Part shown: positions 1 to 64,000 of the stretch, piece after piece | How the letters are laid out: every line of letters begins with the position of its first letter | Numbering within the stretch: position 1 is the first letter of the stretch | DNA from: Gottfriedia acidiceleris | Lineage (GTDB): Bacteria > Bacillota > Bacilli > Bacillales > Bacillaceae_G | Direction: 5' to 3' | NCBI RefSeq assembly: GCF_002128425.1 | Contig: NZ_NESS01000005.1 | Location: forward strand, 62,001-126,000 | Length of the DNA stretch: 64,000 bases | Made by a program: the position numbers and the translations under genes | The notes under the pieces: generated by a model | Databases searched by the model: none | What the model was told of the DNA's origin: nothing | The model's input: only the letters and a program-made list of their open reading frames with translations

Positions 1-1008
1 ATTTTTATATTCTACTGAACCGTCAACAAGATTAGGTGTATATGCACCATCTTTGTTTTCAATTTCTGTTTTACGATCTAAAATTTCAAAAATCTTCTTC
101 GCAGACGCTTGGTTTTTAGAAAGTACATCTGTTAACCAGCCTAGCATTCTCATCGGCCAAATTAAGTTCCAAATATAACCACTAAATGCAACTAGTTCAC
201 CTAGTGTCATACTATTTTGTAAAACGAAATATCCACCGATAATAATCATTGCTACAAGCGCAATATTTGTTAAAAATTCAATATTAGGAAAATATTTACG
301 CATTGTTTTAGCTTGAGCCATATTTAAATCATAATATCCACGATTCATTTTCAAAAATTTCAATGTCTCATGCTTTTCTCTCGCAAATGCTTTAACCAAT
401 CTTACACCCGCAATATTTTGTTGAGCTGTTGTATTAATTTCAGCTGTATGGTCACTTATTTTACCGTAACCTTTATTAAGTAAGCGATTTAAACGAGTAC
501 CCATATATCCAATTGGGATCATAATTGCTAAACAGATTAGTGCCAACTTCCAATTAATTACAAATAAGATAATTGTGCTGACAGTAAAATAGATAATATT
601 TTCAACAAACAATCTTAGTCCAAACGCAATTGTTTGCCAAATATTTTCCACATCTTCATTAATTCTCGAAAGTAATTCACCCGTATTCATCGAGTCAAAA
701 TACTTAAACTCAAAGCTTTGAATATGCTTGAACATATCATTTTTAATATCTTCATGTACCTCTGAGCTTACTAAGTCATATAAATATTCTTTTACATAAC
801 CAAAAATTGATTTGATAATTGTCACACCGATAATACCCCCAATAACTGGAAGAACTACTGATGCTTTCCCTTTCGTAATACCATCATCGATTAAGATCAT
901 TTGTAAATAAGGAATTAAATGATCCACACCAATTACTAAAACCATTGAAATTGAACCAATAATAAATGAAAGCTTATGCCTAAAGACATATTTTAAAATT
1001 CGAGACAA
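1..1008 (-). CDS. ABC multidrug exporter half-transporter (partial, 3' end outside window)
   Basis: The 336 visible codons hold a type IV ABC-exporter membrane domain: an N-terminal hydrophobic stretch, the exporter coupling region with NTGELLSRINEDVENI, and several further membrane helices. The reading frame leaves the window at the start of the nucleotide-binding domain, so no Walker motif is visible. The start is TTG at 1008, with GGGGAGG seven bases upstream; no ATG with a ribosome site exists nearby. The family resembles BmrC/YheI-type heterodimeric drug exporters, and a partner subunit would be expected beyond the left edge. Expression is probably set by the leader at 1033-1370 (short ORF plus two terminator hairpins). 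The substrate cannot be read from the sequence. Confidence 0.85.
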   Translation of the reverse strand, partial: MSRILKYVFRHKLSFIIGSISMVLVIGVDHLIPYLQMILIDDGITKGKASVVLPVIGGIIGVTIIKSIFGYVKEYLYDLVSSEVHEDIKNDMFKHIQSFEFKYFDSMNTGELLSRINEDVENIWQTIAFGLRLFVENIIYFTVSTIILFVINWKLALICLAIMIPIGYMGTRLNRLLNKGYGKISDHTAEINTTAQQNIAGVRLVKAFAREKHETLKFLKMNRGYYDLNMAQAKTMRKYFPNIEFLTNIALVAMIIIGGYFVLQNSMTLGELVAFSGYIWNLIWPMRMLGWLTDVLSKNQASAKKIFEILDRKTEIENKDGAYTPNLVDGSVEYKN

Positions 1009-1070
1009 AATTATACCTCCCCTGTATCAATTAACCTAACTCTACGCAACCCTCCACTTTTTTTGACAAT

Positions 1071-1107
1071 AAAAAGGCCATGGGAATATTTTCCATACCC
1101 CATGGCC
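1071..1107 (-). terminator. second attenuator-type hairpin upstream of the ABC exporter
   Basis: GGCCATGGG pairs with CCCATGGCC (arms 1099-1107 and 1076-1084), followed on the minus strand by a T5 run. It lies between the leader ORF and the exporter start. Its arms nearly match those of the hairpin at 1168-1194, so the four arms can cross-pair. Confidence 0.7.
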
Positions 1108-1162
1108 ATAAAAAAACGTTTCGCCCAAAAACAAACAGAAATGAATCGTTTCTTTTTGGCAC

Positions 1163-1194
1163 AAAAAAGCCATGGGGAATATAAACCCATGGCT
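1163..1194 (-). terminator. first attenuator-type hairpin after the leader ORF
   Basis: AGCCATGGG (1186-1194) pairs with the CCCATGGC arm at 1169-1176 and is followed by TTTTTT on the minus strand. It begins about 25 bases after the stop codon of the leader ORF, the usual place for a conditional intrinsic terminator. Confidence 0.7.
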
Positions 1195-1218
1195 AGATCG
1201 TCAAATGAAATCTAAGTT

Positions 1219-1308
1219 TCAACGTGGTCCGTCCTGCGTAGAGATAGGGTTCATAATCATTATGAAATTATGTGATGCTTTTTCTTTTAATTTTCTTACA
1301 ATCATCAT
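1219..1308 (-). CDS. leader peptide (29 aa) for the ABC exporter
   Basis: ATG at 1308 has GGAGG nine bases upstream and opens 29 codons. The peptide begins MMIVRKLKEKASHNF and ends MNPISTQDGPR. A sigma-A-type promoter (1341-1370) precedes it, and two terminator hairpins plus the exporter gene follow. This matches the layout of the BmrB leader that controls bmrCD in B. subtilis by ribosome-dependent attenuation (known family); its role here is inferred. The codons for PISTQ contain CTCTACGCA, which is exactly complementary to TGCGTAGAG at 1040-1048, just ahead of the exporter ribosome site. The peptide is too short for homology to prove function, but ribosome site, promoter and hairpins agree. 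Confidence 0.7.
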   Translation of the reverse strand: MMIVRKLKEKASHNFIMIMNPISTQDGPR

Positions 1309-1340
1309 GTTAACCTACCTCCTTTTTATTTGATAATCTT

Positions 1341-1370
1341 ATCATATACGAGTGCACTTTAAAATGTCAA
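1341..1370 (-). promoter_or_regulatory. sigma-A-type promoter of leader and exporter
   Basis: Minus strand: TTGACA (1365-1370), an 18-base spacer, then TATGAT (1341-1346). It points into the leader ORF whose ATG is at 1308. Confidence 0.65.
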
Positions 1371-1386
1371 ACTATTTTTAATAAAT

Positions 1387-3018
1387 TTATAATTCAATTT
1401 TATAAATTATTGCTTCATAAGGTCTTAAGCTTACATTCTCTAGAGTTGAGCTTGAATCTTTATAATTACTTAAAAGTATACTTATTTCATCATAACCATC
1501 ACTATAACTAAATTTTGAATCTTCATTAGTAAAATTAGCTACAATTAATAATTTTTCATCATTATACTTTCTTATATAAGCAAATACTTTTTCATCTTTT
1601 TCAGCAAGCATTTCAAAAGAACCATAAACAATAGCTGGGTTTTGTTTTCGTAATTCGATTAACTGGCGATAATGATGAAAAATTGAATCTGGATCGTTAA
1701 TTGATTGTTCAACATTTATTTTAGTAAAATTCGGATTTACTGCTAACCAAGGGTTTCCTTTTGTAAAACCTCCATGCTTTTCTCCATTCCATTGCATTGG
1801 AGTACGTGCATTGTCTCTACCTTTTGTATAAATCGATTCCATTATATCTTCATGCTTATATCCTTTTGAAATACGGTCATTATACATATTTTTCGTTTCA
1901 ATATCGTCATATTCATCAATTCTTTCAAATCGAATATTTGTCATTCCAATTTCTTCACCTTGATAAATATATGGCGTACCTTGCATTAAATGAAGGATTG
2001 AGGCAAGCATTTTCGCACTTTCAATACGATATTCTTTATCATTACCCCATCTAGAAACAATACGTGGTAAATCATGATTATTCCAGAACAAGCTATTCCA
2101 AGCCTTTCCATCAAGCTGTGTTTGCCACTTATTAAATACTTCTTTTAGCTCTATTAAATTTAGAGGCTTTAAATCCCATTTTTCTTTATCTTCTTGTTGA
2201 TCAAGACTGATATGCTCAAATTGAAATATCATACTTAATTCATTACGAGCTGGATCTGAATATAGCTTTGCAATTTCTGGAGTTGCTCCCCAAGTTTCTC
2301 CAACAGTTAATACGTCGCGATTTCCAAAAGTCTTTTTATTCATCTCTTGCAAAAATTCATGTAGTTTTGGACCATTTGCAGTAATCTCTTGATCAGGAAT
2401 CTTCCCGATTAAATCAATTACGTCCATACGGAATCCACCAATTCCTTTATCAAGCCAGAAGTTCATCATATTGTACACTTCTTCGTGAACTTTCGGATTC
2501 TCCCAGTTTAAATCTGGCTGCCTTTTACTAAATAAATGCAAGAAGTACTGTCCAGTTTCTTCATCATATTCCCAAGCACTGCCACTGAATACAGAAGGAA
2601 GGTCATTTGGTTCACTTCCATTCACAGGGTCTCTCCAAACATAATAGTCTCTATATGGATTATCTTTACTTTTTCGAGATTCAATGAACCATGGATGCTC
2701 ATCAGAAGTATGGTTTACTACTAAATCCATTACGATTTTAATCCCGCGATTATTTGCTTCAGAAATTAATTCATCCATATCCTTCATCGTACCGAATTCT
2801 TCCATAATGTCACAATAATCACTAATATCATACCCATTATCATCATTAGGTGATTTATATACAGGACTTAACCAAATAACATTTATCCCTAAAAGCTTTA
2901 AATAATCAAGCTTTTCAATTATTCCTTTTAAATCACCGATTCCATCAGCGTTACTATCCATAAAACTTCTAGGATATATTTGATAAACTACACTATTATG
3001 CCACCATTTTTTCTCCAT
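1387..3018 (-). CDS. oligo-1,6-glucosidase / alpha-glucosidase (GH13)
   Basis: Cytoplasmic glycoside hydrolase of family GH13 (543 aa; relatives are about 555-560) that releases glucose from isomalto- or malto-oligosaccharides. The four conserved regions are visible: DLVVNHTSDEH (residues 98-108), GFRMDV with nucleophile Asp199, GETWG with acid/base Glu241, and NNHD with Asp316. Val200 directly after the nucleophile is the residue typical of alpha-1,6-preferring isomaltases in this family, so oligo-1,6-glucosidase is favoured over maltase or trehalose-6-phosphate hydrolase. The gene stands alone with no sugar transporter beside it. A cre-like element about 200 bp upstream (3209-3224) suggests carbon catabolite control. 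Confidence 0.88.
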   Translation of the reverse strand: MEKKWWHNSVVYQIYPRSFMDSNADGIGDLKGIIEKLDYLKLLGINVIWLSPVYKSPNDDNGYDISDYCDIMEEFGTMKDMDELISEANNRGIKIVMDLVVNHTSDEHPWFIESRKSKDNPYRDYYVWRDPVNGSEPNDLPSVFSGSAWEYDEETGQYFLHLFSKRQPDLNWENPKVHEEVYNMMNFWLDKGIGGFRMDVIDLIGKIPDQEITANGPKLHEFLQEMNKKTFGNRDVLTVGETWGATPEIAKLYSDPARNELSMIFQFEHISLDQQEDKEKWDLKPLNLIELKEVFNKWQTQLDGKAWNSLFWNNHDLPRIVSRWGNDKEYRIESAKMLASILHLMQGTPYIYQGEEIGMTNIRFERIDEYDDIETKNMYNDRISKGYKHEDIMESIYTKGRDNARTPMQWNGEKHGGFTKGNPWLAVNPNFTKINVEQSINDPDSIFHHYRQLIELRKQNPAIVYGSFEMLAEKDEKVFAYIRKYNDEKLLIVANFTNEDSKFSYSDGYDEISILLSNYKDSSSTLENVSLRPYEAIIYKIEL

Positions 3019-3452
3019 TTAAATTGCCTCCTAGATTTATGTATAGATTAAAATCTTAAAAACTCTAAAAAGGTACTTTCCTCTAAATACATTAATACGG
3101 TACGTGAAATTACACCTTACTCGAACACTCCTCTACATTTGTGCAATCGTGTGCATTTTTTTCTAGAGTAGAGTCCCTATTATTAGAAAACATTTATTCG
3201 GAATTTTATTTAACCGCTTACATTTTCTATTTTAACAAGATTGGTCATTAATGCAAACATTTTCATTTTTCTTCAAATCGTTAAAAATGTTTATACGTAT
3301 CGTTAACCAAAGAACAATAAATTGACAGATCCATTTTTCCGTTTTTCAATTAATCTATTTTTTTCCTAATTTGAAATTTTATTAGATAGGACAAGCTATC
3401 CCTTCATACTATATAAGGCTATGTAATTTCTAAATATATTGTTGGGGGGACG
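3019..3452. other. divergent intergenic region, glucosidase / L,D-transpeptidase
   Basis: This 434-bp AT-rich stretch separates two divergent genes. A cre-like element lies at 3209-3224. No ORF with a ribosome site, repeat or RNA gene was recognised. Confidence 0.6.
3209..3224 (-). promoter_or_regulatory. cre-like CcpA site
   Basis: The minus strand reads AATGTAAGCGGTTAAA. It fits the cre consensus except that the final CA is AA. It lies upstream of the GH13 glucosidase, a typical catabolite-repressed gene. CcpA binding is inferred. Confidence 0.4.
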
Positions 3453-4352
3453 ATGTTGTTTAAGCGCTGTTTTATTTTTTTATTACTATTTATTTTATTT
3501 TTGAGTACTTCTTATGTTCAATCTTACGCCGCAGAAACAAAACCTGTTTCTCAATTTATCATTATTAATAAATCGATTAATAGATTAGCTTTTTATGAGA
3601 ATGGTAAATTGGTAAAAGTTTTTAAAGTAGCGACTGGTAAGAGTCAGGATTTAACTCCTGAAGGCAAGTTTAAAATTGTCGTTAAAATTGTTAACCGTCC
3701 TTATTATAAGGATAATATTCCTGGTGGTGACCCGAGGAATCCGCTTGGTAATAGGTGGTTAGGTTTAAATGCTAGAGGGACATGGGGTACAACCTATGCA
3801 ATCCACGGAAATAATAATCCAAGTTCTGTTGGAACTTATGCTAGTCACGGATGTGTACGAATGTATGATGAAGAAGTAGAATGGTTATTTGATCGTGTTC
3901 AAAAAGGGGCTACTGTTTTAATCACTTCATCAAATAAGTCGTTTCAAGACATCGCTGTTACAAATCATTTATTTGATGAAGATTCAGGAAGTGTAGTTGT
4001 AACAAAACCAACTGATATTCCTACTAGTTTACAACTTGGAAGTGTGGGTTCTGATGTTGAATGGCTTCAGGATACTTTAACAAAATTAGGTTACGCTACA
4101 AACGGGGTCGATGGCTATTTTGCAGAAGGCACAGATCAAGCAGTAAGAGCATTTCAACAAGATAATGGATTAACGAGTGATGGTGTCGTTGGTGCTGGTA
4201 CAAAAAAATTATTAATAGACAAACTCCAAGAAAAAAAACGTGATTCTGTCTCAGCCTATTTTTATACACTTACATTAAAGAAAAATATAAAAATCAATGG
4301 TGAGGACCGATTTGATAGTCAATTAAACGGAGTTCAAAAATTAGATTATTAA
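3453..4352 (+). CDS. L,D-transpeptidase (YkuD) with peptidoglycan-binding domain
   Basis: Secreted cell-wall enzyme that forms 3-3 peptide crosslinks. Residues 1-27 form a signal peptide (basic start, long Leu/Phe core, AYA-like site at YAAE). The YkuD domain spans about 32-158 with His118 (AIHG) and the catalytic motif SHGCVRM (Cys134). A peptidoglycan-binding type 1 repeat follows at about 190-255 (LGSVGSDVEWLQDTL, then VDGYFAEGTDQAVRAFQ). The N-terminal catalytic, C-terminal binding order is common in Bacillaceae. ATG at 3453 sits very close to a G6 run; TTG at 3456 is an alternative start. A bidirectional terminator follows. Confidence 0.88.
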   Translation: MLFKRCFIFLLLFILFLSTSYVQSYAAETKPVSQFIIINKSINRLAFYENGKLVKVFKVATGKSQDLTPEGKFKIVVKIVNRPYYKDNIPGGDPRNPLGNRWLGLNARGTWGTTYAIHGNNNPSSVGTYASHGCVRMYDEEVEWLFDRVQKGATVLITSSNKSFQDIAVTNHLFDEDSGSVVVTKPTDIPTSLQLGSVGSDVEWLQDTLTKLGYATNGVDGYFAEGTDQAVRAFQQDNGLTSDGVVGAGTKKLLIDKLQEKKRDSVSAYFYTLTLKKNIKINGEDRFDSQLNGVQKLDY

Positions 4353-4358
4353 ACTAAA

Positions 4359-4388
4359 AAAGCTGTTGATAGTTTCAACAGCTTTTTA
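4359..4388. terminator. bidirectional intrinsic terminator
   Basis: AGCTGTTGA (4361-4369) and TCAACAGCT (4375-4383) form a 9-bp stem flanked by A and T runs. It sits between convergent genes and serves both. Confidence 0.85.
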
Positions 4389-4393
4389 CATTA

Positions 4394-5431
4394 TTACTTT
4401 GTTAAATATAAATATAATAATTTCATCGTATTTTCCATCGCACTATAATGCGTTCTTTCCATACCATGAGAAGCATGAACACCTGGTCCAATTAACGCGC
4501 CCCGAATATCCTGTCCTCCGCGTAAAGCAGCAACTGTATCAGAACCGTACATTGGATAAATATCTACTGCATAGCTAAGTTCATTTTCTTTCGCTAAGTT
4601 TACTAAATCAGTTGTCATATTGAAATCATATGGTCCACCAGAATCTTTTGCACAAATCGAGACATCATATTCAGTACAGCTTAAATCATCTCCAATACAA
4701 CCCATATCAACTGAAATTAATTCAGTAATATCAGATGGGATATAAGAAGATCCATGTCCAACTTCTTCATACGTTGAAATAAATAATTTTGTTGTATATG
4801 TAGGTACAATTTTTTCCCTTTTAAATAATTCAAGTAAACCAATTAAACATGCTACACTTGCTTTATCATCAATAAATCTTGATTTTATAAATCCGCTTTC
4901 AGTAATTGTCGTTTTCGGATCGAAGAAAATAAAATCTCCTGGGCTAATTCCAAGATTTAATACATCCTCTTTTGACTTAACGCATTCGTCAATACGAACT
5001 TCCATGTTTTCTGGATCACGTTTTTTTGTTTTACTATCTTCGAATACGTGAATTGATGGACTTGTAGATAAAAATGTACCTGAGTATATTTTTCCTTCAC
5101 GTGTTCTAATTTGACAATATTCACTATCAAGAGTTGGTACGATTGGTCCACCAATAATAGTAAATTTTAAAGTACCTTTACTTGTAATTGATCGAACCAT
5201 TGCTCCTAACGTATCAACATGTGCTGATAATCCAATCACTTGCTCATTGCTTTTACCAGGAATTGTGATTACTCCGCAGCCTTTATTAGTCGTTTCGAAA
5301 TCATACCCTAAAGTATTTGTCCAAGACTGAATTAACTCCATAATTTCAAAACAAAAACCACTTGGGCTATTAAACTCTAGTAGTTGTTTAGTAGTTTGTA
5401 GCACATATTCTTTATCAATCTTAATATTCAT
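4394..5431 (-). CDS. M42 family metallopeptidase (glutamyl aminopeptidase type)
   Basis: Cytoplasmic dinuclear metal aminopeptidase, 345 aa, full length for the family. The metal and catalytic set is visible: His71 and Asp73 (SAHVDTLG), Asp188-Asp189 (RFIDDKAS), Glu222-Glu223 (STYEEVGHG), Asp242 (SVDMG) and a C-terminal His in ASHGMERTH. Such enzymes trim N-terminal residues from peptides, often acidic ones; exact specificity cannot be read. The gene is monocistronic and convergent with the L,D-transpeptidase. Confidence 0.87.
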   Translation of the reverse strand: MNIKIDKEYVLQTTKQLLEFNSPSGFCFEIMELIQSWTNTLGYDFETTNKGCGVITIPGKSNEQVIGLSAHVDTLGAMVRSITSKGTLKFTIIGGPIVPTLDSEYCQIRTREGKIYSGTFLSTSPSIHVFEDSKTKKRDPENMEVRIDECVKSKEDVLNLGISPGDFIFFDPKTTITESGFIKSRFIDDKASVACLIGLLELFKREKIVPTYTTKLFISTYEEVGHGSSYIPSDITELISVDMGCIGDDLSCTEYDVSICAKDSGGPYDFNMTTDLVNLAKENELSYAVDIYPMYGSDTVAALRGGQDIRGALIGPGVHASHGMERTHYSAMENTMKLLYLYLTK

Positions 5432-5662
5432 AGTTTTTCCCCTTCAATTTTGAAATTTCATGCAATTCTTAACGTATTTATCATACATTTATTTGTGTTT
5501 GTTATCAATATTACTAGAAAAACATAGACGCGCCGATCAGTTAATTTTAATGGAGAATACAGCGGAAATAAAAATTAAAAAGTATTGCGCTTAATTCCAT
5601 CTCATATAAATAGTGTATATCATGCATTGAAATGAATTAAGCTGATTAAATGAGGTGAAAAG

Positions 5663-6220
5663 TTGTATTTTCTCAAACCTATTACTGAAGAGGTTCGCTT
5701 ATTTCAACTAAAATTCAGTAATCAAACTCAAACGAAGAAATTTATTTTAGTATCTATTTTTGCTTGTATCGCTGCACTCTTTCAAGCAGCAGGTGGTGTT
5801 TTACCAGTTATAGGATTTATTTTAAGTCCGCTCGCCACTGCACCTATTCTATTATGTTCCATGTTTTCCATTCCATTTGGAATAAAGTCCTATTTTCTAA
5901 CAATCACGTTGTTATTCATCTTACAGCCAACTGAACTTATTATATTTCCTTTTACAACAGGATTATTGGGACTTGGCTTAGGTTTGGCTTTTCACTTTTT
6001 TAAAAAGAGATTATCGATCATTGCGACTGGAGCGACTCTATTAATATTAGGAATTATGAGTCTATTATATCTTTTCCACTTTCCAGTCTTAGGACCGGCA
6101 TTTTCTGATTCTTTTTCAATCTATACCGTTCTAATTATTACTATATTTTCTTTCGTTTATTGCTGGTTATGGCTTGAAATTGCTTTAATTATTTTTAAAA
6201 GATTGGTTTTGATGAATTAA
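5663..6220 (+). CDS. hypothetical membrane protein (185 aa)
   Basis: I do not recognise the family with certainty. TTG at 5663 follows GAGGTG at 5652-5657. After about 25 polar residues come five or six hydrophobic segments (about 27-50, 55-75, 78-95, 97-115, 120-140, 150-178), ending in a short basic tail. The compact Gly-rich helices recall the substrate-binding (S) components of ECF vitamin transporters, but no diagnostic motif was found. It stands alone with a terminator downstream. Confidence 0.6.
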   Translation: MYFLKPITEEVRLFQLKFSNQTQTKKFILVSIFACIAALFQAAGGVLPVIGFILSPLATAPILLCSMFSIPFGIKSYFLTITLLFILQPTELIIFPFTTGLLGLGLGLAFHFFKKRLSIIATGATLLILGIMSLLYLFHFPVLGPAFSDSFSIYTVLIITIFSFVYCWLWLEIALIIFKRLVLMN

Positions 6221-6316
6221 CTACCTATCTAATTAGACGTAGAGAATTTTTGAACTAAACAGGCAACAGTTCAAAATAATTACATAACAAAACCTTAAAA
6301 TATAAAAAACATTAAA

Positions 6317-6344
6317 AATCCCTTCAGCGAAATCTGAAGGGATT
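6317..6344. terminator. intrinsic terminator
   Basis: AATCCCTTCAG and CTGAAGGGATT form a perfect 11-bp stem with a short loop, then ATTTTATTTTT on the plus strand. It lies between two convergent genes. Confidence 0.8.
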
Positions 6345-6421
6345 CATTTTATTTTTGATTTGGCTTAAACTGCCTGTAAGTCAAACAGCCACAAATCGCT
6401 CAACTCTTAATATTTATATTT

Positions 6422-6889
6422 CTAATCTATGTACTCGATACCATTAGTTTGACACCATGCGATCGCTAACTCTTTATAGCGTCTGCCGCGATAACTATAC
6501 CAATCCATTTCAATATTAAACTCTCTAACAGCGTCTTTAAATCTTCTAAATGCTCCTTTTCCTTCGATTGTTATTAGTAATATTTTTTGTATTTTCACAT
6601 CTTTAACAGTTAAACAAAAGTCTTCAACAATTTTATATTCATTGATTTCATATTTTGAAGGCAATTCCTTATAGTCCTCAAAATTCTCCACAATTTCATT
6701 TGCGATTTCTAAATTTTCTATCTGCCAATCATGTAAATCATCTATTGGTTTTTCATCTTCAGCATCAATAAGATCATTTTCAGAAACCGAAAAAACTTCA
6801 CCCGTACTTATCTTAACAAATGAACGATAACCATCAATTTGCATTTCCATTTCTTCAATAATATCTTTTATCTTTGCTTTATTTGTCAT
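6422..6889 (-). CDS. UPF0158 family protein
   Basis: A 155-aa soluble, acidic protein of the uncharacterised UPF0158 family. The recognisable core is the C-terminal half, with KGAFRRFKDAVREFNIEMDWY followed by a YRGRRYKELAIAWCQ-like end. The N-terminal half is rich in Glu and Asp. No catalytic motif is apparent and no function is established. ATG at 6889 follows AAGGTG. The neighbours give no clue. Confidence 0.72.
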   Translation of the reverse strand: MTNKAKIKDIIEEMEMQIDGYRSFVKISTGEVFSVSENDLIDAEDEKPIDDLHDWQIENLEIANEIVENFEDYKELPSKYEINEYKIVEDFCLTVKDVKIQKILLITIEGKGAFRRFKDAVREFNIEMDWYSYRGRRYKELAIAWCQTNGIEYID

Positions 6890-7151
6890 ATAGAATCACC
6901 TTCTTATTTTTAATATTTGGCAGATTTGTTACACAGATAATTATACTTGATTAAAAAACAATCTAAAAGAAAATTGGAGTCATATACAACTTAACTGGCA
7001 GTTTGGTCAATAACAAGCCTTCAAATGTATTATATTTGGTTGTAACTAGGTAGATAAAATAAAACAGCACGATAGTTCATAAGTAATAAACCTGTGAATA
7101 TATTCTTGTTATGTTGTTTAAATTTAGTTAGCTTAGGGGTGATTAAGTAAT

Positions 7152-8348
7152 ATGAAGCAACCGATGCGTGTCCTTATTTCCGGTGCAAGCATTGCAGGGC
7201 CAGCACTTGCTTACTGGCTTCATCGCTTTGGTTTCGAGGTAACTGTAGTAGAAAGAGCACCCACTTTACGTCCAGGGGGATTTGCTGTTGATATCCGTGG
7301 CGCTGCAATTTCTGTTCTTGAACGTATGGGGATTCTTGATCAAGTTCGAGCGCTAGATACTCATATGACTGGTGTTTACTTCGTGAACGATAAAGGTAAA
7401 ATCAAAGGTAAAATAAGTGAAGCAAGTATAGGTAATCAACAAGGGATGGATATCGAAATTATGCGTGAAAATATTAGTAGCATTTTGTACGATTTGACTA
7501 AGGATAAAGTTACATATATTTGGGGCGATTCAATTACCTCAATAAATGAGACGATAACAGGAGTAGAAGTTCAATTTACTAATGGGATGCCAGATATATT
7601 TGATTTAATTATAGGTGCAGATGGAATTCATTCCAACGTGCGTACATTGAAATTTGGCGACGAAGATCAGTTTAAACGTACACTAGGTTGTTATATATCG
7701 ATTTTTGAATTCGAGAATTATCTTAATCTCGACCACTCTCAAATGCTTTATACGGTTCCAGGTAAAACTGTTGGAATGTATAGCGCAAATGATAACAAGC
7801 AAGCAAAGGGCATGTTAATATTTCAATCCGAGCCACTGAAATACGACCGTTATAATTTGGAAGAACAAAAGAATCTTATTAAAAATGCTTTCGAAGAACT
7901 TAAGGGTTGGGAAACTCCGAACTTGCTCCAAAAATTGATTAAAGCTTCAGATTTTTATTTTGATGAAATATGTCAGATTCACATGCCGACATGGTCAAAT
8001 GGTCGGATTTCTTTAGTAGGTGATGCGGCTTATTGTCCCTCACCCCTTTCAGGTCAAGGTACTAGCCTGGCCCTTGTCGGAGCATATGTACTTGCAGGAG
8101 AGCTGAAAGCTGCTAATGGTGATTACAAAGAAGCCTTTATAAGCTATGAAAAAGAGATGAGAAGTTTTGTTGAAAAAAATCAAAAAATAGGGCTATTAAG
8201 TGCTGGAGGAATGGTTGAAAAATCTAACTTCAAAATTTTACTACGCAATGCAATGTTACGTTTTCCCATCTTAATGAATGGAATGTTTAAAATGATTACG
8301 AGAATGATAGCTAAAGCTGCAAATGAGATAGAACTGAAAGATTATTAA
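7152..8348 (+). CDS. FAD-dependent monooxygenase (PHBH/TetX-type)
   Basis: Class A flavoprotein hydroxylase, 398 aa. The Rossmann fingerprint is VLISGASIAGPALAYWL (residues 8-24) ending in the acidic VVER. The DG motif is GADGIHSNVR (about 155), and the second FAD motif is GDAAYCPSPLSGQGTSLAL (about 290). These enzymes use NAD(P)H and O2 to hydroxylate aromatic or antibiotic substrates; TetX-like tetracycline inactivation is possible but cannot be asserted. No partner gene or regulator is adjacent. The start ATG follows AGGGGTG. A strong terminator follows. Confidence 0.82.
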   Translation: MKQPMRVLISGASIAGPALAYWLHRFGFEVTVVERAPTLRPGGFAVDIRGAAISVLERMGILDQVRALDTHMTGVYFVNDKGKIKGKISEASIGNQQGMDIEIMRENISSILYDLTKDKVTYIWGDSITSINETITGVEVQFTNGMPDIFDLIIGADGIHSNVRTLKFGDEDQFKRTLGCYISIFEFENYLNLDHSQMLYTVPGKTVGMYSANDNKQAKGMLIFQSEPLKYDRYNLEEQKNLIKNAFEELKGWETPNLLQKLIKASDFYFDEICQIHMPTWSNGRISLVGDAAYCPSPLSGQGTSLALVGAYVLAGELKAANGDYKEAFISYEKEMRSFVEKNQKIGLLSAGGMVEKSNFKILLRNAMLRFPILMNGMFKMITRMIAKAANEIELKDY

Positions 8349-8371
8349 ACTATTAGTTTGCTTTATAAAAG

Positions 8372-8410
8372 AAATAACGCTCGGAGTATATTCTGAGCGT
8401 TATTTCTTTT
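8372..8410 (+). terminator. intrinsic terminator
   Basis: AAATAACGCTC (8372-8382) pairs with GAGCGTTATTT (8395-8405), then CTTTT. It ends the FAD monooxygenase transcript. Confidence 0.8.
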
Positions 8411-8490
8411 AATTAATATCAAAATTATTCTAAGAGCACCCTTTATATTAAATTAACTAGGATGGAATCGTTCTCCTTCGGGGATTCCAA

Positions 8491-8712
8491 ATGCAAAAAG
8501 TGAAGATTGATTACAACACATCCCGACGAACAAATCATCGTCATCATAAATTAGTTACCACGGGCGAAATTGATCCCAGAGACATGTTTACACGGTTGTA
8601 TTTTCGTTTTTTTTTAAACAAGAAAAAAATTTTTTTAGACGTTTTTCGCTTGAAAACCTTGCTATTTCAACGTTTTTTCAACTGGGACAATTCACGTCCA
8701 CAGGGTGGGTAA
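8491..8712 (+). other. doubtful 73-codon ORF in an unusual intergenic stretch
   Basis: An open frame starts MQKVKIDYNTSRRTNHRHHK with no clear ribosome site and is preceded by the inverted repeat GGAATC/GATTCC at 8465-8489. It runs through long T and A tracts (8602-8640) that give Phe/Lys-rich codons. It may be a small protein, a leader or chance. The stretch 8411-8760 otherwise holds only the upstream region of the SR1P gene. Confidence 0.22.
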
Positions 8713-8769
8713 AGTCCCTGGAGAAATAGTGATTCGAACGTGTTATAGTGTGTTTAGGAGGTGTTTCTA

Positions 8770-8895
8770 ATGCAAATTTTAATCTGTAAAGAATGCGAAG
8801 AAACTATTGAGTACGCGGAGTATAAAAAAGTTGTGAAAATCTATTCAACTTGTGAAAACTGCAAAAATGAAGCAGCAACTTCAACTTCAAAATAA
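8770..8895 (+). CDS. SR1P-family small peptide (GapA-binding type)
   Basis: A 41-codon gene: ATG at 8770 with TAGGAGGTG eight bases upstream, stop at 8893-8895. The product begins MQILICKECEETIEY and has two CxxC pairs (CKEC and CENC), the hallmark of SR1P. In B. subtilis SR1P is encoded on the dual-function small RNA SR1; the peptide binds glyceraldehyde-3-phosphate dehydrogenase GapA and the RNA base-pairs with ahrC mRNA. Family membership is a recognition call from length and the cysteine pattern. The transcript probably runs from just upstream of the ribosome site to the terminator at 9001-9032, so a dual-function RNA is also possible here. Confidence 0.75.
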   Translation: MQILICKECEETIEYAEYKKVVKIYSTCENCKNEAATSTSK

Positions 8896-9000
8896 CATAT
8901 ACACAAAAATATACGCTTATTTTGTAATCAAGACCTTATTTAAAAATACTTAATTTCTTAAGGTTTAACAAAATAATAATTAACATACTATTAAAAATGA

Positions 9001-9032
9001 AAAAAGGATCTTTCTTGTAGATCCTTTTTTTC
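9001..9032. terminator. bidirectional intrinsic terminator
   Basis: AAAAAGGATC and GATCCTTTTTTT form an A/T-flanked stem with a TTTCTTGTA loop. It ends the SR1P transcript and the opposing small membrane gene. Confidence 0.85.
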
Positions 9033-9056
9033 ATTTATATTTAACTAATACGTGTC

Positions 9057-9266
9057 TTAGTTGAATAAGCTTCCAAAAAGTATAAAAAATCCCAAAATAA
9101 AATAAGACCAATTTATTAATCGCATATATGTTCTCTTACTTTTTCCCCTTAAAACACCTTTGAATAAGTTTAGTTTCAAGAATAATTTGTCTATTAATCT
9201 AGTTGTTAAGATACATACTAAAAATAGTATCAAACTAAATACTAGAAATTTATAACCTTTTTCCAT
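9057..9266 (-). CDS. small hydrophobic protein (69 aa)
   Basis: A 69-aa protein with two transmembrane segments (FLVFSLILFLVCILTT and a C-terminal INWSYFILGFFILFG) joined by a basic linker. ATG at 9266 has AGGAG just upstream, tighter than ideal; a TTG six codons earlier (9284) lacks a ribosome site. The ATG lies inside a 32-codon ORF (9250-9348) in another frame, which suggests translational coupling. The family was not recognised. Confidence 0.5.
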   Translation of the reverse strand: MEKGYKFLVFSLILFLVCILTTRLIDKLFLKLNLFKGVLRGKSKRTYMRLINWSYFILGFFILFGSLFN

Positions 9267-9348
9267 TACTCCTGTGTATTTCAATAAAGGCTTTACGAAT
9301 ACTCTCTTCTTTAAGAAACTCTCTGATAGTCATTCTTTGAATTCCCAT
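9250..9348 (-). CDS. candidate 32-aa peptide overlapping the next gene
   Basis: ATG at 9348 has GGGGG eight bases upstream. It opens 32 codons beginning MGIQRMTIREFLKEES and ending HRSNGKRL. Its last six codons overlap the start of the small membrane protein gene. It may be a genuine microprotein or a leader that couples translation. No homology was recognised. Confidence 0.4.
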   Translation of the reverse strand: MGIQRMTIREFLKEESIRKAFIEIHRSNGKRL

Positions 9349-9385
9349 CCTATTTTCCCCCTTAGAGCCGAACCCTTTCTTTTTA

Positions 9386-9856
9386 TTAAAGTAAGCCTTC
9401 GTTAAAATAGTTAGAATCCTTAAACGAATTTATGATTGGAAGCTCAGATGGATTAATTTTAGATGGAAGGTCATTAAAACTAAAAAAGCATAGCTCTAGC
9501 ACTTCGCTTTCTTCTTTCTCTAATTCGCCCGTATATTCAGTACATATATAAGTCGAAATTACATTATATACCTCATCTCCGTGAGGATATTTATAATAAA
9601 ACTCTTTTCCAGAAAAAATGTTAAAAAACTTAAGGTTTAATGCTGTTATACCAGTTTCTTCCTTCAATTCTCTTTTAGCCACTTCTTCTAAATTTTCTCC
9701 TAACTCTAATGATCCACCAGGTAATCCCCAAGTATTATTATCTTTTCTTAATTGTAATAATACTCTCTTTTGTGAATCTAGTAGTATAACATTTGCGCCA
9801 GGCATTAAGATAGGTCTGCTGCCTACAACTTTTCTTAAATCCATAATATATCCCAT
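9386..9856 (-). CDS. Nudix hydrolase
   Basis: A 156-aa enzyme that hydrolyses a nucleoside diphosphate linked to another moiety. A perfect Nudix box spans residues 48-70: Gly48, Glu54, the REL-EE core (Arg62, Glu63, Glu66, Glu67) and Gly69. The fold is complete and there is no extra domain. ATG at 9856 follows GGGAG. A second ATG at residue 5 (MDLRK) is possible. The gene is followed by two small ORFs on the same strand, perhaps co-transcribed. The substrate is unknown. Confidence 0.82.
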   Translation of the reverse strand: MGYIMDLRKVVGSRPILMPGANVILLDSQKRVLLQLRKDNNTWGLPGGSLELGENLEEVAKRELKEETGITALNLKFFNIFSGKEFYYKYPHGDEVYNVISTYICTEYTGELEKEESEVLELCFFSFNDLPSKINPSELPIINSFKDSNYFNEGLL

Positions 9857-10133
9857 TTATTTTCTCCCTTATAAACAATGATAATATTTAATTTGACTGT
9901 ATCAAATAATTCCATATTATTCCACTAAACTACCACGTTATATAACCTAATATCAACAAGAAGCAATAGAAAAAGGAATATTTTACCAGTTAATATACAT
10001 ATATATAGTCTAGTTGTTCTAAATATAAACAACATGAGAAGTAACGCTTGTATGATAAAGGAAAAGATACAAGTGTTTGTTCTATCGGTCGCAGATTTAG
10101 ATGGATCTAAATTTTTTAAAAGGAGACAATTGA

Positions 10134-10538
10134 ATGAGGTTGAATCATTTAAATTTATGTGTTGATGATTTATCAGAAGCTAGACAATTCTTTGAAACAT
10201 TTTTTGATTTTAAATTTCTGGATCAAAAAGGTAAAGCTCTTGTAGTGTTGAGTGATGAGAATGGATTTATTCTCGTGTTAAGTGACCCAAAGGCATTTAA
10301 GAGACAAATAGAAATTAAATATCCTGAAACTTTTCATATTGGTTTTTTAGTGGATACGTCAAGTGAAGTCGATCAGCAGTATGACCGTTTAATAGCTGGG
10401 GGCATTCAAGTAGACAAGGAACCTTATCCGATGAGAGGTAATAGTTATGGTTTTTATTTCACAATTTTTAATAACTTATTGATTGAAGTTACTTGCCTTG
10501 ACTATAGAAATGGTAAAAAAAATTCAAATCTCAGGTGA
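10134..10538 (+). CDS. VOC superfamily (glyoxalase/bleomycin-resistance fold) protein
   Basis: A 134-aa protein with the paired beta-alpha-beta-beta-beta VOC fold: MRLNHLNLCVDDL at the start, HIGFLVDTS at the middle module start (about residue 64), and a C-terminal LLIEVTCLD carrying the acidic metal-ligand position. Potential ligands are His5, His64 and Glu119. Members include glyoxalases, dioxygenases and antibiotic-binding proteins, so function cannot be narrowed. ATG follows AAAGGAG. The gene is monocistronic with a terminator downstream. Confidence 0.75.
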   Translation: MRLNHLNLCVDDLSEARQFFETFFDFKFLDQKGKALVVLSDENGFILVLSDPKAFKRQIEIKYPETFHIGFLVDTSSEVDQQYDRLIAGGIQVDKEPYPMRGNSYGFYFTIFNNLLIEVTCLDYRNGKKNSNLR

Positions 10539-10560
10539 CACTCAGTCTTAAGTAATTAAT

Positions 10561-10612
10561 CGATACAAGCTCCTTCACAAGGCCTTATAGAGAGCTTGTA
10601 TCGATTTTATTG
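10561..10612 (+). terminator. intrinsic terminator
   Basis: CGATACAAGCTC (10561-10572) pairs exactly with GAGCTTGTATCG (10592-10603), then ATTTTATT. It closes the VOC gene. Confidence 0.75.
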
Positions 10613-10719
10613 TTATTTCAAGAACCAACTAGCAAGGGATCTATTCATTTGATCAATTATCCGCTAAAAAAACAACCACTGGAGTACTTCCTTGGTTGTT
10701 TAGACAAATTAATAATAAG

Positions 10720-12120
10720 TCACGGAACTATTTCAAAAATAGTACCCATGTTTAAATCCGTCACTTTCATAGAACCATAAACTGCTAAATAAATTTTTGT
10801 TTGATTTAAATTCGTACCTAAACCTACATAATAGGCAGGTTGAGATCCAAAGTCATAATCCGTTTGTATGACACTGTAATCACTTTGTTGACCATCCGAC
10901 CTTAATTTCGTATAAGCTAAAACCCCTTTAACCTGTGCTTGAGATCCCTTTCGTACTAAATCGGTAAATACGACGCTACCAGTTAAACTAGGTATTTCAT
11001 TCCCCATGTATGCCTGGACTCCTGTAAGTGCAGTTCCTTCGAATTTATCATGTCTTAGATCTTTATGAAAATAGCTAGTTAAAGGCTGAAGACGACTCGC
11101 TGAAAGTGTTACTGATTCATTGTAATAAGCTATTGTTTTCTTATCCAAATCTGAATTTTCAGCGCAGCCTTCTATTGTTGAGGTCGGAAAAGCACCTTCC
11201 CACCCTCTCCAGCCGAAGTTAATAAATCCTTCCATTTCAGTTTCAGAATTCATTTGGATTAACCGTGAGACTGGTATAGGTTTATAATGAACAAATGAAA
11301 AAAGCGACTCGACCATGTCCTGACCGACATTTCCTACATATTTAATATATTGATTATAAATTCTTTGATATGAAATACCTGTTATATTCCGAATACCTTT
11401 AGCCATTACTGTAAGAGTTTCTTGAATACTTGTTGGAAGTTCATTAAATCGACTGACAATAGGGGGATTATTGCCGTTTATATTTTTACTTACATCAATT
11501 TCAATTATTTTACCCGCAATTTCCAAATTGTCTTGGCTTAAGTTAAACGGATCATAGCCAGATCCACCATCTCCTGTTGTTAAAACAAGTTTACTTGTTT
11601 CAGGTGAAAAATTTAAGGTATTAAGACCATTATGATTCAAGAACGGTCTTCTGATGTTCAGCAATGTCCGTCGTTTTTGAGGCTGACCATTTGATTGTAG
11701 AACCCATTCTTCAACTGTATCAATATGATTATATTTAGTTTCTCTATCTAGCCATTTTAGATTTAATGTTTTAGGATTACACGGATTTGGTTTAAAATGG
11801 GTAGAAAGAGCATCTGGACCCTGAGATCCAGCTACTGAATAATGCAGATAAAACAACCCATTATGATAAAAATTAGGATGAAATGCTAGCCCAAGTAATC
11901 CGCGTTCATCATAGCCTCCCTCCTCACCTAATTTTAATACCCGAGGGCGAATATCTAAAAAAGTCCTGATTTCTCCATTTCCTATGTAAAAGATCTCTCC
12001 TACCTGTGTTGCAATAAATAATCTTTCAACTGAATCACCTGGAAGTATGGTTGTTTTCAGTACGGTCGGTAAATTAATTTTACTAACAATAGGACGTAAT
12101 TTAACATTAACTTTTAACAC
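10720..12120 (-). CDS. PQQ-type glucose/sorbosone dehydrogenase-like beta-propeller protein
   Basis: A 466-aa protein with the soluble glucose/sorbosone dehydrogenase propeller pattern: ERLFIATQVGEIFYI near residue 32, the signature RGLLGLAFHPNF (about 73-84), NHNGLNTLNFSPE then LTTGDGGSGYDP (about 162-190), and INFGWRGWEG late. There is no signal peptide or lipobox, unusual because most relatives are exported; it may act in the cytoplasm or have lost its leader. The start is GTG at 12120: an in-frame TAG precedes it directly, and AAGGAGG lies 11 bases upstream. PQQ dependence is not certain and no PQQ genes are near. Confidence 0.68.
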   Translation of the reverse strand: MLKVNVKLRPIVSKINLPTVLKTTILPGDSVERLFIATQVGEIFYIGNGEIRTFLDIRPRVLKLGEEGGYDERGLLGLAFHPNFYHNGLFYLHYSVAGSQGPDALSTHFKPNPCNPKTLNLKWLDRETKYNHIDTVEEWVLQSNGQPQKRRTLLNIRRPFLNHNGLNTLNFSPETSKLVLTTGDGGSGYDPFNLSQDNLEIAGKIIEIDVSKNINGNNPPIVSRFNELPTSIQETLTVMAKGIRNITGISYQRIYNQYIKYVGNVGQDMVESLFSFVHYKPIPVSRLIQMNSETEMEGFINFGWRGWEGAFPTSTIEGCAENSDLDKKTIAYYNESVTLSASRLQPLTSYFHKDLRHDKFEGTALTGVQAYMGNEIPSLTGSVVFTDLVRKGSQAQVKGVLAYTKLRSDGQQSDYSVIQTDYDFGSQPAYYVGLGTNLNQTKIYLAVYGSMKVTDLNMGTIFEIVP

Positions 12121-12283
12121 CTAACAAAACACCTCCTTCATATTATTTTCTTCTATAAATTATGATTGGAATAGTTCTATTAGTACCGAAATTCATTTCT
12201 AAGAACGATGATATACAAAATAGAAATATATATACTTTCTTGTTAAAATAAGGGACATATTTTAATTGAAAGGAAGAAGTAAT

Positions 12284-12610
12284 TTGATAACTGCAATATT
12301 TGTTTTTTTATTAGCCGGTTTAGCTGAAATCGGTGGAGGATACCTTATATGGTTATGGCTAAGAGAAGGTCAATCTGCATATTTGGGATTAATCGGAGGG
12401 GTTATTTTGGCACTTTATGGTGTCATTGCAACGTTTCAAATTTTCCCATCATTTGGTAGAGTTTACGCTGCCTATGGAGGTGTATTTATCGTTCTTTCAA
12501 TTTTATGGGGCTGGGGTGTTGATAAAAAATCACCTGATTTCTATGATTGGATTGGTGCAGCAATCTGTTTAATCGGTGTGTCTGTCATTTTATGGGCACC
12601 CCGTAATTAA
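12284..12610 (+). CDS. YnfA family (UPF0060) membrane protein
   Basis: A 108-aa protein with four transmembrane helices, related to small multidrug-resistance type transporters. Family motifs are [18 protein letters not shown] near the start, [20 protein letters not shown] and GWGVD with a C-terminal DWIGA. The start chosen is TTG at 12284, because AAAGGAAG lies seven bases upstream and the resulting length fits the family. An in-frame TTG at 12266 has no ribosome site. Transport activity is not established for the family. Confidence 0.85.
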
Positions 12611-12712
12611 TTATTGCCATTTTTTTATTTAACGATTTTAAAGGATAGTACGATAAGAAATTGAACTATTAATTAAGTGAATTAATACTTTTATTATTGG
12701 GAGTGAAAAAAA

Positions 12713-13090
12713 TTGTCATTACAAGTAGGCGATATTATTACATTTGAGCGAACTTTTACAGTAGAAGACGTTGAATTGTTTACGAAGGTTTCTGGTGATG
12801 CAGGCTCACATCATGTTACTCCTGATGAACAAGGGAGACTTGTCATTCAAGGTTTGTTGACTGCAACTTTACCAACTAAAATAGGTGGAGATCACAATGT
12901 ACTAGCGCGAACAGTTAATTTTGAATTTTTAAGACCAGTTTATACAGAAGACACGATCCAGTGTGAAGTTACAATAGAGAAATTTGAAATACAAGAGAAT
13001 AGAAAATCCATTTTGGCATCCTTCTTATGTACAAATCAGAAGGAAAAACTAGTATTACGTGGAAGCTTTGCAGGAGTAATATTAAAATAG
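12713..13090 (+). CDS. MaoC-like hot-dog dehydratase domain protein
   Basis: A 125-aa single-domain hot-dog protein. The N-terminus (VGDIITFERTFTVEDVELFTKVSGD) matches (R)-specific enoyl-CoA hydratases of the MaoC/PhaJ type. The usual catalytic Asp-x4-His reads as D29 with SHHV, and RPVYTEDTI forms the conserved second strand. Such enzymes hydrate enoyl-CoA or thioesters. TTG at 12713 follows GGGAGTG. It stands alone, so its pathway is unknown. Confidence 0.72.
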   Translation: MSLQVGDIITFERTFTVEDVELFTKVSGDAGSHHVTPDEQGRLVIQGLLTATLPTKIGGDHNVLARTVNFEFLRPVYTEDTIQCEVTIEKFEIQENRKSILASFLCTNQKEKLVLRGSFAGVILK

Positions 13091-13240
13091 GATGCTAGAG
13101 CCCAAAGAGAAATGCGGGAGCCTAAAGTGCCTCCTCAAGGAAGCGAAAATGACGAGTAGGCACAAGAATATTGCTCCAATGAAAGCGAGTATCCTCAAGT
13201 GAAAATAAACATTCTTCTTTCCAAAAAACAAATCAAATGT
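13091..13240. repeat. structured intergenic element, possible interspersed repeat
   Basis: A GC-richer patch (13095-13200) contains GTGCCTCCTC and GAGTAGGCAC about 18 bases apart, a good hairpin, plus AGCCCAAAG and GAGCCTAAAG motifs. No reading frame is apparent. It looks like the small intergenic repeats of Bacillaceae, but a second copy was not found here. Confidence 0.3.
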
Positions 13241-13252
13241 TTAAACAATCTA

Positions 13253-13525
13253 TTAATTTTGATATAAAGACTGTAATGCCAAATGTTCTAAATCTTTTTT
13301 TACATATATATCATATTGAGTATTCTCATTAAATCTCCTACCACTAAAATTCATCGGTAATTTTGTCTTATACTCAATTCCATTCTTCTTTAATTTACCT
13401 ATAATAATAAAATAGTTTTGATAACCATACGTAGTATATATTAACTTCCACTTCCGGTTTAAATATAAATGAATGAAACAATACAGTACTATAATGACTA
13501 ATAAATAGATTGCTAGATATAACAT
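13253..13525 (-). CDS. hypothetical single-pass membrane protein (90 aa)
   Basis: ATG at 13525 has GGAGGG seven bases upstream. Residues 1-21 form a transmembrane segment (MLYLAIYLLVIIVLYCFIHL), followed by a soluble part rich in Tyr and Lys. The family was not recognised. It ends about 125 bp upstream of the terminator region of the aldehyde dehydrogenase on the same strand and is probably a separate transcript. Confidence 0.55.
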   Translation of the reverse strand: MLYLAIYLLVIIVLYCFIHLYLNRKWKLIYTTYGYQNYFIIIGKLKKNGIEYKTKLPMNFSGRRFNENTQYDIYVKKDLEHLALQSLYQN

Positions 13526-13631
13526 ATTTAGTCCCTCCAATTTATACTGTTTATTTAACATATTAAATTGCTACTAGTTTTTATGTATGGATTTTAGAAA
13601 TTTATTATTTTTATTGCTTTCTATTAAAATA

Positions 13632-13668
13632 AAAAACACTCCAGTAAATGAATACTGGAGTGTAAAAG
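13632..13668. terminator. intrinsic terminator
   Basis: ACACTCCAGTA and TACTGGAGTGT form an 11-bp stem with A/T flanks, directly after the aldehyde dehydrogenase stop codon. Confidence 0.8.
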
Positions 13669-13670
13669 TT

Positions 13671-15188
13671 TTAAAAGAATCCTAGTTTACTCGGAGAATA
13701 ACTAACTAGCATATTCTTTGTATTTTGATAGTGGTCCAACATCATTTTATGAGTTTCACGACCTACACCTGAATTTTTATACCCACCAAATGCAGCATGT
13801 GCAGGATATGCGTGATAGCAGTTTACCCAAACTCGACCTGCTTCGATGTTGCGTCCGAATCGATAAGCAGTATCCATATCCCGAGTCCAAACACCTGCTC
13901 CTAATCCGTATAATGTATCATTTGCAATTTCCAATGCCTCTTCTTTTGTTTTAAATGTAGTAACCGAAACAACAGGACCAAAAATTTCTTCCTGGAATAC
14001 TCTCATTTTATTGTTCCCTTTAAAAATTGTAGGATTTACATAGAAACCATCTTTCAATTCTCCATCAAGAACATTACGACTACCACCAACTAAAACTTCT
14101 GCACCTTCATTTTTTCCAATTTCAAAATAAGATAAAATCTTATTCAATTGCTCGTGCGAAGCTTGAGAGCCAATCATTGTTTGAGGATCCAATGGATTTC
14201 CTTGTTTAATCGCTTTAACTCGTTTTACCGCTCTATCCATAAATTCCTCGTAGATAGATTCATGAATAAGCGCTCTTGAAGGACATGTACATACTTCTCC
14301 CTGATTTAAAGCAAACATAGTAAAGCCTTCAAGTGCTTTATCGAAAAACTCTTCATTGTCTACTACATCTTCAAAGAATATATTAGGAGATTTACCACCT
14401 AATTCTAACGTTACAGGAATTAAATTTTTTGAAGCATATTCCATAATTAGTCGGCCAGTTGAAGTTTCACCTGTAAAAGCAATTTTCGCAATTCGATCAC
14501 TTGAAGCTAATGGTTTACCCGCTTCAAGTCCAAATCCATTTACAACGTTAACAACTCCAGGTGGCAATAAATCTTGAATTAATTCCATTAAAACTAACAC
14601 AGAAGTTGGCGTTTGCTCTGCCGGTTTTAGAACAACACAATTTCCTGCAGCTAGTGCAGGTGCAAGCTTCCATACAGCCATTAAAATAGGGAAGTTCCAC
14701 GGAATAATTTGTCCGACAACCCCTAATGGCTCTTTATAATGATAAGCAACTGTATCACCATCAAGTTCACCGAGCGATCCTTCTTGTGACCTGATACATC
14801 CGGCAAAATAACGGAAATGGTCAATTGCTAGAGGAATATCAGCAGCTAAAGTTTCACGTACAGGTTTACCATTTTCCCAAGTTTCTGCCACAGCAAGATA
14901 TTCTTTATTTGCTTCCATACGATCAGCAATCTTATGTAAAATATTTGCCCTATCGGTTACTGAAGTTCTTCCCCATTTACCTTTTGCACGATGTGCCGCG
15001 TCAAGTGCTTTTTCAATGTCCTCTGAAGTCGATCTTGCCACCTCGCAAAAGACTTGTCCAGTTACTGGCGATACATTTCCAAAGTACTGTTCCCTTACTG
15101 GTCTTACCCATTCCCCACCTATAAAATTGTCATAACGATTTTTAAACGTAATTAATGAACCCGATTTTCCAGGTGTTGCAAATACCAT
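13671..15188 (-). CDS. NAD-dependent aldehyde dehydrogenase
   Basis: A full-length 505-aa class-3-fold aldehyde dehydrogenase that oxidises aldehydes to acids with NAD(P)+. Visible are the oxyanion/cofactor motif [27 protein letters not shown], the general base in [15 protein letters not shown], and the catalytic cysteine in [14 protein letters not shown] (about residue 305). The C-terminal [14 protein letters not shown] is also intact. The sequence resembles the AldA/ExaC acetaldehyde dehydrogenases that work with alcohol dehydrogenases. No alcohol dehydrogenase or regulator is adjacent. The gene is monocistronic. Confidence 0.9.
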
Positions 15189-15350
15189 AATGATTCCCCC
15201 TTAATAGCTTGTCTATATAAGCTATGAAAAGGTACCAATAACTATGACTAATAATACATCTTTAATTTAAAAGAAATATTTTGATTCAAAACGAATAATT
15301 AGATAGAATAATAGAAGTGTTAAAAATCTGTTAGAAAATGAGGGGTAACT

Positions 15351-16169
15351 GTGCGTAAAAACATCGTAGATATTTTATATCTCCTTGTTGGATCAGCAAT
15401 ATTTGCAGTCGGTGTTAACTTCTTTGCAATACCGAATAAATTAGCTGAGGGTGGCTTTACCGGCATTACGATGATTACTTATTACCTATTTAACTGGTCA
15501 CCTGATGTCGTATATTTTGTATTAAATGCTTCATTGTTAATAATTGGATATAAATATTTAAAGAAACAACTAATTTTATATACAGTTATTTCTATAGTAG
15601 CTATTTCATTTTTCTTACGTATTACGGACGGTTATGGCGTACCAACAAGCGAAACTTTACTAGGTACTATTTTTGCTGGTGTTTTAATTGGACTAGGGTT
15701 AGGAATTGTATTCCGAGCGGGTGGTACAACAGGTGGTTCTACGGTTCTTGCTCAAATGGTTCATCAATCCTTCGGGTGGAGCATTAGTAAATCATTACTA
15801 TTATTCGATCTAATTGTCGTTTTAGGCGGCTATTTTGTAATCGGCTTCGAGAAAACGTTATATACTGTCATTTCTATTTATATCGGTATTAAAGTTTTGG
15901 ATTTTATAATGGAAGGATTAAATCCGAAAAAAGCGATTACGATTATTTCAGATCAAGCTAATGAAATTGCACAAATTGTATCAAATGAAATGAATCGAGG
16001 CGTAACAATCTATCCTGCAAAAGGCCATTTCTCAGGCTTAAGAAAAGAATCACTATACATTATTGTTAGCAATAAAGAATTATTTGAACTTAAAAAAATA
16101 ATTCACGCAATCGACCCAAAAGCGTTTGTCGTTATTCATGATGTAAATGATGTGTTGAAAGCAAGTTAA
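15351..16169 (+). CDS. YitT family membrane protein (DUF161/DUF2179)
   Basis: A 272-aa protein with five or six N-terminal transmembrane helices in the YitT domain (about residues 5-205; AEGGFTGITMITYYLF and FRAGGTTGGSTVLAQM are typical Gly-rich signatures) and a cytoplasmic C-terminal DUF2179 domain (about 215-270, GVTIYPAKGHFSG). GTG at 15351 follows GAGGGG. Members are common in Bacilli and lack an assigned substrate. The gene is monocistronic with a terminator. Confidence 0.85.
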   Translation: MRKNIVDILYLLVGSAIFAVGVNFFAIPNKLAEGGFTGITMITYYLFNWSPDVVYFVLNASLLIIGYKYLKKQLILYTVISIVAISFFLRITDGYGVPTSETLLGTIFAGVLIGLGLGIVFRAGGTTGGSTVLAQMVHQSFGWSISKSLLLFDLIVVLGGYFVIGFEKTLYTVISIYIGIKVLDFIMEGLNPKKAITIISDQANEIAQIVSNEMNRGVTIYPAKGHFSGLRKESLYIIVSNKELFELKKIIHAIDPKAFVVIHDVNDVLKAS

Positions 16170-16188
16170 AAGGTTTAGGAAAAGCAAA

Positions 16189-16233
16189 AAACAAATCGCG
16201 TTAAGTACTCAAACTTAAGTGATTTGTTTTTTT
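16189..16233 (+). terminator. intrinsic terminator
   Basis: AAACAAATC-(GCG)-TTAAGT pairs with ACTTAAG-TGATTTGTTT, followed by T7. It closes the YitT-family gene. Confidence 0.75.
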
Positions 16234-16431
16234 ATGCACTTATGGTCCATTTTTTTAAATCGAAATCATATTTCAATAGTTTGTAACATCTTTTTCCGTT
16301 AATATATGAAATAATTGGTAAAGTCGAATTGTAAAGCAGTAGGTGGTAGAACAAATATTATTTTATAAAAATATTAAAAAGTCATAAAAATTAAACTCAT
16401 GTACAGGTTGATTTGAAGGAGATTCTCTAAA

Positions 16432-17013
16432 ATGGAAAAAATGATCGATTTCAATGGATGTATATTATATGGATCTATAATTATATTATTAATGATATTA
16501 TTTGTTTTAAAAATAAAATTCAAAAAAGATATTGTATATTTATTCTTTTTCTCTATTATGTATATCTATTTATGTTATGTTTTAAAGTATACTCAATTTC
16601 CAATCTATGTATCTCAAACTTACAAGAATATGTTTGGGCTACATGCATGGAAAAATTTGAATCTAGTTCCTCTTATACACCTTACAAAAGAGGATTTTGA
16701 GACTTCTCTACTTAATGTTTTGATGACAATTCCATTTGGATTTGGACTTCCTTTTATTACAAAGAGTACATTTAAAAAAATAGCCATAGCGGGATTATTG
16801 ATAGGAGTCATAATTGAGTCATTGCAGGGGATTATTGCACTACTTAATGGTTTCTCTCATAGAGTTGTTGATATGAATGACGTTATATTTAATTTTACAG
16901 GAACGATAATTGGATATTGTATTTTTAAATTATTTTCTAATCTTTATAAGTTAATTATAAAAAAAGCTAAAATACAATTAAACTCGTTATTAAAACATAT
17001 ATATGATGCATAA
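16432..17013 (+). CDS. VanZ family protein
   Basis: A 193-aa membrane protein with four to five helices. The VanZ-like core is NLVPLI (about residue 78), the helix with NVLMTIPFGFGLPF, and the ending SLQGIIALLNGFSHRVVDMNDVIFNFTG, which carries the family-typical Arg/Asp polar motif. VanZ gives low-level teicoplanin resistance in enterococci, but most chromosomal relatives have no known role. ATG follows GAAGGAGA. It is monocistronic. Confidence 0.8.
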   Translation: MEKMIDFNGCILYGSIIILLMILFVLKIKFKKDIVYLFFFSIMYIYLCYVLKYTQFPIYVSQTYKNMFGLHAWKNLNLVPLIHLTKEDFETSLLNVLMTIPFGFGLPFITKSTFKKIAIAGLLIGVIIESLQGIIALLNGFSHRVVDMNDVIFNFTGTIIGYCIFKLFSNLYKLIIKKAKIQLNSLLKHIYDA

Positions 17014-17030
17014 AAAATGATTTTATTAAA

Positions 17031-17073
17031 AAAACGCCTAGAATCTTTTTACTAACATTCTAAGGCGTTTTAA
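17031..17073. terminator. intrinsic terminator
   Basis: AAAACGCCTAGAAT pairs with ATTCTAAGGCGTTTT with one mismatch. It is bidirectional between VanZ and the convergent ABC-F gene. Confidence 0.8.
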
Positions 17074-17088
17074 TTTTAAAGAATCGTT

Positions 17089-18930
17089 TTATATTGTTTT
17101 CCCTTTTATATCTAATCTTAACCTTTCATTTATACCATCTAGTTCCTTTTGTAATTTAACGATTTGTGAAATTTGAGCTTTCTTTTCTTCATCCGTATCT
17201 TTTTCTTCGGAATTAATTGCAGCTATTTCTAGTTGTATTTTAATTCGTTCATTTAATAATGTTTGTCGATCGTTTGAGATGCTCTGTCTACCATTCCATT
17301 CAGCAAAAGATCCCTTGAATTCATAAAGATTTCCATTTTCAATATGAATTACACGATTTGAGACCTTTTTTAGTAAATATGGATCATGTGACACTACAAC
17401 TACTGCCCCAGGATATGCAGCTAATGCTTCTTCAATTCTTTCTCTCGTGTGAATATCTAAATAGTTTGTTGGCTCGTCAAGCACTAGTAGATTAGCATCA
17501 GAAAAGTATAACTTTACGAAGGCAACTCTACATTTCTCACCCATGCTTAATTGAGCAATATTTTTGTAAACATCCTCTCTTCTAAAAAGGAAACATGCTA
17601 AAAGTGTTCTTGCTTCTGTTTCAGTCATATTTGGAAGTGATAAAATTTCATTTAATATTGTTGAATCCTCATTTAAAGCTTCAAGTTCCTGCATAAAGTA
17701 ACCTATTTTTAATTGAGGGTTATGTCGTACAGATCCGTTATTAGGCGTATTTAATCCTGTTAATAATTTTAAAAATGTAGATTTTCCAGAGCCATTTTTT
17801 CCAATTACAGCTAATCGATCTTCTCGATTTAATATAAAATCAACTTGGTTAAATAACGATTTTTCATCATATGAAAAATCAACTTTTTCAAAAGTAATCA
17901 TTTGTTTAGCTGAAAATGAATCATTTTCAAAGCTTGCTGAAATTGTTTTAGCTTCTTTTGGTTTTTCTACTTTTCTTTTCTCTAATCGTTCTAAATCCTT
18001 TTCTTTTGATTTAAATCTTAATGCGTTTTTTGCCGCTTTTTTCTTAGCAAAAGGATCCCGTTCACTGGCCGCATTATGCGAGCTTGTAAACCATTGTTTA
18101 TATTGATTAATCGTTTCAATTAGCTTTTTCTTTTCCGCTTCTTGTTTATCATATTGTGCTTGCTGAGTTTTTCGTTCATGTTCCTTTTGTATTTTGTATG
18201 TTGAATAGCCACCGTTATACTTAAATGTACCAATTTCCGTTAATTCAACAGTAACAGTCGCAACATCATCAATGAATTGTCGTTCATGAGAAATAAAAAG
18301 GACACTACCTTTAAAGTTTTGTAACCATTCCGTTAGCCATTGGATTGAGTCAGTGTCTAAATGATTTGTTGGTTCATCTAAAATTAGCAGTTTTGGTTCC
18401 TTCATCATGATTTTTGCTAATTTGACTTTTGTTTTTTGTCCACCACTTAATTGACTGAATGGGATATTCCATAACTCCTGCGGTAATTGAAATTTCTTTA
18501 AAACTTGATCTATTTTCGTTTCCCAATCATAGCCATCTAATTCTAAATATTTACTTAAACTCTCGTTATATTTAGCAAGATTTTGTTCGTTCGATAAATC
18601 AAGTACAAACTTTTCTAAGTTCTTTTTGATGATATATCGTTCTTTATCAAATGATTCGATCACTTCCCTTGCTGAAAAGTTTTCCTGATCCTCTTCATCA
18701 GTTAAAAGCCAGCCAATCTCATCTTTTGAATAATGAATTTGCAGCATTCCTTTTTTCAATGGAATATCACCTAATAGGGCATTAATAAACGTTGACTTTC
18801 CAACTCCATTTTCACCAATTAATGCTACCCTTTCACCTTCTTTTATGTCTAAGTTTCCATTTTCGAAAATTGTTTTTCCATTTAATTCTATTTCTATATT
18901 CGATGCTTTTATAATAAACATATACTTCAC
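17089..18930 (-). CDS. ABC-F family ATPase (ribosome-associated, possible antibiotic-resistance type)
   Basis: A 613-aa soluble protein with two ABC domains and no membrane segment. Domain 1: Walker A GENGVGKST (residues 39-47), LSGGQK signature, Walker B LLILDEPTNHLD. The linker (about 250-330) is rich in Lys/Glu/Gln, as expected for the P-site tRNA interaction motif. Domain 2: GKNGSGKST, the variant signature LSMGEK, then LLVLDEPTNYLD. A charged coiled-coil C-terminal tail (about 540-613) follows. ABC-F proteins act on the ribosome; some protect it from lincosamides, streptogramins or pleuromutilins. A leader with a terminator hairpin (18990-19020) is compatible with drug-induced attenuation, but a housekeeping role is equally possible. 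Confidence 0.85.
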   Translation of the reverse strand: MKYMFIIKASNIEIELNGKTIFENGNLDIKEGERVALIGENGVGKSTFINALLGDIPLKKGMLQIHYSKDEIGWLLTDEEDQENFSAREVIESFDKERYIIKKNLEKFVLDLSNEQNLAKYNESLSKYLELDGYDWETKIDQVLKKFQLPQELWNIPFSQLSGGQKTKVKLAKIMMKEPKLLILDEPTNHLDTDSIQWLTEWLQNFKGSVLFISHERQFIDDVATVTVELTEIGTFKYNGGYSTYKIQKEHERKTQQAQYDKQEAEKKKLIETINQYKQWFTSSHNAASERDPFAKKKAAKNALRFKSKEKDLERLEKRKVEKPKEAKTISASFENDSFSAKQMITFEKVDFSYDEKSLFNQVDFILNREDRLAVIGKNGSGKSTFLKLLTGLNTPNNGSVRHNPQLKIGYFMQELEALNEDSTILNEILSLPNMTETEARTLLACFLFRREDVYKNIAQLSMGEKCRVAFVKLYFSDANLLVLDEPTNYLDIHTRERIEEALAAYPGAVVVVSHDPYLLKKVSNRVIHIENGNLYEFKGSFAEWNGRQSISNDRQTLLNERIKIQLEIAAINSEEKDTDEEKKAQISQIVKLQKELDGINERLRLDIKGKTI

Positions 18931-19329
18931 TCCATCCGATTTTAAAATATAATTCTCTCTTAAAAATCAATCATTAAACGAGAGAAAATAAAAACACACA
19001 AGCAGTATCTGCCTGTGTGTAAATTGGATGTGTTTTAATAAGCCGGGTATATATTAAAAATATATACGTTGTTTATATTTCAAATGAAATGTAATAGTAA
19101 ATAACCCCCTGCATTTTACTACAATGGATTAATTTAATATTAATAACGGGCTCAAAAAATAGACATAGTTATCCAATTTCTCTGATTTCAGGCAGAGTAC
19201 TTTTTTGCTATAAAATTCGTTAGCTAAAAAAAGTTATCGGATATTGTACATAGTGTCTAAATTTGATGCCTCCTTAAAATTATTAATTACATATTAGCTT
19301 ACTTTTAGTATGATTTCAATGCTTTCTTT
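18931..19329. other. 399-bp leader/intergenic region upstream of the ABC-F gene
   Basis: It holds the hairpin at 18990-19020 and a very short ORF on the minus strand (MQGVIYYYISFEI, starting near 19117) without a convincing ribosome site. Nothing else was recognised. Confidence 0.4.
18990..19020 (-). terminator. terminator hairpin in the ABC-F leader (possible attenuator)
   Basis: Minus strand: ACACACAGGCAG, a short loop, CTGCTTGTGTGT, then TTTTTATTTT. It ends about 60 bases before the ABC-F start codon and about 310 bases after the thioesterase stop. It may end the thioesterase transcript or attenuate the ABC-F gene. Confidence 0.6.
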
Positions 19330-19824
19330 TTATTCTTTCCAAATTAATGCCAATTCCTTGCTCAATTTCTTTCTTAATTGGCGACTTTCTAATCGCTTAA
19401 ATGCTAATTGCTGTAATTTAACTTCTTCCTCAGTTTCTGGTATAACCTCTATTACTTTATGTGGTTTTCCATCTTTAAGTGCAACAAAAGTTACAAAACA
19501 TGTTGCAGCTACTCTTTTATCACCTGAAAGTAGGTCTTCGGCAGTTGCTCGGACAAATACTTCCATTGAGCTTGATCCTGTTAAGATCACGAACGATTCA
19601 TAATATATGCAGTCACTTTCTCGTACTGGACATAAAAATTCAACTGAATCCATCGATGCGGTAACACATTCCATTCTTGAATGCTTTGTAGCTGAAATGG
19701 AGGCAATTAAGTCCATTGCGGCAAGCATTTTTCCTCCGAATAATGTACCATGGTTATTTAAATCAGTTGGAAATATTCTACTACTATCAAATACTCTGGA
19801 TTCTTTTACATATCTACCATTCAT
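19330..19824 (-). CDS. acyl-CoA thioesterase (hot-dog fold)
   Basis: A 164-aa acyl-CoA thioester hydrolase of the YkhA/BACH type, releasing fatty acids from CoA. Motifs are the N-terminal FPTDLNNHGTLFGGKMLAAM, with the catalytic Asn and the Gly-rich helix start, the strand SMDSVEFLCPV, and VRATAEDL. ATG at 19824 is preferred because AGGGTG lies six bases upstream; a GTG three codons earlier overlaps that ribosome site. It begins 17 bp after the metE stop on the same strand, so read-through from metE is possible. Confidence 0.83.
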   Translation of the reverse strand: MNGRYVKESRVFDSSRIFPTDLNNHGTLFGGKMLAAMDLIASISATKHSRMECVTASMDSVEFLCPVRESDCIYYESFVILTGSSSMEVFVRATAEDLLSGDKRVAATCFVTFVALKDGKPHKVIEVIPETEEEVKLQQLAFKRLESRQLRKKLSKELALIWKE

Positions 19825-19840
19825 CGATTTCACCCTATCA

Positions 19841-22129
19841 TTAAATAATTGAATAATATTTTTCTCGGACTTTTTTCGCAGATTTTACCATATTTGATAA
19901 GGCATCTATTACCTCAGCTTCATTGCGAGTTTTTAAACCACAGTCTGGATTAACCCAAAATCTATTTGTATCACATACTTTTAAAGAACTTAAGATATTT
20001 TCTTCCATTTCCTCAATTGACGGTACCCTCGGACTATGAATATCATACACGCCTAGACCAATTCCAAATGGATAAGGGGACTCTTTTAAATAAGCAGAAA
20101 ATTCTTGATGACTTCTTGCATGTTCAATTGAAATAACATCTGCATCTAAATCAATAATTGTTTCCATAATATCGCTAAAGTTGCTATAACACATATGTGT
20201 ATGTATTTGCGTTTCATTTCGGACGCTTGAAGTAGCTAAACGAAATGCTCTCGTTACCCAATGTAAATATTGATCCCAATCTTTTCGCTTCAAAGGTAAA
20301 CCTTCTCGAATTGCGGGTTCATCAACTTGAATAATTGAAATGCCAGCAGTTTCAAGTGCTTTTACTTCCTTACGTAAAGCTAATGCAATTTCATTTGCTA
20401 TTTCCTCTCTTGTACGATCCTCACGGACAAATGACCAATTTAATATCGTAACCGGACCTGTTAACATCCCTTTGACTGGTTTAGTTGTTAAGCTTTGTGC
20501 ATACTCAGATTCATTTACAGTAATCGGATTTGTAAATTCGACTTTACTATAAATAATTGGCGGTTTAACACAGCGCGATCCATAAGATTGAACCCATGCT
20601 TTTTTCGTAAATGCAAATCCTTCAAGTTTCTCACCAAAATATTCAACCATATCAGTACGCTCATACTCACCATGTACTAATACATCCATATCAATATTTT
20701 CTTGAATTTCAATCCATTCTTTAATTTTTAATTTTATTTGATCCATATATTCTGATTCATCAATTGCTTTTTTCCGCCATTGCTGTCTTATTTGTTTAAT
20801 TTCCTTCGTTTGAGGGAAACTTCCAATTGTTGTCGTTGGTAAAACCGGTAAATTCATTACTTTATTTTGTAATGGATATCTTAAATGAAATGGTACTGGT
20901 CTTCTAAAATCTTCTTCATTAATCGATTCTAATTCATTACGAGTTGAGTGATTTTTTTCGCTAAGCTGTTTTAAATTTACTAAACAATTGCTTGCATATT
21001 TAATTTCGTTTTCAAATACGTTCGCTTTATTTATAAATAAACTTTTTAGTAAAACTAACTCTTTTAATTTTTCATCGGCAAATGATAATGCCTCGAATAA
21101 TGTTTCATTTAATAAATTCTCTTCAATTTTTGTAACTGGTACATGAAGCAAACTAGACGACGGTTGAATCCACCAATCTTTTGGATTTACTTCTTTTTTG
21201 AGTGAATTTAAAAAATCAATCGAATCATTTAAATCATTTCTCCAAATATTTCGTCCATTAATTATTCCTACACCTATTACTTTGTCATTTGGAAATCCGT
21301 ACTCAATAATCGATTGTAAATTTCCATCTTTACCATGTACAAAATCAAGACCAAGGCCAGCTACTGGGAACGAAATTAGTTCTTTATATTGTTCTACCGC
21401 TTCAAAGTATGTTTGAAGCATGATTGATAATGAAGGTACAGCTTTGGCAATTTGCTCATAAACTTCTTTCATAAAACGAATATCTTCATTTGATTCTTCT
21501 AACACAAAACATGGTTCATCAATTTGGACCCACTCAACACCTTCATTCTCAAGCTCTTTAAGCATTTGAATATAAAGGTTTACTAAGTTACTAATTATGT
21601 TTCGTTTTTCTTTTTCTTGGTAACCTTTAGCTAACTGTACAAATGTATAGATTCCTAGAATGACAGGTTTCGTTTTTATCCCAAGCTCAACTAGTGCCTC
21701 TTTGTATGCTTCTAGTGGTTTATTGAATAGTAATCTTGATTGCTTGTCTTTATTATATTCAGGAACGATATAGTGATAGTTTGTATTAAACCATTTCGTC
21801 ATTTCACAAGCTACAATGTTTTTACTACCTCTTGCTAATGCAAAATATGTATCTAGACTTGGTCTTTCATTTATGTCACCAAATCGACTAGGAATCCAAC
21901 CAAACATAGTCGCAAAATCTAATACATGATCATAATACGTAAAATCATTTACTGGAATTAGCTCAACACCTAAATCATGCTGTTTCTTTATTGAGCTTAA
22001 TCTCAGTGATTTCATTTCTTTTTCAAATTCTTCTTCATTCATTTTATTTTGCCAAAAGCTTTCTAACGTTTTTTTCCATTCACGATTTTCACCAATTCTC
22101 GGATATCCTAGATTACTTATGCATGCCAT
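19841..22129 (-). CDS. metE: cobalamin-independent methionine synthase
   Basis: A 762-aa enzyme that transfers the methyl group of methyltetrahydrofolate-polyglutamate directly to homocysteine. The two barrel halves are present (N-terminal LGYPRIGENREWKK; C-terminal TTTIGSFPQTKEIR). The zinc-binding set is intact near the C-terminus: HTHMCYSNF (His and Cys), ISIEHARSH (Glu) and NPDCGLKTR (Cys). The start follows GGAGAGGG. A cobalamin riboswitch (22289-22463), a 17-codon ORF and a terminator sit upstream. This is the expected logic: repress the B12-free enzyme when B12 is available and the MetH-type enzyme can work. Confidence 0.96.
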   Translation of the reverse strand: MACISNLGYPRIGENREWKKTLESFWQNKMNEEEFEKEMKSLRLSSIKKQHDLGVELIPVNDFTYYDHVLDFATMFGWIPSRFGDINERPSLDTYFALARGSKNIVACEMTKWFNTNYHYIVPEYNKDKQSRLLFNKPLEAYKEALVELGIKTKPVILGIYTFVQLAKGYQEKEKRNIISNLVNLYIQMLKELENEGVEWVQIDEPCFVLEESNEDIRFMKEVYEQIAKAVPSLSIMLQTYFEAVEQYKELISFPVAGLGLDFVHGKDGNLQSIIEYGFPNDKVIGVGIINGRNIWRNDLNDSIDFLNSLKKEVNPKDWWIQPSSSLLHVPVTKIEENLLNETLFEALSFADEKLKELVLLKSLFINKANVFENEIKYASNCLVNLKQLSEKNHSTRNELESINEEDFRRPVPFHLRYPLQNKVMNLPVLPTTTIGSFPQTKEIKQIRQQWRKKAIDESEYMDQIKLKIKEWIEIQENIDMDVLVHGEYERTDMVEYFGEKLEGFAFTKKAWVQSYGSRCVKPPIIYSKVEFTNPITVNESEYAQSLTTKPVKGMLTGPVTILNWSFVREDRTREEIANEIALALRKEVKALETAGISIIQVDEPAIREGLPLKRKDWDQYLHWVTRAFRLATSSVRNETQIHTHMCYSNFSDIMETIIDLDADVISIEHARSHQEFSAYLKESPYPFGIGLGVYDIHSPRVPSIEEMEENILSSLKVCDTNRFWVNPDCGLKTRNEAEVIDALSNMVKSAKKVREKYYSII

Positions 22130-22151
22130 TCTTTCCCTCTCCTTTTAACTA

Positions 22152-22194
22152 AAATAAAAAAGCATTTTTATCTCATTAGAGACAAAAATGCCTT
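22152..22194 (-). terminator. conditional terminator upstream of metE
   Basis: AAGGCATTTTTGTCTC pairs with GAGATAAAAATGCTT, then TTTTTATTTT, ending about 20 bases before the metE start. It is the likely expression platform of the riboswitch. Confidence 0.8.
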
Positions 22195-22247
22195 TAAGTT
22201 GGAAAACATAAATAATTAGAATACGTTAACTTAAGTTTTCTTTCCAT
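22194..22247 (-). CDS. 17-codon leader ORF between riboswitch and terminator
   Basis: ATG at 22247 has AGGGAGGTG six bases upstream, stronger than the site of many full genes. It encodes MERKLKLTYSNYLCFPT, and its stop codon touches the 5' arm of the metE terminator. A ribosome on it would cover the terminator arm, so translation and termination could be linked. The ribosome site follows the riboswitch closely and may itself be a target of riboswitch folding. Confidence 0.45.
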   Translation of the reverse strand: MERKLKLTYSNYLCFPT

Positions 22248-22288
22248 AAGGCACCTCCCTATCTCTCGTAGGTCAAACAGCGTCGTTA

Positions 22289-22463
22289 GAATAGGCAGGT
22301 CTCCTGACTTAAGAATCTTTGTAAATAAAAACCTTCCCTATCTTTAATAAGTGGCACCTTCTTATTTACTCCTCTATTACAGTGGCGGGACCGTGTTGGA
22401 TTTACACCAATCTTCCCTTTTAAGTAAATGATTTCATACTATGATCTTCATTTACACCTATTC
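22289..22463 (-). ncRNA. cobalamin (B12) riboswitch
   Basis: On the minus strand the closing stem GAATAGG/CCTATTC (22457-22463 with 22289-22295) encloses the conserved core: GGTGTAAATCCAACACGG, then GTCCCGCCACTGT, and the B12 box AAGTCAGGAGACCTGCC at 22294-22310. It binds adenosyl- or methylcobalamin in this family. Position upstream of metE fits repression by B12. Confidence 0.95.
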
Positions 22464-22483
22464 CCTACTATTTGGTTTTCATC

Positions 22484-22512
22484 ATTTTGTCATAAAATGT
22501 AATAATAGTCAA
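22484..22512 (-). promoter_or_regulatory. promoter of the metE leader
   Basis: TTGACT (22507-22512), a 17-base spacer and CAAAAT (22484-22489) on the minus strand, just ahead of the riboswitch. Confidence 0.5.
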
Positions 22513-22605
22513 AATATTTTTTATTATTTTTATATAAATTTTTATTTTAGATTAGATAAATAGGGGCGAGTTAGACATTCTTTATTTTTTAAGCTAACTA
22601 AAAAA

Positions 22606-22664
22606 TGCGTTCGTAATATAGGATCAACCAGTTTAATTTCTGTTTGACCTAATACTACGAACGC
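22606..22664. repeat. long imperfect hairpin, related to a sequence at 39130-39170
   Basis: GCGTTCGTA and TACGAACGC bound a roughly 55-base imperfect inverted repeat. It may end the APC permease transcript. Its minus-strand reading resembles 39130-39170, sharing GCGTTCGTA, AGGTCA and CTGGTTGA in the same order. Confidence 0.45.
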
Positions 22665-22742
22665 TTTGATTGTTTAAAAAATAGTTATTTTTATAAAATA
22701 GCTATGTTAAAGAATCTTCTTACAAACAAACTAAGTGATTAA

Positions 22743-24131
22743 TTAGTTAGCTATTTCTTCATCTGATTGTGCATCAATTGGTTTACGTTTTCCTATACCA
22801 AAAGCATAGAAACAAATGACAAGAATCGCCAAGAAAATAATTCCTACAATCAGCGAGATACGTGTGTCATCATTAAACCACATACCGATTAATACCAAAA
22901 TTAAATAGGCTAACGTTAAGTAGTTAGTGAATGGCGCAAAAGGCATTTTAAAAGGATGATTTTTAAGTTCATCTCCCTTTACTTTTCTAAAACGAATATG
23001 ACTAATTAGAATGACAAACCAAGGAATCATACCAGGAAGTACGCTTGCACTATATACATAAACGAATAAGTTTTTTGGTGCAATAAAATTTAAAATAACG
23101 CCAATTATTAAACCAATTAGTACACCAATCGTACCAAATAATGGCACTCCGTTACTTGAGACTTTTGTAAAATATTTTGGTGCTTGTCCATTTATTCCTA
23201 ATGTATAAAGCATGCGTCCTGCACTATAGATACCACTGTTACAGCCAGACATTGCAGCAGTGATTACTACAAAGTTAATAATTCCAGCTGCAGCAGTAAT
23301 ACCAAACTTTGCAAAAGTTACAACAAACGGGCTACCAATCGAATTTAGTTGATCCCATGGGAATACTGTTACAATAACAAAAATTGCACCAATATAGAAG
23401 ATTAAAATACGCCATATAAGACTTTGGATTGCGTCTTTTAATGTTTTTTTCGGATTTTCTGCTTCTCCAGCAGTAATACCAATTAATTCAACGCCTTGAT
23501 AAGCTCCAACAACAAGTGAAAGTGCAAAGAAGAAACCTGACCAACCACCTGTAAAGAAGCCGCCATTTTTCCAAAGGTTAGATATTCCAATCGCATTTCC
23601 TCCGTTTCCAAAGCCGAAGAAAATAAGACCAAACCCTGCAACAATCATCAATAAAATAGTAACAACTTTAATCATCGCAAACCAAAATTCAAATTCACCA
23701 AATGATTTTACTGAAATTAAATTTGCTGCACCAAGAATCACAATTGCAATAATTCCTGGTATCCAAGCAGGTAGATCTGGAAACCAGTACTTCATATATG
23801 CCCCAACTGCTATAATTTCTGACATTCCAACAATTACCCACTGGAACCAGTTACTCCATGCAGTCATATACCCTGCTAAAGGATGTATGTATTTATGGCC
23901 AAAAGTCGCAAATGAACCTGTACTTGGCTCAACGTATAACATTTCTCCCATAGCACGCATAATGAAGAAGATAAAAATACCCGAAATTGCATAAGCAAGC
24001 ATTACAGATGGGCCTGTCCAATGAATCGTACTTGTTGAACCCATAAATAATCCTACACCGATTGTACCGCCTAAAGCAATCATCTGAATATGGCGAGCCT
24101 TCAATCCTTTTTGTAATTCCTTTTGTGCCAT
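22743..24131 (-). CDS. amino acid permease (APC superfamily, AAT family)
   Basis: A 462-aa transporter with 12 predicted helices. The N-terminus [23 protein letters not shown] and the helix-3 segment [22 protein letters not shown] are signatures of the AAT family, which imports amino acids with protons. [19 protein letters not shown] is the conserved cytoplasmic loop. ATG at 24131 follows GGGAGGG; an upstream in-frame TTG overlaps that site. It lies upstream of metE on the same strand but is separated by the riboswitch region. The substrate is not deducible. Confidence 0.86.
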
Positions 24132-24303
24132 TCTATTCCCTCCCAAAGATAAGAAACTATCATCTCTATTTTGTATTGAAATGATGAAGCAAGTGTCACT
24201 TTTTTTATATCTAAAAAATCTAATCCCTAAAAATCATTGTTATGCAACATACCTTACAGTTAAAAAGCTTCTTCATTAACTATCATTATTAGCTATTAGT
24301 TTC

Positions 24304-25650
24304 CTAACCTACTTTTCGAATTGGACTGTCTATATCTTTCTTCCGTAATACACTAACATAATAGCCAAATATACCACCTATTATAGATGGAACGATCCAA
24401 CCTAAACCTAAACTATACATAGGTAGGAACTTAGTGAAAAAATTATGAATTACTTCAATTTTAATACCAGCCGAGTTTAAACCATCAAATAAACTCACAA
24501 TAAATGTTAAGATCAAGCTCCCCTGATACACTTCTGACCTACCATTAAATTTATAGTGTAAGAATGTTAAGAAAATTAAGGATATAGCGATAGGGTACAG
24601 TGTCATTAATACAGGGATTGAAACTTTGATTAATTGTGTTAATCCAATATTTGCAATAAGTGTACTAAACACAGTCATTATGATCGCAATCTTTTTATAA
24701 GAAATCGATGGAAACAATTCATGAAAGAAAGTAGAACAAGCAGTAATTAGACCTACACTCGTGGTCAAACATGCCACTGTAATCATTAATCCAAGTAATA
24801 TTGCCCCATAAGAACCAAAGTAATAGTCTGAAACTTTCGCTAAAACTTCAGCCCCATTTTCTAATCGACCGAGTTTCTCAACACTAGAAGCACCCATGTA
24901 AGAAAGAGCAGAATAGATTATTGCTAAAAGTGTTGCAGCTATTGATGTTGACTTTCCACAAACGATCATAAGCTGTTTTTTAGAAGTAACTCCTTTTCCT
25001 TTAATTGCATTCACAATAATAATTCCAAAAACAAAAGCTACAAGAGCATCCATCGTTAAATAACCTTCTTGAAAACCTTTAAAAAACACATTTGTTGAGT
25101 ATCCTTTAAATGGCTCTTGAAACTTTCCAATTGGATTAACAATAGCAATAACAACAAGCAATCCGATAAATGTTAATTTAATAGGGGTCAGAAATTTTCC
25201 AACAACATCAATAATCTTTGTAGGATTAAGTGATAACAAGCATGTAACTGTGAAAAATAAGATTGTAAATATGATTAATGCACCAGGATTTGCATCATTT
25301 GATAAAAAGGGTTTAACACCAATTTCAAATGATACATTCCCTGATCTAGGGATAGCAAAAAAAGGACCAATTGCTAGATAAAGAACCGTAGTAAATACAA
25401 TACCAAACAACGGATGTACACGTCTAGCTATAGATTGTAAATTTTTTTCACCTGAAAAAACAAATGCTGTAACACCTAGCAATGGTAATCCAACTCCAGT
25501 TACTAAAAAACCTGCATTGGCGATCCATACGTTTTTTCCGGCTAACTGTCCAAGTATAGGTGGAAAAATTAGATTTCCTGCACCGAAAAACAATGCGAAT
25601 AACATAAAACCTAGAATGATTATAAAAGAATTAGGTACTCTTGGTGACAT
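24304..25650 (-). CDS. brnQ: branched-chain amino acid:cation symporter
   Basis: A 448-aa LIVCS-family transporter of isoleucine, leucine and valine, with 12 predicted helices. Signatures are GFMLFALFFGAGNLIFPPILGQ in helix 1 and VLYLAIGPFFAIPRSGNVSFE in helix 3. ATG at 25650 follows CGGAG at nine bases; a TTG three codons earlier is an alternative. No T-box or leader was found upstream, so regulation is unclear. The gene sits between two other transporters as its own unit. Confidence 0.88.
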   Translation of the reverse strand: MSPRVPNSFIIILGFMLFALFFGAGNLIFPPILGQLAGKNVWIANAGFLVTGVGLPLLGVTAFVFSGEKNLQSIARRVHPLFGIVFTTVLYLAIGPFFAIPRSGNVSFEIGVKPFLSNDANPGALIIFTILFFTVTCLLSLNPTKIIDVVGKFLTPIKLTFIGLLVVIAIVNPIGKFQEPFKGYSTNVFFKGFQEGYLTMDALVAFVFGIIIVNAIKGKGVTSKKQLMIVCGKSTSIAATLLAIIYSALSYMGASSVEKLGRLENGAEVLAKVSDYYFGSYGAILLGLMITVACLTTSVGLITACSTFFHELFPSISYKKIAIIMTVFSTLIANIGLTQLIKVSIPVLMTLYPIAISLIFLTFLHYKFNGRSEVYQGSLILTFIVSLFDGLNSAGIKIEVIHNFFTKFLPMYSLGLGWIVPSIIGGIFGYYVSVLRKKDIDSPIRKVG

Positions 25651-25888
25651 AAACAACAACTCCGATTAATAATTTATATATTTTCAAATTGGACTAATTT
25701 TCAGACCAAACAATCTTACCTCACATTTTCATCAAATTCAATAATAATACTACAATAAATTTTTTGTTTTTCTGATGTAATAATATTTTGCTACAAATTT
25801 ATCAATTCTATTAAACCCAGTTCCGTAATTTAGCTACCGCTTTGTTGCCTATAGGGCAGTTAAGTTTAGATTCAAAGAAATATTTGTC

Positions 25889-25938
25889 AAAAAAAAAACG
25901 CACCATCAATTGTAGTTGTGTCTACAAATTTTGGTGCA
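25889..25938 (-). terminator. intrinsic terminator of the TSUP gene
   Basis: Minus strand: TGCACCAAAATTTGTAG pairs imperfectly with CTACAATTGATGGTGCG, followed by T9. It lies about 145 bases after the TSUP stop. Confidence 0.75.
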
Positions 25939-26083
25939 CTTCAAAAACGGGTTCTAATCTTCTACTATTGTATTTGATCGTTAAACTAGTTCATAACGAT
26001 CTATTCTATTTTAAGGTTTTAATCATTATTCCAAGATTCTACTATCATACTGTGGCCTTAGAACGCAGCACAGTTTTTTATAA

Positions 26084-26845
26084 TTATTGAATATAATCGT
26101 ATATATTCTTCGCTAACAATATACATGTTACTGCAATAAACAGGGCACGAACATAACCACTTCCTTTTTTTAGCGCAAATTTCGATCCACAAATCGCACC
26201 AGCAATTTGTGCAATTCCCATTATGATTCCATAAGTGAAGTTTACTTGTCCTAAAAACATAAACATTAACAAACCAGCAATATTACTACAAAAGTTTAAA
26301 AATTTCGCATTGCCTGCAGCCTTTAAAAAATCAAAACCAATCAACAAAAAAGAAAAAATTAAAAATGATCCTGTTCCTGGTCCGATGAATCCATCATAGA
26401 AACCAATCCCGAATATTGTCACTAAAAAAATAATGAAATGATGAATAGATAACTTTTTTGGTGTTGAGATGCTTCCCCAATCTTTCTTGAAAATAGTAAA
26501 GATCGCTACTGCTCCGAGCATTATCAACATCAACGGCTTAAGTAGTTCAGGGTTTAGTAAATGAACGGTGTAAGCACCAAACAATGAACCAATAAATGTG
26601 AGTGGAAAAAATCTAGACACTGATTTGAGATCAATTTTACCAGAACGATAAAACATATATGTACTCGTTAGAGCGCCAATTGTCGATGCTAGTTTGTTCG
26701 TAGCTACTGCTCCAGCAGGATTCAGTCCAGTGAATAATAATACAGGTAGTGTAATTAGCCCACCACCCCCTACTACAGAGTCAATAAATGAAGCTATAAA
26801 TCCAAAAACAATTAAAATAATTAATAAAGATGAATCTAAATGCAT
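26084..26845 (-). CDS. TSUP family (TauE/SafE) membrane transporter
   Basis: A 253-aa protein with about eight helices. The N-terminal motif FIASFIDSVVGGGGLITLPVLLFTGLNPAGAVATNKLAS and the second-half repeat GIGFYDGFIGPGTGSFLIFSF are diagnostic of TSUP, exporters of sulfite, sulfoacetate or other organosulfur anions. ATG at 26845 follows GAGAGGGTG; an in-frame TTG overlaps that site. It is divergent from a TrmB-family regulator with a perfect inverted repeat between them, which suggests local control. The substrate is unknown. Confidence 0.85.
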   Translation of the reverse strand: MHLDSSLLIILIVFGFIASFIDSVVGGGGLITLPVLLFTGLNPAGAVATNKLASTIGALTSTYMFYRSGKIDLKSVSRFFPLTFIGSLFGAYTVHLLNPELLKPLMLIMLGAVAIFTIFKKDWGSISTPKKLSIHHFIIFLVTIFGIGFYDGFIGPGTGSFLIFSFLLIGFDFLKAAGNAKFLNFCSNIAGLLMFMFLGQVNFTYGIIMGIAQIAGAICGSKFALKKGSGYVRALFIAVTCILLAKNIYDYIQ

Positions 26846-26864
26846 TTCAATCACCCTCTCCAAA

Positions 26865-26888
26865 TAGTTACTACTGAAATAGTAACTA
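26865..26888. promoter_or_regulatory. inverted-repeat operator between TSUP and trmB-like genes
   Basis: TAGTTACTA, six bases, TAGTAACTA: a perfect 9-bp palindrome centred in the divergent promoter region. A further half-like TAGTTATT lies at 26908-26915. It is a likely binding site for the adjacent TrmB-type regulator (inference). Confidence 0.55.
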
Positions 26889-26956
26889 ACAGATTGCTAT
26901 ATGTAAATAGTTATTGTAAATTTATTACATAAAGAAAAAATAGGAGTGCGAAAAAA

Positions 26957-27781
26957 GTGGACGAAATAGTGCAACAGCTCAAAAAATTAGGTTTTAACGA
27001 ATATGAAGCTAAATCTTATGTATCACTTGTTAAACAAGGTCCTGTTACAGCATACCAAGTTAGCAAGGACTCAGGTATTCCAAGAGCACGGATTTATGAT
27101 GTGTTAAGTAGTCTAGTTGAAAAAGGAATTGTCTTGAAAGAGGAAATCAATGACACCGCTCGATACTCACCTCTGCCCGTTGAAATCTTTTTGCAGAAAG
27201 CTCAGTCAGAGTGGCAATCAACTTATTCAGTAATAAGTGACTCTTTAAAAGGGCTAGAAACTTTTTGTGAAAAAAATGACAATCGTGTAATTACTTTAAA
27301 GGACTATAAAACGATTATTAACTATTGTGAGACCTTAATAAAAAAAGCAGAAAAACGGATTATTATTTCAATGTGGGACGATATGTATGAAGTTTTGAAA
27401 AAAGAACTTGTTCAGGTGGCTGAAAAAGTAACAATACAAGGTATTACTCTACACGTTGAAAATCCAATTGGAAATCTAGAAATTCATCGCATTACACCTT
27501 TTACTGAAAACCAGTTTACAGATCATTGGTTTATTTTGTCCATCGATTCTAAGGAGATGATTTATGGACCATCCATTAAGGAGCGCAGTGTTGCTTTTTA
27601 CACAAATGACCCTGTACATATTTACTTATTAGAGGATTATGTATGGCATGATGTACTAGTAAATAGACTTGTTCGACGTAGTAAAGACGATTTAGAGAAA
27701 TGGATTACCACTGAGCGAAGGTTCTTCTTCATGGATAATAAAAAGCATACTCAAAGAACGACAAAAATAAAGCATAAGTAG
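26957..27781 (+). CDS. TrmB family transcriptional regulator
   Basis: A 274-aa regulator. Residues 5-75 are the TrmB winged helix (LKKLGFNEYEAKSYVSLV, then GIPRARIYDVLSSLVEKG). A short coiled coil follows (about 80-110), and the rest resembles the phospholipase-D-like effector-binding domain seen in this family (RIIISMWDDMYEVLKKEL). GTG at 26957 follows TAGGAGTG. Divergent placement with a TSUP transporter and an intervening palindrome suggest that it controls that transporter. TrmB proteins often sense sugars; the ligand here is unknown. Confidence 0.82.
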   Translation: MDEIVQQLKKLGFNEYEAKSYVSLVKQGPVTAYQVSKDSGIPRARIYDVLSSLVEKGIVLKEEINDTARYSPLPVEIFLQKAQSEWQSTYSVISDSLKGLETFCEKNDNRVITLKDYKTIINYCETLIKKAEKRIIISMWDDMYEVLKKELVQVAEKVTIQGITLHVENPIGNLEIHRITPFTENQFTDHWFILSIDSKEMIYGPSIKERSVAFYTNDPVHIYLLEDYVWHDVLVNRLVRRSKDDLEKWITTERRFFFMDNKKHTQRTTKIKHK

Positions 27782-27805
27782 CTTAATGAACTTGTGCTTT
27801 ATTTT
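27764..27805 (+). terminator. intrinsic terminator overlapping the regulator stop codon
   Basis: AAAATAAAGCATAAG pairs with CTTGTGCTTTATTTT around the TAG stop, followed by CACTTTTT. It is convergent with the MATE gene. Confidence 0.7.
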
Positions 27806-27839
27806 CACTTTTTAGATGTCAAAGACCTGGTTATTGAAC

Positions 27840-29216
27840 TTATTGAACAACTGTGCTATTATATGGCATTTTCTTAAGTTTTCTTAAGTAAGGAATCATT
27901 AGAATAGCACCCATAACGAATGTAATCCCCTCGGTCATTGTTAAAGACCATATAATGCCATTTAATCCATAAAGATGATGTAAAATGATAACAACTGGAA
28001 TGAATAATACACCTTGTGTAATCGACATAATTCCAGTTGCAAGTCCTTCTCCAGATGCTTGGAAGATACTAGTGAATAAACCTGTGAATCCATTAAAAAC
28101 AGATGAAATGAGTTGAGCAGTTAAGATTAATGCTCCAATACTTAAGACGGCTGAATCGCTAGAAAATAAGCCTAATACTTGAACTTTAAAGATATATGCA
28201 ATACTAGCAAACACAATTGAGATGCCACCAATCCATAAAGTTAATTCTTTTAATGTTTCATAAAGACGTGATTTATTTTTTCCACCAAAGTTGAACGCAA
28301 TTAAAGATATAGCCCCTATAAATAATCCCATCGTAACAAACTCTGGGAGTTGTGCAACCCTAACGGCAATCCCAAAGCTTGCTACTACGTGCTTTCCGTA
28401 CTCAATTGAATAATTATTTAATAGTAAAGTTGTAACAATCATAAATGACATCTTAAATAACTCCGGTACACCGACTTTGTAGATTTCTAATTGATCGGTC
28501 ATTGATACTTTCCAATGTTTTAAGAAACCTCTTAATGTTTCACTTCTTCTGTCTAAAAACCAAATGTAATATATGCTCGCAGCGATATTTGCTAAAACCA
28601 TTGAAAGTGCCGCACCCATTACATGAAGGTTTAATACTAAAATGAATAATACATCAAATAGGATGCTAAAAATAACACTAATAAACATTCCATACATGGA
28701 TTCTTTTGCTGCACCTTCAGAACGCACAATTTGTTCTAATGCATAGTTTAAAATAAATGCAAAACCACCTGCAAAAAGCGTTATAGTATATTGTTTTGTA
28801 TAAAGCAATGTTGAAGCGTCTGCTCCTAGCAATTGGACAATTGGATTAACAAATAATAAGGCAATTGCAGAAACAATCAGTCCACATATAACACTCATAT
28901 AAAAAGCATAACCTGCTACAGATTTCCCTTTAAGCAAATTGCCTTCACCTAACAGGCGAGTAACAAAGGTACCTGCACCAACACCAAATACATTCCCAAT
29001 CGCCATTAGCACCGTAAAAATCGGTAAGCCTAATGTAATGGCACTTAACATCGCTGTATCATGTACTAAACCAATAAAAAATGCGTTTATTAAGTTATAG
29101 ATTGTACCTGCAGAAATCCCAATCATCATTGGAATACATAAATGAGCTAACGCTTTTCGTATCGGTGCTTCCTTTAAATAATAAATATTAGAATGATCTA
29201 CTTCAAATTCTTCCAT
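27840..29216 (-). CDS. MATE family multidrug efflux transporter
   Basis: A 458-aa, 12-helix exporter of the MATE family, closest in style to MepA (drug/Na+ or H+ antiport). The N-terminus AHLCIPMMIGISAGTIYNLINAFFIG and the loop FGVGAGTFVTRLLGEGN are family landmarks, and the two six-helix halves are both visible. The start follows GAGAGGATGG. The MarR-type gene just upstream and a shared operator motif (29290-29302) point to a mepRA-like repressor-pump pair. Substrates are probably cationic drugs (inference). Confidence 0.88.
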   Translation of the reverse strand: MEEFEVDHSNIYYLKEAPIRKALAHLCIPMMIGISAGTIYNLINAFFIGLVHDTAMLSAITLGLPIFTVLMAIGNVFGVGAGTFVTRLLGEGNLLKGKSVAGYAFYMSVICGLIVSAIALLFVNPIVQLLGADASTLLYTKQYTITLFAGGFAFILNYALEQIVRSEGAAKESMYGMFISVIFSILFDVLFILVLNLHVMGAALSMVLANIAASIYYIWFLDRRSETLRGFLKHWKVSMTDQLEIYKVGVPELFKMSFMIVTTLLLNNYSIEYGKHVVASFGIAVRVAQLPEFVTMGLFIGAISLIAFNFGGKNKSRLYETLKELTLWIGGISIVFASIAYIFKVQVLGLFSSDSAVLSIGALILTAQLISSVFNGFTGLFTSIFQASGEGLATGIMSITQGVLFIPVVIILHHLYGLNGIIWSLTMTEGITFVMGAILMIPYLRKLKKMPYNSTVVQ

Positions 29217-29289
29217 CTTATTCCATCCTCTCGAAACTTTATTTTTTATATTGGTATTAAAATAATACTTAGTTTTTTGTTTACAATTA

Positions 29290-29302
29290 ATTAGAGTTCT
29301 AA
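29290..29302. promoter_or_regulatory. MarR-type operator copy upstream of the MATE gene
   Basis: TTAGAGTTCTAAC, one base off the palindrome found twice upstream of the marR gene. It lies between marR and the pump gene. Confidence 0.5.
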
Positions 29303-29352
29303 CTATTAGGTTACTAACAGTATATCAATACGACCGTAATGGCCGTATTCAC

Positions 29353-29781
29353 TCAAAGGTTCGAATCAATTTTTTTCAATAGGCGTAAGAACTCTGTTTT
29401 TTCATCTTCAGTCAATGACTCAGTTAAATGTGATTCCATTGCCAAAAACATTTCATCAATCTGATTAACTATTTCTTTTCCTTTTTGTAATACAAAAATT
29501 TGTTTCTGGCGTTCATTATCAGCTTGGACTTTTCTTCCTATATATCCATTCTTTTCAAGCCCTTGAAGCATGCTTGTTATACTTGCACCTCTTCTTTTAA
29601 ATGCATCTGCTAAATCCTTTTGAATCAAGCCTTGATCTTGATGCTCTGCAATATAACTGATCATCCTACCTTGTTGCGGATTTACTTCAAGTTCTTTCGT
29701 TCGATTCGATAATTGATCCCGTACCTTATGCATAATGGAACCAAGAAGTCTCGTATAAGGTGTATCAAGCAAATCGTTCAC
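29353..29781 (-). CDS. MarR family transcriptional regulator
   Basis: A 142-aa winged-helix repressor. Helix-turn-helix and wing are at about 48-95 (LIQKDLADAFKRRGASITSMLQGLEKNGYI, then RKVQADNERQKQIFVL with the basic wing). The N- and C-terminal helices form the dimer interface. The start follows GGAGG. It probably represses itself and the adjacent MATE pump, releasing DNA on drug binding as MepR does. Two perfect copies of a TAGAATTCTA palindrome lie upstream and a near copy before the pump gene. Confidence 0.87.
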   Translation of the reverse strand: MNDLLDTPYTRLLGSIMHKVRDQLSNRTKELEVNPQQGRMISYIAEHQDQGLIQKDLADAFKRRGASITSMLQGLEKNGYIGRKVQADNERQKQIFVLQKGKEIVNQIDEMFLAMESHLTESLTEDEKTEFLRLLKKIDSNL

Positions 29782-29791
29782 CTCCGAATAA

Positions 29792-29804
29792 TTAGAATTC
29801 TAAC
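29792..29804. promoter_or_regulatory. MarR-type operator, proximal copy
   Basis: TTAGAATTCTAAC, a perfect palindrome (TAGAATTCTA at 29793-29802), directly upstream of the marR ribosome site. Confidence 0.65.
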
Positions 29805-29852
29805 TGTCTGAAACAAATATACCTTGGTTAAATTTCTATGTCAATTAAAAAG

Positions 29853-29865
29853 ATAGAATTCTAAC
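29853..29865. promoter_or_regulatory. MarR-type operator, distal copy
   Basis: ATAGAATTCTAAC at 29853-29865, the same TAGAATTCTA palindrome 61 bp from the proximal copy. Confidence 0.65.
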
Positions 29866-30060
29866 AATTAGATTTTAAACTTTTAAAGATTTGTGTTAAA
29901 TATGCCTTTGGATCCTTATTTTATTCAAATGACAATAAAATTAATTGTACCAATCCAAAATAAAAATCTTTTAACTAGCTCTACTTAGCCCAAGTGTAGG
30001 AAGAATATTAATTGTGTCAATCAAGCTTTTCCTGTCCCTAAATCTAAACAATTACATTAG

Positions 30061-30092
30061 GAAAGCCATTTTTCAATTAAGAAAAATGGCTA
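30061..30092 (-). terminator. hairpin after the aldo/keto reductase gene
   Basis: AGCCATTTTTC and GAAAAATGGCT form an 11-bp stem. The T run after it on the minus strand is short, so efficiency is doubtful. Confidence 0.5.
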
Positions 30093-30113
30093 CTAATTTT
30101 ATAATAATTAAAC

Positions 30114-31097
30114 CTAGATTAATGGCCCAACTACTGGGTGTGGTATATACGGTTCTTCTAAAGCAAGTATTTCTTCAGGGGTTAGCTTGATAGAAAGTGC
30201 CGGGATTGCATTTTCAAGGTGGGATAACTTTGTTGCTCCAATAATTGGAGCAGTCACTGGTTCCTTTTGTAGTAACCAAGCAAGTGCAATCTGAGCACGA
30301 GGTACTCCCCGTTTTTCTGCAATTACAGCAACCTGATTGGCGATCAATCTATCTGTTTCAACAGTTGCATCATATTTAGACTTTTGAACTTGGTCAGTTT
30401 CTGATCGATGTGTTGATTCTGTCCAGTCCCTAGTCAATCTTCCTGATGCAAGAGGGCTATAAGGAATCACACCAATCTGTTCTTCCTTACATAATGGCAG
30501 CATTTCACGCTCCTCTTCCCGATATAAAAGGTTTAAGTGATTCTGCATTGATACAAATCGAGTCCATCCGTTTCTTTCAGCTACATGGTTCGCCTTTAAA
30601 AATTGCCAAGCCAACATTGCAGATGCTCCAATATATCTCACTTTACCGGCCTTTACCACATCGTGTAAAGCTTCCATTGTTTCTTCTATAGGAGTATTAT
30701 AATCCCATCGATGTATTTGATATAAATCTACATACTCAGTCCCAAGGCGTTTAAGACTCTTATCAATTTCACTCATAATATGCTTTCTAGAAAGCCCCTT
30801 TCCATTCGGTCCATCATGCATAGGAAAGTAAACCTTTGTGGCGATAACAACTTCATCCCTGTTAGCATAGTCCTTTAATGCTCTTCCAAGTATTTCTTCA
30901 CTAGTTCCATCTGAATAAACATTAGCTGTGTCAAAAAAATTGATCCCCATCTCAAGAGCTTGTTTAATTATAGGGCGACTATTTTCTTCATCAATTACCC
31001 ATGGATGGATCCATCTTTCTGCAACTCCAAAACCCATACAACCAAGGCAAAGCCTAGATACTTCTAAACCTGTTTTCCCAAGTTTTGTATACTCCAT
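30114..31097 (-). CDS. aldo/keto reductase
   Basis: A 327-aa NADPH-dependent oxidoreductase with the (beta/alpha)8 AKR fold. The catalytic tetrad is visible: Asp in NFFDTANVY, Tyr in the same motif, Lys in VIATKVYF and His in LYQIHRWD. The C-terminal cofactor site GATKLSHLENAI is present. The type resembles the YajO/YhdN group of carbonyl reductases. It is 36 bp downstream of a second aldo/keto reductase on the same strand, so the two probably form an operon. The substrate is unknown. Confidence 0.87.
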   Translation of the reverse strand: MEYTKLGKTGLEVSRLCLGCMGFGVAERWIHPWVIDEENSRPIIKQALEMGINFFDTANVYSDGTSEEILGRALKDYANRDEVVIATKVYFPMHDGPNGKGLSRKHIMSEIDKSLKRLGTEYVDLYQIHRWDYNTPIEETMEALHDVVKAGKVRYIGASAMLAWQFLKANHVAERNGWTRFVSMQNHLNLLYREEEREMLPLCKEEQIGVIPYSPLASGRLTRDWTESTHRSETDQVQKSKYDATVETDRLIANQVAVIAEKRGVPRAQIALAWLLQKEPVTAPIIGATKLSHLENAIPALSIKLTPEEILALEEPYIPHPVVGPLI

Positions 31098-31133
31098 TTA
31101 AATTGTCCTCCCTTTTATAAAAAATAGTATACA

Positions 31134-32063
<930 letters not shown>

Positions 32064-32206
32064 TTACAATACTTATTATCTTATAAATGAAAAAGCTACC
32101 GTTATCAAATTCTTATCAAATCATTGCCTAATTCTCTCAACTTACTTATATTCATTGAAATGTATATTTAATAGACTAGAATTAATTTAGAAACTAGGAG
32201 GTTTAA

Positions 32207-32362
32207 ATGTCTGTTCAATTATTCAAATATCAGGCTGAACTCATTCAACTAAAGCAGCATGCAATATTAATAAAACAAATGTTTAAATCGATAAATTCCT
32301 ATCTAACAACAACCCTACTTGTTCTGCCACAACTTCAGTTGGTTCAGATATACCTTTATTAA
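32207..32362 (+). pseudogene. 51-codon ORF with strong ribosome site, probable truncated gene
   Basis: ATG at 32207 follows AGGAGG, a well-formed start. The product begins MSVQLFKYQAELIQLKQHAI and then runs antisense into the 3' end of the TetR gene. The second half looks like reverse-strand TetR sequence, so this is probably the 5' end of a gene whose remainder was lost. The family was not recognised. Confidence 0.3.
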
Positions 32363-32867
32363 TCCAAACCTCTACAATCTCTACAATAGCTGCTCCAAAA
32401 AATCTTAGAATTAACTCCTTGCTTAATCCTTGATTTTTCCCTTCTTTTACATTTACGTCAACCTCTAACTCCTCAATCACAAAGTCTAAAAAATGTTTAC
32501 GAAAATTAGAAGCTCCTTTACTAGCTAACATTGTTGAAAAAAATGTGTAATTATTTTCAAAGTATTTAAACCAAAGAAGATTCCCCTCTGCAAAACTTAA
32601 TTCAGATGCAGATTCACACAACTTCCTCAGTTCATTAATATGTTCTTTAATTAGCATGTCTAATATATCGAATTTATCTGTGTAATGATCATAAATTGTT
32701 CTTCTACCAACATTAGCTCGATCTGAAATGTCTTGTATCGTAACCTGATCAAATTTTTTTTCGGACATTAGTTCAATGAAGGCATTTTTAAGCAAAAAAT
32801 ATCTGTTTATCAATTGAAAGTCAAAAAACAGTAGATGAAAATACACGTTTTCAAAAAGGGCTTGCAA
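32283..32867 (-). CDS. TetR family regulator with rebuilt N-terminus
   Basis: The TetR DNA-binding domain is clear: LKNAFIELMSEKKFDQ, then VTIQDISDRANVGRRTIYDHYTDKFD. A C-terminal ligand domain of the YxaF/DhaS-like type runs to the end. The first roughly 20 residues of the open frame (MQALFENVYFHLLFFDFQL) are not TetR-like. They are antisense to the carboxymuconolactone decarboxylase relic on the plus strand, and no ribosome site precedes them. A deletion or rearrangement near 32810 seems to have removed the native start, so the gene may be poorly expressed or dead. Confidence 0.65.
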   Translation of the reverse strand: MQALFENVYFHLLFFDFQLINRYFLLKNAFIELMSEKKFDQVTIQDISDRANVGRRTIYDHYTDKFDILDMLIKEHINELRKLCESASELSFAEGNLLWFKYFENNYTFFSTMLASKGASNFRKHFLDFVIEELEVDVNVKEGKNQGLSKELILRFFGAAIVEIVEVWINKGISEPTEVVAEQVGLLLDRNLSI

Positions 32868-33210
32868 AACAAATAGAGATTTTCGGGGATGTCATAAAAA
32901 AAAATGCTTGAAAGTGCCCCATCAAATCAAAAGCATATACAGGATTATCTTTCAGCTTTTTGTTTTGGCGACTTCTACACTCGTAGCGGACTCGATTTAA
33001 ATACAAGGGAATTGTTGACGCTTTGTATTATTAGTGCGTTGGGTGGTGCTGAAGGTCAAGTAAAGGCACATGTCCATGGCAACATAATGTAGGAAATGAC
33101 AAGGTAACATTGATTTCAGCTATTACCCACTGCCTTCCATATATTATATGGGCTTTCCGAGAACACTTAACGCATTATCATGCATTAATGAAATCATTCC
33201 TGAAAATTAA
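32810..33210 (+). pseudogene. carboxymuconolactone decarboxylase family relic
   Basis: Segments in shifting frames read TVDENTRFQKGLAKQIEIFG, then the CMD core SGLDLNTRELLTLCIISALG with GGAEGQVKAHVHGN, then SAITHCLPYI and GFPRTLNALSCINEIIPEN. At least three frameshifts separate them: an extra A near 32900, a missing A near 33088, and a few extra bases near 33147. The 5' end is lost at the TetR junction. CMD proteins are small AhpD-like redox proteins often found beside aldo/keto reductase and cupin genes, as here. Confidence 0.75.
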
Positions 33211-33263
33211 AAAGAAAGTAGGAAACAAAATGCTAATAAATATAACTTAAATGAGATAAAAAT

Positions 33264-34123
33264 ATGATTAACAAAACTTACAAATTATCAACTGATGTAG
33301 AAATTCCTATATTAGGTCTTGGTACTTGCTTGCTTGATGATACACAGGCAGCACAGGCCGTTCGTGATGCTGTATCAATCGGTTATCGACATATCGATAC
33401 TGCTCAGGCATATAGAATGCAACTGGTATAGGTGAGGGAGTCCGTTCTTGCAGGGTCCCGAGGGAAGAACTTTTTATTACGACAAAGGTTGCTGCAGAAG
33501 TTAAGACCTACGATGCAGTTAAGCAGTCCATTGATGAGTATTTAGCAAAAATGGGACTAGATTACATTGATCTTTTGATTATCCACAGCCCACAACCTTG
33601 GAAGGAATTCCGTGAAGAGAACCGCTACTTCGAGGAAAACAAAGAAGTATGGAAAGCAATGGAAGATGCTTATAAGACAGGCAAAGTAAAAGCAATCGGT
33701 CTTTCTAACTTCCTCCAAGACGATGTAGAAAATATTCTTAAAAGCTGTGAAATCAAGCCTATGGTAAATCAGATATTAGCACATGTAAGCAATACACCAT
33801 TTGAGCTAATTAAATTCTGCCAGAAGAATGACATCCTAGTAGAGGCATATTCAATTGCACACGGTGCAGTCTTTAATAATGGAGAAGTTAAGGTAATAGC
33901 TGATAAGTATGGAGTATCTGTTGCACAGATTTGCCTACGTTATGATATCCAGCTTGGTCTTGTCGTAATTCCAAAGACTGCAAATTCAGATCATATGAGA
34001 ATCAATGCAGAGCTTGATTTTGTTATAGGCGACGAAGATATGGAGACATTGAAAAATGTAGAGCACATCAGAAATTATGGTGAACATAGCTTTTTCCCGG
34101 TATTTGGTGGGAAATTAAAGTAA
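33264..34123 (+). pseudogene. aldo/keto reductase, single frameshift
   Basis: The first 51 codons read MINKTYKLSTDVEIPILGLG and DTAQAY, then a frameshift near 33414 leads to a stop at 33429. The rest is open in another frame: GIGEGVRS, ITTKVAAEVKT, LIIHSPQPW and IPKTANSDHMR through to 34123. One lost base explains everything, so decay is recent or the call is a sequencing error. The intact protein would be a third AKR in this neighbourhood. Confidence 0.8.
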
Positions 34124-34181
34124 ACAGGTGATGAATAATGACCTTTAGTAAATTAATAAAAGAAAGATGGAGGAATTTAAA

Positions 34182-34595
34182 ATGGCAAAACATGAAGAAG
34201 TAAAAAATGGTGTAATTTTCCCAATAGGTGAGAAAAATGAAGCATTTTCACAATTTTTTATAGGACAAAGCTATCTTAAGTCATTAGTTGCCGATCCTAA
34301 AGTGAGTATTGGGGTTGGGAATGTAACTTTTGAACCAGGATGCAGAAACAACTGGCATATTCATCGTAATGGTTATCAAATATTATTAGTAACAGGTGGA
34401 GAAGGTTGGTATCAAGAAGAAGGAAAACCTGCTCAATTCTTAAAAGCTGGTGATGTTATTGTCACGCACGATGGTGTGAAACACTGGCATGGTGCAACAA
34501 AAAATAGTTGGTTTGAACACATTGCAATCACTGCTGGTACACCAGAATGGTTGGAATCTGTTTCAGAAGAAGAATACGAAAATACAGGTAAATAA
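34182..34595 (+). CDS. cupin domain protein
   Basis: A 137-aa single-cupin protein. The metal-binding motif 1 is GCRNNWHIHRNGYQ (two His), motif 2 is GDVIVTHDGVKHWHGA (His). Relatives lie next to CMD and aldo/keto reductase genes and are annotated only by fold. The start at 34182 has GGAGG eight bases upstream; an earlier in-frame ATG overlaps that site. It is the only clearly intact member of the plus-strand cluster 32.8-34.6 kb. Confidence 0.83.
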   Translation: MAKHEEVKNGVIFPIGEKNEAFSQFFIGQSYLKSLVADPKVSIGVGNVTFEPGCRNNWHIHRNGYQILLVTGGEGWYQEEGKPAQFLKAGDVIVTHDGVKHWHGATKNSWFEHIAITAGTPEWLESVSEEEYENTGK

Positions 34596-34629
34596 TTTTT
34601 ATAACATTTAAAATCTAGAAAATAAATAA

Positions 34630-34676
34630 AAAACTACCCCATTGAATCATTGCATTTCAATTTAGTAGTTTTTTAA
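34630..34676 (+). terminator. terminator after the cupin gene
   Basis: AAAAAACTA and TAGTTTTTT bound a hairpin ending in a T run. Confidence 0.6.
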
Positions 34677-34879
34677 CTTTTAAGGGAAGCGTGTTATTTT
34701 GATCATCAACTTATGTATTGCTTTAGTTGACTTCAGAATATATTTCCATCTCTATATTAAGTCAATTTATACTCTTGCATAATTTATATTCGTCGTAAAA
34801 TTAAGAAAACCTTATTCAACTAAAGCATGTTTGTTAGTTACATAAGTAATAGTAGTTTTTATTAAAACTAATAGATGTC

Positions 34880-35415
34880 TTAATCAGGCTTTTCAATTAT
34901 CAATCTTCTATATGATAGATATTCTAAAAATCTCTTGGCTGCAAGCGACAGTGATTTTCCTCTCTCATAGCTATGCCAATATTTCTAAAAGCAGGATCTT
35001 CAAGCTCCTTCGATATTATTTTGTAAGGAATACGTTGTAAAATTAATTCTGGTAATATACTGATTCCTAAACCGATTTCTACCATTGATAAGATGGCATA
35101 GTCATCCCATGTTGTAAATGTATTAATGGTGATATTTGATGTTTTTCAAAAAATTCTTAGATTTCTGCTTTCCCTCCTTTTTCCAGTAGCATAAATGGAC
35201 TGTTCAATAATTCCAATATCAGCTACCCTTCGATCGATACTTAACTGATATTGCCAATTCTCTCTTTCGAAAACCAACAAGTTAAACCCGTCATAGCTAC
35301 TTTTTCGATTCGTATGTTTCATCCTAATGGAAGATTTCTTTGAATTAAAAGATGATCCATATGTAGATTTCCAAATACATTCAAGTGTTAATAAGTTTAG
35401 ATATTGTTTAAACAA
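34880..35415 (-). pseudogene. LysR family regulator relic
   Basis: The 3' part (34880-35142) encodes the end of a LysR effector domain: FTTWDDYAILSMVEIGLGIS, then ILPELILQRIPYK and a C-terminal AAKRFLEYLSYRR. It is cut off by an in-frame stop at about 35150. An adjoining open stretch (35146-35415) includes VADIGIIEQ, like the middle of the same domain, but the helix-turn-helix end is not recognisable. The gene has lost its DNA-binding domain and has at least one stop or frameshift. Confidence 0.7.
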
Positions 35416-35764
35416 GTATCTGATTCAGTACAACTACGTTAAAAAAGTTAACCTTTTGAAAGTTAGTTTATTGACTTCAACATATTAACTCCCGCAATTC
35501 AAATCCGAGAATCTCGTAGTCTTCGAGCCCCTGCATTATTCCCCAAAGAAGTGTAGTTTAAATTAATGAACTTCTTTTTGTTTTAACCATTCTTTAATAT
35601 GATTGATAACTTCTGTTTTCGAATCCCTTTGCTCTGTGTTCTTCAATAATATTAATTTCATAGAGGAGCCCCTTAAATGAAAATAGACGTATTCCTTGTT
35701 AGAGAAATGCGTCCGATTGCTGAACAAATGTTATATAAATCATTACGAATTTCTTGTTCGCGAA
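35416..35764. other. gene-poor stretch downstream of bioC
   Basis: No clear gene. On the minus strand 35563-35661 is a 32-codon ORF (MKLILLKNTEQRDSKTEV start) with AGGGG upstream. On the plus strand an ORF from 35677 (MKIDVFLVREMRP start) has AGGAG upstream but runs antisense into bioC. Neither was recognised; both may be remnants. Confidence 0.4.
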
Positions 35765-36625
35765 TTACCTACTTACTTTTTGGTATTCACTATTATATGG
35801 TTCTTGCTGATCTTGTCTTTGATCCTTTTTCAAAATGGTTAAAAACAAACATTCATAAGTTGCTATGACTCCCTTTTCATCACGGTAGTTAGTTTCGTAT
35901 TGGTTTATCAATTCTTTGAAGAAAGACGGCCGTTGTATGGAATTGGCTTTGTTACTATTATTAGCCCCAATTTTTCTGACCGAGGTAAAGAATTCACGAA
36001 CACCTTGAAAATACTCCCGTTCATAAAATTGTTCAACTAACAATTCATTAAATGACGGTAATGTGCTTTTACAAAACCCGATGAGATCTTCAATACTGTA
36101 GAATTTCTGTCCCGGACTGCTGTTGTTTTCAATCTGTAACCTCTCTTTCGCAATTTTATAGGAAGCATGAAGTTCCTGAAAGGTTTGTTTTCCAAATGTT
36201 GAAAATGATAGTATCCCTTCCTTCTTCAACAATTTATACAACTTTTCAATGACTTTTTGAGGATGGTTTAACCATTGGAATGTTGCGTTTGAGATGATAA
36301 TGTCAAAATTACGAGAGATTTTCATTTCCTCAATATCCCCGCAAAGAAATGTGATTCGCTCCTCGTACACCCTTTTCTTTGCTACTTCAATCATACCTGG
36401 CGAGAGATCAACTGCTGTCAATCTTGCATTCGGAAAAGCATTGCACAACAACTGAGTCAAATAACCTGAGCCACAACCAATTTCAAGAATTTCAATCGCT
36501 TCATCTGACTTAGGAATTGTACCCATTAATTGATTGGCCATCTTTTTTTGTACCTTCGCATACTGATCATATGTCCTTGCATTTTCGCTAAACCGTTTCC
36601 GTAAAAGTTGTTTATTAATCATCAT
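35765..36625 (-). CDS. bioC: malonyl-ACP O-methyltransferase
   Basis: A 286-aa SAM-dependent methyltransferase that masks malonyl-ACP as a methyl ester to start pimelate synthesis. The N-terminus RKRFSENARTYDQYAKVQK is the BioC signature. Motif I is LEIGCGSGYLTQLL, followed by AVDLSPGMI and FDIIISNATFQWL. ATG ATG overlaps the end of bioH. Together with bioF and bioH it gives the early steps. In B. cereus-type operons bioB follows bioC, but here the operon ends at bioC. Confidence 0.92.
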   Translation of the reverse strand: MMINKQLLRKRFSENARTYDQYAKVQKKMANQLMGTIPKSDEAIEILEIGCGSGYLTQLLCNAFPNARLTAVDLSPGMIEVAKKRVYEERITFLCGDIEEMKISRNFDIIISNATFQWLNHPQKVIEKLYKLLKKEGILSFSTFGKQTFQELHASYKIAKERLQIENNSSPGQKFYSIEDLIGFCKSTLPSFNELLVEQFYEREYFQGVREFFTSVRKIGANNSNKANSIQRPSFFKELINQYETNYRDEKGVIATYECLFLTILKKDQRQDQQEPYNSEYQKVSR

Positions 36626-37355
36626 AATCCGTCCTTTGTAAAAATTGTGTCATCAACTGAATACATTCACTTGATCTTGTAAAAAACGGGATATGCCCTG
36701 CGTTATGTAATACATATAGTTTTCCTTTTTTGTTCATTTGTTCCTTCATATATGAAGACGCCTCCGAAGGGCAAATAGTATCTTCTTTCCCATGAATCAA
36801 TAAGCTATTCGCCTTAATCTTTGATAGACTCCCTCTAACATCTGTTTTTACTAAATAGTCCAATCCTGTACAGAGTGAATCAAGGTCATCTCCTTGAAAA
36901 TTATGTTTTACCGAGTTCATAAATGTTAAGAATTCTTTTTTTTCCGATTGCGAAAACATCGCCTCATAAAAATTCGAAAGAGTTATCTCCTTATTTCGTT
37001 TCAACTGCTTTTTCATTCGTTCGATTACTCGTGGATGCCATCCAATTGTATGGTCAATAACTGATGTAAAATGGCTCGTTGCACCAATAAGTATGAGTCC
37101 TTTCACATATTCATTATTCTCAGCTGCAAATTCGAGAGCAGCAATTGATCCTAATGACCATCCAAGTATATGAACAGGTTCGTTAGTTTTATATACGGTT
37201 TCCTTTACCCGTTCTTTAAAATCACCTAAGTTTCTTACGTTTCTCCATTCCACAAAAGAAAGCTGAACGATTTCTGCAAGAGGCTCTCTTATCGTTTGAA
37301 ATACTGAAGTCTCCATTCCCCAACCTGGCAGCATGATTAGATGTGGTTTTCTCAT
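36615..37355 (-). CDS. bioH: pimeloyl-ACP methyl ester esterase (BioH-like)
   Basis: A 246-aa alpha/beta hydrolase that removes the methyl ester from pimeloyl-ACP. The nucleophile elbow is GWSLGS (about residue 66), the acid is Asp in IHGKEDTICP, and His lies in NAGHIPFF near the end. It overlaps bioF by 4 bp and bioC by 11 bp, which supports the biotin role; sequence alone would only say alpha/beta hydrolase. The N-terminal PGWGMETSVF matches BioH-like proteins. Confidence 0.85.
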   Translation of the reverse strand: MRKPHLIMLPGWGMETSVFQTIREPLAEIVQLSFVEWRNVRNLGDFKERVKETVYKTNEPVHILGWSLGSIAALEFAAENNEYVKGLILIGATSHFTSVIDHTIGWHPRVIERMKKQLKRNKEITLSNFYEAMFSQSEKKEFLTFMNSVKHNFQGDDLDSLCTGLDYLVKTDVRGSLSKIKANSLLIHGKEDTICPSEASSYMKEQMNKKGKLYVLHNAGHIPFFTRSSECIQLMTQFLQRTDYDD

Positions 37356-38554
37356 TTAATGATCCCCATCCTTTTCCCTAAGACCACAATACGCTCTAAA
37401 GCCCAATCTAGATCTTCTTTTTGATGCAGAGCAGTAACGGTAAAGCGTATTCTTGCTTCATTTTCAGGAACAGTAGGCGGACGTACTGGAATAGCAGCGA
37501 TTCCTTCTTCTTGTAAAGCTGCCGCAAACTCCATGGTCTTATCGTTTTTGCCAATCATAATCGGAATTATTTGGGATTCGCTCCCACATAAATTAAACCC
37601 AGAGTCACCAAGTGCATTCCTAACATAGGAAGCATGTTCTTTCAACAACACTCGCCGCTCTGATTCTACTTGTACAAGTTTAATAGCAGCTTTTGCTGAA
37701 CCGAGGATTGCTGGAGGAAGGGCTGTTGTATATATGAAACTTCGCATCTTATTTGTTAAATAATCAATGAGCCACTTTTTTCCGACCACATATGCGCCAA
37801 ACGATCCAAGCGCTTTACTGAACGTCCCCATCTGAATATCGATCCTATGGTCAAGATTCAATTGACGAGCATAACCTTCCCCATTTTCACCATAAATTCC
37901 GCTAGAATGGGCTTCATCAACCATTAAGATAGCGTTATATTTCTCCTTTAACTGAACCAGCCCGGATAGATTTGCAAAATCACCATCCATACTAAAAAGA
38001 GAGTCTGTTACAATCAGCTTTCTTTTTTCAATGGGGGCTTGTCGTAGCAACGTCTCCAAATGTTCTAAATCATTGTGGCGATATCGCTGGTTTTTAGACC
38101 GGCTCAGGAGAATACCGTCTATAATACTGGCATGATTGAGTTTATCGCTAAAAACATAATCACCCCGACCTACTAGTGCAGAAACAATCCCTAGATTCGC
38201 CGTATAACCGCTATTGATAATAAGTCCAGCTTCTGCCTTTTTCCAGTTCACAAGCTCGGTTTCGGTTTGTTTATAAAGCAAATGATTACCGACAATCAGA
38301 CGGGAAGCCGTTGAGCCCGCACCATAAGTTCTAACTGCATCCACCATAGCATTTTTCAATCGTTCATCTCCTGCGAACCCTAAATAATCATTCGACGCAA
38401 GGTTCAACATGTTCTTTCCATTTTTTATAAGCCAAGGCTGAACAGCAAATTCAGTCGTAACGAGGCGGCGATTCTGAGAGAGCTCCTCAAGACGAGCTAA
38501 CTCTCCCTTGATTTCTTGTTCCCATTGTAAATTCTCTTGATCTATCAAAACCAT
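37352..38554 (-). CDS. bioF: 8-amino-7-oxononanoate synthase
   Basis: A 400-aa PLP-dependent enzyme condensing pimeloyl-ACP (or -CoA) with L-alanine. Landmarks are MLNLASNDYLGFAG, GAGSTASRLIVGN, VDEAHSSGIYGENG (Asp/His near PLP) and the Schiff-base Lys in MGTFSKALGSFGAYVVG. ATG at 38554 almost touches the G6 ribosome site; TTG at 38548 has better spacing and may be the true start. It is the first gene of a bioFHC unit. A BirA box lies 42-72 bp upstream. Confidence 0.93.
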   Translation of the reverse strand: MVLIDQENLQWEQEIKGELARLEELSQNRRLVTTEFAVQPWLIKNGKNMLNLASNDYLGFAGDERLKNAMVDAVRTYGAGSTASRLIVGNHLLYKQTETELVNWKKAEAGLIINSGYTANLGIVSALVGRGDYVFSDKLNHASIIDGILLSRSKNQRYRHNDLEHLETLLRQAPIEKRKLIVTDSLFSMDGDFANLSGLVQLKEKYNAILMVDEAHSSGIYGENGEGYARQLNLDHRIDIQMGTFSKALGSFGAYVVGKKWLIDYLTNKMRSFIYTTALPPAILGSAKAAIKLVQVESERRVLLKEHASYVRNALGDSGFNLCGSESQIIPIMIGKNDKTMEFAAALQEEGIAAIPVRPPTVPENEARIRFTVTALHQKEDLDWALERIVVLGKRMGIIK

Positions 38555-38595
38555 CCCCCCTTTGATTTAACCATACATTCCTTGATAATTTTTAA

Positions 38596-38626
38596 ATGTT
38601 AACCATTTTGTATATTATGTTAACAT
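38596..38626. promoter_or_regulatory. BirA box (biotin repressor operator)
   Basis: ATGTTAACC, 12 bases, ATGTTAACAT: two GTTAAC arms at the spacing typical of Firmicute BirA operators. Placement just upstream of bioF implies repression by biotinyl-AMP-loaded BirA. Confidence 0.8.
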
Positions 38627-38744
38627 AAAATACTTAGAGATTCAGCAACAAATGATTAAACAAAAAATAGACGCGTTTTATTAACGCGCCCAATAGCATT
38701 CAATAGAATTCTTTATTCAATGATCCTCTTACTCTTTTATAACT

Positions 38745-39060
38745 CCTAGAACAAACCTATCATATCCAATTGTACCAACTATTTGGATGGCGATGGAATC
38801 AATCCTTGGCTCTTCTGATAACAAATCAATAAACATCGATCATCGTACATATGAAACAACGTCCCTTTCGTCAAATTTAGTAAATAACAAGAATCATTAA
38901 CCTTTGGTTTCTTTCAAAATTCCATATTGCCTATTGATTTAATAAGATAATCTAAACGAATATCATCTTACTTAACTTTTAAACTGTACTGTTTTGTTTC
39001 CATTTCTGTATCTTCTTGATCAAATTCAAAAAGTAAGGAATCACACTTCTACGAAATGAA
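38745..39060 (-). pseudogene. DUF3885 protein relic
   Basis: In one minus-strand frame broken by stops: LLFEFDQEDTEMETKQYSLK, then DDIRLDYLIKSIGN, then VNDSCYLLNLTKGTLFHMYD. The last piece, with the DDR that follows, matches the end of DUF3885 proteins (typical GxxFHMYDDRG). The 5' half is missing, apparently cut by the mobile-element debris at 39076. Confidence 0.5.
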
Positions 39061-39075
39061 GGTTTTATTTAAATA

Positions 39076-39096
39076 TGTCTACTTGACAGGGGTAAG
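39076..39096. repeat. solo fragment of the IS3-family terminus
   Basis: These 21 bases (from TGTCTACTTG to GGGGTAAG) are an exact inverted copy of 46938-46958, the left terminus of the IS3-family element. The outermost IS bases are absent here, so it is a relic. Confidence 0.7.
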
Positions 39097-39143
39097 TCCG
39101 AGGCAGCCGTTCTTATGGAACTAATGCATGCGTTCGTATTATA

Positions 39144-39182
39144 AGGTCATCCAGATTTACTGGTTGACCATTTTTCATATTG
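39144..39182 (+). terminator. hairpin with T run in mobile-element debris
   Basis: AGGTCA-CCAG pairs with CTGG-TTGACC, then ATTTTTCATATTGTTTTTT. The sequence 39130-39170 resembles the hairpin at 22606-22664. Confidence 0.5.
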
Positions 39183-39189
39183 TTTTTTC

Positions 39190-39378
39190 ATTATGGTAGC
39201 CGGGGTAGAACGTTGCATGCATGGGGCTTTGACCCCGTCAACTAAACAGTTCGCACCCTATTTGTAGAAGCATGATTTGGGCTGGTTGGGACTTAGATCT
39301 CGTATAACAAGCGAACCTATGAAACTACAGAAAGGACGAGGGGTTACCGGTGAATTTATTTTAGGAGGAGATCATTTA
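39190..39378 (+). ncRNA. structured 5' non-coding region of an IS110-type element, possible bridge RNA
   Basis: This 190-base GC-richer stretch directly precedes the IS110-type transposase relic. It can fold into CGGGGT/ACCCCG (39201-39206 with 39232-39237) and GTTCGC/GCGAAC (39249-39254 with 39311-39316, a large internal loop). In IS110-group elements the non-coding left end encodes a bridge RNA that pairs with target and donor DNA (established for IS621). Identity here rests on position and structure only. Confidence 0.45.
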
Positions 39379-39714
39379 TGAATCCAGAGGGGCATCCATA
39401 TAAATGCAGTTTTAAAATTACTCATACACTTGATGGATTTGAACATTACATCATTTTTTAATAGAAATTGAGAAACTAACTAAACAAAAACCTGCGATTG
39501 TCTTAGAGTCAACAGGTCACTATCACTCACCCATTCTTCATTTTATAGAAGAACATAATTATTTATATATTGTCGTTAATCCATTAATTTCTTATCGAGC
39601 GAAAAGCACGAGTTTGCGAAAAGTTAAAACTGATGCGATTGATTCCTATCACCTGTGCGAGTTGTATTACAAAGAAGAGCTAGAACCATATAAAAACGAG
39701 GAATTCAGCTTCTA
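39379..39714 (+). pseudogene. IS110 family transposase relic
   Basis: ATG at 39379 follows AGGAGGAG. The frame reads MNPEGHPYKCSFKITHTLDG and stops near 39459. A shifted frame then gives KPAIVLESTGHYHSPILHF, VVNPLISYRAK and SLRKVKTDAIDSYHLCELYY, the RuvC-like DEDD domain of IS110 transposases. The segment after MNP with the first catalytic Asp is deleted. The C-terminal Tnp_20 serine domain is missing: the frame ends at 39714 after EPYKNEEFSF. The enzyme cannot be active. Confidence 0.85.
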
Positions 39715-39925
39715 AATCTCATTTTTATTGAAAAATATTGACAACTATTAGCTGGTTTAGTTGATTTATAAGCATTTAATCAAATGTCCAATTTTAACCT
39801 ATTAATTAACTATCGTATTTCCCTTAATTACATTAATAATATCAATGATTTCAAAATAAAGCCTCCCATTTTTAATGAATATTCTGTAATGAACTTTGGA
39901 AAAATAAGTTTAAAAGGATGATAAT

Positions 39926-40441
39926 ATGCAACTAGATTTTGTTTGGAAAGCAGTGTTAATCGTTATTATGGGAACTCTTTTATTAAAAATAGCTGGAAGA
40001 AACTCTATTTCCAAATTGACAGTTTCTGAAATTGTTTTAATGAGTACAATTGGTCCATTACTAAGTCGTCCAATTGAAAATAAGAGTATTTGGACTAGTT
40101 TAGGTGTTGCGTCTTTGCTTATTTTAACTGTAGTTGTATTTCAGTTTCTAAAAATAAAATATAAATCATTCGAATTATTATTAACTGGTAGATCGATCAT
40201 TATCATAGAAGATGGGAACTTAAATTTAGAAAACATGAAAAAAATACGACTTACAACTGAAAATTTAAAAATGCGTTTACACCAGTTGGGAATAGCTTCA
40301 ATTGAAGATGTAGAATGGGCTACATTAGAAACAAATGGGCAAATAGGATATAAATTGAAGACAAACTTACAACCTGCAACTAAACAGGACATTCAAAATC
40401 TAGTAAGATTGATAGAAACAAAAATTCTCGATTCAAAGTGA
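39926..40441 (+). CDS. YetF-like membrane protein (DUF421 domain)
   Basis: A 171-aa protein with two or three N-terminal helices (about residues 7-25, 35-50, 57-76) and a cytoplasmic domain like the C-terminal part of YetF/YrbG proteins: LLTGRSIIIIEDGNLNLENM, then LRLHQLGI-like LKMRLHQLGIASIEDVEWA and LETNGQIG. Members of this family in Bacillus include spore-membrane proteins. It lies 176 bp upstream of a germination gene on the same strand. ATG follows AAAGGATG. Confidence 0.75.
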   Translation: MQLDFVWKAVLIVIMGTLLLKIAGRNSISKLTVSEIVLMSTIGPLLSRPIENKSIWTSLGVASLLILTVVVFQFLKIKYKSFELLLTGRSIIIIEDGNLNLENMKKIRLTTENLKMRLHQLGIASIEDVEWATLETNGQIGYKLKTNLQPATKQDIQNLVRLIETKILDSK

Positions 40442-40617
40442 AGTTATTTAATTGTCACTTTCTTATCGATATCTTGTGGGAAAATTTAGTAAAACAGCTA
40501 CTAGTCTGTACTTTTTAGTAATTTGTCATAAAAATGGGAATGACTAATAGGAGTGTAAGTCTGTTAATCTGAGGATAAACGGTTAAAAATCGTCAACTTT
40601 TAAGAGGTGTGACAACA

Positions 40618-42063
40618 ATGAGTAAAGAACCAGTATTAACGAAACAGTTACATAAAAATATAAGGAAGGTCCAAGAGCAATTTCATCACTCACCGGAATT
40701 AACAATTCGATTAATTCAATTTGACCAAGTTCATAAGTTTTATGGAGCAATCCTCTATATTGACTCGATTGTGAACGTGGATTTAATTAGACAGAACATC
40801 ATCGAACCACTACGGTTAGTTCGAAGAGTAGAGAAGAGTTCATTAATAAATACGTTGGCCATTCTTTATCTTCAATCAGAATCTGTTGAGATTGTCCAAT
40901 CGATGAGTGATATAGTGAATGGTATTGTAAGAGGAAAGAGTCTACTCCTTGTTGAAGGATATGAACGTGCACTACTTTTAGATACAGCCGAATGGCAACA
41001 CCGAGAAATTGAACAAAGTACCAACCAACGAAATATCCAAGGTCCGTTAATTTCGTTTGCTGAACAATTAAAGGGGAATCTAAATTTATTACATAATAGT
41101 ATTCAATCTCCTACATTAATGGTCGAAAAAAAACAAATTGGTACGATCGCTAAAACTGATATTGCTATTGTGTATTTAACAGATTTAGTCGATCAAAAAG
41201 CGTTAGATGAAGTACATCGTCGGATTGATGCCTTACAAGTGAACTATGTAATAGGAAGGGTCATTGAAGATGCGATTGAAGGGAATCAAAAAACAATATT
41301 TCCACTGTCCTTTAAAACGGATTTGCCAGATGCTGTCGTTTCTGCCTTATTTGAAGGACGAATTGCGGTAATGGTCAATGGGGTTCCACAGGCAGTCATT
41401 GTTCCAAATGTATTTGTCCAATATTTTCAACAACCTAGTGAATACTATATGAAGGCACGAATTCAAAATCGACTTCTTTCTTTTATTTGTTTTTTTGCTT
41501 CAATTCTCTTACCGGGAGTGTACATGTCAATCGCTAATTTTCACGAAAATTGGTTTCCGAAGGAATTTGCGAAGGCTTATTTTACCCATTCACATACCGT
41601 TCTTCCATTTTGGTTTGAAGTCTTCTTGTTACTTGTTTTGTTACAGATATTAGGAATCGGCGAGTTTAGAGTTTCAAGGGAGATGTTAGTTCTTGTTTCA
41701 CTAATTGCCACAGTCACTATCGGATCAACTGCCGTCGAAGCAAAACTTTTTCATCCACTAAGTCTTATTGTAATTGGTGTTACGTTTCTATCAAATACAT
41801 TATTAGTGATTGGAGAAATGACTATGGCAGTCAATACTACTCGCTATGTATTTACCTTTTTGGGCGCACTCTTTGGACTAACTGGTATATGTTTAGGGTT
41901 AGTTTTATTATTTATCCACCTAGCACGTTTACGTTCTGTTGGTGTTCCATTCTTAGCACCAATCGTACCATTTCATTACAAAGAATTTAAAGATGTCTTG
42001 ATTAGAGGAGATTTACGAAAGTTAAGTAACAGTCCTCATCATTATCCGCATGATGAAAAGTAA
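40618..42063 (+). CDS. GerA-family spore germination protein, A subunit (orphan)
   Basis: A 481-aa protein of the GerAA/GerKA/SpoVAF family: a soluble N-terminal domain (about 1-275; FYGAILYIDSIVNVDLIRQN and LDTAEWQHREIEQ) and a membrane C-terminal domain with four or five helices beginning RLLSFICFFASILLPGVYMS. The conserved IRGPLISF-like motif reads IQGPLISFAEQLKGNL. Nutrient receptors need A, B and C subunits; no gerB or gerC gene follows, so this is an orphan A subunit. ATG at 40618 follows AAGAGGTG. It shows that the organism forms spores or descends from spore formers. Confidence 0.87.
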   Translation: MSKEPVLTKQLHKNIRKVQEQFHHSPELTIRLIQFDQVHKFYGAILYIDSIVNVDLIRQNIIEPLRLVRRVEKSSLINTLAILYLQSESVEIVQSMSDIVNGIVRGKSLLLVEGYERALLLDTAEWQHREIEQSTNQRNIQGPLISFAEQLKGNLNLLHNSIQSPTLMVEKKQIGTIAKTDIAIVYLTDLVDQKALDEVHRRIDALQVNYVIGRVIEDAIEGNQKTIFPLSFKTDLPDAVVSALFEGRIAVMVNGVPQAVIVPNVFVQYFQQPSEYYMKARIQNRLLSFICFFASILLPGVYMSIANFHENWFPKEFAKAYFTHSHTVLPFWFEVFLLLVLLQILGIGEFRVSREMLVLVSLIATVTIGSTAVEAKLFHPLSLIVIGVTFLSNTLLVIGEMTMAVNTTRYVFTFLGALFGLTGICLGLVLLFIHLARLRSVGVPFLAPIVPFHYKEFKDVLIRGDLRKLSNSPHHYPHDEK

Positions 42064-42091
42064 CTAACCAACAAATTATCTAATCAGATAT

Positions 42092-42134
42092 TCCGGTTCT
42101 TCAACTAAATGGCCTGATTGTTGAAGAACTTTTT
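42092..42134 (+). terminator. terminator of the gerA-like gene
   Basis: GTTCTTCAAC pairs with GTTGAAGAAC, followed by TTTTT. Confidence 0.8.
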
Positions 42135-42483
42135 CATGTAATTTTATTTTTCGAGTTAAATATTTAATCTATTTTGTGAAATTTTTCACTTAAACAACTG
42201 CCATTTACTTGAATTAGAAAAATGTACTGTAACAGCTCTAGGTTGTTCAACTAATGCATTAGTTGTATAAGCGTAAAATAATAATTCAACATTGGACCTA
42301 ATATGACTAATATATTTATAAGTTTTTTCATATGGTTTCTCCATACTCTAATTTATTTAATTCCACTTTATTTTAATTTTATCATCAAGCCAAGAAGTAT
42401 TAATCAATCATAAAACTCTAATCCCCCAATTAGTTGAATAAGGAACCTACAATCTACTTTAACAGAGTCTTTTAAAAAAATAA

Positions 42484-42552
42484 AAGAGCAGTATACCACT
42501 ACCATAATACCCAGAGGATTCTAAGCATTATAGCGAGGATACTACCCTTTTT
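42484..42552 (-). terminator. terminator of the gnt operon
   Basis: Minus strand: GTAGTATCC and GGTATACTGC bound a long imperfect stem, followed by TCTTTTATTTTTTT. Confidence 0.5.
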
Positions 42553-42571
42553 GTCTAACTAGCAGAAGCTT

Positions 42572-43918
42572 TTATACGAATAAACTTAGTAATAAAATAA
42601 AGACCAATCCGGAAACTGAAATAATTGACTCAAGTAATGTCCAAGTTAAGAAAGTTTCTTTCATGCTTAATCCAAAATACTCTTTAAACATCCAGAAACC
42701 TGCGTCATTGACGTGTGAAGCAATTAAACTACCAGCTCCAGTTGCTAAAACGACTAAAGCTAAGTTAACATCAGAATGACCTAACATTGGAATAACTAAA
42801 CCAGAAGTTGTTAAAGCTGCAACAGTAGCAGAACCTAGGGAAATTCGTAGGATTGCTGCTATAATCCATGCAAGTAAAATCGGCGAAATTGAAGTGCCTT
42901 TGAATAACTCTGCAACATAGTCACCAACACCGCCATCAATTAACACTTGTTTGAAGGCACCGCCGCCTCCGATGATTAAGAGCATCATACCAATATGAGT
43001 AATTGCTGTTGTACAAGAATTCATAACTTCTTTAATTGGAATTTTTCTAGCTAATCCCATTGTATAGATCGCAACTAATAATGAAATCACCATGGCAGTA
43101 CCTGCATTACCAATAAACCGGATCGCTACAAGTAAACTATTATCTTCAAATCCCATTGTTTTTTGCAGTAAATTAATTATTGTTGCAATTGCCATTAAAA
43201 TAACTGGAAGTAATGCGGTAAAAACACTGATTCCAAAACCAGGAGTTTCTTCAAGTTTAAATGTTTTTTGTTCTCCTAAAGATTCAATATTACCCATTTT
43301 TGTGAACGACGCAGGTACAAGTTTTTTAGCAAGCTTTGTAAATAATGGACCAGCGATAATAACAGTTGGTATAGCAATAATAAAACCGTAAAGTAATACT
43401 TCACCAAGATTCGCACCATATTCACCAGCGATTGCAGTCGGACCTGGGTGTGGCGGTAAGAATCCGTGTGTTACAGATAATGCAGCCGCCATTGGAATAC
43501 CTAAATATAAAATAGAAACTTTTAATTGTCTTGATATTGCAAATACAATTGGAATTAATAACACTAATCCAACTTCGAAGAATAAAGCGACACCGATAAT
43601 GAACGAAGCAACAACGACTGCCCATTGAATGTTCTTTTCACCGAATTTGTTAACAAGTGTCATCGCAATTCGCTGTGCGCCACCAGAGTCTGCAATCAAC
43701 TTACCAAGCATTGCACCAAGTCCGAAAATTAATGCTAAATGACCAAGTGTCCCGCCTAATCCAGCTTCAATAGTTGTGCCGATATTATCTGGTTTAATTC
43801 CAAGTGCTAAAGCAACTCCAAATGAAACAATGATTAATGAAATAAAAGTGTTTAATTTAAACTTCATGATTAAAAAAAGTAATACTAAAATCCCTATTGC
43901 TACTATAACCAGTGGCAT
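42572..43918 (-). CDS. gntP: gluconate:H+ symporter
   Basis: A 448-aa permease of the GntP family with about 12-14 helices. Signatures are GLGGTLGHLALIFGLGAMLGKL, HGFLPPHPGPTAIAGEYGANLG and the C-terminal GSLIASHVNDAGFWMFKEYF. It imports gluconate for phosphorylation by the kinase upstream. ATG follows GGGGGG. The 18-bp gap to gntK and shared direction indicate one operon, gntR-gntK-gntP, as in B. subtilis but without gntZ. Confidence 0.95.
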   Translation of the reverse strand: MPLVIVAIGILVLLFLIMKFKLNTFISLIIVSFGVALALGIKPDNIGTTIEAGLGGTLGHLALIFGLGAMLGKLIADSGGAQRIAMTLVNKFGEKNIQWAVVVASFIIGVALFFEVGLVLLIPIVFAISRQLKVSILYLGIPMAAALSVTHGFLPPHPGPTAIAGEYGANLGEVLLYGFIIAIPTVIIAGPLFTKLAKKLVPASFTKMGNIESLGEQKTFKLEETPGFGISVFTALLPVILMAIATIINLLQKTMGFEDNSLLVAIRFIGNAGTAMVISLLVAIYTMGLARKIPIKEVMNSCTTAITHIGMMLLIIGGGGAFKQVLIDGGVGDYVAELFKGTSISPILLAWIIAAILRISLGSATVAALTTSGLVIPMLGHSDVNLALVVLATGAGSLIASHVNDAGFWMFKEYFGLSMKETFLTWTLLESIISVSGLVFILLLSLFV

Positions 43919-43936
43919 GAAAATCCCCCCGTATAT

Positions 43937-45481
43937 CTATTTATTTTTATTAATTAATCCTCTCTGATAATTAGCAATCCGCTTATAATCTTTTTCTAAC
44001 ACTCTCGATAGGCTAATAAAGATTGGCAATAGCTCTCGATATTCTCTTACTGCATCTTCATTAGGAGTATGTTTGTGAGTACTACCGACCATTTCAGATA
44101 CTACTTCAAAGGATTCTATTTTTCCTGTTGCATAAAGACCTAAAATACAAGCACCAAGACAAGAACTTTCATAGCTTTCTGGTACAACTACTTCTAAATC
44201 AAAAATATCGGACATCATCTGACGCCATACATTCGACCTTGCGAATCCACCAGTTGCTTGAATTTTAGAAACTGGCCCATCCATACATTCAATTAAAGCT
44301 AAAAACACAGTGTATAAGTTGTATATAACACCTTCAAGTGCAGAGCGAATCATATGCTCTTTCTTATGTGCCATCGTTAAGCCGAAGAAGGAGCCTCGAA
44401 CGTCAGGGTTCCACAATGGGGCACGTTCACCCGCTAAGTAAGGATGGAATAACAAACCATCTGCTCCAGGTTTAACACCTTCAGCAATCTTTGTTAAAAC
44501 CTCATATGGATCAATACCTAGTCTTTTTGCGGTTTCAACTTCCGAAGCCGCAAATTCATCACGAATCCAACGAAAAACCATTCCGCCATTGTTTACTGGC
44601 CCACCGATGACCCAATGTTTTTCCGTTAATGCGTAGCAAAATATTCGTCCTTTTTCATCAGTTTGTGGTTGGTCAATAATGGTTCGAATTGCCCCACTTG
44701 TCCCAATTGTGACTGCTATTTCTCCTTTTCGAATCGCATTCACACCAAGATTGGATAGTACTCCATCACTTGCACCAATTACAAAAGGAGTTTGTGGATC
44801 AATTCCCATCTGTCTAGCCAAATCAGGATCACAGTTTGTAAAAATCTCAGTAGTAGGTACTAGTCTAGATAGTTGTTCAGTTGTAATCCCCGCTATTTGT
44901 ATAGCTCCCTCATCCCAATCTAGTTTTTTAAGATTCATCATCCCCATAGCTGAAGCAAGAGAATGATCTACAACGTATTGGTCAAAGAACTTTTTAAATA
45001 TAAATTCTTTAATCCCGATATATTTTTTCGCTTTTTGAGCGATTTCTGGTCGTTCATTTACAATCCATGTAATCTTGCTTAAAGGTGACATCGGGTGAAT
45101 AGGAGTACCTGTTCGTTTGTAAACTTCGTGACCATTTAATTCATCTTTAATTTTATGAGTCCAAGACTCACTTCGATTATCTGCCCATGTAATACAAGGC
45201 GTTAATGGTCGATCATTTTCATCCATTACAATTAGGCTATGCATTGCACTACTAAAAGAAATAAATAATATCTCTTTATTTGGATGTTGTTTCATTATTT
45301 TAGAAATTGCTTGTACTAAAGCTGTAAAGATCTCTTCTGGGTCTTGTTCAGCTGTTGAAATATCAGGTGTATAGAGTGGGTAACCGATATTCTCTTGTTG
45401 GATGACTTCGCCTGTTTCAGTAAATAAAACGGCTTTTGTGCTTGTGGTACCAATGTCTAACCCTAACATATAGTTTGTCAT
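43937..45481 (-). CDS. gntK: gluconate kinase
   Basis: An FGGY-family sugar kinase, 514 aa from the chosen start, converting gluconate to 6-phosphogluconate. The ATP-binding LGLDIGTTSTKAVLF opens the protein. The substrate-site TWADNRS and the second-domain motifs VIGASDGVLSNLG and GLLFHPYLAGERAPLWNP follow. ATG at 45481 overlaps the gntR stop (ATGA), a classic coupling. The frame is open further upstream inside gntR, but that part is not kinase-like. Confidence 0.94.
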   Translation of the reverse strand: MTNYMLGLDIGTTSTKAVLFTETGEVIQQENIGYPLYTPDISTAEQDPEEIFTALVQAISKIMKQHPNKEILFISFSSAMHSLIVMDENDRPLTPCITWADNRSESWTHKIKDELNGHEVYKRTGTPIHPMSPLSKITWIVNERPEIAQKAKKYIGIKEFIFKKFFDQYVVDHSLASAMGMMNLKKLDWDEGAIQIAGITTEQLSRLVPTTEIFTNCDPDLARQMGIDPQTPFVIGASDGVLSNLGVNAIRKGEIAVTIGTSGAIRTIIDQPQTDEKGRIFCYALTEKHWVIGGPVNNGGMVFRWIRDEFAASEVETAKRLGIDPYEVLTKIAEGVKPGADGLLFHPYLAGERAPLWNPDVRGSFFGLTMAHKKEHMIRSALEGVIYNLYTVFLALIECMDGPVSKIQATGGFARSNVWRQMMSDIFDLEVVVPESYESSCLGACILGLYATGKIESFEVVSEMVGSTHKHTPNEDAVREYRELLPIFISLSRVLEKDYKRIANYQRGLINKNK

Positions 45482-46206
45482 TTTTCTTGTTCTACTCCTT
45501 TTGAAAGCATTTGTTGAGATCTCCAATGATCTTCTACTTTTCCTTGAACATCATCAAAGTTTTGATGCAAAGATTGAATCATAAGGTCTCTATTCTTCGT
45601 ACCAATTGCGTCAATATATAATTGATGATTTTCGACTATTCGTTGAAAGTCTTCATATTTTTCCTTGAACCGTACTCGCATTGATAAAAGTATAAACGCT
45701 TCCATTACTGGTTTGGCATTATTCCAGATCATCAAAATGTATGAATGATCAATCGCTCGAATAATCGTTTCATGGAATAAAACATCTTGAAATGAAAACT
45801 CATCGGCATCTTGATATTTAATTGCGATTTTCATCATTTCAAGAATTTTACTTAGTTCCATTACCAATTCTTTCGTGTCTAATTTTACCAACCTTTCAAA
45901 TACAAATGTTTCGATTAGTAATCGTACATCATATATTTCTTCTATTTCTTTTTCAGTTAATCCAATAACAACTGCACCCATTCTTTCTAAACGAATCAGA
46001 TTTTCAGATGCTAGTGTTTTTAATGCTTCTCGAATAGGAGAACGACTCACATTAAAATCGGCAGCCAATTTATTTTCTGATAACTTGGTACCGCTTTCAA
46101 TTAGACCAGAAATTATCTGCATCCTTAATTCATAAGTTACACGATCACCAGCTGAAGCTTTTGATAGCCATTTTTCCGGATAAAGATATTGCTTTGATTC
46201 TAACAT
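45478..46206 (-). CDS. gntR: gluconate operon repressor, GntR family
   Basis: A 242-aa FadR-subfamily GntR regulator. Winged helix at about 15-85 (TYELRMQIISGLIESGTKLS, then FNVSRSPIREALKTLASENL) and an FCD effector domain with metal-site residues Asp/His (YDVRLLIETFVFE, DVLFHETIIRAIDHS). It represses the operon until gluconate binds. The first gene of gntRKP, it sits 28 bp from an 18-bp perfect palindrome identical in form to the B. subtilis GntR operator. Confidence 0.93.
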   Translation of the reverse strand: MLESKQYLYPEKWLSKASAGDRVTYELRMQIISGLIESGTKLSENKLAADFNVSRSPIREALKTLASENLIRLERMGAVVIGLTEKEIEEIYDVRLLIETFVFERLVKLDTKELVMELSKILEMMKIAIKYQDADEFSFQDVLFHETIIRAIDHSYILMIWNNAKPVMEAFILLSMRVRFKEKYEDFQRIVENHQLYIDAIGTKNRDLMIQSLHQNFDDVQGKVEDHWRSQQMLSKGVEQEK

Positions 46207-46233
46207 TTAGTCCATCCTCATTTCCATACGAGT

Positions 46234-46251
46234 ATACTTGTATACAAGTAT
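46234..46251. promoter_or_regulatory. GntR operator
   Basis: ATACTTGTATACAAGTAT, an 18-bp perfect palindrome that matches the known B. subtilis GntR operator, just upstream of gntR. Confidence 0.9.
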
Positions 46252-46273
46252 TATAAAAACATAATTAAAAAAA

Positions 46274-46287
46274 TGCAAGCGCTTTTA
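46274..46287. promoter_or_regulatory. cre site (CcpA)
   Basis: TGCAAGCGCTTTTA, near the ideal TGAAAGCGCTTTCA, 22 bp beyond the GntR operator. It implies glucose repression of the gnt operon. Confidence 0.75.
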
Positions 46288-46337
46288 TTTAAAACAACTC
46301 CATCATGTAATAGATTTTGAATATCAAGTGCAATTTA

Positions 46338-46463
46338 TTACAAAGGATTTGATTTATTATGACGTTCAACAATATTCCCTGCCAATCTAGAAATAAATGC
46401 ACCAGTGCTTGTAACAGTCACTTTTACAAGATATTTTCCATTGGTATAAACGCTGCTTTCCAA
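46338..46463 (-). pseudogene. short coding relic (41 codons)
   Basis: From a TTG at 46463 (AAGGA upstream) the frame reads LESSVYTNGKYLVKVTVTST and ends RLAGNIVERHNKSNPL. It looks like the C-terminal end of a larger protein. The upstream frame is closed by a stop. The family was not identified. Confidence 0.35.
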
Positions 46464-46623
46464 TTTAACATTCCTTAAATAGTCTTAAGTTAACATTTTT
46501 TAGAATAGAATGATTTTAAAGATAGCCTTACTAATTTATCTATCAAAATATAAATATCTAGAATTCCAAGAAGTTTCAATGGATCTTTTTAAAGAAACAA
46601 ACTGATGGAAGGAGATATACCAT

Positions 46624-46878
46624 ATGAGTCATTTCTTATTAAGTAGACTAGGCAACTGGAAAATTCAAATTCACTGCCACGCTGGAATTAGGACTGTAGG
46701 AAATGAAAGAGAAGTACTATTGCTTGATGAAGAACATGAAAAAATTGCACATTTTTCAATTGATACGAAAGGAGCCTTTTTAATTCTACAAATCCCTTGG
46801 GGTGGCTATGTAAAAATTAAAGAAGGCTACCAAACAATCGTTGTACATATTCCGTTTGAAGAAGATACCGAGGAATAG
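46624..46878 (+). CDS. hypothetical protein (84 aa)
   Basis: ATG at 46624 has a strong AAGGAG ribosome site nine bases upstream. The product is a small soluble beta-rich protein (MSHFLLSRLGNWKIQIHCHA start; acidic EEDTEE end) with no signal peptide. The family was not recognised. It lies 40 bp from the left end of an IS3-family element that may have removed its terminator. Confidence 0.6.
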   Translation: MSHFLLSRLGNWKIQIHCHAGIRTVGNEREVLLLDEEHEKIAHFSIDTKGAFLILQIPWGGYVKIKEGYQTIVVHIPFEEDTEE

Positions 46879-46979
46879 TTGAAATTAATATTGGTTTTAT
46901 AAAGTTCAATATGTAAAAAAGAGTGTGCCATTTTGGTCTTACCCCTGTCAAGTAGACACATAAATAAAAGGTATACTCT

Positions 46980-47840
<861 letters not shown>

Positions 47841-47859
<19 letters not shown>

Positions 47860-48170
47860 TGTTTCATCCTCCTTTTCGCAGCTAAGAGCTTTTTTAAATA
47901 GGCGTTCTCTGCTTCTAATCGCTTGATTTTTTCTGTGTCGTCTTCATGAATTTTCTTGGGTCTGCCTTTCAGATGATTATCAGTTTTTCCTCTCTTCTCA
48001 TCTAACCCTTGAAATCCTTCTTTTTTGTAATGAGATATCCAACGTTGCACAATTGACTGAGATATACCTAATTCTTTAGCTATTGAAGTAGAACCCATAT
48101 GATTATTCACATACATATCTATTACATTAAGCTTGAACTCTTTTGAATATGTTTTTCTAATTTTCCCCAT
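47841..48170 (-). CDS. IS3 family transposase orfA
   Basis: A 109-aa DNA-binding protein: the helix-turn-helix is TSIAKELGISQSIVQRWISH, followed by a leucine-zipper-like region DTEKIKRLEAENAYLKKLLA. ATG at 48170 has GGAGGGG upstream. It overlaps orfB at an A6 run (GAGAAAAAACAA), the usual place for -1 frameshifting to an OrfAB transposase. OrfA alone can repress transposition. Confidence 0.85.
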
Positions 48171-48259
48171 AAAAAAACCCCTCCAAAGTAGACAGTACAA
48201 CCCTTTCTTTTTACTGTCTACTATGAGGGGATAATAACATTTAGCACACTCTTTTTTTA

Positions 48260-51007
48260 TTATTTACGCAATGTTAAAAATTCTAGTTGTCTTAATCTTA
48301 CTGTGAAGAATGTAATCGGATCAAAGTAAATACTTGGATTTGATTTCATATCTTCTAAAGTTTGATTATAGTTAGAAATTGCTACTCTTGTTTCATCAAC
48401 TAGTTCATGGATTTGCTCAAATGGAGCATTTAGGAACATTGATAAATCCCTTGGCAAAGTTTTTTCAAACATCTCAAATTGTAAGAAAAACTTGTTTGAT
48501 AATTCTGATGTAACATCATCATAATTAACGTTATCTACATATTTTTGATATTGAGCAACAAGCTTGGATTTATTTTGTGGCAGTAAACCTAATAAGATAC
48601 CTGAGCTCTTTAAGATAAATTGAGATGGTGATGAATTTAATAAAATATTCATGTCATCTAGCTGAGTCATACTAGTCATACGATCTGCATCACGGCGCCA
48701 GTCATCTAATACTTTAAAATCACACTCAAGATTTAAATATTCATTTCCAATATATTCATTTAAAGAATCACTCATTTCAGTTAAATAGCTTTGAGTACCT
48801 TCTAATAAAACACCTGATTCTTTAATCCAGTTTTGTAGAGCTTCATTTAGTTTTGGTAGAGTATTCTCTCTTACATACTCACCAATTCGAAGATTCATTT
48901 CCTCGTTAAGCGTTTCAAGAATTGTACCGAAATCACTATCTTCTTTGATTAATTCTTTACATTCTTTTAGTAGACCAGGAATACTAAGCTTCAAGTCATA
49001 TTTTAATTCGTCTTTTAATTCACGATACGAGCTTTTAATTGTATTTAAATGTTCCATTTCTTTATCTTTTAAAGAATGTAATAGACCATTTAATTTGTCA
49101 TCAAGAACTTCATTCCATTCAACATTAGCTCGTAGTTCATCTTCTCTTTCAACTCGTTTTTCTAATAGGAAATTAATTAATTTGCGAATAGCTAATAATA
49201 ATTTCTCTGTTCGTTTTGAATTTGCTTCAGTTGATAGAACGTTATTCTCAATAAATAATTCTAAATCTTTAAATTGATCTTGATTACTATAAATTGAAGA
49301 ATAAGGTAATACTTGAGCGTTAGGGAAATCTACACTAATTTTCGCTTGGATTTCAGCGCGAACTCGATCAATTTCTTCTTTACTATAAATAGAATCCATC
49401 TTATTTAAAATAAAGTGAATCGGTAGAGTTGGTAATTCTTTTTTAATTTTAACTAGTAAAGAACGTTCGTTTTCTGTATAAGGTGCAGTAGCATTTAAAA
49501 CATAAACAAGACGATCTGCTAGTTTTACTGATTGAAATAATGCTTTTGTATTAATTTGCTTTCCATCAATTCCAGGTGTGTCAATGATTGATAGACGATG
49601 CTTTTGTAAAAATGAATTTGGTAATTTATAGTATACTAATTCATCACCTTTTAACAGATTATTTTCAACAGTTGTTAAATCGTAAAAATCTGCATATTCA
49701 GCAAGCTGTGTATTGCCTTCTTTCGAAAATACGACAATATTTGATTCACTATCTTGTTCAAATAATACTGGCATTGTCGTAGAAGACCCCATCATTTTCT
49801 CACCTAAAAGTGAGTTAACAAATGAAGATTTTCCGTTACCAGTTGTACCTGCCACAAGCATTGTTGTATTTTCAAATTGAGTTAATTTACTTGTCCACCA
49901 CTCAAAACGGTCCCCAACTTCTATTTCATTTAAAGCAGACCATTGTAGGATGTTTTCAAATAATTCTTTGCCAATTTCAAAGCAATCAGGCGTTTTCATT
50001 AACTGTTCAAATGCCATTTCTGCGTCAGCAACAATTTGATAATCAATACGACCCGGGAATAAACGATCCCATGCTAGTGTTGCAGTCGTTGCTAAAACTG
50101 CACCTTTAATATCGGTGATACGTAACCAATTTGTTAAGAAGCTTGGCATCATTTCTTCAAGCTGAGCTACAAAGTATTCACCTTCAACTAATTCTTCGTA
50201 TGTCATTGAATAGATTGATGGCAAACGATTCCATTTAACACCTGTCTCAACGTTGATTTGGAATAACATATCATTGAAGGTTTGTAACCAATTTACATAA
50301 ACTGATTGTTCTCTATAACTATTCCAAAGTGCTTCTACCATTAATTCAAAGTGCTCAAGATCGACTTTAGCCAATGATAGTAGCGGTTGTACAAAATAAC
50401 TTGGCGCCATTTCTTTTGTTACACCATTTATGATGTATTCTCTTAATACAATAAACCATTTTAAATCTTCCGTACGAATTGATTCATCAGAAGCTAGAGC
50501 TACAGCACTATTCCAATCGTGATGTTTCTCATAAAAATTACGTGCAATTCTTGTTACATTAGGATAATCAGGATTATATTTTACTGCTTCTTTAATAATA
50601 CGATCTGCTTCCTCGTATTTTGAAACATCGATATAAAGTGAGAATAAATTTAAGAATATTTCAGATGTTAGTGTATTACTATCTGTTTTAACTTCTTTAT
50701 ATAGCTTTTCTGCTGTTTCATATGCACCAATTTCATAATAAGAATCAGCAATATTTTTCTTTGCCCAATCGCTTAACTGATTTGCGACTTTTTCCCACTT
50801 GAATACTGCAGATTCAAAGTCTTTATTTTCAAAATAAACTTCACCTTGTGCAAATCGGATAGATGAAAGATCCATATCATCATTTTGTTCTCTGTAAAGG
50901 TCAGCTAAAACTGCAATAGGATGATTATTGTTTTCATTTTCATTTAAATATGATTTATAAAATTGTTTGTTTATAAATTGTTCTTTTACTTTCACTTTAA
51001 CAGTCAT
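48260..51007 (-). CDS. dynamin-like GTPase with N-terminal TPR-like region
   Basis: A 915-aa protein. Residues about 45-190 form tetratricopeptide-like helical repeats (FAQGEVYFENKDFESAVFKW; NIADSYYEIGAYETAEKLYK). A helical linker follows. The GTPase domain starts near 385 with G1 AGTTGNGKSS, G2 SSTTMPV, G3 IDTPGIDG and G4 NKMD. The rest is long helical dynamin-type stalk with a hydrophobic patch (SGILLGLLP, about 780). Bacterial dynamin-like proteins remodel or protect membranes; a TPR fusion suggests protein recruitment. ATG at 51007 follows AGAAGGTG. The divergent acidic gene at 51210 may be linked. Confidence 0.82.
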   Translation of the reverse strand: MTVKVKVKEQFINKQFYKSYLNENENNNHPIAVLADLYREQNDDMDLSSIRFAQGEVYFENKDFESAVFKWEKVANQLSDWAKKNIADSYYEIGAYETAEKLYKEVKTDSNTLTSEIFLNLFSLYIDVSKYEEADRIIKEAVKYNPDYPNVTRIARNFYEKHHDWNSAVALASDESIRTEDLKWFIVLREYIINGVTKEMAPSYFVQPLLSLAKVDLEHFELMVEALWNSYREQSVYVNWLQTFNDMLFQINVETGVKWNRLPSIYSMTYEELVEGEYFVAQLEEMMPSFLTNWLRITDIKGAVLATTATLAWDRLFPGRIDYQIVADAEMAFEQLMKTPDCFEIGKELFENILQWSALNEIEVGDRFEWWTSKLTQFENTTMLVAGTTGNGKSSFVNSLLGEKMMGSSTTMPVLFEQDSESNIVVFSKEGNTQLAEYADFYDLTTVENNLLKGDELVYYKLPNSFLQKHRLSIIDTPGIDGKQINTKALFQSVKLADRLVYVLNATAPYTENERSLLVKIKKELPTLPIHFILNKMDSIYSKEEIDRVRAEIQAKISVDFPNAQVLPYSSIYSNQDQFKDLELFIENNVLSTEANSKRTEKLLLAIRKLINFLLEKRVEREDELRANVEWNEVLDDKLNGLLHSLKDKEMEHLNTIKSSYRELKDELKYDLKLSIPGLLKECKELIKEDSDFGTILETLNEEMNLRIGEYVRENTLPKLNEALQNWIKESGVLLEGTQSYLTEMSDSLNEYIGNEYLNLECDFKVLDDWRRDADRMTSMTQLDDMNILLNSSPSQFILKSSGILLGLLPQNKSKLVAQYQKYVDNVNYDDVTSELSNKFFLQFEMFEKTLPRDLSMFLNAPFEQIHELVDETRVAISNYNQTLEDMKSNPSIYFDPITFFTVRLRQLEFLTLRK

Positions 51008-51209
51008 GTTATCACCTTCTATGTATAATAAAATCAATTTAAGTCCAGAAATTTACTAAAAGAAATTTGTAAAATTTATACAGCATTATTATTCTACCAA
51101 ATAAGAGTAACCGAAATTGTAACAATTCAATGTCATTTTCATAAGAATTTTGTTATATTTGTTACGTTACATACAAAACATAGAAAAAATAATATTTTTT
51201 GGAGGCATT

Positions 51210-51674
51210 ATGCTAACTTACGAAGAAAAACTTACAATCATTGAATCATTTCCAGAATTAACGAAAAAGCCCGTCTCACTTGGGCGTACAAATTTTCAAT
51301 TTGAAGAAAGTTTAAAGGAAAAAAAGAATGTTGTTTACCATCTACATCCTAATGGTAATGGCTTTGTATATGCTGAAGGTATTAAGGGGTATAAAACTAA
51401 CGAAAAAGGTATGGTAAATATAAGAGAATTTACTGAAGACGAACTTCGTACAATACTCACTAAATCAATTGAAAGCCTATCAATCGAACCAATTTTTGAA
51501 GAAGATGAAGAAGTAGAAGAAATTTGGGTTAATGCGACTGGACAAATCCTTAAACTAGTTTCAGAAATGGACATGTGGAATGTTTATGCAGGAGAAAATC
51601 TTGATGGTACATTCAATAGCTACGGTGAAGCTTGTGAATATTTAGATGAAGAAGGATTTCATGTTCAGGACTGA
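51210..51674 (+). CDS. acidic hypothetical protein (154 aa)
   Basis: ATG at 51210 has GGAGG four bases upstream. It is a soluble, Glu-rich protein with the patch EPIFEEDEEVEEIWVNATG at about 92-110 and a C-terminal SYGEACEYLDEEGFHVQD. There is no signal peptide or known motif. It is divergent from the dynamin-like gene with a shared 200-bp promoter region, and monocistronic. Function unknown. Confidence 0.65.
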   Translation: MLTYEEKLTIIESFPELTKKPVSLGRTNFQFEESLKEKKNVVYHLHPNGNGFVYAEGIKGYKTNEKGMVNIREFTEDELRTILTKSIESLSIEPIFEEDEEVEEIWVNATGQILKLVSEMDMWNVYAGENLDGTFNSYGEACEYLDEEGFHVQD

Positions 51675-51681
51675 ACAGATT

Positions 51682-51711
51682 TAGAGCTTGGGGAACCAAG
51701 CTCTTTTTAAT
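51682..51711 (+). terminator. intrinsic terminator
   Basis: AGAGCTTGG and CCAAGCTCT form a stem with GGAA loop, then TTTTTAA. Confidence 0.85.
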
Positions 51712-51718
51712 TTAAATA

Positions 51719-51862
51719 TTAATGTAATTCATTTTTGGATTTACTGCCTTTTTTAGAGCGATAAACGTTTCCTTTTGTGTTATCACCACTAGTTGGTTCT
51801 TGTCCATGAAGTTGAGGTGCGTTTTGATTTTTACTTCCTTTGCTGCCATTTTTACTTGTCAT
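51719..51862 (-). CDS. small basic protein (47 aa)
   Basis: ATG at 51862 has GGAGGAAG upstream. The peptide is rich in Lys, Ser, Asn and Gly (MTSKNGSKGSKNQNAPQLHG start, KKGSKSKNELH end), with no hydrophobic segment. It has the unstructured look of small spore proteins; the family was not identified. It faces another small gene of similar composition. Confidence 0.6.
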   Translation of the reverse strand: MTSKNGSKGSKNQNAPQLHGQEPTSGDNTKGNVYRSKKGSKSKNELH

Positions 51863-51964
51863 TTTTCTTCCTCCTAAAACCATTTATCATAAATAGATTC
51901 CCATTTTAAATTAAAGATTATTCAAGGAATTTAAGCACATAATAATAAAAAAGGAGGGTTAAAC

Positions 51965-52099
51965 ATGGCTAAAGGGCATACGAACAAAGGTCCACAAAAA
52001 AGTTCTGTAGATCAATTTGGACATTCAGAAGAATCTGCTTATTCGAAGAGTAAAAAAATGGAAGAGTTTCATAAGAAAAATACAGAAAAAGAAAGCTAA
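51965..52099 (+). CDS. small hydrophilic protein (44 aa)
   Basis: ATG at 51965 has AAGGAGGG seven bases upstream. The product begins MAKGHTNKGPQKSSVDQFGH and ends FHKKNTEKES. It is highly charged and Lys/Ser/His-rich, and resembles small spore or stress peptides in composition only. It lies head-to-head with the gene at 51719-51862. Confidence 0.6.
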   Translation: MAKGHTNKGPQKSSVDQFGHSEESAYSKSKKMEEFHKKNTEKES

Positions 52100-52188
52100 A
52101 AGAACTTTTAATTCTTTTAAATGTACTTGCTAATTTTCCTTCAACAAGTCATTATAAAAGTATGATAAAATTGGAGGAAACAAATTTT

Positions 52189-52380
52189 ATGAGCGAAAAT
52201 AATGAAGTTAAAAACGAACCAAAAAAAGTTAGTCTTCAGGAATTAATGAAACAAAAGTTGGCTAGCAAAAAACAGCAAAATTCTAATCAAAATACTGGGG
52301 TAAATGCTGTTAAAGATATGACGAAAAAGAATCAAATTGCTAAAAAGCCAAACAATCAACGTAAACGTATGGGTGTTTAA
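52189..52380 (+). CDS. small Lys/Asn/Gln-rich protein (63 aa)
   Basis: ATG at 52189 has TTGGAGG upstream; an in-frame ATG at 52162 lies on the far side of that site. The product begins MSENNEVKNEPKKVSLQELM and ends KPNNQRKRMGV. It is basic, probably disordered with a short helix, and unrecognised. A terminator follows directly. Confidence 0.6.
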   Translation: MSENNEVKNEPKKVSLQELMKQKLASKKQQNSNQNTGVNAVKDMTKKNQIAKKPNNQRKRMGV

Positions 52381-52392
52381 TATTTTAACTTA

Positions 52393-52426
52393 GTAAAAAA
52401 CGACTGAGTGATCAGTCGTTTTTTAT
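52393..52426. terminator. bidirectional intrinsic terminator
   Basis: AAAAAACGACTGA and TCAGTCGTTTTTT form a strong A/T-flanked stem between convergent genes. Confidence 0.88.
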
Positions 52427-52435
52427 TTCACCTTT

Positions 52436-53011
52436 TTATATGTCTTCTAAAAGATTTTGATTGCTATTATTTTCACCAAAAGTTAAAACATCATTTACTG
52501 GCTGATAAGATTCACCGTAAAAATGTGTATCCTTATATGTATGAATCATATTATAAGTTTTTTTCATCGCCTTAAAAATCATTTCTTCACCCTCGTTATT
52601 TGGAGACCAGTACAGAATTTCCATTGGGTTTATTTCTTGAGTTGCTAGTGAGCGTCTGTTATATCCAATTGACTGAGCATGCTCAAAGCCTTCTCTTTTA
52701 TAAAATCGAAGCCTTTTTTCTGTATCAGTATCTTCATAATTAACTGGTTCAACCTCTAAAATAATCGGTTTGCCCTTCTTCTTTAGCTTTTCAAGCAGTT
52801 TATACCCAAGACCTTGCCCACGGGCATCTTTTGAAACGAATAAGTAATCAATAAATACAAAATCATCCAGTTCCGCATACATTAAAACATGATGAGGGCC
52901 TTCGTCTTTATGGTATATATCTGACCGCTCTTTCAATAATGTTTCCATATGCTCCCTTGATTTCATTTCTTCAACTGGAAAATACTGATTTAGTTTTTCA
53001 TACCAATGCAT
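52436..53011 (-). CDS. GNAT family N-acetyltransferase (191 aa)
   Basis: An acetyl-CoA-dependent acyltransferase: the core strand VFIDYLFVSKDARGQGLGYK carries the pyrophosphate-binding R/Q-x-x-G-x-G motif (about residues 50-70), followed by LLEKLKKKGKPIILEVEP. The C-terminal 80 residues are an extension beyond the minimal GNAT fold. ATG follows AAGGAG. The substrate is unknown and the gene is monocistronic. Confidence 0.8.
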   Translation of the reverse strand: MHWYEKLNQYFPVEEMKSREHMETLLKERSDIYHKDEGPHHVLMYAELDDFVFIDYLFVSKDARGQGLGYKLLEKLKKKGKPIILEVEPVNYEDTDTEKRLRFYKREGFEHAQSIGYNRRSLATQEINPMEILYWSPNNEGEEMIFKAMKKTYNMIHTYKDTHFYGESYQPVNDVLTFGENNSNQNLLEDI

Positions 53012-53202
53012 TGTTATTCTCCTTTTCTTACATGCAGTTTTATAGCATTACGTTAGACAAGCCATTATGTTAGACTGCTTACACACTTCATTTAACTTCT
53101 AAAAAAATAATAAGTAAGTCCTTTAAAATGAAGTATTTGAAGTATTAATACTTTTCATGCAAGAAAAGCTCCAATATTATTGACATTAGAAATTTAATTA
53201 AA

Positions 53203-53754
53203 TCATTTCCTTAGTGAAACCCAATCCTCCGCTAACATACCGTAAACAATGTGATCTACATAATGATCATACAACCATTCGGCTTTCCTAATACGACCTT
53301 CTTGACAAAATCCTAATCTCCCTGGAATAGCACGGCTTTTTGTATTTTCAACAGCAGCACGAATCTCGACTCGATTTAGCTTTAAATCGGATAATGCATG
53401 GTTAACAAATGCATGACAAGCTTTTGTCATTATGCCGGATCCTTCAAACCCCTTTCCTAGCCAATAACCAATACTAGTCGACTTGTTAGTCCAATCAATT
53501 TTATGGAATCCGATTACGCCTACAAGTTTCGCATTTGACCAAATACCAGCTTGAAATCCATTATTTTCAGAAAATTGTTTCATTGTTGATTTTATAAAAT
53601 TCTCTGTATCCTCAAGTTTTTTATTGTATGCTATTAATGGTAACCATTCTTTTAATTGCTCCATTGAATTAATCGTTAATTTGTATAACTCTTCTGCATC
53701 ATGAAGAGTTAATAATTTTAATTGTAGGTTTTCTTCAATTTTATAACTAAACAT
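53203..53754 (-). CDS. RimJ/RimL-type GNAT acetyltransferase
   Basis: A 183-aa acetyltransferase of the ribosomal-protein-serine/alanine type: LLTLHDAEELYKLT near the N-terminus, SIGYWLGKGFEGSGIMTKAC with the acetyl-CoA loop, then LNRVEIRAAVENTKSRAIPG and LGFCQEGRIRKAEW. ATG at 53754 has AAGGAG eight bases upstream. The targets may be ribosomal proteins or antibiotics. It is followed by a DinB gene transcribed from upstream on the same strand. Confidence 0.83.
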   Translation of the reverse strand: MFSYKIEENLQLKLLTLHDAEELYKLTINSMEQLKEWLPLIAYNKKLEDTENFIKSTMKQFSENNGFQAGIWSNAKLVGVIGFHKIDWTNKSTSIGYWLGKGFEGSGIMTKACHAFVNHALSDLKLNRVEIRAAVENTKSRAIPGRLGFCQEGRIRKAEWLYDHYVDHIVYGMLAEDWVSLRK

Positions 53755-53795
53755 CAATTATTCTCCTTTTTTAAATAGCATAGAAAGCATTATAT

Positions 53796-53817
53796 AAAAA
53801 GACAGCATTAAGCTGCC
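53796..53817 (-). terminator. short terminator between DinB and GNAT genes
   Basis: Minus strand GGCAGC-TTAAT-GCTGTC, then TTTTTATATAA, after the DinB-family stop codon. Confidence 0.55.
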
Positions 53818-53831
53818 TCTGGTTTCTTATG

Positions 53832-54302
53832 TCAACGATGTGATGGCCACGATCCTTGCATTTTTCTAATTTGAATAATTTGTCCTGTATGATAAGCGTC
53901 ATGTAGTAATAGATCCATTAGTTTAACTTCAAAAGAATTTCTCATAAGTTCCTCATCAGTCATATTACTCACTAGCTGTCTTAAACTAGAACAAGTATTT
54001 TCCAAGCGTTCAACTACTTTCTTCCACTCGTTTCCTTCATTCGATTGTTCAGTAAGAAAGAAGGTTTGGTCACCATCTAGATTTTGCGTCCACTCTTTAC
54101 CTTCTAGATTTGCTACAAGCCTCTCTTTGTAATAAAGAAGATGATTAACGTTTTCCCAAATCGATTTCGTTGCTTCTCCTGCTGGTCTAAAGCCAGCTTG
54201 CTGGGCTGAAATTCCTTCAATTGCATCTTTTAGTGGAGCAAACCAACTTTCCTTATCATATGTTTTGTCTAATACGTTTAAAAACAATTCTTTTCGATTC
54301 AA
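53832..54302 (-). CDS. DinB family protein
   Basis: A 156-aa four-helix-bundle protein of the DinB/YfiT metal-binding group. The three His ligands fit NHLLYYKE (about residue 53) and the pair in LLLHDAYHTGQIIQIRK (about 134 and 138). Some members are bacillithiol or mycothiol transferases, others are DNA-damage-inducible. The start is TTG at 54302 with GGGGGAG six bases upstream. Confidence 0.83.
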   Translation of the reverse strand: MNRKELFLNVLDKTYDKESWFAPLKDAIEGISAQQAGFRPAGEATKSIWENVNHLLYYKERLVANLEGKEWTQNLDGDQTFFLTEQSNEGNEWKKVVERLENTCSSLRQLVSNMTDEELMRNSFEVKLMDLLLHDAYHTGQIIQIRKMQGSWPSHR

Positions 54303-54516
54303 AACATACTCCCCCTTTAAACTCTAATAATTTTAGAAATTACTTCTATAAAGTCTCCTCATACCTATTAAACTTACATTAAAAAAGTAGGACTATATTT
54401 GAACTAAAATAAAAACAATTGTTTCATATTGAGGTCACCACTGTTTATTTATTCAACACATGGACATTTTTACCTTTTCTTTTTTTTAGTATCTTATAAC
54501 ATTTGGAATATTTGTT

Positions 54517-54714
54517 TTAACTATTAGTTACAAAGTGAAGAACAAATATAACTAAAAATACGCCAGAAAGTACACTAATTTTTTGAATCTTTGTTCGTTT
54601 TTCAAACCAGTCCCATCTTTGATTCTCGTTATTAACAAGTCCAAAATAAACCATCAAATAATCAATCATACTCATTAATAAAACCCCTAATACGACCCAA
54701 TTAATATTTGACAT
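54517..54714 (-). CDS. small two-helix membrane protein (65 aa)
   Basis: ATG at 54714 has AAAGGGG upstream. Two transmembrane segments (INWVVLGVLLMSMIDYLMVY and ISVLSGVFLVIFVLHFV) flank a basic, Trp-containing loop. The family was not recognised. It is monocistronic. Confidence 0.6.
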   Translation of the reverse strand: MSNINWVVLGVLLMSMIDYLMVYFGLVNNENQRWDWFEKRTKIQKISVLSGVFLVIFVLHFVTNS

Positions 54715-55217
54715 TCAAATCCCCTTTTAATTGGAAAATTTCCTAATTTTCCCTTAATTATACATTAACGTTTGATATTTGTAATTCGGGGAAATTTCGC
54801 TATAATTCACAACAAAAAAAACGATAATTTTATCTGAGGGTTAGCGTGTTGAAATAAAATAAAGACAATAGTGGAAATGGAAGCTTTTTTGCGGATATTC
54901 GTGAAAAGGTTCATGGGTTAGTAAAATTTTGGAGATATAAAAAAATCATACTCATGAAGTGTTCATGAGTATGTAAAAATGTAAAAACATGTAAATTGAT
55001 TACTCATAAGGCGTTCATGAGTAAGTATAAAAGCAAAAACATGTAAATTAGTTACTCATAAGGCGTTCATGAGTAAGTAAATAAGCAAGTTGATGTAATT
55101 AACTTACCCATAAAAGGTTCAAGAGTAAGTTAAAAAAAAGTTGATGTAATTAACTTACTCATATAAGGCATGACAGATCAGTTTCCCCTTTTTAATAACT
55201 GTAATACAAATTGATCG
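54715..55217. other. 503-bp intergenic region with a tandem hairpin array
   Basis: No credible coding sequence. The right two-thirds are filled by the 52-bp tandem repeats (54949-55170). A degenerate unit (GGTTCATGGGTTAGTAAA) precedes them at 54908-54925. Confidence 0.6.
54949..55170. repeat. 52-bp tandem repeat array with internal palindrome
   Basis: Units start at 54949, 55001, 55053, 55105 and 55156 (truncated). Units 2 and 3 carry TTACTCAT, nine bases, ATGAGTAA, a perfect 8-bp hairpin; unit 1 has ATACTCATGAA with TTCATGAGTAT. The linkers also repeat (AAAAACATGTAAATT or AAGTTGATGTAATTAA), so this is not a CRISPR. It lies just downstream of the his operon. Confidence 0.9.
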
Positions 55218-56048
55218 TCAGCATGATTTTTTACTATTTGCAAGATAAAACTCATATCCTCTTCCAACATCTTTTACACTATGAGAATCAGAACCATACA
55301 TAAACTCTATATTTAATGAATTCGCAATTTCAATGACATGTTTTGGTGGATAAGTTTCACCACAATACTCTTTAAAAAATCCTGCTGTATTATAGTCTAA
55401 AATATAATTTTTTTCTTTTACTAGCTTTAATATTTCAACTTGTTTATTTAGTATCTTTTCCGTATCTTCACATTTTAAAAATTGTTTAAATTTATTGCAT
55501 AAAGTCATATGTCCTATTCGTTTTGGTTTATACGGACTTAAGTCATCAATGATTGACTGTTTTACCACATCGTAATAAGCAAGTTGAAACGCTTCTGCAC
55601 TACCATAGTAATTTACTAAACCAGTAAGAGTATCTTCAGCTTTATAATCTATACAATGCCATCCATTTAATCCTTCTAAATAATGTACTGATAATAGTCC
55701 AGTGTCACAATATTTACCGTATTCTTTTAAAAAATCTTTAAACCATTTTGATTCATTTGGTAAATAATCAAATTCAAATCCAATTTTTATACGAATTCGA
55801 TCCTTATATTGCTCTCTTACTTTATACATTTCCTTAATATATTCGTCTACTTCATTTTCAGACATCGCAAGCGAAGCTACTGCTTCATTAGGCTTTAAGC
55901 AGTTTTGAAATGATGTTGGAACTGGTGTATGCTCAGTGATATGGTACTCATCGAACCCAAGTTCAATCGCTTTTTCGACCATTAATTGTACGTCATCACC
56001 ACTTCCGTGCGGACAATATTGTGTATGAGTGTGTCCATCTATTTTCAA
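55218..56048 (-). CDS. hisJ: histidinol-phosphatase, PHP type
   Basis: A 276-aa PHP-domain phosphatase that makes histidinol. Metal-site motifs are [16 protein letters not shown] at the start, EYHITEHTP, and YGSDSHS near the end. Last gene of the his operon; the start TTG at 56048 overlaps the hisIE stop (TTGA). The tandem repeat array lies downstream. Confidence 0.93.
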
Positions 56049-56692
56049 GATTTTACTTTCTCCTTCCTATTTATTAAGCAATTGTTTATCTCTTCAAGTT
56101 TTATTCCTTTTTCGACCATTAGGACAATCGTGTGATAAACAAGATCACTAATCTCATAAATTAATTCTTCAGTTCCATCATTTTTAGCTCCGATTATTAC
56201 TTCGCTTGTCTCTTCACCTACTTTTTTCAATATCTTATCTATACCCTGATTAAATAGATAGGTAGTATAGGATCCTTCAATCGGATTCTTTTTTCGATCT
56301 AGTATCGTTTCATATAGATTTGGCAGATAACTTAGTGATTCATTTTGAACAGCATTTGTTTCTTGCATTAAAGTTAATTTTTCGGAAAAACAACTATAGC
56401 TTCCTGTGTGGCAAGCTACTCCTACTTGTTCAACCTGTAGTAAAATTGAATCTTGGTCACAATCATAAGAAATCGATTTTACATATTGAAGATTTCCAGA
56501 TGTTTCACCTTTTTTCCAAATTGATTTGCGACTTCTACTATAAAACGTTGCAAATCCAGTATCGATTGTGAGTTTAATTGATTCATTATTCATATAAGCC
56601 AGCATTAATACTTCTTTCGAATCAATATCTTGCACAATTGCTGGTACTAACCCTTGTTCATTAAAGCGAATTTTTTCGATATCAAAAAACAT
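56045..56692 (-). CDS. hisI: bifunctional phosphoribosyl-AMP cyclohydrolase / phosphoribosyl-ATP pyrophosphatase
   Basis: A 215-aa fusion for steps 2 and 3 of histidine synthesis. Residues 1-110 are the HisI cyclohydrolase with zinc Cys ligands ([13 protein letters not shown] and [11 protein letters not shown]). Residues 115-215 are the HisE pyrophosphatase ([20 protein letters not shown]). ATG at 56692 has AGGAGG upstream and follows hisF by 11 bp. Confidence 0.94.
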
Positions 56693-56703
56693 ATTTTCTC
56701 CTC

Positions 56704-57462
56704 CTATAGTCGAACTGGAATATTTTTTTCGTTTAAATAGTCTTTTAATTCACTAATTTTAATCTCTCCAAAATGGAATACTGAGGCAGCTAAAACGCCA
56801 TCGACATTTGCATATTCAATCGCATCATAAAAGTGTTCTACTTTACCAGCTCCACCAGATGCGATAACAGGAACATTAACTGCATTTGTAATTTTTTGCA
56901 GCAATCTGATATCAAATCCTCTTTTCATGCCATCCTCATCAATACTATTTAAGACAATTTCACCCGCTCCAAGTTCCACACCTTTCTTAGCCCAATCAAC
57001 CGCGTCCCATTCAGTCTCTTTTCGACCACCATTTATGAACACTTTATATTGACCATCTTTATTTAACTTTGCATCAATGGAAAGGACAACACATTGCGAT
57101 CCAAAACGATCTGATGCTTCTTTAATTAAATTAGGATTTAAAATTGCGGCAGAATTGATTGATACTTTATCGGCTCCATTTCTTAACAGTTTTGTAAAAT
57201 CATCAATCGAACGTACCCCACCACCAACACTAAAAGGAATCCGCAATTCCTTTGCTACTTCTGATACAAATTTCATTGAAATATCTCTTTCTTCATTTGA
57301 GGCTGTAATATCATAAAATACTAGCTCGTCAGCACCATTATCACTATAATATTTTCCTAGTTTCGTAGGTGAGTCAACATCTTGAATACTTGAAAACTGT
57401 TTTCCTTTTACAACTCGTCCATTACGAACGTCTAAGCACGGTATAATTCTTCTTGCAAGCAT
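56704..57462 (-). CDS. hisF: imidazole glycerol phosphate synthase, cyclase subunit
   Basis: A 252-aa TIM-barrel enzyme that with HisH makes imidazole glycerol phosphate and AICAR. Catalytic Asp lies in [15 protein letters not shown] (residue 11) and in the second-half VVLSIDAKL. Phosphate loops are SVGGGVRS and IASGGAGKV. It overlaps hisA by 31 bp; ATG at 57462 has GAGGAGG upstream inside hisA. Confidence 0.95.
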
Positions 57463-58163
57463 TTAAGTGCCTCCTCAACTGTAAATTTTCCTTCATATAA
57501 TGCTTTACCAGAAATCGCACCATAAATATTTAATTGTTGTAGTGCAAACAGGTCATCGATTGAGCTCACTCCACCTGAAGCGATAATGTTTAAATTTGTT
57601 TCTTCAGCTAACCTTTTATATGCTTCAATATTAGGTCCACTTAACATACCGTCCTTTGAAATATCCGTGTATACGACTATTTTCACACCGAGTAGCTCTA
57701 GCTGTTTACAAAATTCAAAGCTATCTTGATTTGTCGACTCTTCCCACCCATTAATAGCTACATAACTGTTTTTTGCATCTACTCCTACAATGATTCGATC
57801 ACCATATTTTAAAACAGCTTGTTCTAAAAGTTGTCTATTATTAATTGCAGCTGTACCTAAAATTACTTTTTCAACGCCTAATTCTAACCAAAACGAAATC
57901 GAATCAAGCGACCTTATTCCTCCACCTAACTGAATTTTTAAATTCGTATTTTGAACAATTTCTTTTATAATTGAAGCATTTTTCCGTTCCCCAGTTCTTG
58001 CTCCGTCCAAATCAACAATATGTAATACTGTTGCTCCAGCTTTTTCAAAATCTAACGCAACTTCAAGTGGTGAACTCTTATAAATTACTTTCTTATTAAA
58101 ATCTCCTTGCTCAAGGCGAACGCAATTACCGTCCTTTAAATCAATTGCTGGATATAGAATCAT
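57432..58163 (-). CDS. hisA: ProFAR isomerase
   Basis: A 243-aa TIM-barrel isomerase (step 4). The catalytic Asp8 is in [14 protein letters not shown], the second Asp in [14 protein letters not shown], with phosphate loops QLGGGIRSL and IASGGVSSI. It overlaps hisH by 23 bp; ATG at 58163 has AAGGAG upstream. Confidence 0.95.
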
Positions 58164-58764
58164 ATAAACACATCTCCTTAAATGCTTTTAATAAATTTAG
58201 TCCAGTTTCCGCACTTTTTTCAGGGTGAAATTGCATACCGTAAATATTATCGGATTTAATAATTGCTGGAATCTTTACTCCATATTCTGAATAAGCTAAA
58301 AGCTCATCATTTGTTGAACTAATATAAAATGAATGTACAAAATATACATACTCACCTTCATTTATATACTTTAATAATGATTCATTTTTATTAAAAATTA
58401 GCTTGTTCCAGCCCATATGTGGAACTTTTACAATGTCGGGAATACGCTTTACTTGACCTTTAATTAAGCCAAGCCCATTCGACCCGAAGTTTTCTTCACT
58501 AAATTCATATAGTAATTGCATTCCTAGGCAAATTCCTAAAGTCGGAGTACCGCTTTTTGCCTTAGACTTAATACAATCTACTAAACTAAGTCGATTTAAT
58601 TCGTTCATCGCTGCTTCATATGCCCCAACACCTGGTAGAATAATAGAAGAAGCTTGCTCGATCACTTCAATTTCATTCGTTATCACTACTGGAAAATCAA
58701 TTTCCTCACATGCTCTTTTTAATGAGTCTAAATTACCTACACCATAATCAATAATAATATTCAC
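58141..58764 (-). CDS. hisH: imidazole glycerol phosphate synthase, glutamine amidotransferase subunit
   Basis: A 207-aa class I glutaminase supplying ammonia to HisF. Nucleophile Cys in LGICLGMQLLYEFS (about residue 79), His/Glu in GMQFHPEKSAETG. The start is GTG at 58764, exactly adjoining the hisB stop. Confidence 0.95.
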   Translation of the reverse strand: MNIIIDYGVGNLDSLKRACEEIDFPVVITNEIEVIEQASSIILPGVGAYEAAMNELNRLSLVDCIKSKAKSGTPTLGICLGMQLLYEFSEENFGSNGLGLIKGQVKRIPDIVKVPHMGWNKLIFNKNESLLKYINEGEYVYFVHSFYISSTNDELLAYSEYGVKIPAIIKSDNIYGMQFHPEKSAETGLNLLKAFKEMCLYDSISSN

Positions 58765-59343
58765 TTATAACATTCCTTTCGTGGAAGGTAACTTAGTCGA
58801 AGTTACTTCAACTGCTTGTTTAACCGCTCTGCCAAATGCTTTAAATAAAGCTTCAATTTTGTGGTGATCATTTTCTCCATATAAAACTTCCATATGACAA
58901 TTCATTCTAGCTTCAGAACTTAGTGCTTTAAAAAATTCTTTAAAATTTTGTGTATCAATCATTCCAATTCGTTCTCTTACCGTTCGATCATTATAAACGA
59001 GATACGGTCTACCACTAAAATCGACGACAACTCTAGCTAACGTTTCATCCATTGGAATATAGCAAGATCCGTAACGATTAATGCCAATTTTTTCGTCTAA
59101 TGCAATTAATAATGCTTTACCTAATGCGATACCAACATCTTCTGTTGTGTGATGATCATCGACTTCAAGATCACCTTCACAAAATACTTCCAAGTTTATG
59201 CCGCTATGGAATGAAAATAAAGTTAACATATGGTCTAAAAAGCCAATACCAGTTTGAATTGAACTTTCTCCATCACCATCTAAATTTAATTTCAGACGAA
59301 TATTTGTTTCATTTGTTTGTCTTGTTATCACTGCAGTTCTCAC
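58765..59343 (-). CDS. hisB: imidazoleglycerol-phosphate dehydratase
   Basis: A 192-aa monofunctional dehydratase. The two metal-binding clusters are DLEVDDHHTTEDVGIALG and NDHHKIEALFKAFGRA. It lacks the phosphatase half found in enteric HisB; HisJ fills that role. GTG at 59343 overlaps the hisD stop by 4 bp, with GAGGAGG upstream. Confidence 0.95.
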   Translation of the reverse strand: MRTAVITRQTNETNIRLKLNLDGDGESSIQTGIGFLDHMLTLFSFHSGINLEVFCEGDLEVDDHHTTEDVGIALGKALLIALDEKIGINRYGSCYIPMDETLARVVVDFSGRPYLVYNDRTVRERIGMIDTQNFKEFFKALSSEARMNCHMEVLYGENDHHKIEALFKAFGRAVKQAVEVTSTKLPSTKGML

Positions 59344-60629
59344 TCTGAATCCTCCTCAAATCGAATACTAATTGCTTTACCATGACCAAATAGTCCTTCT
59401 TCTTGTGCAATCACTTCAATATGTTTTCTTGCTTCACTTAAGGCAACCTTATTATAATAAACAACCGATGTTTTCTTTTGAAAATCATTAACGTTTAGTG
59501 GTGATGTAAATCTTGCAGTCCCACTAGTCGGTAATGTATGATTCGTTCCAGCAAAGTAATCGCCAACAGGCTCTGGAGTATAGTCTCCTAAAAAGATAGC
59601 ACCAGCATTTTTAACTTCATGAACGATCGACTCTGGATTTTTTATCATTACTTCAAGATGTTCAGGTGCTAGCTTATTAACAAGCTCAATTCCTTCTTCG
59701 ATTGTTTTAACAACGATAATTGCTCCATAATTTTCGAATGAGCTTTTAATAATTTCTTTTCTTGGTTGTTCCTCTAATAAGTTTGGTATTTCTTGTTGTA
59801 TTTTTAGTGCCAACTCTTCTGAATTCGTAATGACAATACTAGATGCCATTTCATCATGCTCTGCTTGGGCCATTAAATCAGCAGCAATAAATCTTGGATT
59901 AGCTGTTTCATCTGCTAAAATGACAACCTCAGTTGGACCCGCAACCATATCAATTCCAACTATCCCTGAAACACTTTTTTTAGCAAGCGCTACATAAATA
60001 TTGCCAGGACCAACTATTTTATCTACTTTTTCAATTGTTTCAGTTCCATAAGCCAGTGCTCCGATTGCTTGCGCTCCACCAATTTTTAATACTTTTGTAA
60101 CGCCAGCTAATTTCGCAGCTACTAGAATCGAAGACTTAATTTTACCTTCTTTATTTGGTGGTGTTACAATGACAATTTCGTTCACTCCTGCTATTTTTGC
60201 AGGAATCACATTCATTAAAACAGTTGATGGGTACGCTGCTTTTCCACCTGGGATATACACACCAACTCTTTCAATCGGCTTGATTAATTGTTGAACAGAT
60301 GAATTTTTATCATTTATTTTATAGCCATCCTGCAGTTGCTTTTCATGATATTTCTCTATATTTTTTTTAGCTTCAATTAATGCATTTACTAAATTTTCAT
60401 CAGTTTGTTCAAGTGCCTCATTAAACTCATCTTCACTTACTTCAAAGCTTTTTAGTTTGACTTCATCATAAATTAAAGAATACCTGCGTACTGCTTCATC
60501 TCCGTTTTCTTTTACATTTAATAGAATTTTTTCAACGCTTTTTGTGATCTCAACGGTAGGTAAATTCGTTCGGTTTATAATATCTTCAAGTTTTTCGCTT
60601 TTATTATTAATCGATAATATTTCCAGCAT
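59340..60629 (-). CDS. hisD: histidinol dehydrogenase
   Basis: A 429-aa zinc enzyme doing the last two oxidations to histidine. Conserved segments are RVGVYIPGGKAAYPSTVLMN, IVGPGNIYVALAKK, DMVAGPTEV, AEHDEMASS and the C-terminal TLPTSGTARFTSPL. It overlaps hisG by 23 bp and hisB by 4 bp. Confidence 0.95.
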   Translation of the reverse strand: MLEILSINNKSEKLEDIINRTNLPTVEITKSVEKILLNVKENGDEAVRRYSLIYDEVKLKSFEVSEDEFNEALEQTDENLVNALIEAKKNIEKYHEKQLQDGYKINDKNSSVQQLIKPIERVGVYIPGGKAAYPSTVLMNVIPAKIAGVNEIVIVTPPNKEGKIKSSILVAAKLAGVTKVLKIGGAQAIGALAYGTETIEKVDKIVGPGNIYVALAKKSVSGIVGIDMVAGPTEVVILADETANPRFIAADLMAQAEHDEMASSIVITNSEELALKIQQEIPNLLEEQPRKEIIKSSFENYGAIIVVKTIEEGIELVNKLAPEHLEVMIKNPESIVHEVKNAGAIFLGDYTPEPVGDYFAGTNHTLPTSGTARFTSPLNVNDFQKKTSVVYYNKVALSEARKHIEVIAQEEGLFGHGKAISIRFEEDSE

Positions 60630-61254
60630 ATATGTTCCTACCCTTCTTAATTTTTTCTATAAATTCAGTTATACGGTAATAGTTAAATCGATAACTAACA
60701 CGATTTGAAATGACTCTAGCACTGATTGGAATCATTTCTTCTAGGATGACTAAACCATTAGCCTTTAAAGTACTTCCCGTTTCTACTAAGTCAACAATAA
60801 TATCTGACATTCCTACAATTGGTGCCAATTCAACAGAACCGTTTAAATAAATTAGTTCGATATTTTGCCTAAATTGAAAATACTTAGAAGTAATATTTGG
60901 ATATTTTGTCGCAACCCTTAACGTTTCATCACCTCGATCAATTACCGTTCCTGGAAAACCCGCTGCTGCAAAAATGCATTTTCCAAGTTCTAAATCCATC
61001 AACTCATATACATCTTTCTCTTGTTCTAGCAAAATGTCTTTTCCTACAAAACCAAGATCGCAAACTCCTCGTTCAACATATGTAGCGACATCTACAGGTT
61101 TCACTACTAAATATTTAATTTTATGCAAATCATCTTTAAAAATTAATTTTCTAGTTTTAGAATCAATTACTTTTCGGTAACCAGCCTGACTTAATATTTT
61201 AATAACCTCATCTTCAAGTCTTCCTTTTGCAACTGCAACTGTTAGCCAATTCAC
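60607..61254 (-). CDS. hisG: ATP phosphoribosyltransferase, short form
   Basis: A 215-aa catalytic subunit for the first step (ATP + PRPP). The short form lacks the C-terminal regulatory domain and needs HisZ. Motifs are VAVAKGRLEDEVIK, DVATYVERGVCDLGFVGKD and the PRPP-binding DIIVDLVETGSTLKANGL. The start is GTG at 61254: GAGGGATG lies eight bases upstream and the codon overlaps the hisZ stop (GTGA). The longer open frame from 61284 has no advantage. Confidence 0.94.
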   Translation of the reverse strand: MNWLTVAVAKGRLEDEVIKILSQAGYRKVIDSKTRKLIFKDDLHKIKYLVVKPVDVATYVERGVCDLGFVGKDILLEQEKDVYELMDLELGKCIFAAAGFPGTVIDRGDETLRVATKYPNITSKYFQFRQNIELIYLNGSVELAPIVGMSDIIVDLVETGSTLKANGLVILEEMIPISARVISNRVSYRFNYYRITEFIEKIKKGRNIYAGNIID

Positions 61255-62168
61255 TTTACATCCCTCATTTGACATGTTATCCAAGCATTTGTATCAATCG
61301 AAAATCCGATCGCATCAATACTGTTTTCCGAATCTTCAGAAACCAGAAGATAGCGCCCTCCACTTAAAACCTCTTTATTTAGCTGATCATAGTACCCTTT
61401 AAAAACGATTCCGTCATAATAATCAAATTCATTTACGATTGATAAATCGATAAGAATATTTGGACTAATTTCTTGAAATTTGATTATTTTTTCAACAGCA
61501 TTTGCCATTTCATTATTTAATACTAAGCTTCTTAGTAATGAATGAAGCTTTTCTCCTTTACCTTGTAAACTAAATAACTGTTCAAAAACATTTCTGGCTT
61601 GAAACGGTAAATTAATCGACTGAATAAATCGTTCTAATTCATCTATATTTTTTAAATAAATTAGTTTTTTCAAATTTGTTTTTTGTGACCCGGTTAAGTT
61701 ACATTCCTTAAATAAACCTTCTATAAACCCCGTATGCCCGATTTCTAAAATAAATGGAACATTGCATAGCAAATCAATTGCCATAATAACTACTTCTATT
61801 TCAGACGCTTCAGTAATTTTCCCTAAATTTTCAATCCCAAATTGGTTAATTTCATCAAGTTCTCCCCCGTTATTTCGATAGATTGTTGATTGATAAAATA
61901 CTTTACATTTCTCTTCCTTAAGCGCGATTGGATAAATCTCTTTCATCAATGCACTTGTTAAATCAGGTCTTAACAATAAAATTTGCTGTAAACGTGTTAA
62001 AACAACAACTAAGTCTTCTCTTGCTAACCTCGGGTTTCGACTAGAAAATGAATCATACTCTTCAAATAGCTGAGGATGAAATGGGATATAACCTCGCTCT
62101 AGTGCATAATCTTCCATTTTTCTTTTATATCGATAATTGACTAATGACTGCTTTAATTTCCCATCCAA
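61251..62168 (-). CDS. hisZ: ATP phosphoribosyltransferase regulatory subunit
   Basis: A 305-aa paralogue of histidyl-tRNA synthetase without tRNA ligase activity; it binds HisG and confers feedback control by histidine. The class II core is YIPFHPQLFEEYDSF, LLRPDLTSALMKEIY and FYQSTIYRN, with EFDYYDGIVFKGYYD and SGGRYL in the C-terminal part. It is shorter than most relatives (about 390 aa). The start is TTG at 62168 with GGGGGAATG upstream. First gene of hisZGDBHAFIJ; hisC is absent and must lie elsewhere. Confidence 0.92.
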   Translation of the reverse strand: MDGKLKQSLVNYRYKRKMEDYALERGYIPFHPQLFEEYDSFSSRNPRLAREDLVVVLTRLQQILLLRPDLTSALMKEIYPIALKEEKCKVFYQSTIYRNNGGELDEINQFGIENLGKITEASEIEVVIMAIDLLCNVPFILEIGHTGFIEGLFKECNLTGSQKTNLKKLIYLKNIDELERFIQSINLPFQARNVFEQLFSLQGKGEKLHSLLRSLVLNNEMANAVEKIIKFQEISPNILIDLSIVNEFDYYDGIVFKGYYDQLNKEVLSGGRYLLVSEDSENSIDAIGFSIDTNAWITCQMRDVK

Positions 62169-62194
62169 TTGAACATTCCCCCTTCTAGAAAAAC

Positions 62195-62228
62195 AAAAAG
62201 ACCATACAGGTTAAATGCCTGTATGGCC
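62195..62228 (-). terminator. his operon attenuator terminator
   Basis: GGCCATACAGG, a CATTTAA loop and CCTGTATGGTC, then TTTTTGTTTTT, ending about 25 bases before the hisZ start. Confidence 0.88.
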
Positions 62229-62301
62229 TTCTGGCACGACACAAGCACCTTTTCGATACACGAATAGGGCTTGCATCTACGGTCAATTTTTGTCCATAGA
62301 T

Positions 62302-62358
62302 TCAAACCCTGGGTGGATGATGATGTTGTAGCCCATTATTCGTGCGTGCGAAAATCAT
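62302..62358 (-). CDS. histidine leader peptide (18 aa)
   Basis: The peptide is MIFARTNNGLQHHHPPRV with three consecutive His codons (62317-62325). AAGGAG lies eight bases upstream of ATG at 62358; an in-frame ATG at 62364 is nearer the same site. It follows a consensus promoter and precedes a terminator, all upstream of hisZ. This is the architecture of ribosome-mediated his attenuation known from enteric bacteria: stalling at His codons when charged His-tRNA is scarce would favour antitermination. Function is inferred, but the codon content and context leave little doubt. Confidence 0.88.
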   Translation of the reverse strand: MIFARTNNGLQHHHPPRV

Positions 62359-62391
62359 GTTCATGTCTCCTTTTTCGTTTTATTTTTATTC

Positions 62392-62420
62392 ATCTTAATG
62401 AATTTGTTATAAGTTGTCAA
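62392..62420 (-). promoter_or_regulatory. his operon promoter
   Basis: TTGACA (62415-62420), a 17-base spacer and TAAGAT (62392-62397) on the minus strand, about 30 bases ahead of the leader peptide ribosome site. Confidence 0.8.
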
Positions 62421-62581
62421 TCCCTTTTGAAAAATAAAAATTTTGAAAGGGTTCTCATTAGGGTTTTTTAATTTTTTTAATCTTTTAAACTGAAAAGCGT
62501 TTTTTATTCTAAGACTCTATTATAGTACGGTGTTGATATTTACTATAAAAAAAGACTTCTTAAATTGAAAAGTAATTATTT

Positions 62582-63081
62582 CTAACACTCTATCCAAACC
62601 CAACATTTGTTTTCGTCTTGTTTTTCAATAACTCCTCCGTTTTTCATCGCAACTTTCAATGAGTTTATATTGTTTTTATGGATAGTTAGTAAAACTTTAT
62701 CAATTCCGATTTCTTTAGCTCTTTCAAGCAACAATTTTAATTGAAGTTTACCATATCCTTTCCTCTTTCAGAAGAGCGAATTGAATATCCAATATGTCCT
62801 CCATCATCTAACAACTTTTCAGTTAATCTGTGACGGATTTTACCGTAACCGATTGGTACTTCACCTGCATAAAGCCAATAGATATTTTGAGGAATTCTTC
62901 CTTCCCCAATTCCAATCCCCTTCGATTCGTTATCCCGTTTAATCAACCACGCCTTAAATTCCTCTAAAGTTGCTCCCTTCATATCATTCAAAAAGCCATT
63001 TTCATCATAAGGAATTTCTTGAAGCATTGCGTAAATTTCTTGACCATCATTAATTGATAATTTTTTTAAATTGAATTCCAT
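62582..63081 (-). pseudogene. GNAT acetyltransferase, single frameshift
   Basis: The first 114 codons hold the N-terminal GNAT half (YWLYAGEVPIGYGKIRHRLT; HIGYSIRSSERGK). One missing A near 62757 turns the acetyl-CoA loop ERGKGYGKLQLKLL into a stop. The remainder is open in the next frame (IGIDKVLLTIHKNNINSLKV, ending CWVWIEC at 62584). A single base restores a protein of about 165 aa, so it is a fresh pseudogene or a sequencing error. Confidence 0.82.
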
Positions 63082-63146
63082 AGCTTCAACTCTCTTTTTA
63101 TTTTATACACCAGATTTCAATTACATTAAATTGCTATCTGTGAAAT

Positions 63147-63833
63147 TTAGATATCAAAAGAAAATGTTTCTTTAAATCCTTTTTTCCCCTCAAAAGTAAT
63201 TTTTATTGCTCTTGTTTTTGGCAAACGTTGAATCCAATTTAAATCTAAAAATCTTTCTAGAAGAGCATTTCCCAATGCCCCTCCAAGGTGGTAACGTCTT
63301 TCACTCCAATCTAAACATTTATGTGAAAATGATCGACGCTTCTTCTTAATCTTTTCAAGATCAATTTGAAAATCAGTAAAGAATCTCTCACCTTTTTCCG
63401 TAACAATAAATCCTTGCTTTTCTTCGTTTATAACTCCCAAGTTCATTAAAGAATCAGTTAATAGTACCCCAAACTTACCAGCAGGATGATCATAACATGT
63501 TCTAGCATGTCGTATTGCTGTATTTTCTGAAGCTTGTTTTAATGACTTAATTTCGATTGGAGGAGCTATTGATAATAATGTCTCCAATATTTGAGCGACT
63601 TCCTGATTTTGAATACCGTAGTAACGATGTCTCCCTTGTTTTTCTACACTAACTAATTTCGCATCGACCATTTTTGCTAAATGGAAACTAGCCGTTTGTG
63701 GCTTTATTCCAGCCATATATGCTAGTTCGCTAGCAGGATGGAATCTACCATCTAAAAGGACAGTTAATATTGCTGCACGTGAAGTTTCACTTACAAGCGT
63801 AGCAACTATGGCTATATTAGGATTTGCATTCAT
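63147..63833 (-). CDS. ArsR-type winged-helix regulator (230-aa class)
   Basis: Residues about 10-85 form an ArsR-like winged helix (SETSRAAILTVLLDGRFHPA; MAGIKPQTASFHLAKMVDAK; VEKQGRHRYYGI). The C-terminal half (about 110-228) is a conserved extension with HARTCYDHPAGKFGVLLTDS and RRSFSHKCLDWSERRYHLGG, which carries Cys and His residues that could bind a metal or sense redox state. ATG at 63833 has GGAG seven bases upstream. It is divergent from a flavin-reductase-like gene, a likely target. Confidence 0.83.
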   Translation of the reverse strand: MNANPNIAIVATLVSETSRAAILTVLLDGRFHPASELAYMAGIKPQTASFHLAKMVDAKLVSVEKQGRHRYYGIQNQEVAQILETLLSIAPPIEIKSLKQASENTAIRHARTCYDHPAGKFGVLLTDSLMNLGVINEEKQGFIVTEKGERFFTDFQIDLEKIKKKRRSFSHKCLDWSERRYHLGGALGNALLERFLDLNWIQRLPKTRAIKITFEGKKGFKETFSFDI

Positions 63834-63933
63834 TTTCATTCTCCTCTCATTATGTAATCCATATTTCGATGATAATTGAATTATTTATATTCTACAATAA
63901 ATTTAGAATTGAAAAATAATTAGGAGGAAAAAA

Positions 63934-64000
63934 ATGAGTCATTTTACAAATACAAAGTTGATTAAACCTAAAATTCTATACTATGGAACACCTGTGATTT
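63934..64000 (+). CDS. flavin reductase family protein (5' end only)
   Basis: ATG at 63934 has AGGAGG upstream. The 22 visible codons (MSHFTNTKLIKPKILYYGTP, then VI) match the start of flavin-reductase-like FMN-binding proteins, which typically read PKILYFGTPV. The rest lies beyond the window. It is divergent from the ArsR-type regulator. Confidence 0.55.
   Translation, partial: MSHFTNTKLIKPKILYYGTPVI

Follow-up and report, generated by a model that had tools for sequence, protein, structure and literature searches.

A putative ribosome-mediated histidine attenuator upstream of the his operon in Gottfriedia

Amino-acid attenuation through a ribosome is usually associated with proteobacteria, and control by T-boxes with Firmicutes. 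What controls the his operon of Gottfriedia acidiceleris, whose first gene is preceded by a short open reading frame (ORF) with three consecutive histidine codons? We analysed a window of 64,000 nucleotides from this bacterium (NZ_NESS01000005.1, positions 62,001 to 126,000 of the contig), and all coordinates below are those of the window. Its minus strand carries, in order, a promoter, a GGAG, an 18-codon ORF, an intrinsic terminator and hisZ (62420-62168). The initial annotation had described this order, with three His codons in the ORF, and had interpreted it as attenuation of a Firmicute his operon by a histidine leader peptide. The order is borne out, and the reading gains support from the presence of a leader with HHH upstream of hisZ in all 13 Gottfriedia genomes examined. 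We put the probability that a ribosome on this leader senses histidine and thereby attenuates transcription of the his operon at about 0.88. The estimate is based on anatomy, conservation, cross-genus covariation and a switch obtained in one type of constrained fold; the stalling of the ribosome, its timing, the efficiency of termination and any response to histidine are what we infer.

62392-62420, minus strand: sigma-A-like promoter TTGACA-17-TAAGAT, 10 of 12 consensus letters
62370-62367, minus strand: SD-like GGAG preceding the leader ORF
62302-62358, minus strand: leader peptide ORF, MIFARTNNGLQHHHPPRV followed by a stop, 18 codons, HHH in 13/13 genus genomes
62317-62325, minus strand: three His codons CAT CAT CAT, putative histidine sensor, ATCATCATC invariant in 14 rows
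61251-62168, minus strand: hisZ, first gene of the operon, TTG start, 305 aa, best family match TIGR00443
55218-61284, minus strand: hisG, hisD, hisB, hisH, hisA, hisF, hisIE and hisJ, from family scans, hisF excepted

In the family scans, hisG, hisD, hisB, hisH, hisA, hisIE and hisJ all lay over their cut-offs, and we take the ORF between hisA and hisIE to be hisF. The first gene was assigned as hisZ by best match, as its score against TIGR00443 (160.5 bits) is below the cut-off of 271.65. The gene order is hisZ-G-D-B-H-A-(F)-IE-J, so that by these scans the operon downstream of the leader serves the synthesis of histidine, the amino acid of the leader codons. The HisZ of the window is short and distant from that of other genera of the order (22-31% identity, main matches).

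The window contains two short HHH ORFs with an SD-like sequence, which are the two starts of the one leader ORF, whereas dinucleotide shuffles of the whole 64 kb (n = 20) contained 0.1 on average; the other HHH frames (59259, plus strand; 59566/59554, minus strand) both lack such a sequence. An in-frame ATG at 62364 is likely too near the GGAG to be the start of the leader. At the equivalent position of L012 and of L033 (same genome as L011), a TTGACA-17-TAATAT promoter was recognized by eye. Between the leader ORF and the first structural gene sits an intrinsic terminator, a terminator-like hairpin of 15 pairs with a U-rich tail (62232-62196, minus strand). The 600 bases around the leader hold two terminator-like sites, one per strand, where shuffles expect 0.3, and the leader folds more strongly than 200 of 200 shuffles (z -5.7).

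Five RNA segments, defined on the window row, describe the pairing potential of the leader:

62294-62310, minus strand: segment A, AGGGTTTGAATCTATGG, containing the stop codon (62304-62302); from pairing and covariation
62266-62282, minus strand: segment B, CCGTAGATGCAAGCCCT, partner of A, or of C through 62277-62269; from pairing and folds
62238-62247, minus strand: segment C, TGCTTGTGTC, partner of B (62246-62238) or of D (62247-62239); from pairing, folds and covariation
62216-62229, minus strand: segment D, AGGCCATACAGGCA, pairing with C (62224-62216, antiterminator) or with E (62229-62218, terminator)
62190-62210, minus strand: segment E, CCTGTATGGTCT (62210-62199), with the U-rich tail, 3' half of the terminator; from the terminator scan and covariation

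The 5' arm of the terminator has an alternative partner in C, which makes the antiterminator pairing C:D and the terminator mutually exclusive. Two exclusive states follow, A:B with C:D for readthrough and B:C with D:E for a stop. In the mechanism that we propose, a ribosome would translate the 18-codon ORF while RNA polymerase makes the leader. When His-tRNA is scarce, the ribosome would wait at the His codons, just before A; A:B could then form, leaving C free to pair with the emerging D, and polymerase would read into hisZ. When His-tRNA is plentiful, the ribosome would reach the stop codon inside A and cover A, B would take C, D would be free for E, and polymerase would stop.

Folding the leader with and without a ribosome, a check proposed in the initial annotation, gave a switch in 14 of 14 masked leaders, but not a clean one in the seven rows examined unmasked. 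The masked folds used the partition function of RNA ended after D, with everything up to the front edge of the ribosome masked (edge set 12 or 15 bases past the P site), and each helix value averages the better-paired half of a segment. With the ribosome held at His codon 1 or 2, C:D was at least 0.99 in 14/14 leaders at both front edges; with the ribosome at the stop codon, B:C was at least 0.99 in the same number, again at both edges. At the third His codon, C:D took values of 0.78-0.99 with a front edge of 15. In five of the 14 rows the stretch from the His codons to D was also shuffled, and 4, 0, 2, 0 and 1 of 400 shuffles switched as strongly. When the RNA behind the ribosome was free to pair (7 of 14 rows), C:D was preferred at the stop in 5/7 rows, B:C was preferred in 6/7 with the ribosome on the third His codon, and 4/7 had C:D under 0.5 with the ribosome on the first. 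In the full-length RNA, D:E wins in every ribosome state; hence, the choice between the folds must be kinetic.

The exact leader pattern occurs in 11 stretches, from Gottfriedia luciferensis, G. solisilvae, G. acidiceleris, G. endophytica and Bacillus sp. records. A model built from 10 of the 14 Gottfriedia leaders (R1) recovers 13/13 genus genomes, partly by construction. The genus alignment comprises 14 rows, 11 of them distinct, with 98.9% of cells paired for A:B with C:D and 100% for B:C with D:E. A:B and D:E each have a single pair changed on both sides, whereas C:D and B:C have none, so that support for the latter two rests on the sister elements described below. Two divergent rows, L013 and L037, have many codons changed and retain ATCATCATC, the surroundings of the stop codon and the greater part of segments B to E. 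The second of them belongs to a further, divergent his operon of Bacillus sp. AFS001701, one of the 13 genus genomes (L037:1-4163), whose own leader, MLLARLNKGLHDHHPLRG, reads HDHH instead of HHH. This operon may be a paralogous one or come from a mixed assembly (800 contigs, contamination 4).

R1 matched 45 of 397 genomes of the order (E up to 0.1). Outside the genus, four elements reached E <1e-9 (G016, G013, G015 and G218), each with a His leader and each of different sequence. A covariation alignment of 10 rows (A5) was made from six of the 14 Gottfriedia leaders, three of these four sister elements and the leader that precedes hisS*, an alternative histidyl-tRNA synthetase gene, in G014; L064, a near copy of L063, was omitted, and L279, L293 and L294, found later, are also absent. 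Its structure was drawn on one of its own rows and therefore leans towards that row, and both-side changes affect 8/16 pairs of A:B, 4/9 of C:D (98.9% of cells paired) and 4/12 of D:E. The combination of A:B and C:D scores 0.426 against 0.08-0.15 for slid versions, a value reached by 0/500 shuffles. In the given register B:C has 81.8% of cells paired and 1/9 pairs doubly changed; a different B:C register is seen by eye in the sister elements. The numbers of further pair types were not above shuffles (108/500 for A:B with C:D, 464/500 for B:C with D:E), and 38/500 shuffles matched the count of doubly changed pairs in B:C with D:E. Conversely, a model built from four sister elements only, with no Gottfriedia row (R2), finds 11 of the 12 genus genomes searched, at E 6e-8 to 1.2e-6, missing G004. 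Fourteen weaker R1 loci outside the family (L067-L080) looked by eye like plain terminators and were rejected, as was an R2 match in G092.

The sister-type elements switch to different degrees. With a wider footprint, a ribosome at the stop frees D in L065, L293 and L294, slightly so in L063 and L064, which both switch by the helix measure of the masked folds, and partially in L066, which by that measure does not; in L153 and L279, D is not released. With a narrower footprint, the drops in D pairing are small across these eight elements. A search for HHH ORFs upstream of hisZ or hisG in other genera found none in a sample of 107 regions (60 + 30 + 17) from 103 genomes, hisG occurring in 389 of the 397 genomes of the order; one region (L229) shows HHEH, in a frame that belongs to a longer ORF. 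One of these regions, L026, covers only 455 upstream bases, and in L185 the longest ORF is not hisZ, but all 60 regions of that set were rescanned independently of the longest ORF.

These data bear on other ways in which the leader could work. The initial annotation had placed the competing pair elsewhere:

62259-62344, minus strand: pair of 62344-62330, inside the ORF, with 62271-62259; real, unconserved in divergent members

A stalled ribosome would then hide the arm in the ORF and so alter the fold. This pair exists as described, with 8 + 4 pairs, a 2-base bulge and one additional U-A; its 12 paired positions in the window and the fact that its outer eight pairs close the minimum-energy fold speak for it. 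Nevertheless, it does not touch the terminator, a task that falls to C:D. Within the genus 88.6% of its cells are paired, 6/12 pairs fail in at least one of the 11 distinct rows, no both-side change is seen, 253/500 shuffles pair equally well, and it is largely lost in L013. Conservation in relatives, which the initial annotation had suggested checking, thus holds for the His codons but not for this stem. In the unmasked folds at the stop, rows that keep the pair tend to readthrough, whereas L013 and L037, in which it is lost or weak, behave as the two-state scheme predicts. Poor conservation and these folds rule the pair out as an antiterminator, and we regard a switch operating through it as improbable. 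The pair may well be responsible for the unclean unmasked switch and probably counteracts termination. The masked folds would be nearer to life than the unmasked ones, since following ribosomes and the bulk of the ribosome should hinder the pair.

The strong structure of the leader would also suit a direct ligand or tRNA sensor, a riboswitch or T-box that uses the hairpins, the small ORF being incidental. Such a sensor finds a weak echo in the trpB motif (RF04312), which matches the leader with 36.7 bits, the best score of that model in the genome. This value is below the 59-bit cut-off and is one of 41 matches in the genome at E up to 10, and therefore we consider it a generic match to a hairpin and terminator. 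Moreover, no T-box match (RF00230) over the gathering cut-off lies at the operon, and the divergent rows keep the His codons while neighbouring codons change, which makes a direct sensor very improbable. The trpB motif was likewise rejected as a leader-peptide family on account of its 41 matches in the window genome; in 199 genomes of the order it gave one match at 0.001 and none over cut-off. Least probable of all is an ordinary terminator next to a chance ORF, with no regulation, given the conservation of the leader, the covariation of A:B with C:D and of the terminator, and the shuffle controls.

The ribosome-mediated attenuator that we favour follows a principle that is already known. The principle is shared with the enterobacterial his attenuator (RF00514), in which a ribosome stalled at His codons favours the antiterminator, although the leader gave no match to that Rfam model over the gathering cut-off. 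The E. coli his leader terminates without leader translation, whereas in Gottfriedia the stop codon lies inside the first hairpin and ribosome-free folds favour C:D, that is, readthrough, in 13/14 rows. A His T-box likewise gauges histidine supply and acts on a terminator. With the trpB motif (PMC11109978), the leader shares a hairpin, a terminator and an antiterminator strand in the 3' side of the first hairpin; the two differ in that the Gottfriedia score is under the cut-off and unspecific.

The suggestion of the initial annotation that this might be an independent or poorly described case was too strong, since His leaders of bacilli had been reported in 2010 and 2022. Naville and Gautheret (2010; PMC2965389) described His leaders before hisZ and hisS* in bacilli, which by description share a His run in a short ORF, a premature terminator and the target hisZ with the present one; most hisS* leaders collected here differ by eye from the Gottfriedia leader in hairpin sequence. 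Ashniev et al. (2022; PMC9413887) proposed candidate attenuators before the his operons of the Bacillus cereus group. Like the present leader, these are from Bacillales, precede a his operon, contain a run of His codons (three to five), combine terminator and antiterminator and occur where HisR is missing; they belong to another genus, the likeness being one of description and not of sequence. In the open-access literature searched, we found no paper on Gottfriedia and histidine, and for histidine leader peptides with hisS and Bacillus only that of Naville and Gautheret. The Gottfriedia leader is thus a new, well-conserved case of a known principle. The clade offers a strongly conserved Gram-positive example of attenuation with an explicit two-state model, and it raises the question of whether translation trails transcription closely enough in Bacillales for such a switch.

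Ashniev et al. (PMC9413887) found the repressor HisR in every member of the Bacillales that they examined, apart from the B. cereus group, Gemella and Macrococcus. Following that account, we treat proteins of the Trp-repressor family (PF01371) as HisR, an assignment made by family and not one by one. The window genome has no such match at E 0.001, and among 60 relatives PF01371 is over cut-off in 41/41 genomes outside the family of the window against 1/19 inside (G004); in five other genomes of the genus, the only matches are short and do not reach the cut-off. T-boxes are plentiful in the window genome (34 matches, 32 over cut-off), none of them at the his operon. This amounts to a natural experiment, in which a HisR-type repressor is lacking in almost every genome examined of the very family whose His leaders precede biosynthesis, synthetase and transport genes. 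We give even odds to the proposal that the five-segment attenuator is portable and that, around Gottfriedia, a repressor regulon was rebuilt from leader-peptide RNAs after the loss of HisR, its targets being the his operon, hisS*, a YuiF-like permease, an antiporter-like gene and a small gene, with hisS* and a hisD-like gene in other families.

The synthetase gene hisS* (NF009085, E up to 1e-150) is found in 60/397 genomes of the order, with 61 genes. A short ORF with a three-His run near its end lies upstream of 58/61, and one with two His upstream of the other 3/61. Among the hisS* leaders, those in G218 and G014 have the five segments; the hairpin sequence of most others is different by eye. 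Across these leaders (L123-L184), ACCG(C/T)A occurs in 55/61 and a later GCGGT in 51/61, a combination that, we presume, resembles the T-box terminator consensus. Thus, hisS* may have kept a T-box terminator after a leader peptide replaced its sensor.

Transport genes are also preceded by such elements. In G016 (L293:1473-1640) and G013 (L294), which represent one sister genus, the leader MTQQLNVCMTIKHHHL, ending in a stop, and a five-segment RNA lie before an NhaC/YuiF-like permease gene, matched in L293 by PF03553 and PF13726; the distance from the matched RNA to the start of the long ORF is about 110 bases in L293 and about 430 in L294. In Staphylococcus aureus, the main histidine transporter is a protein annotated as NhaC- and YuiF-type (PMC10817146). 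By analogy, the permease of L293 and L294 is possibly a histidine transporter under a histidine attenuator. In G015, the leader MFNTTMFVQLHHHT with its stop (L065:1482-1645) precedes an antiporter-like gene (basic amino acid/polyamine type) that scores below NCBIfam cut-offs. At the cut used, hisG is missing from this genome, which is 91% complete and also gave no HisZ match, so it may depend on uptake.

Two further genes follow leaders of this kind. In L063:1622-2113, and alike in L064, MLRLLI(I/V)AQLHHHT and a stop lie before a gene of about 150 codons; for the L063 product there is no Pfam or NCBIfam match. G054 carries MIHFVLIINKSYNHHNR and a stop before a hisD-like gene (L279:1468-1640); the folds of this element do not switch with ribosome position, and the genome has a HisR-type protein.

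Two minor observations concern the window itself. The plus-strand terminator-like site of the 600 bases around the leader is an imperfect inverted repeat of 11 pairs, CCCTTT...AAAGGG (62422-62451), immediately before the -35 box; L002-L008 show much of it again, as judged by eye, and it may be an operator, a terminator of the opposite strand or a chance occurrence. At some distance, a cobalamin riboswitch matches 22277-22476 on the minus strand with 110.2 bits.
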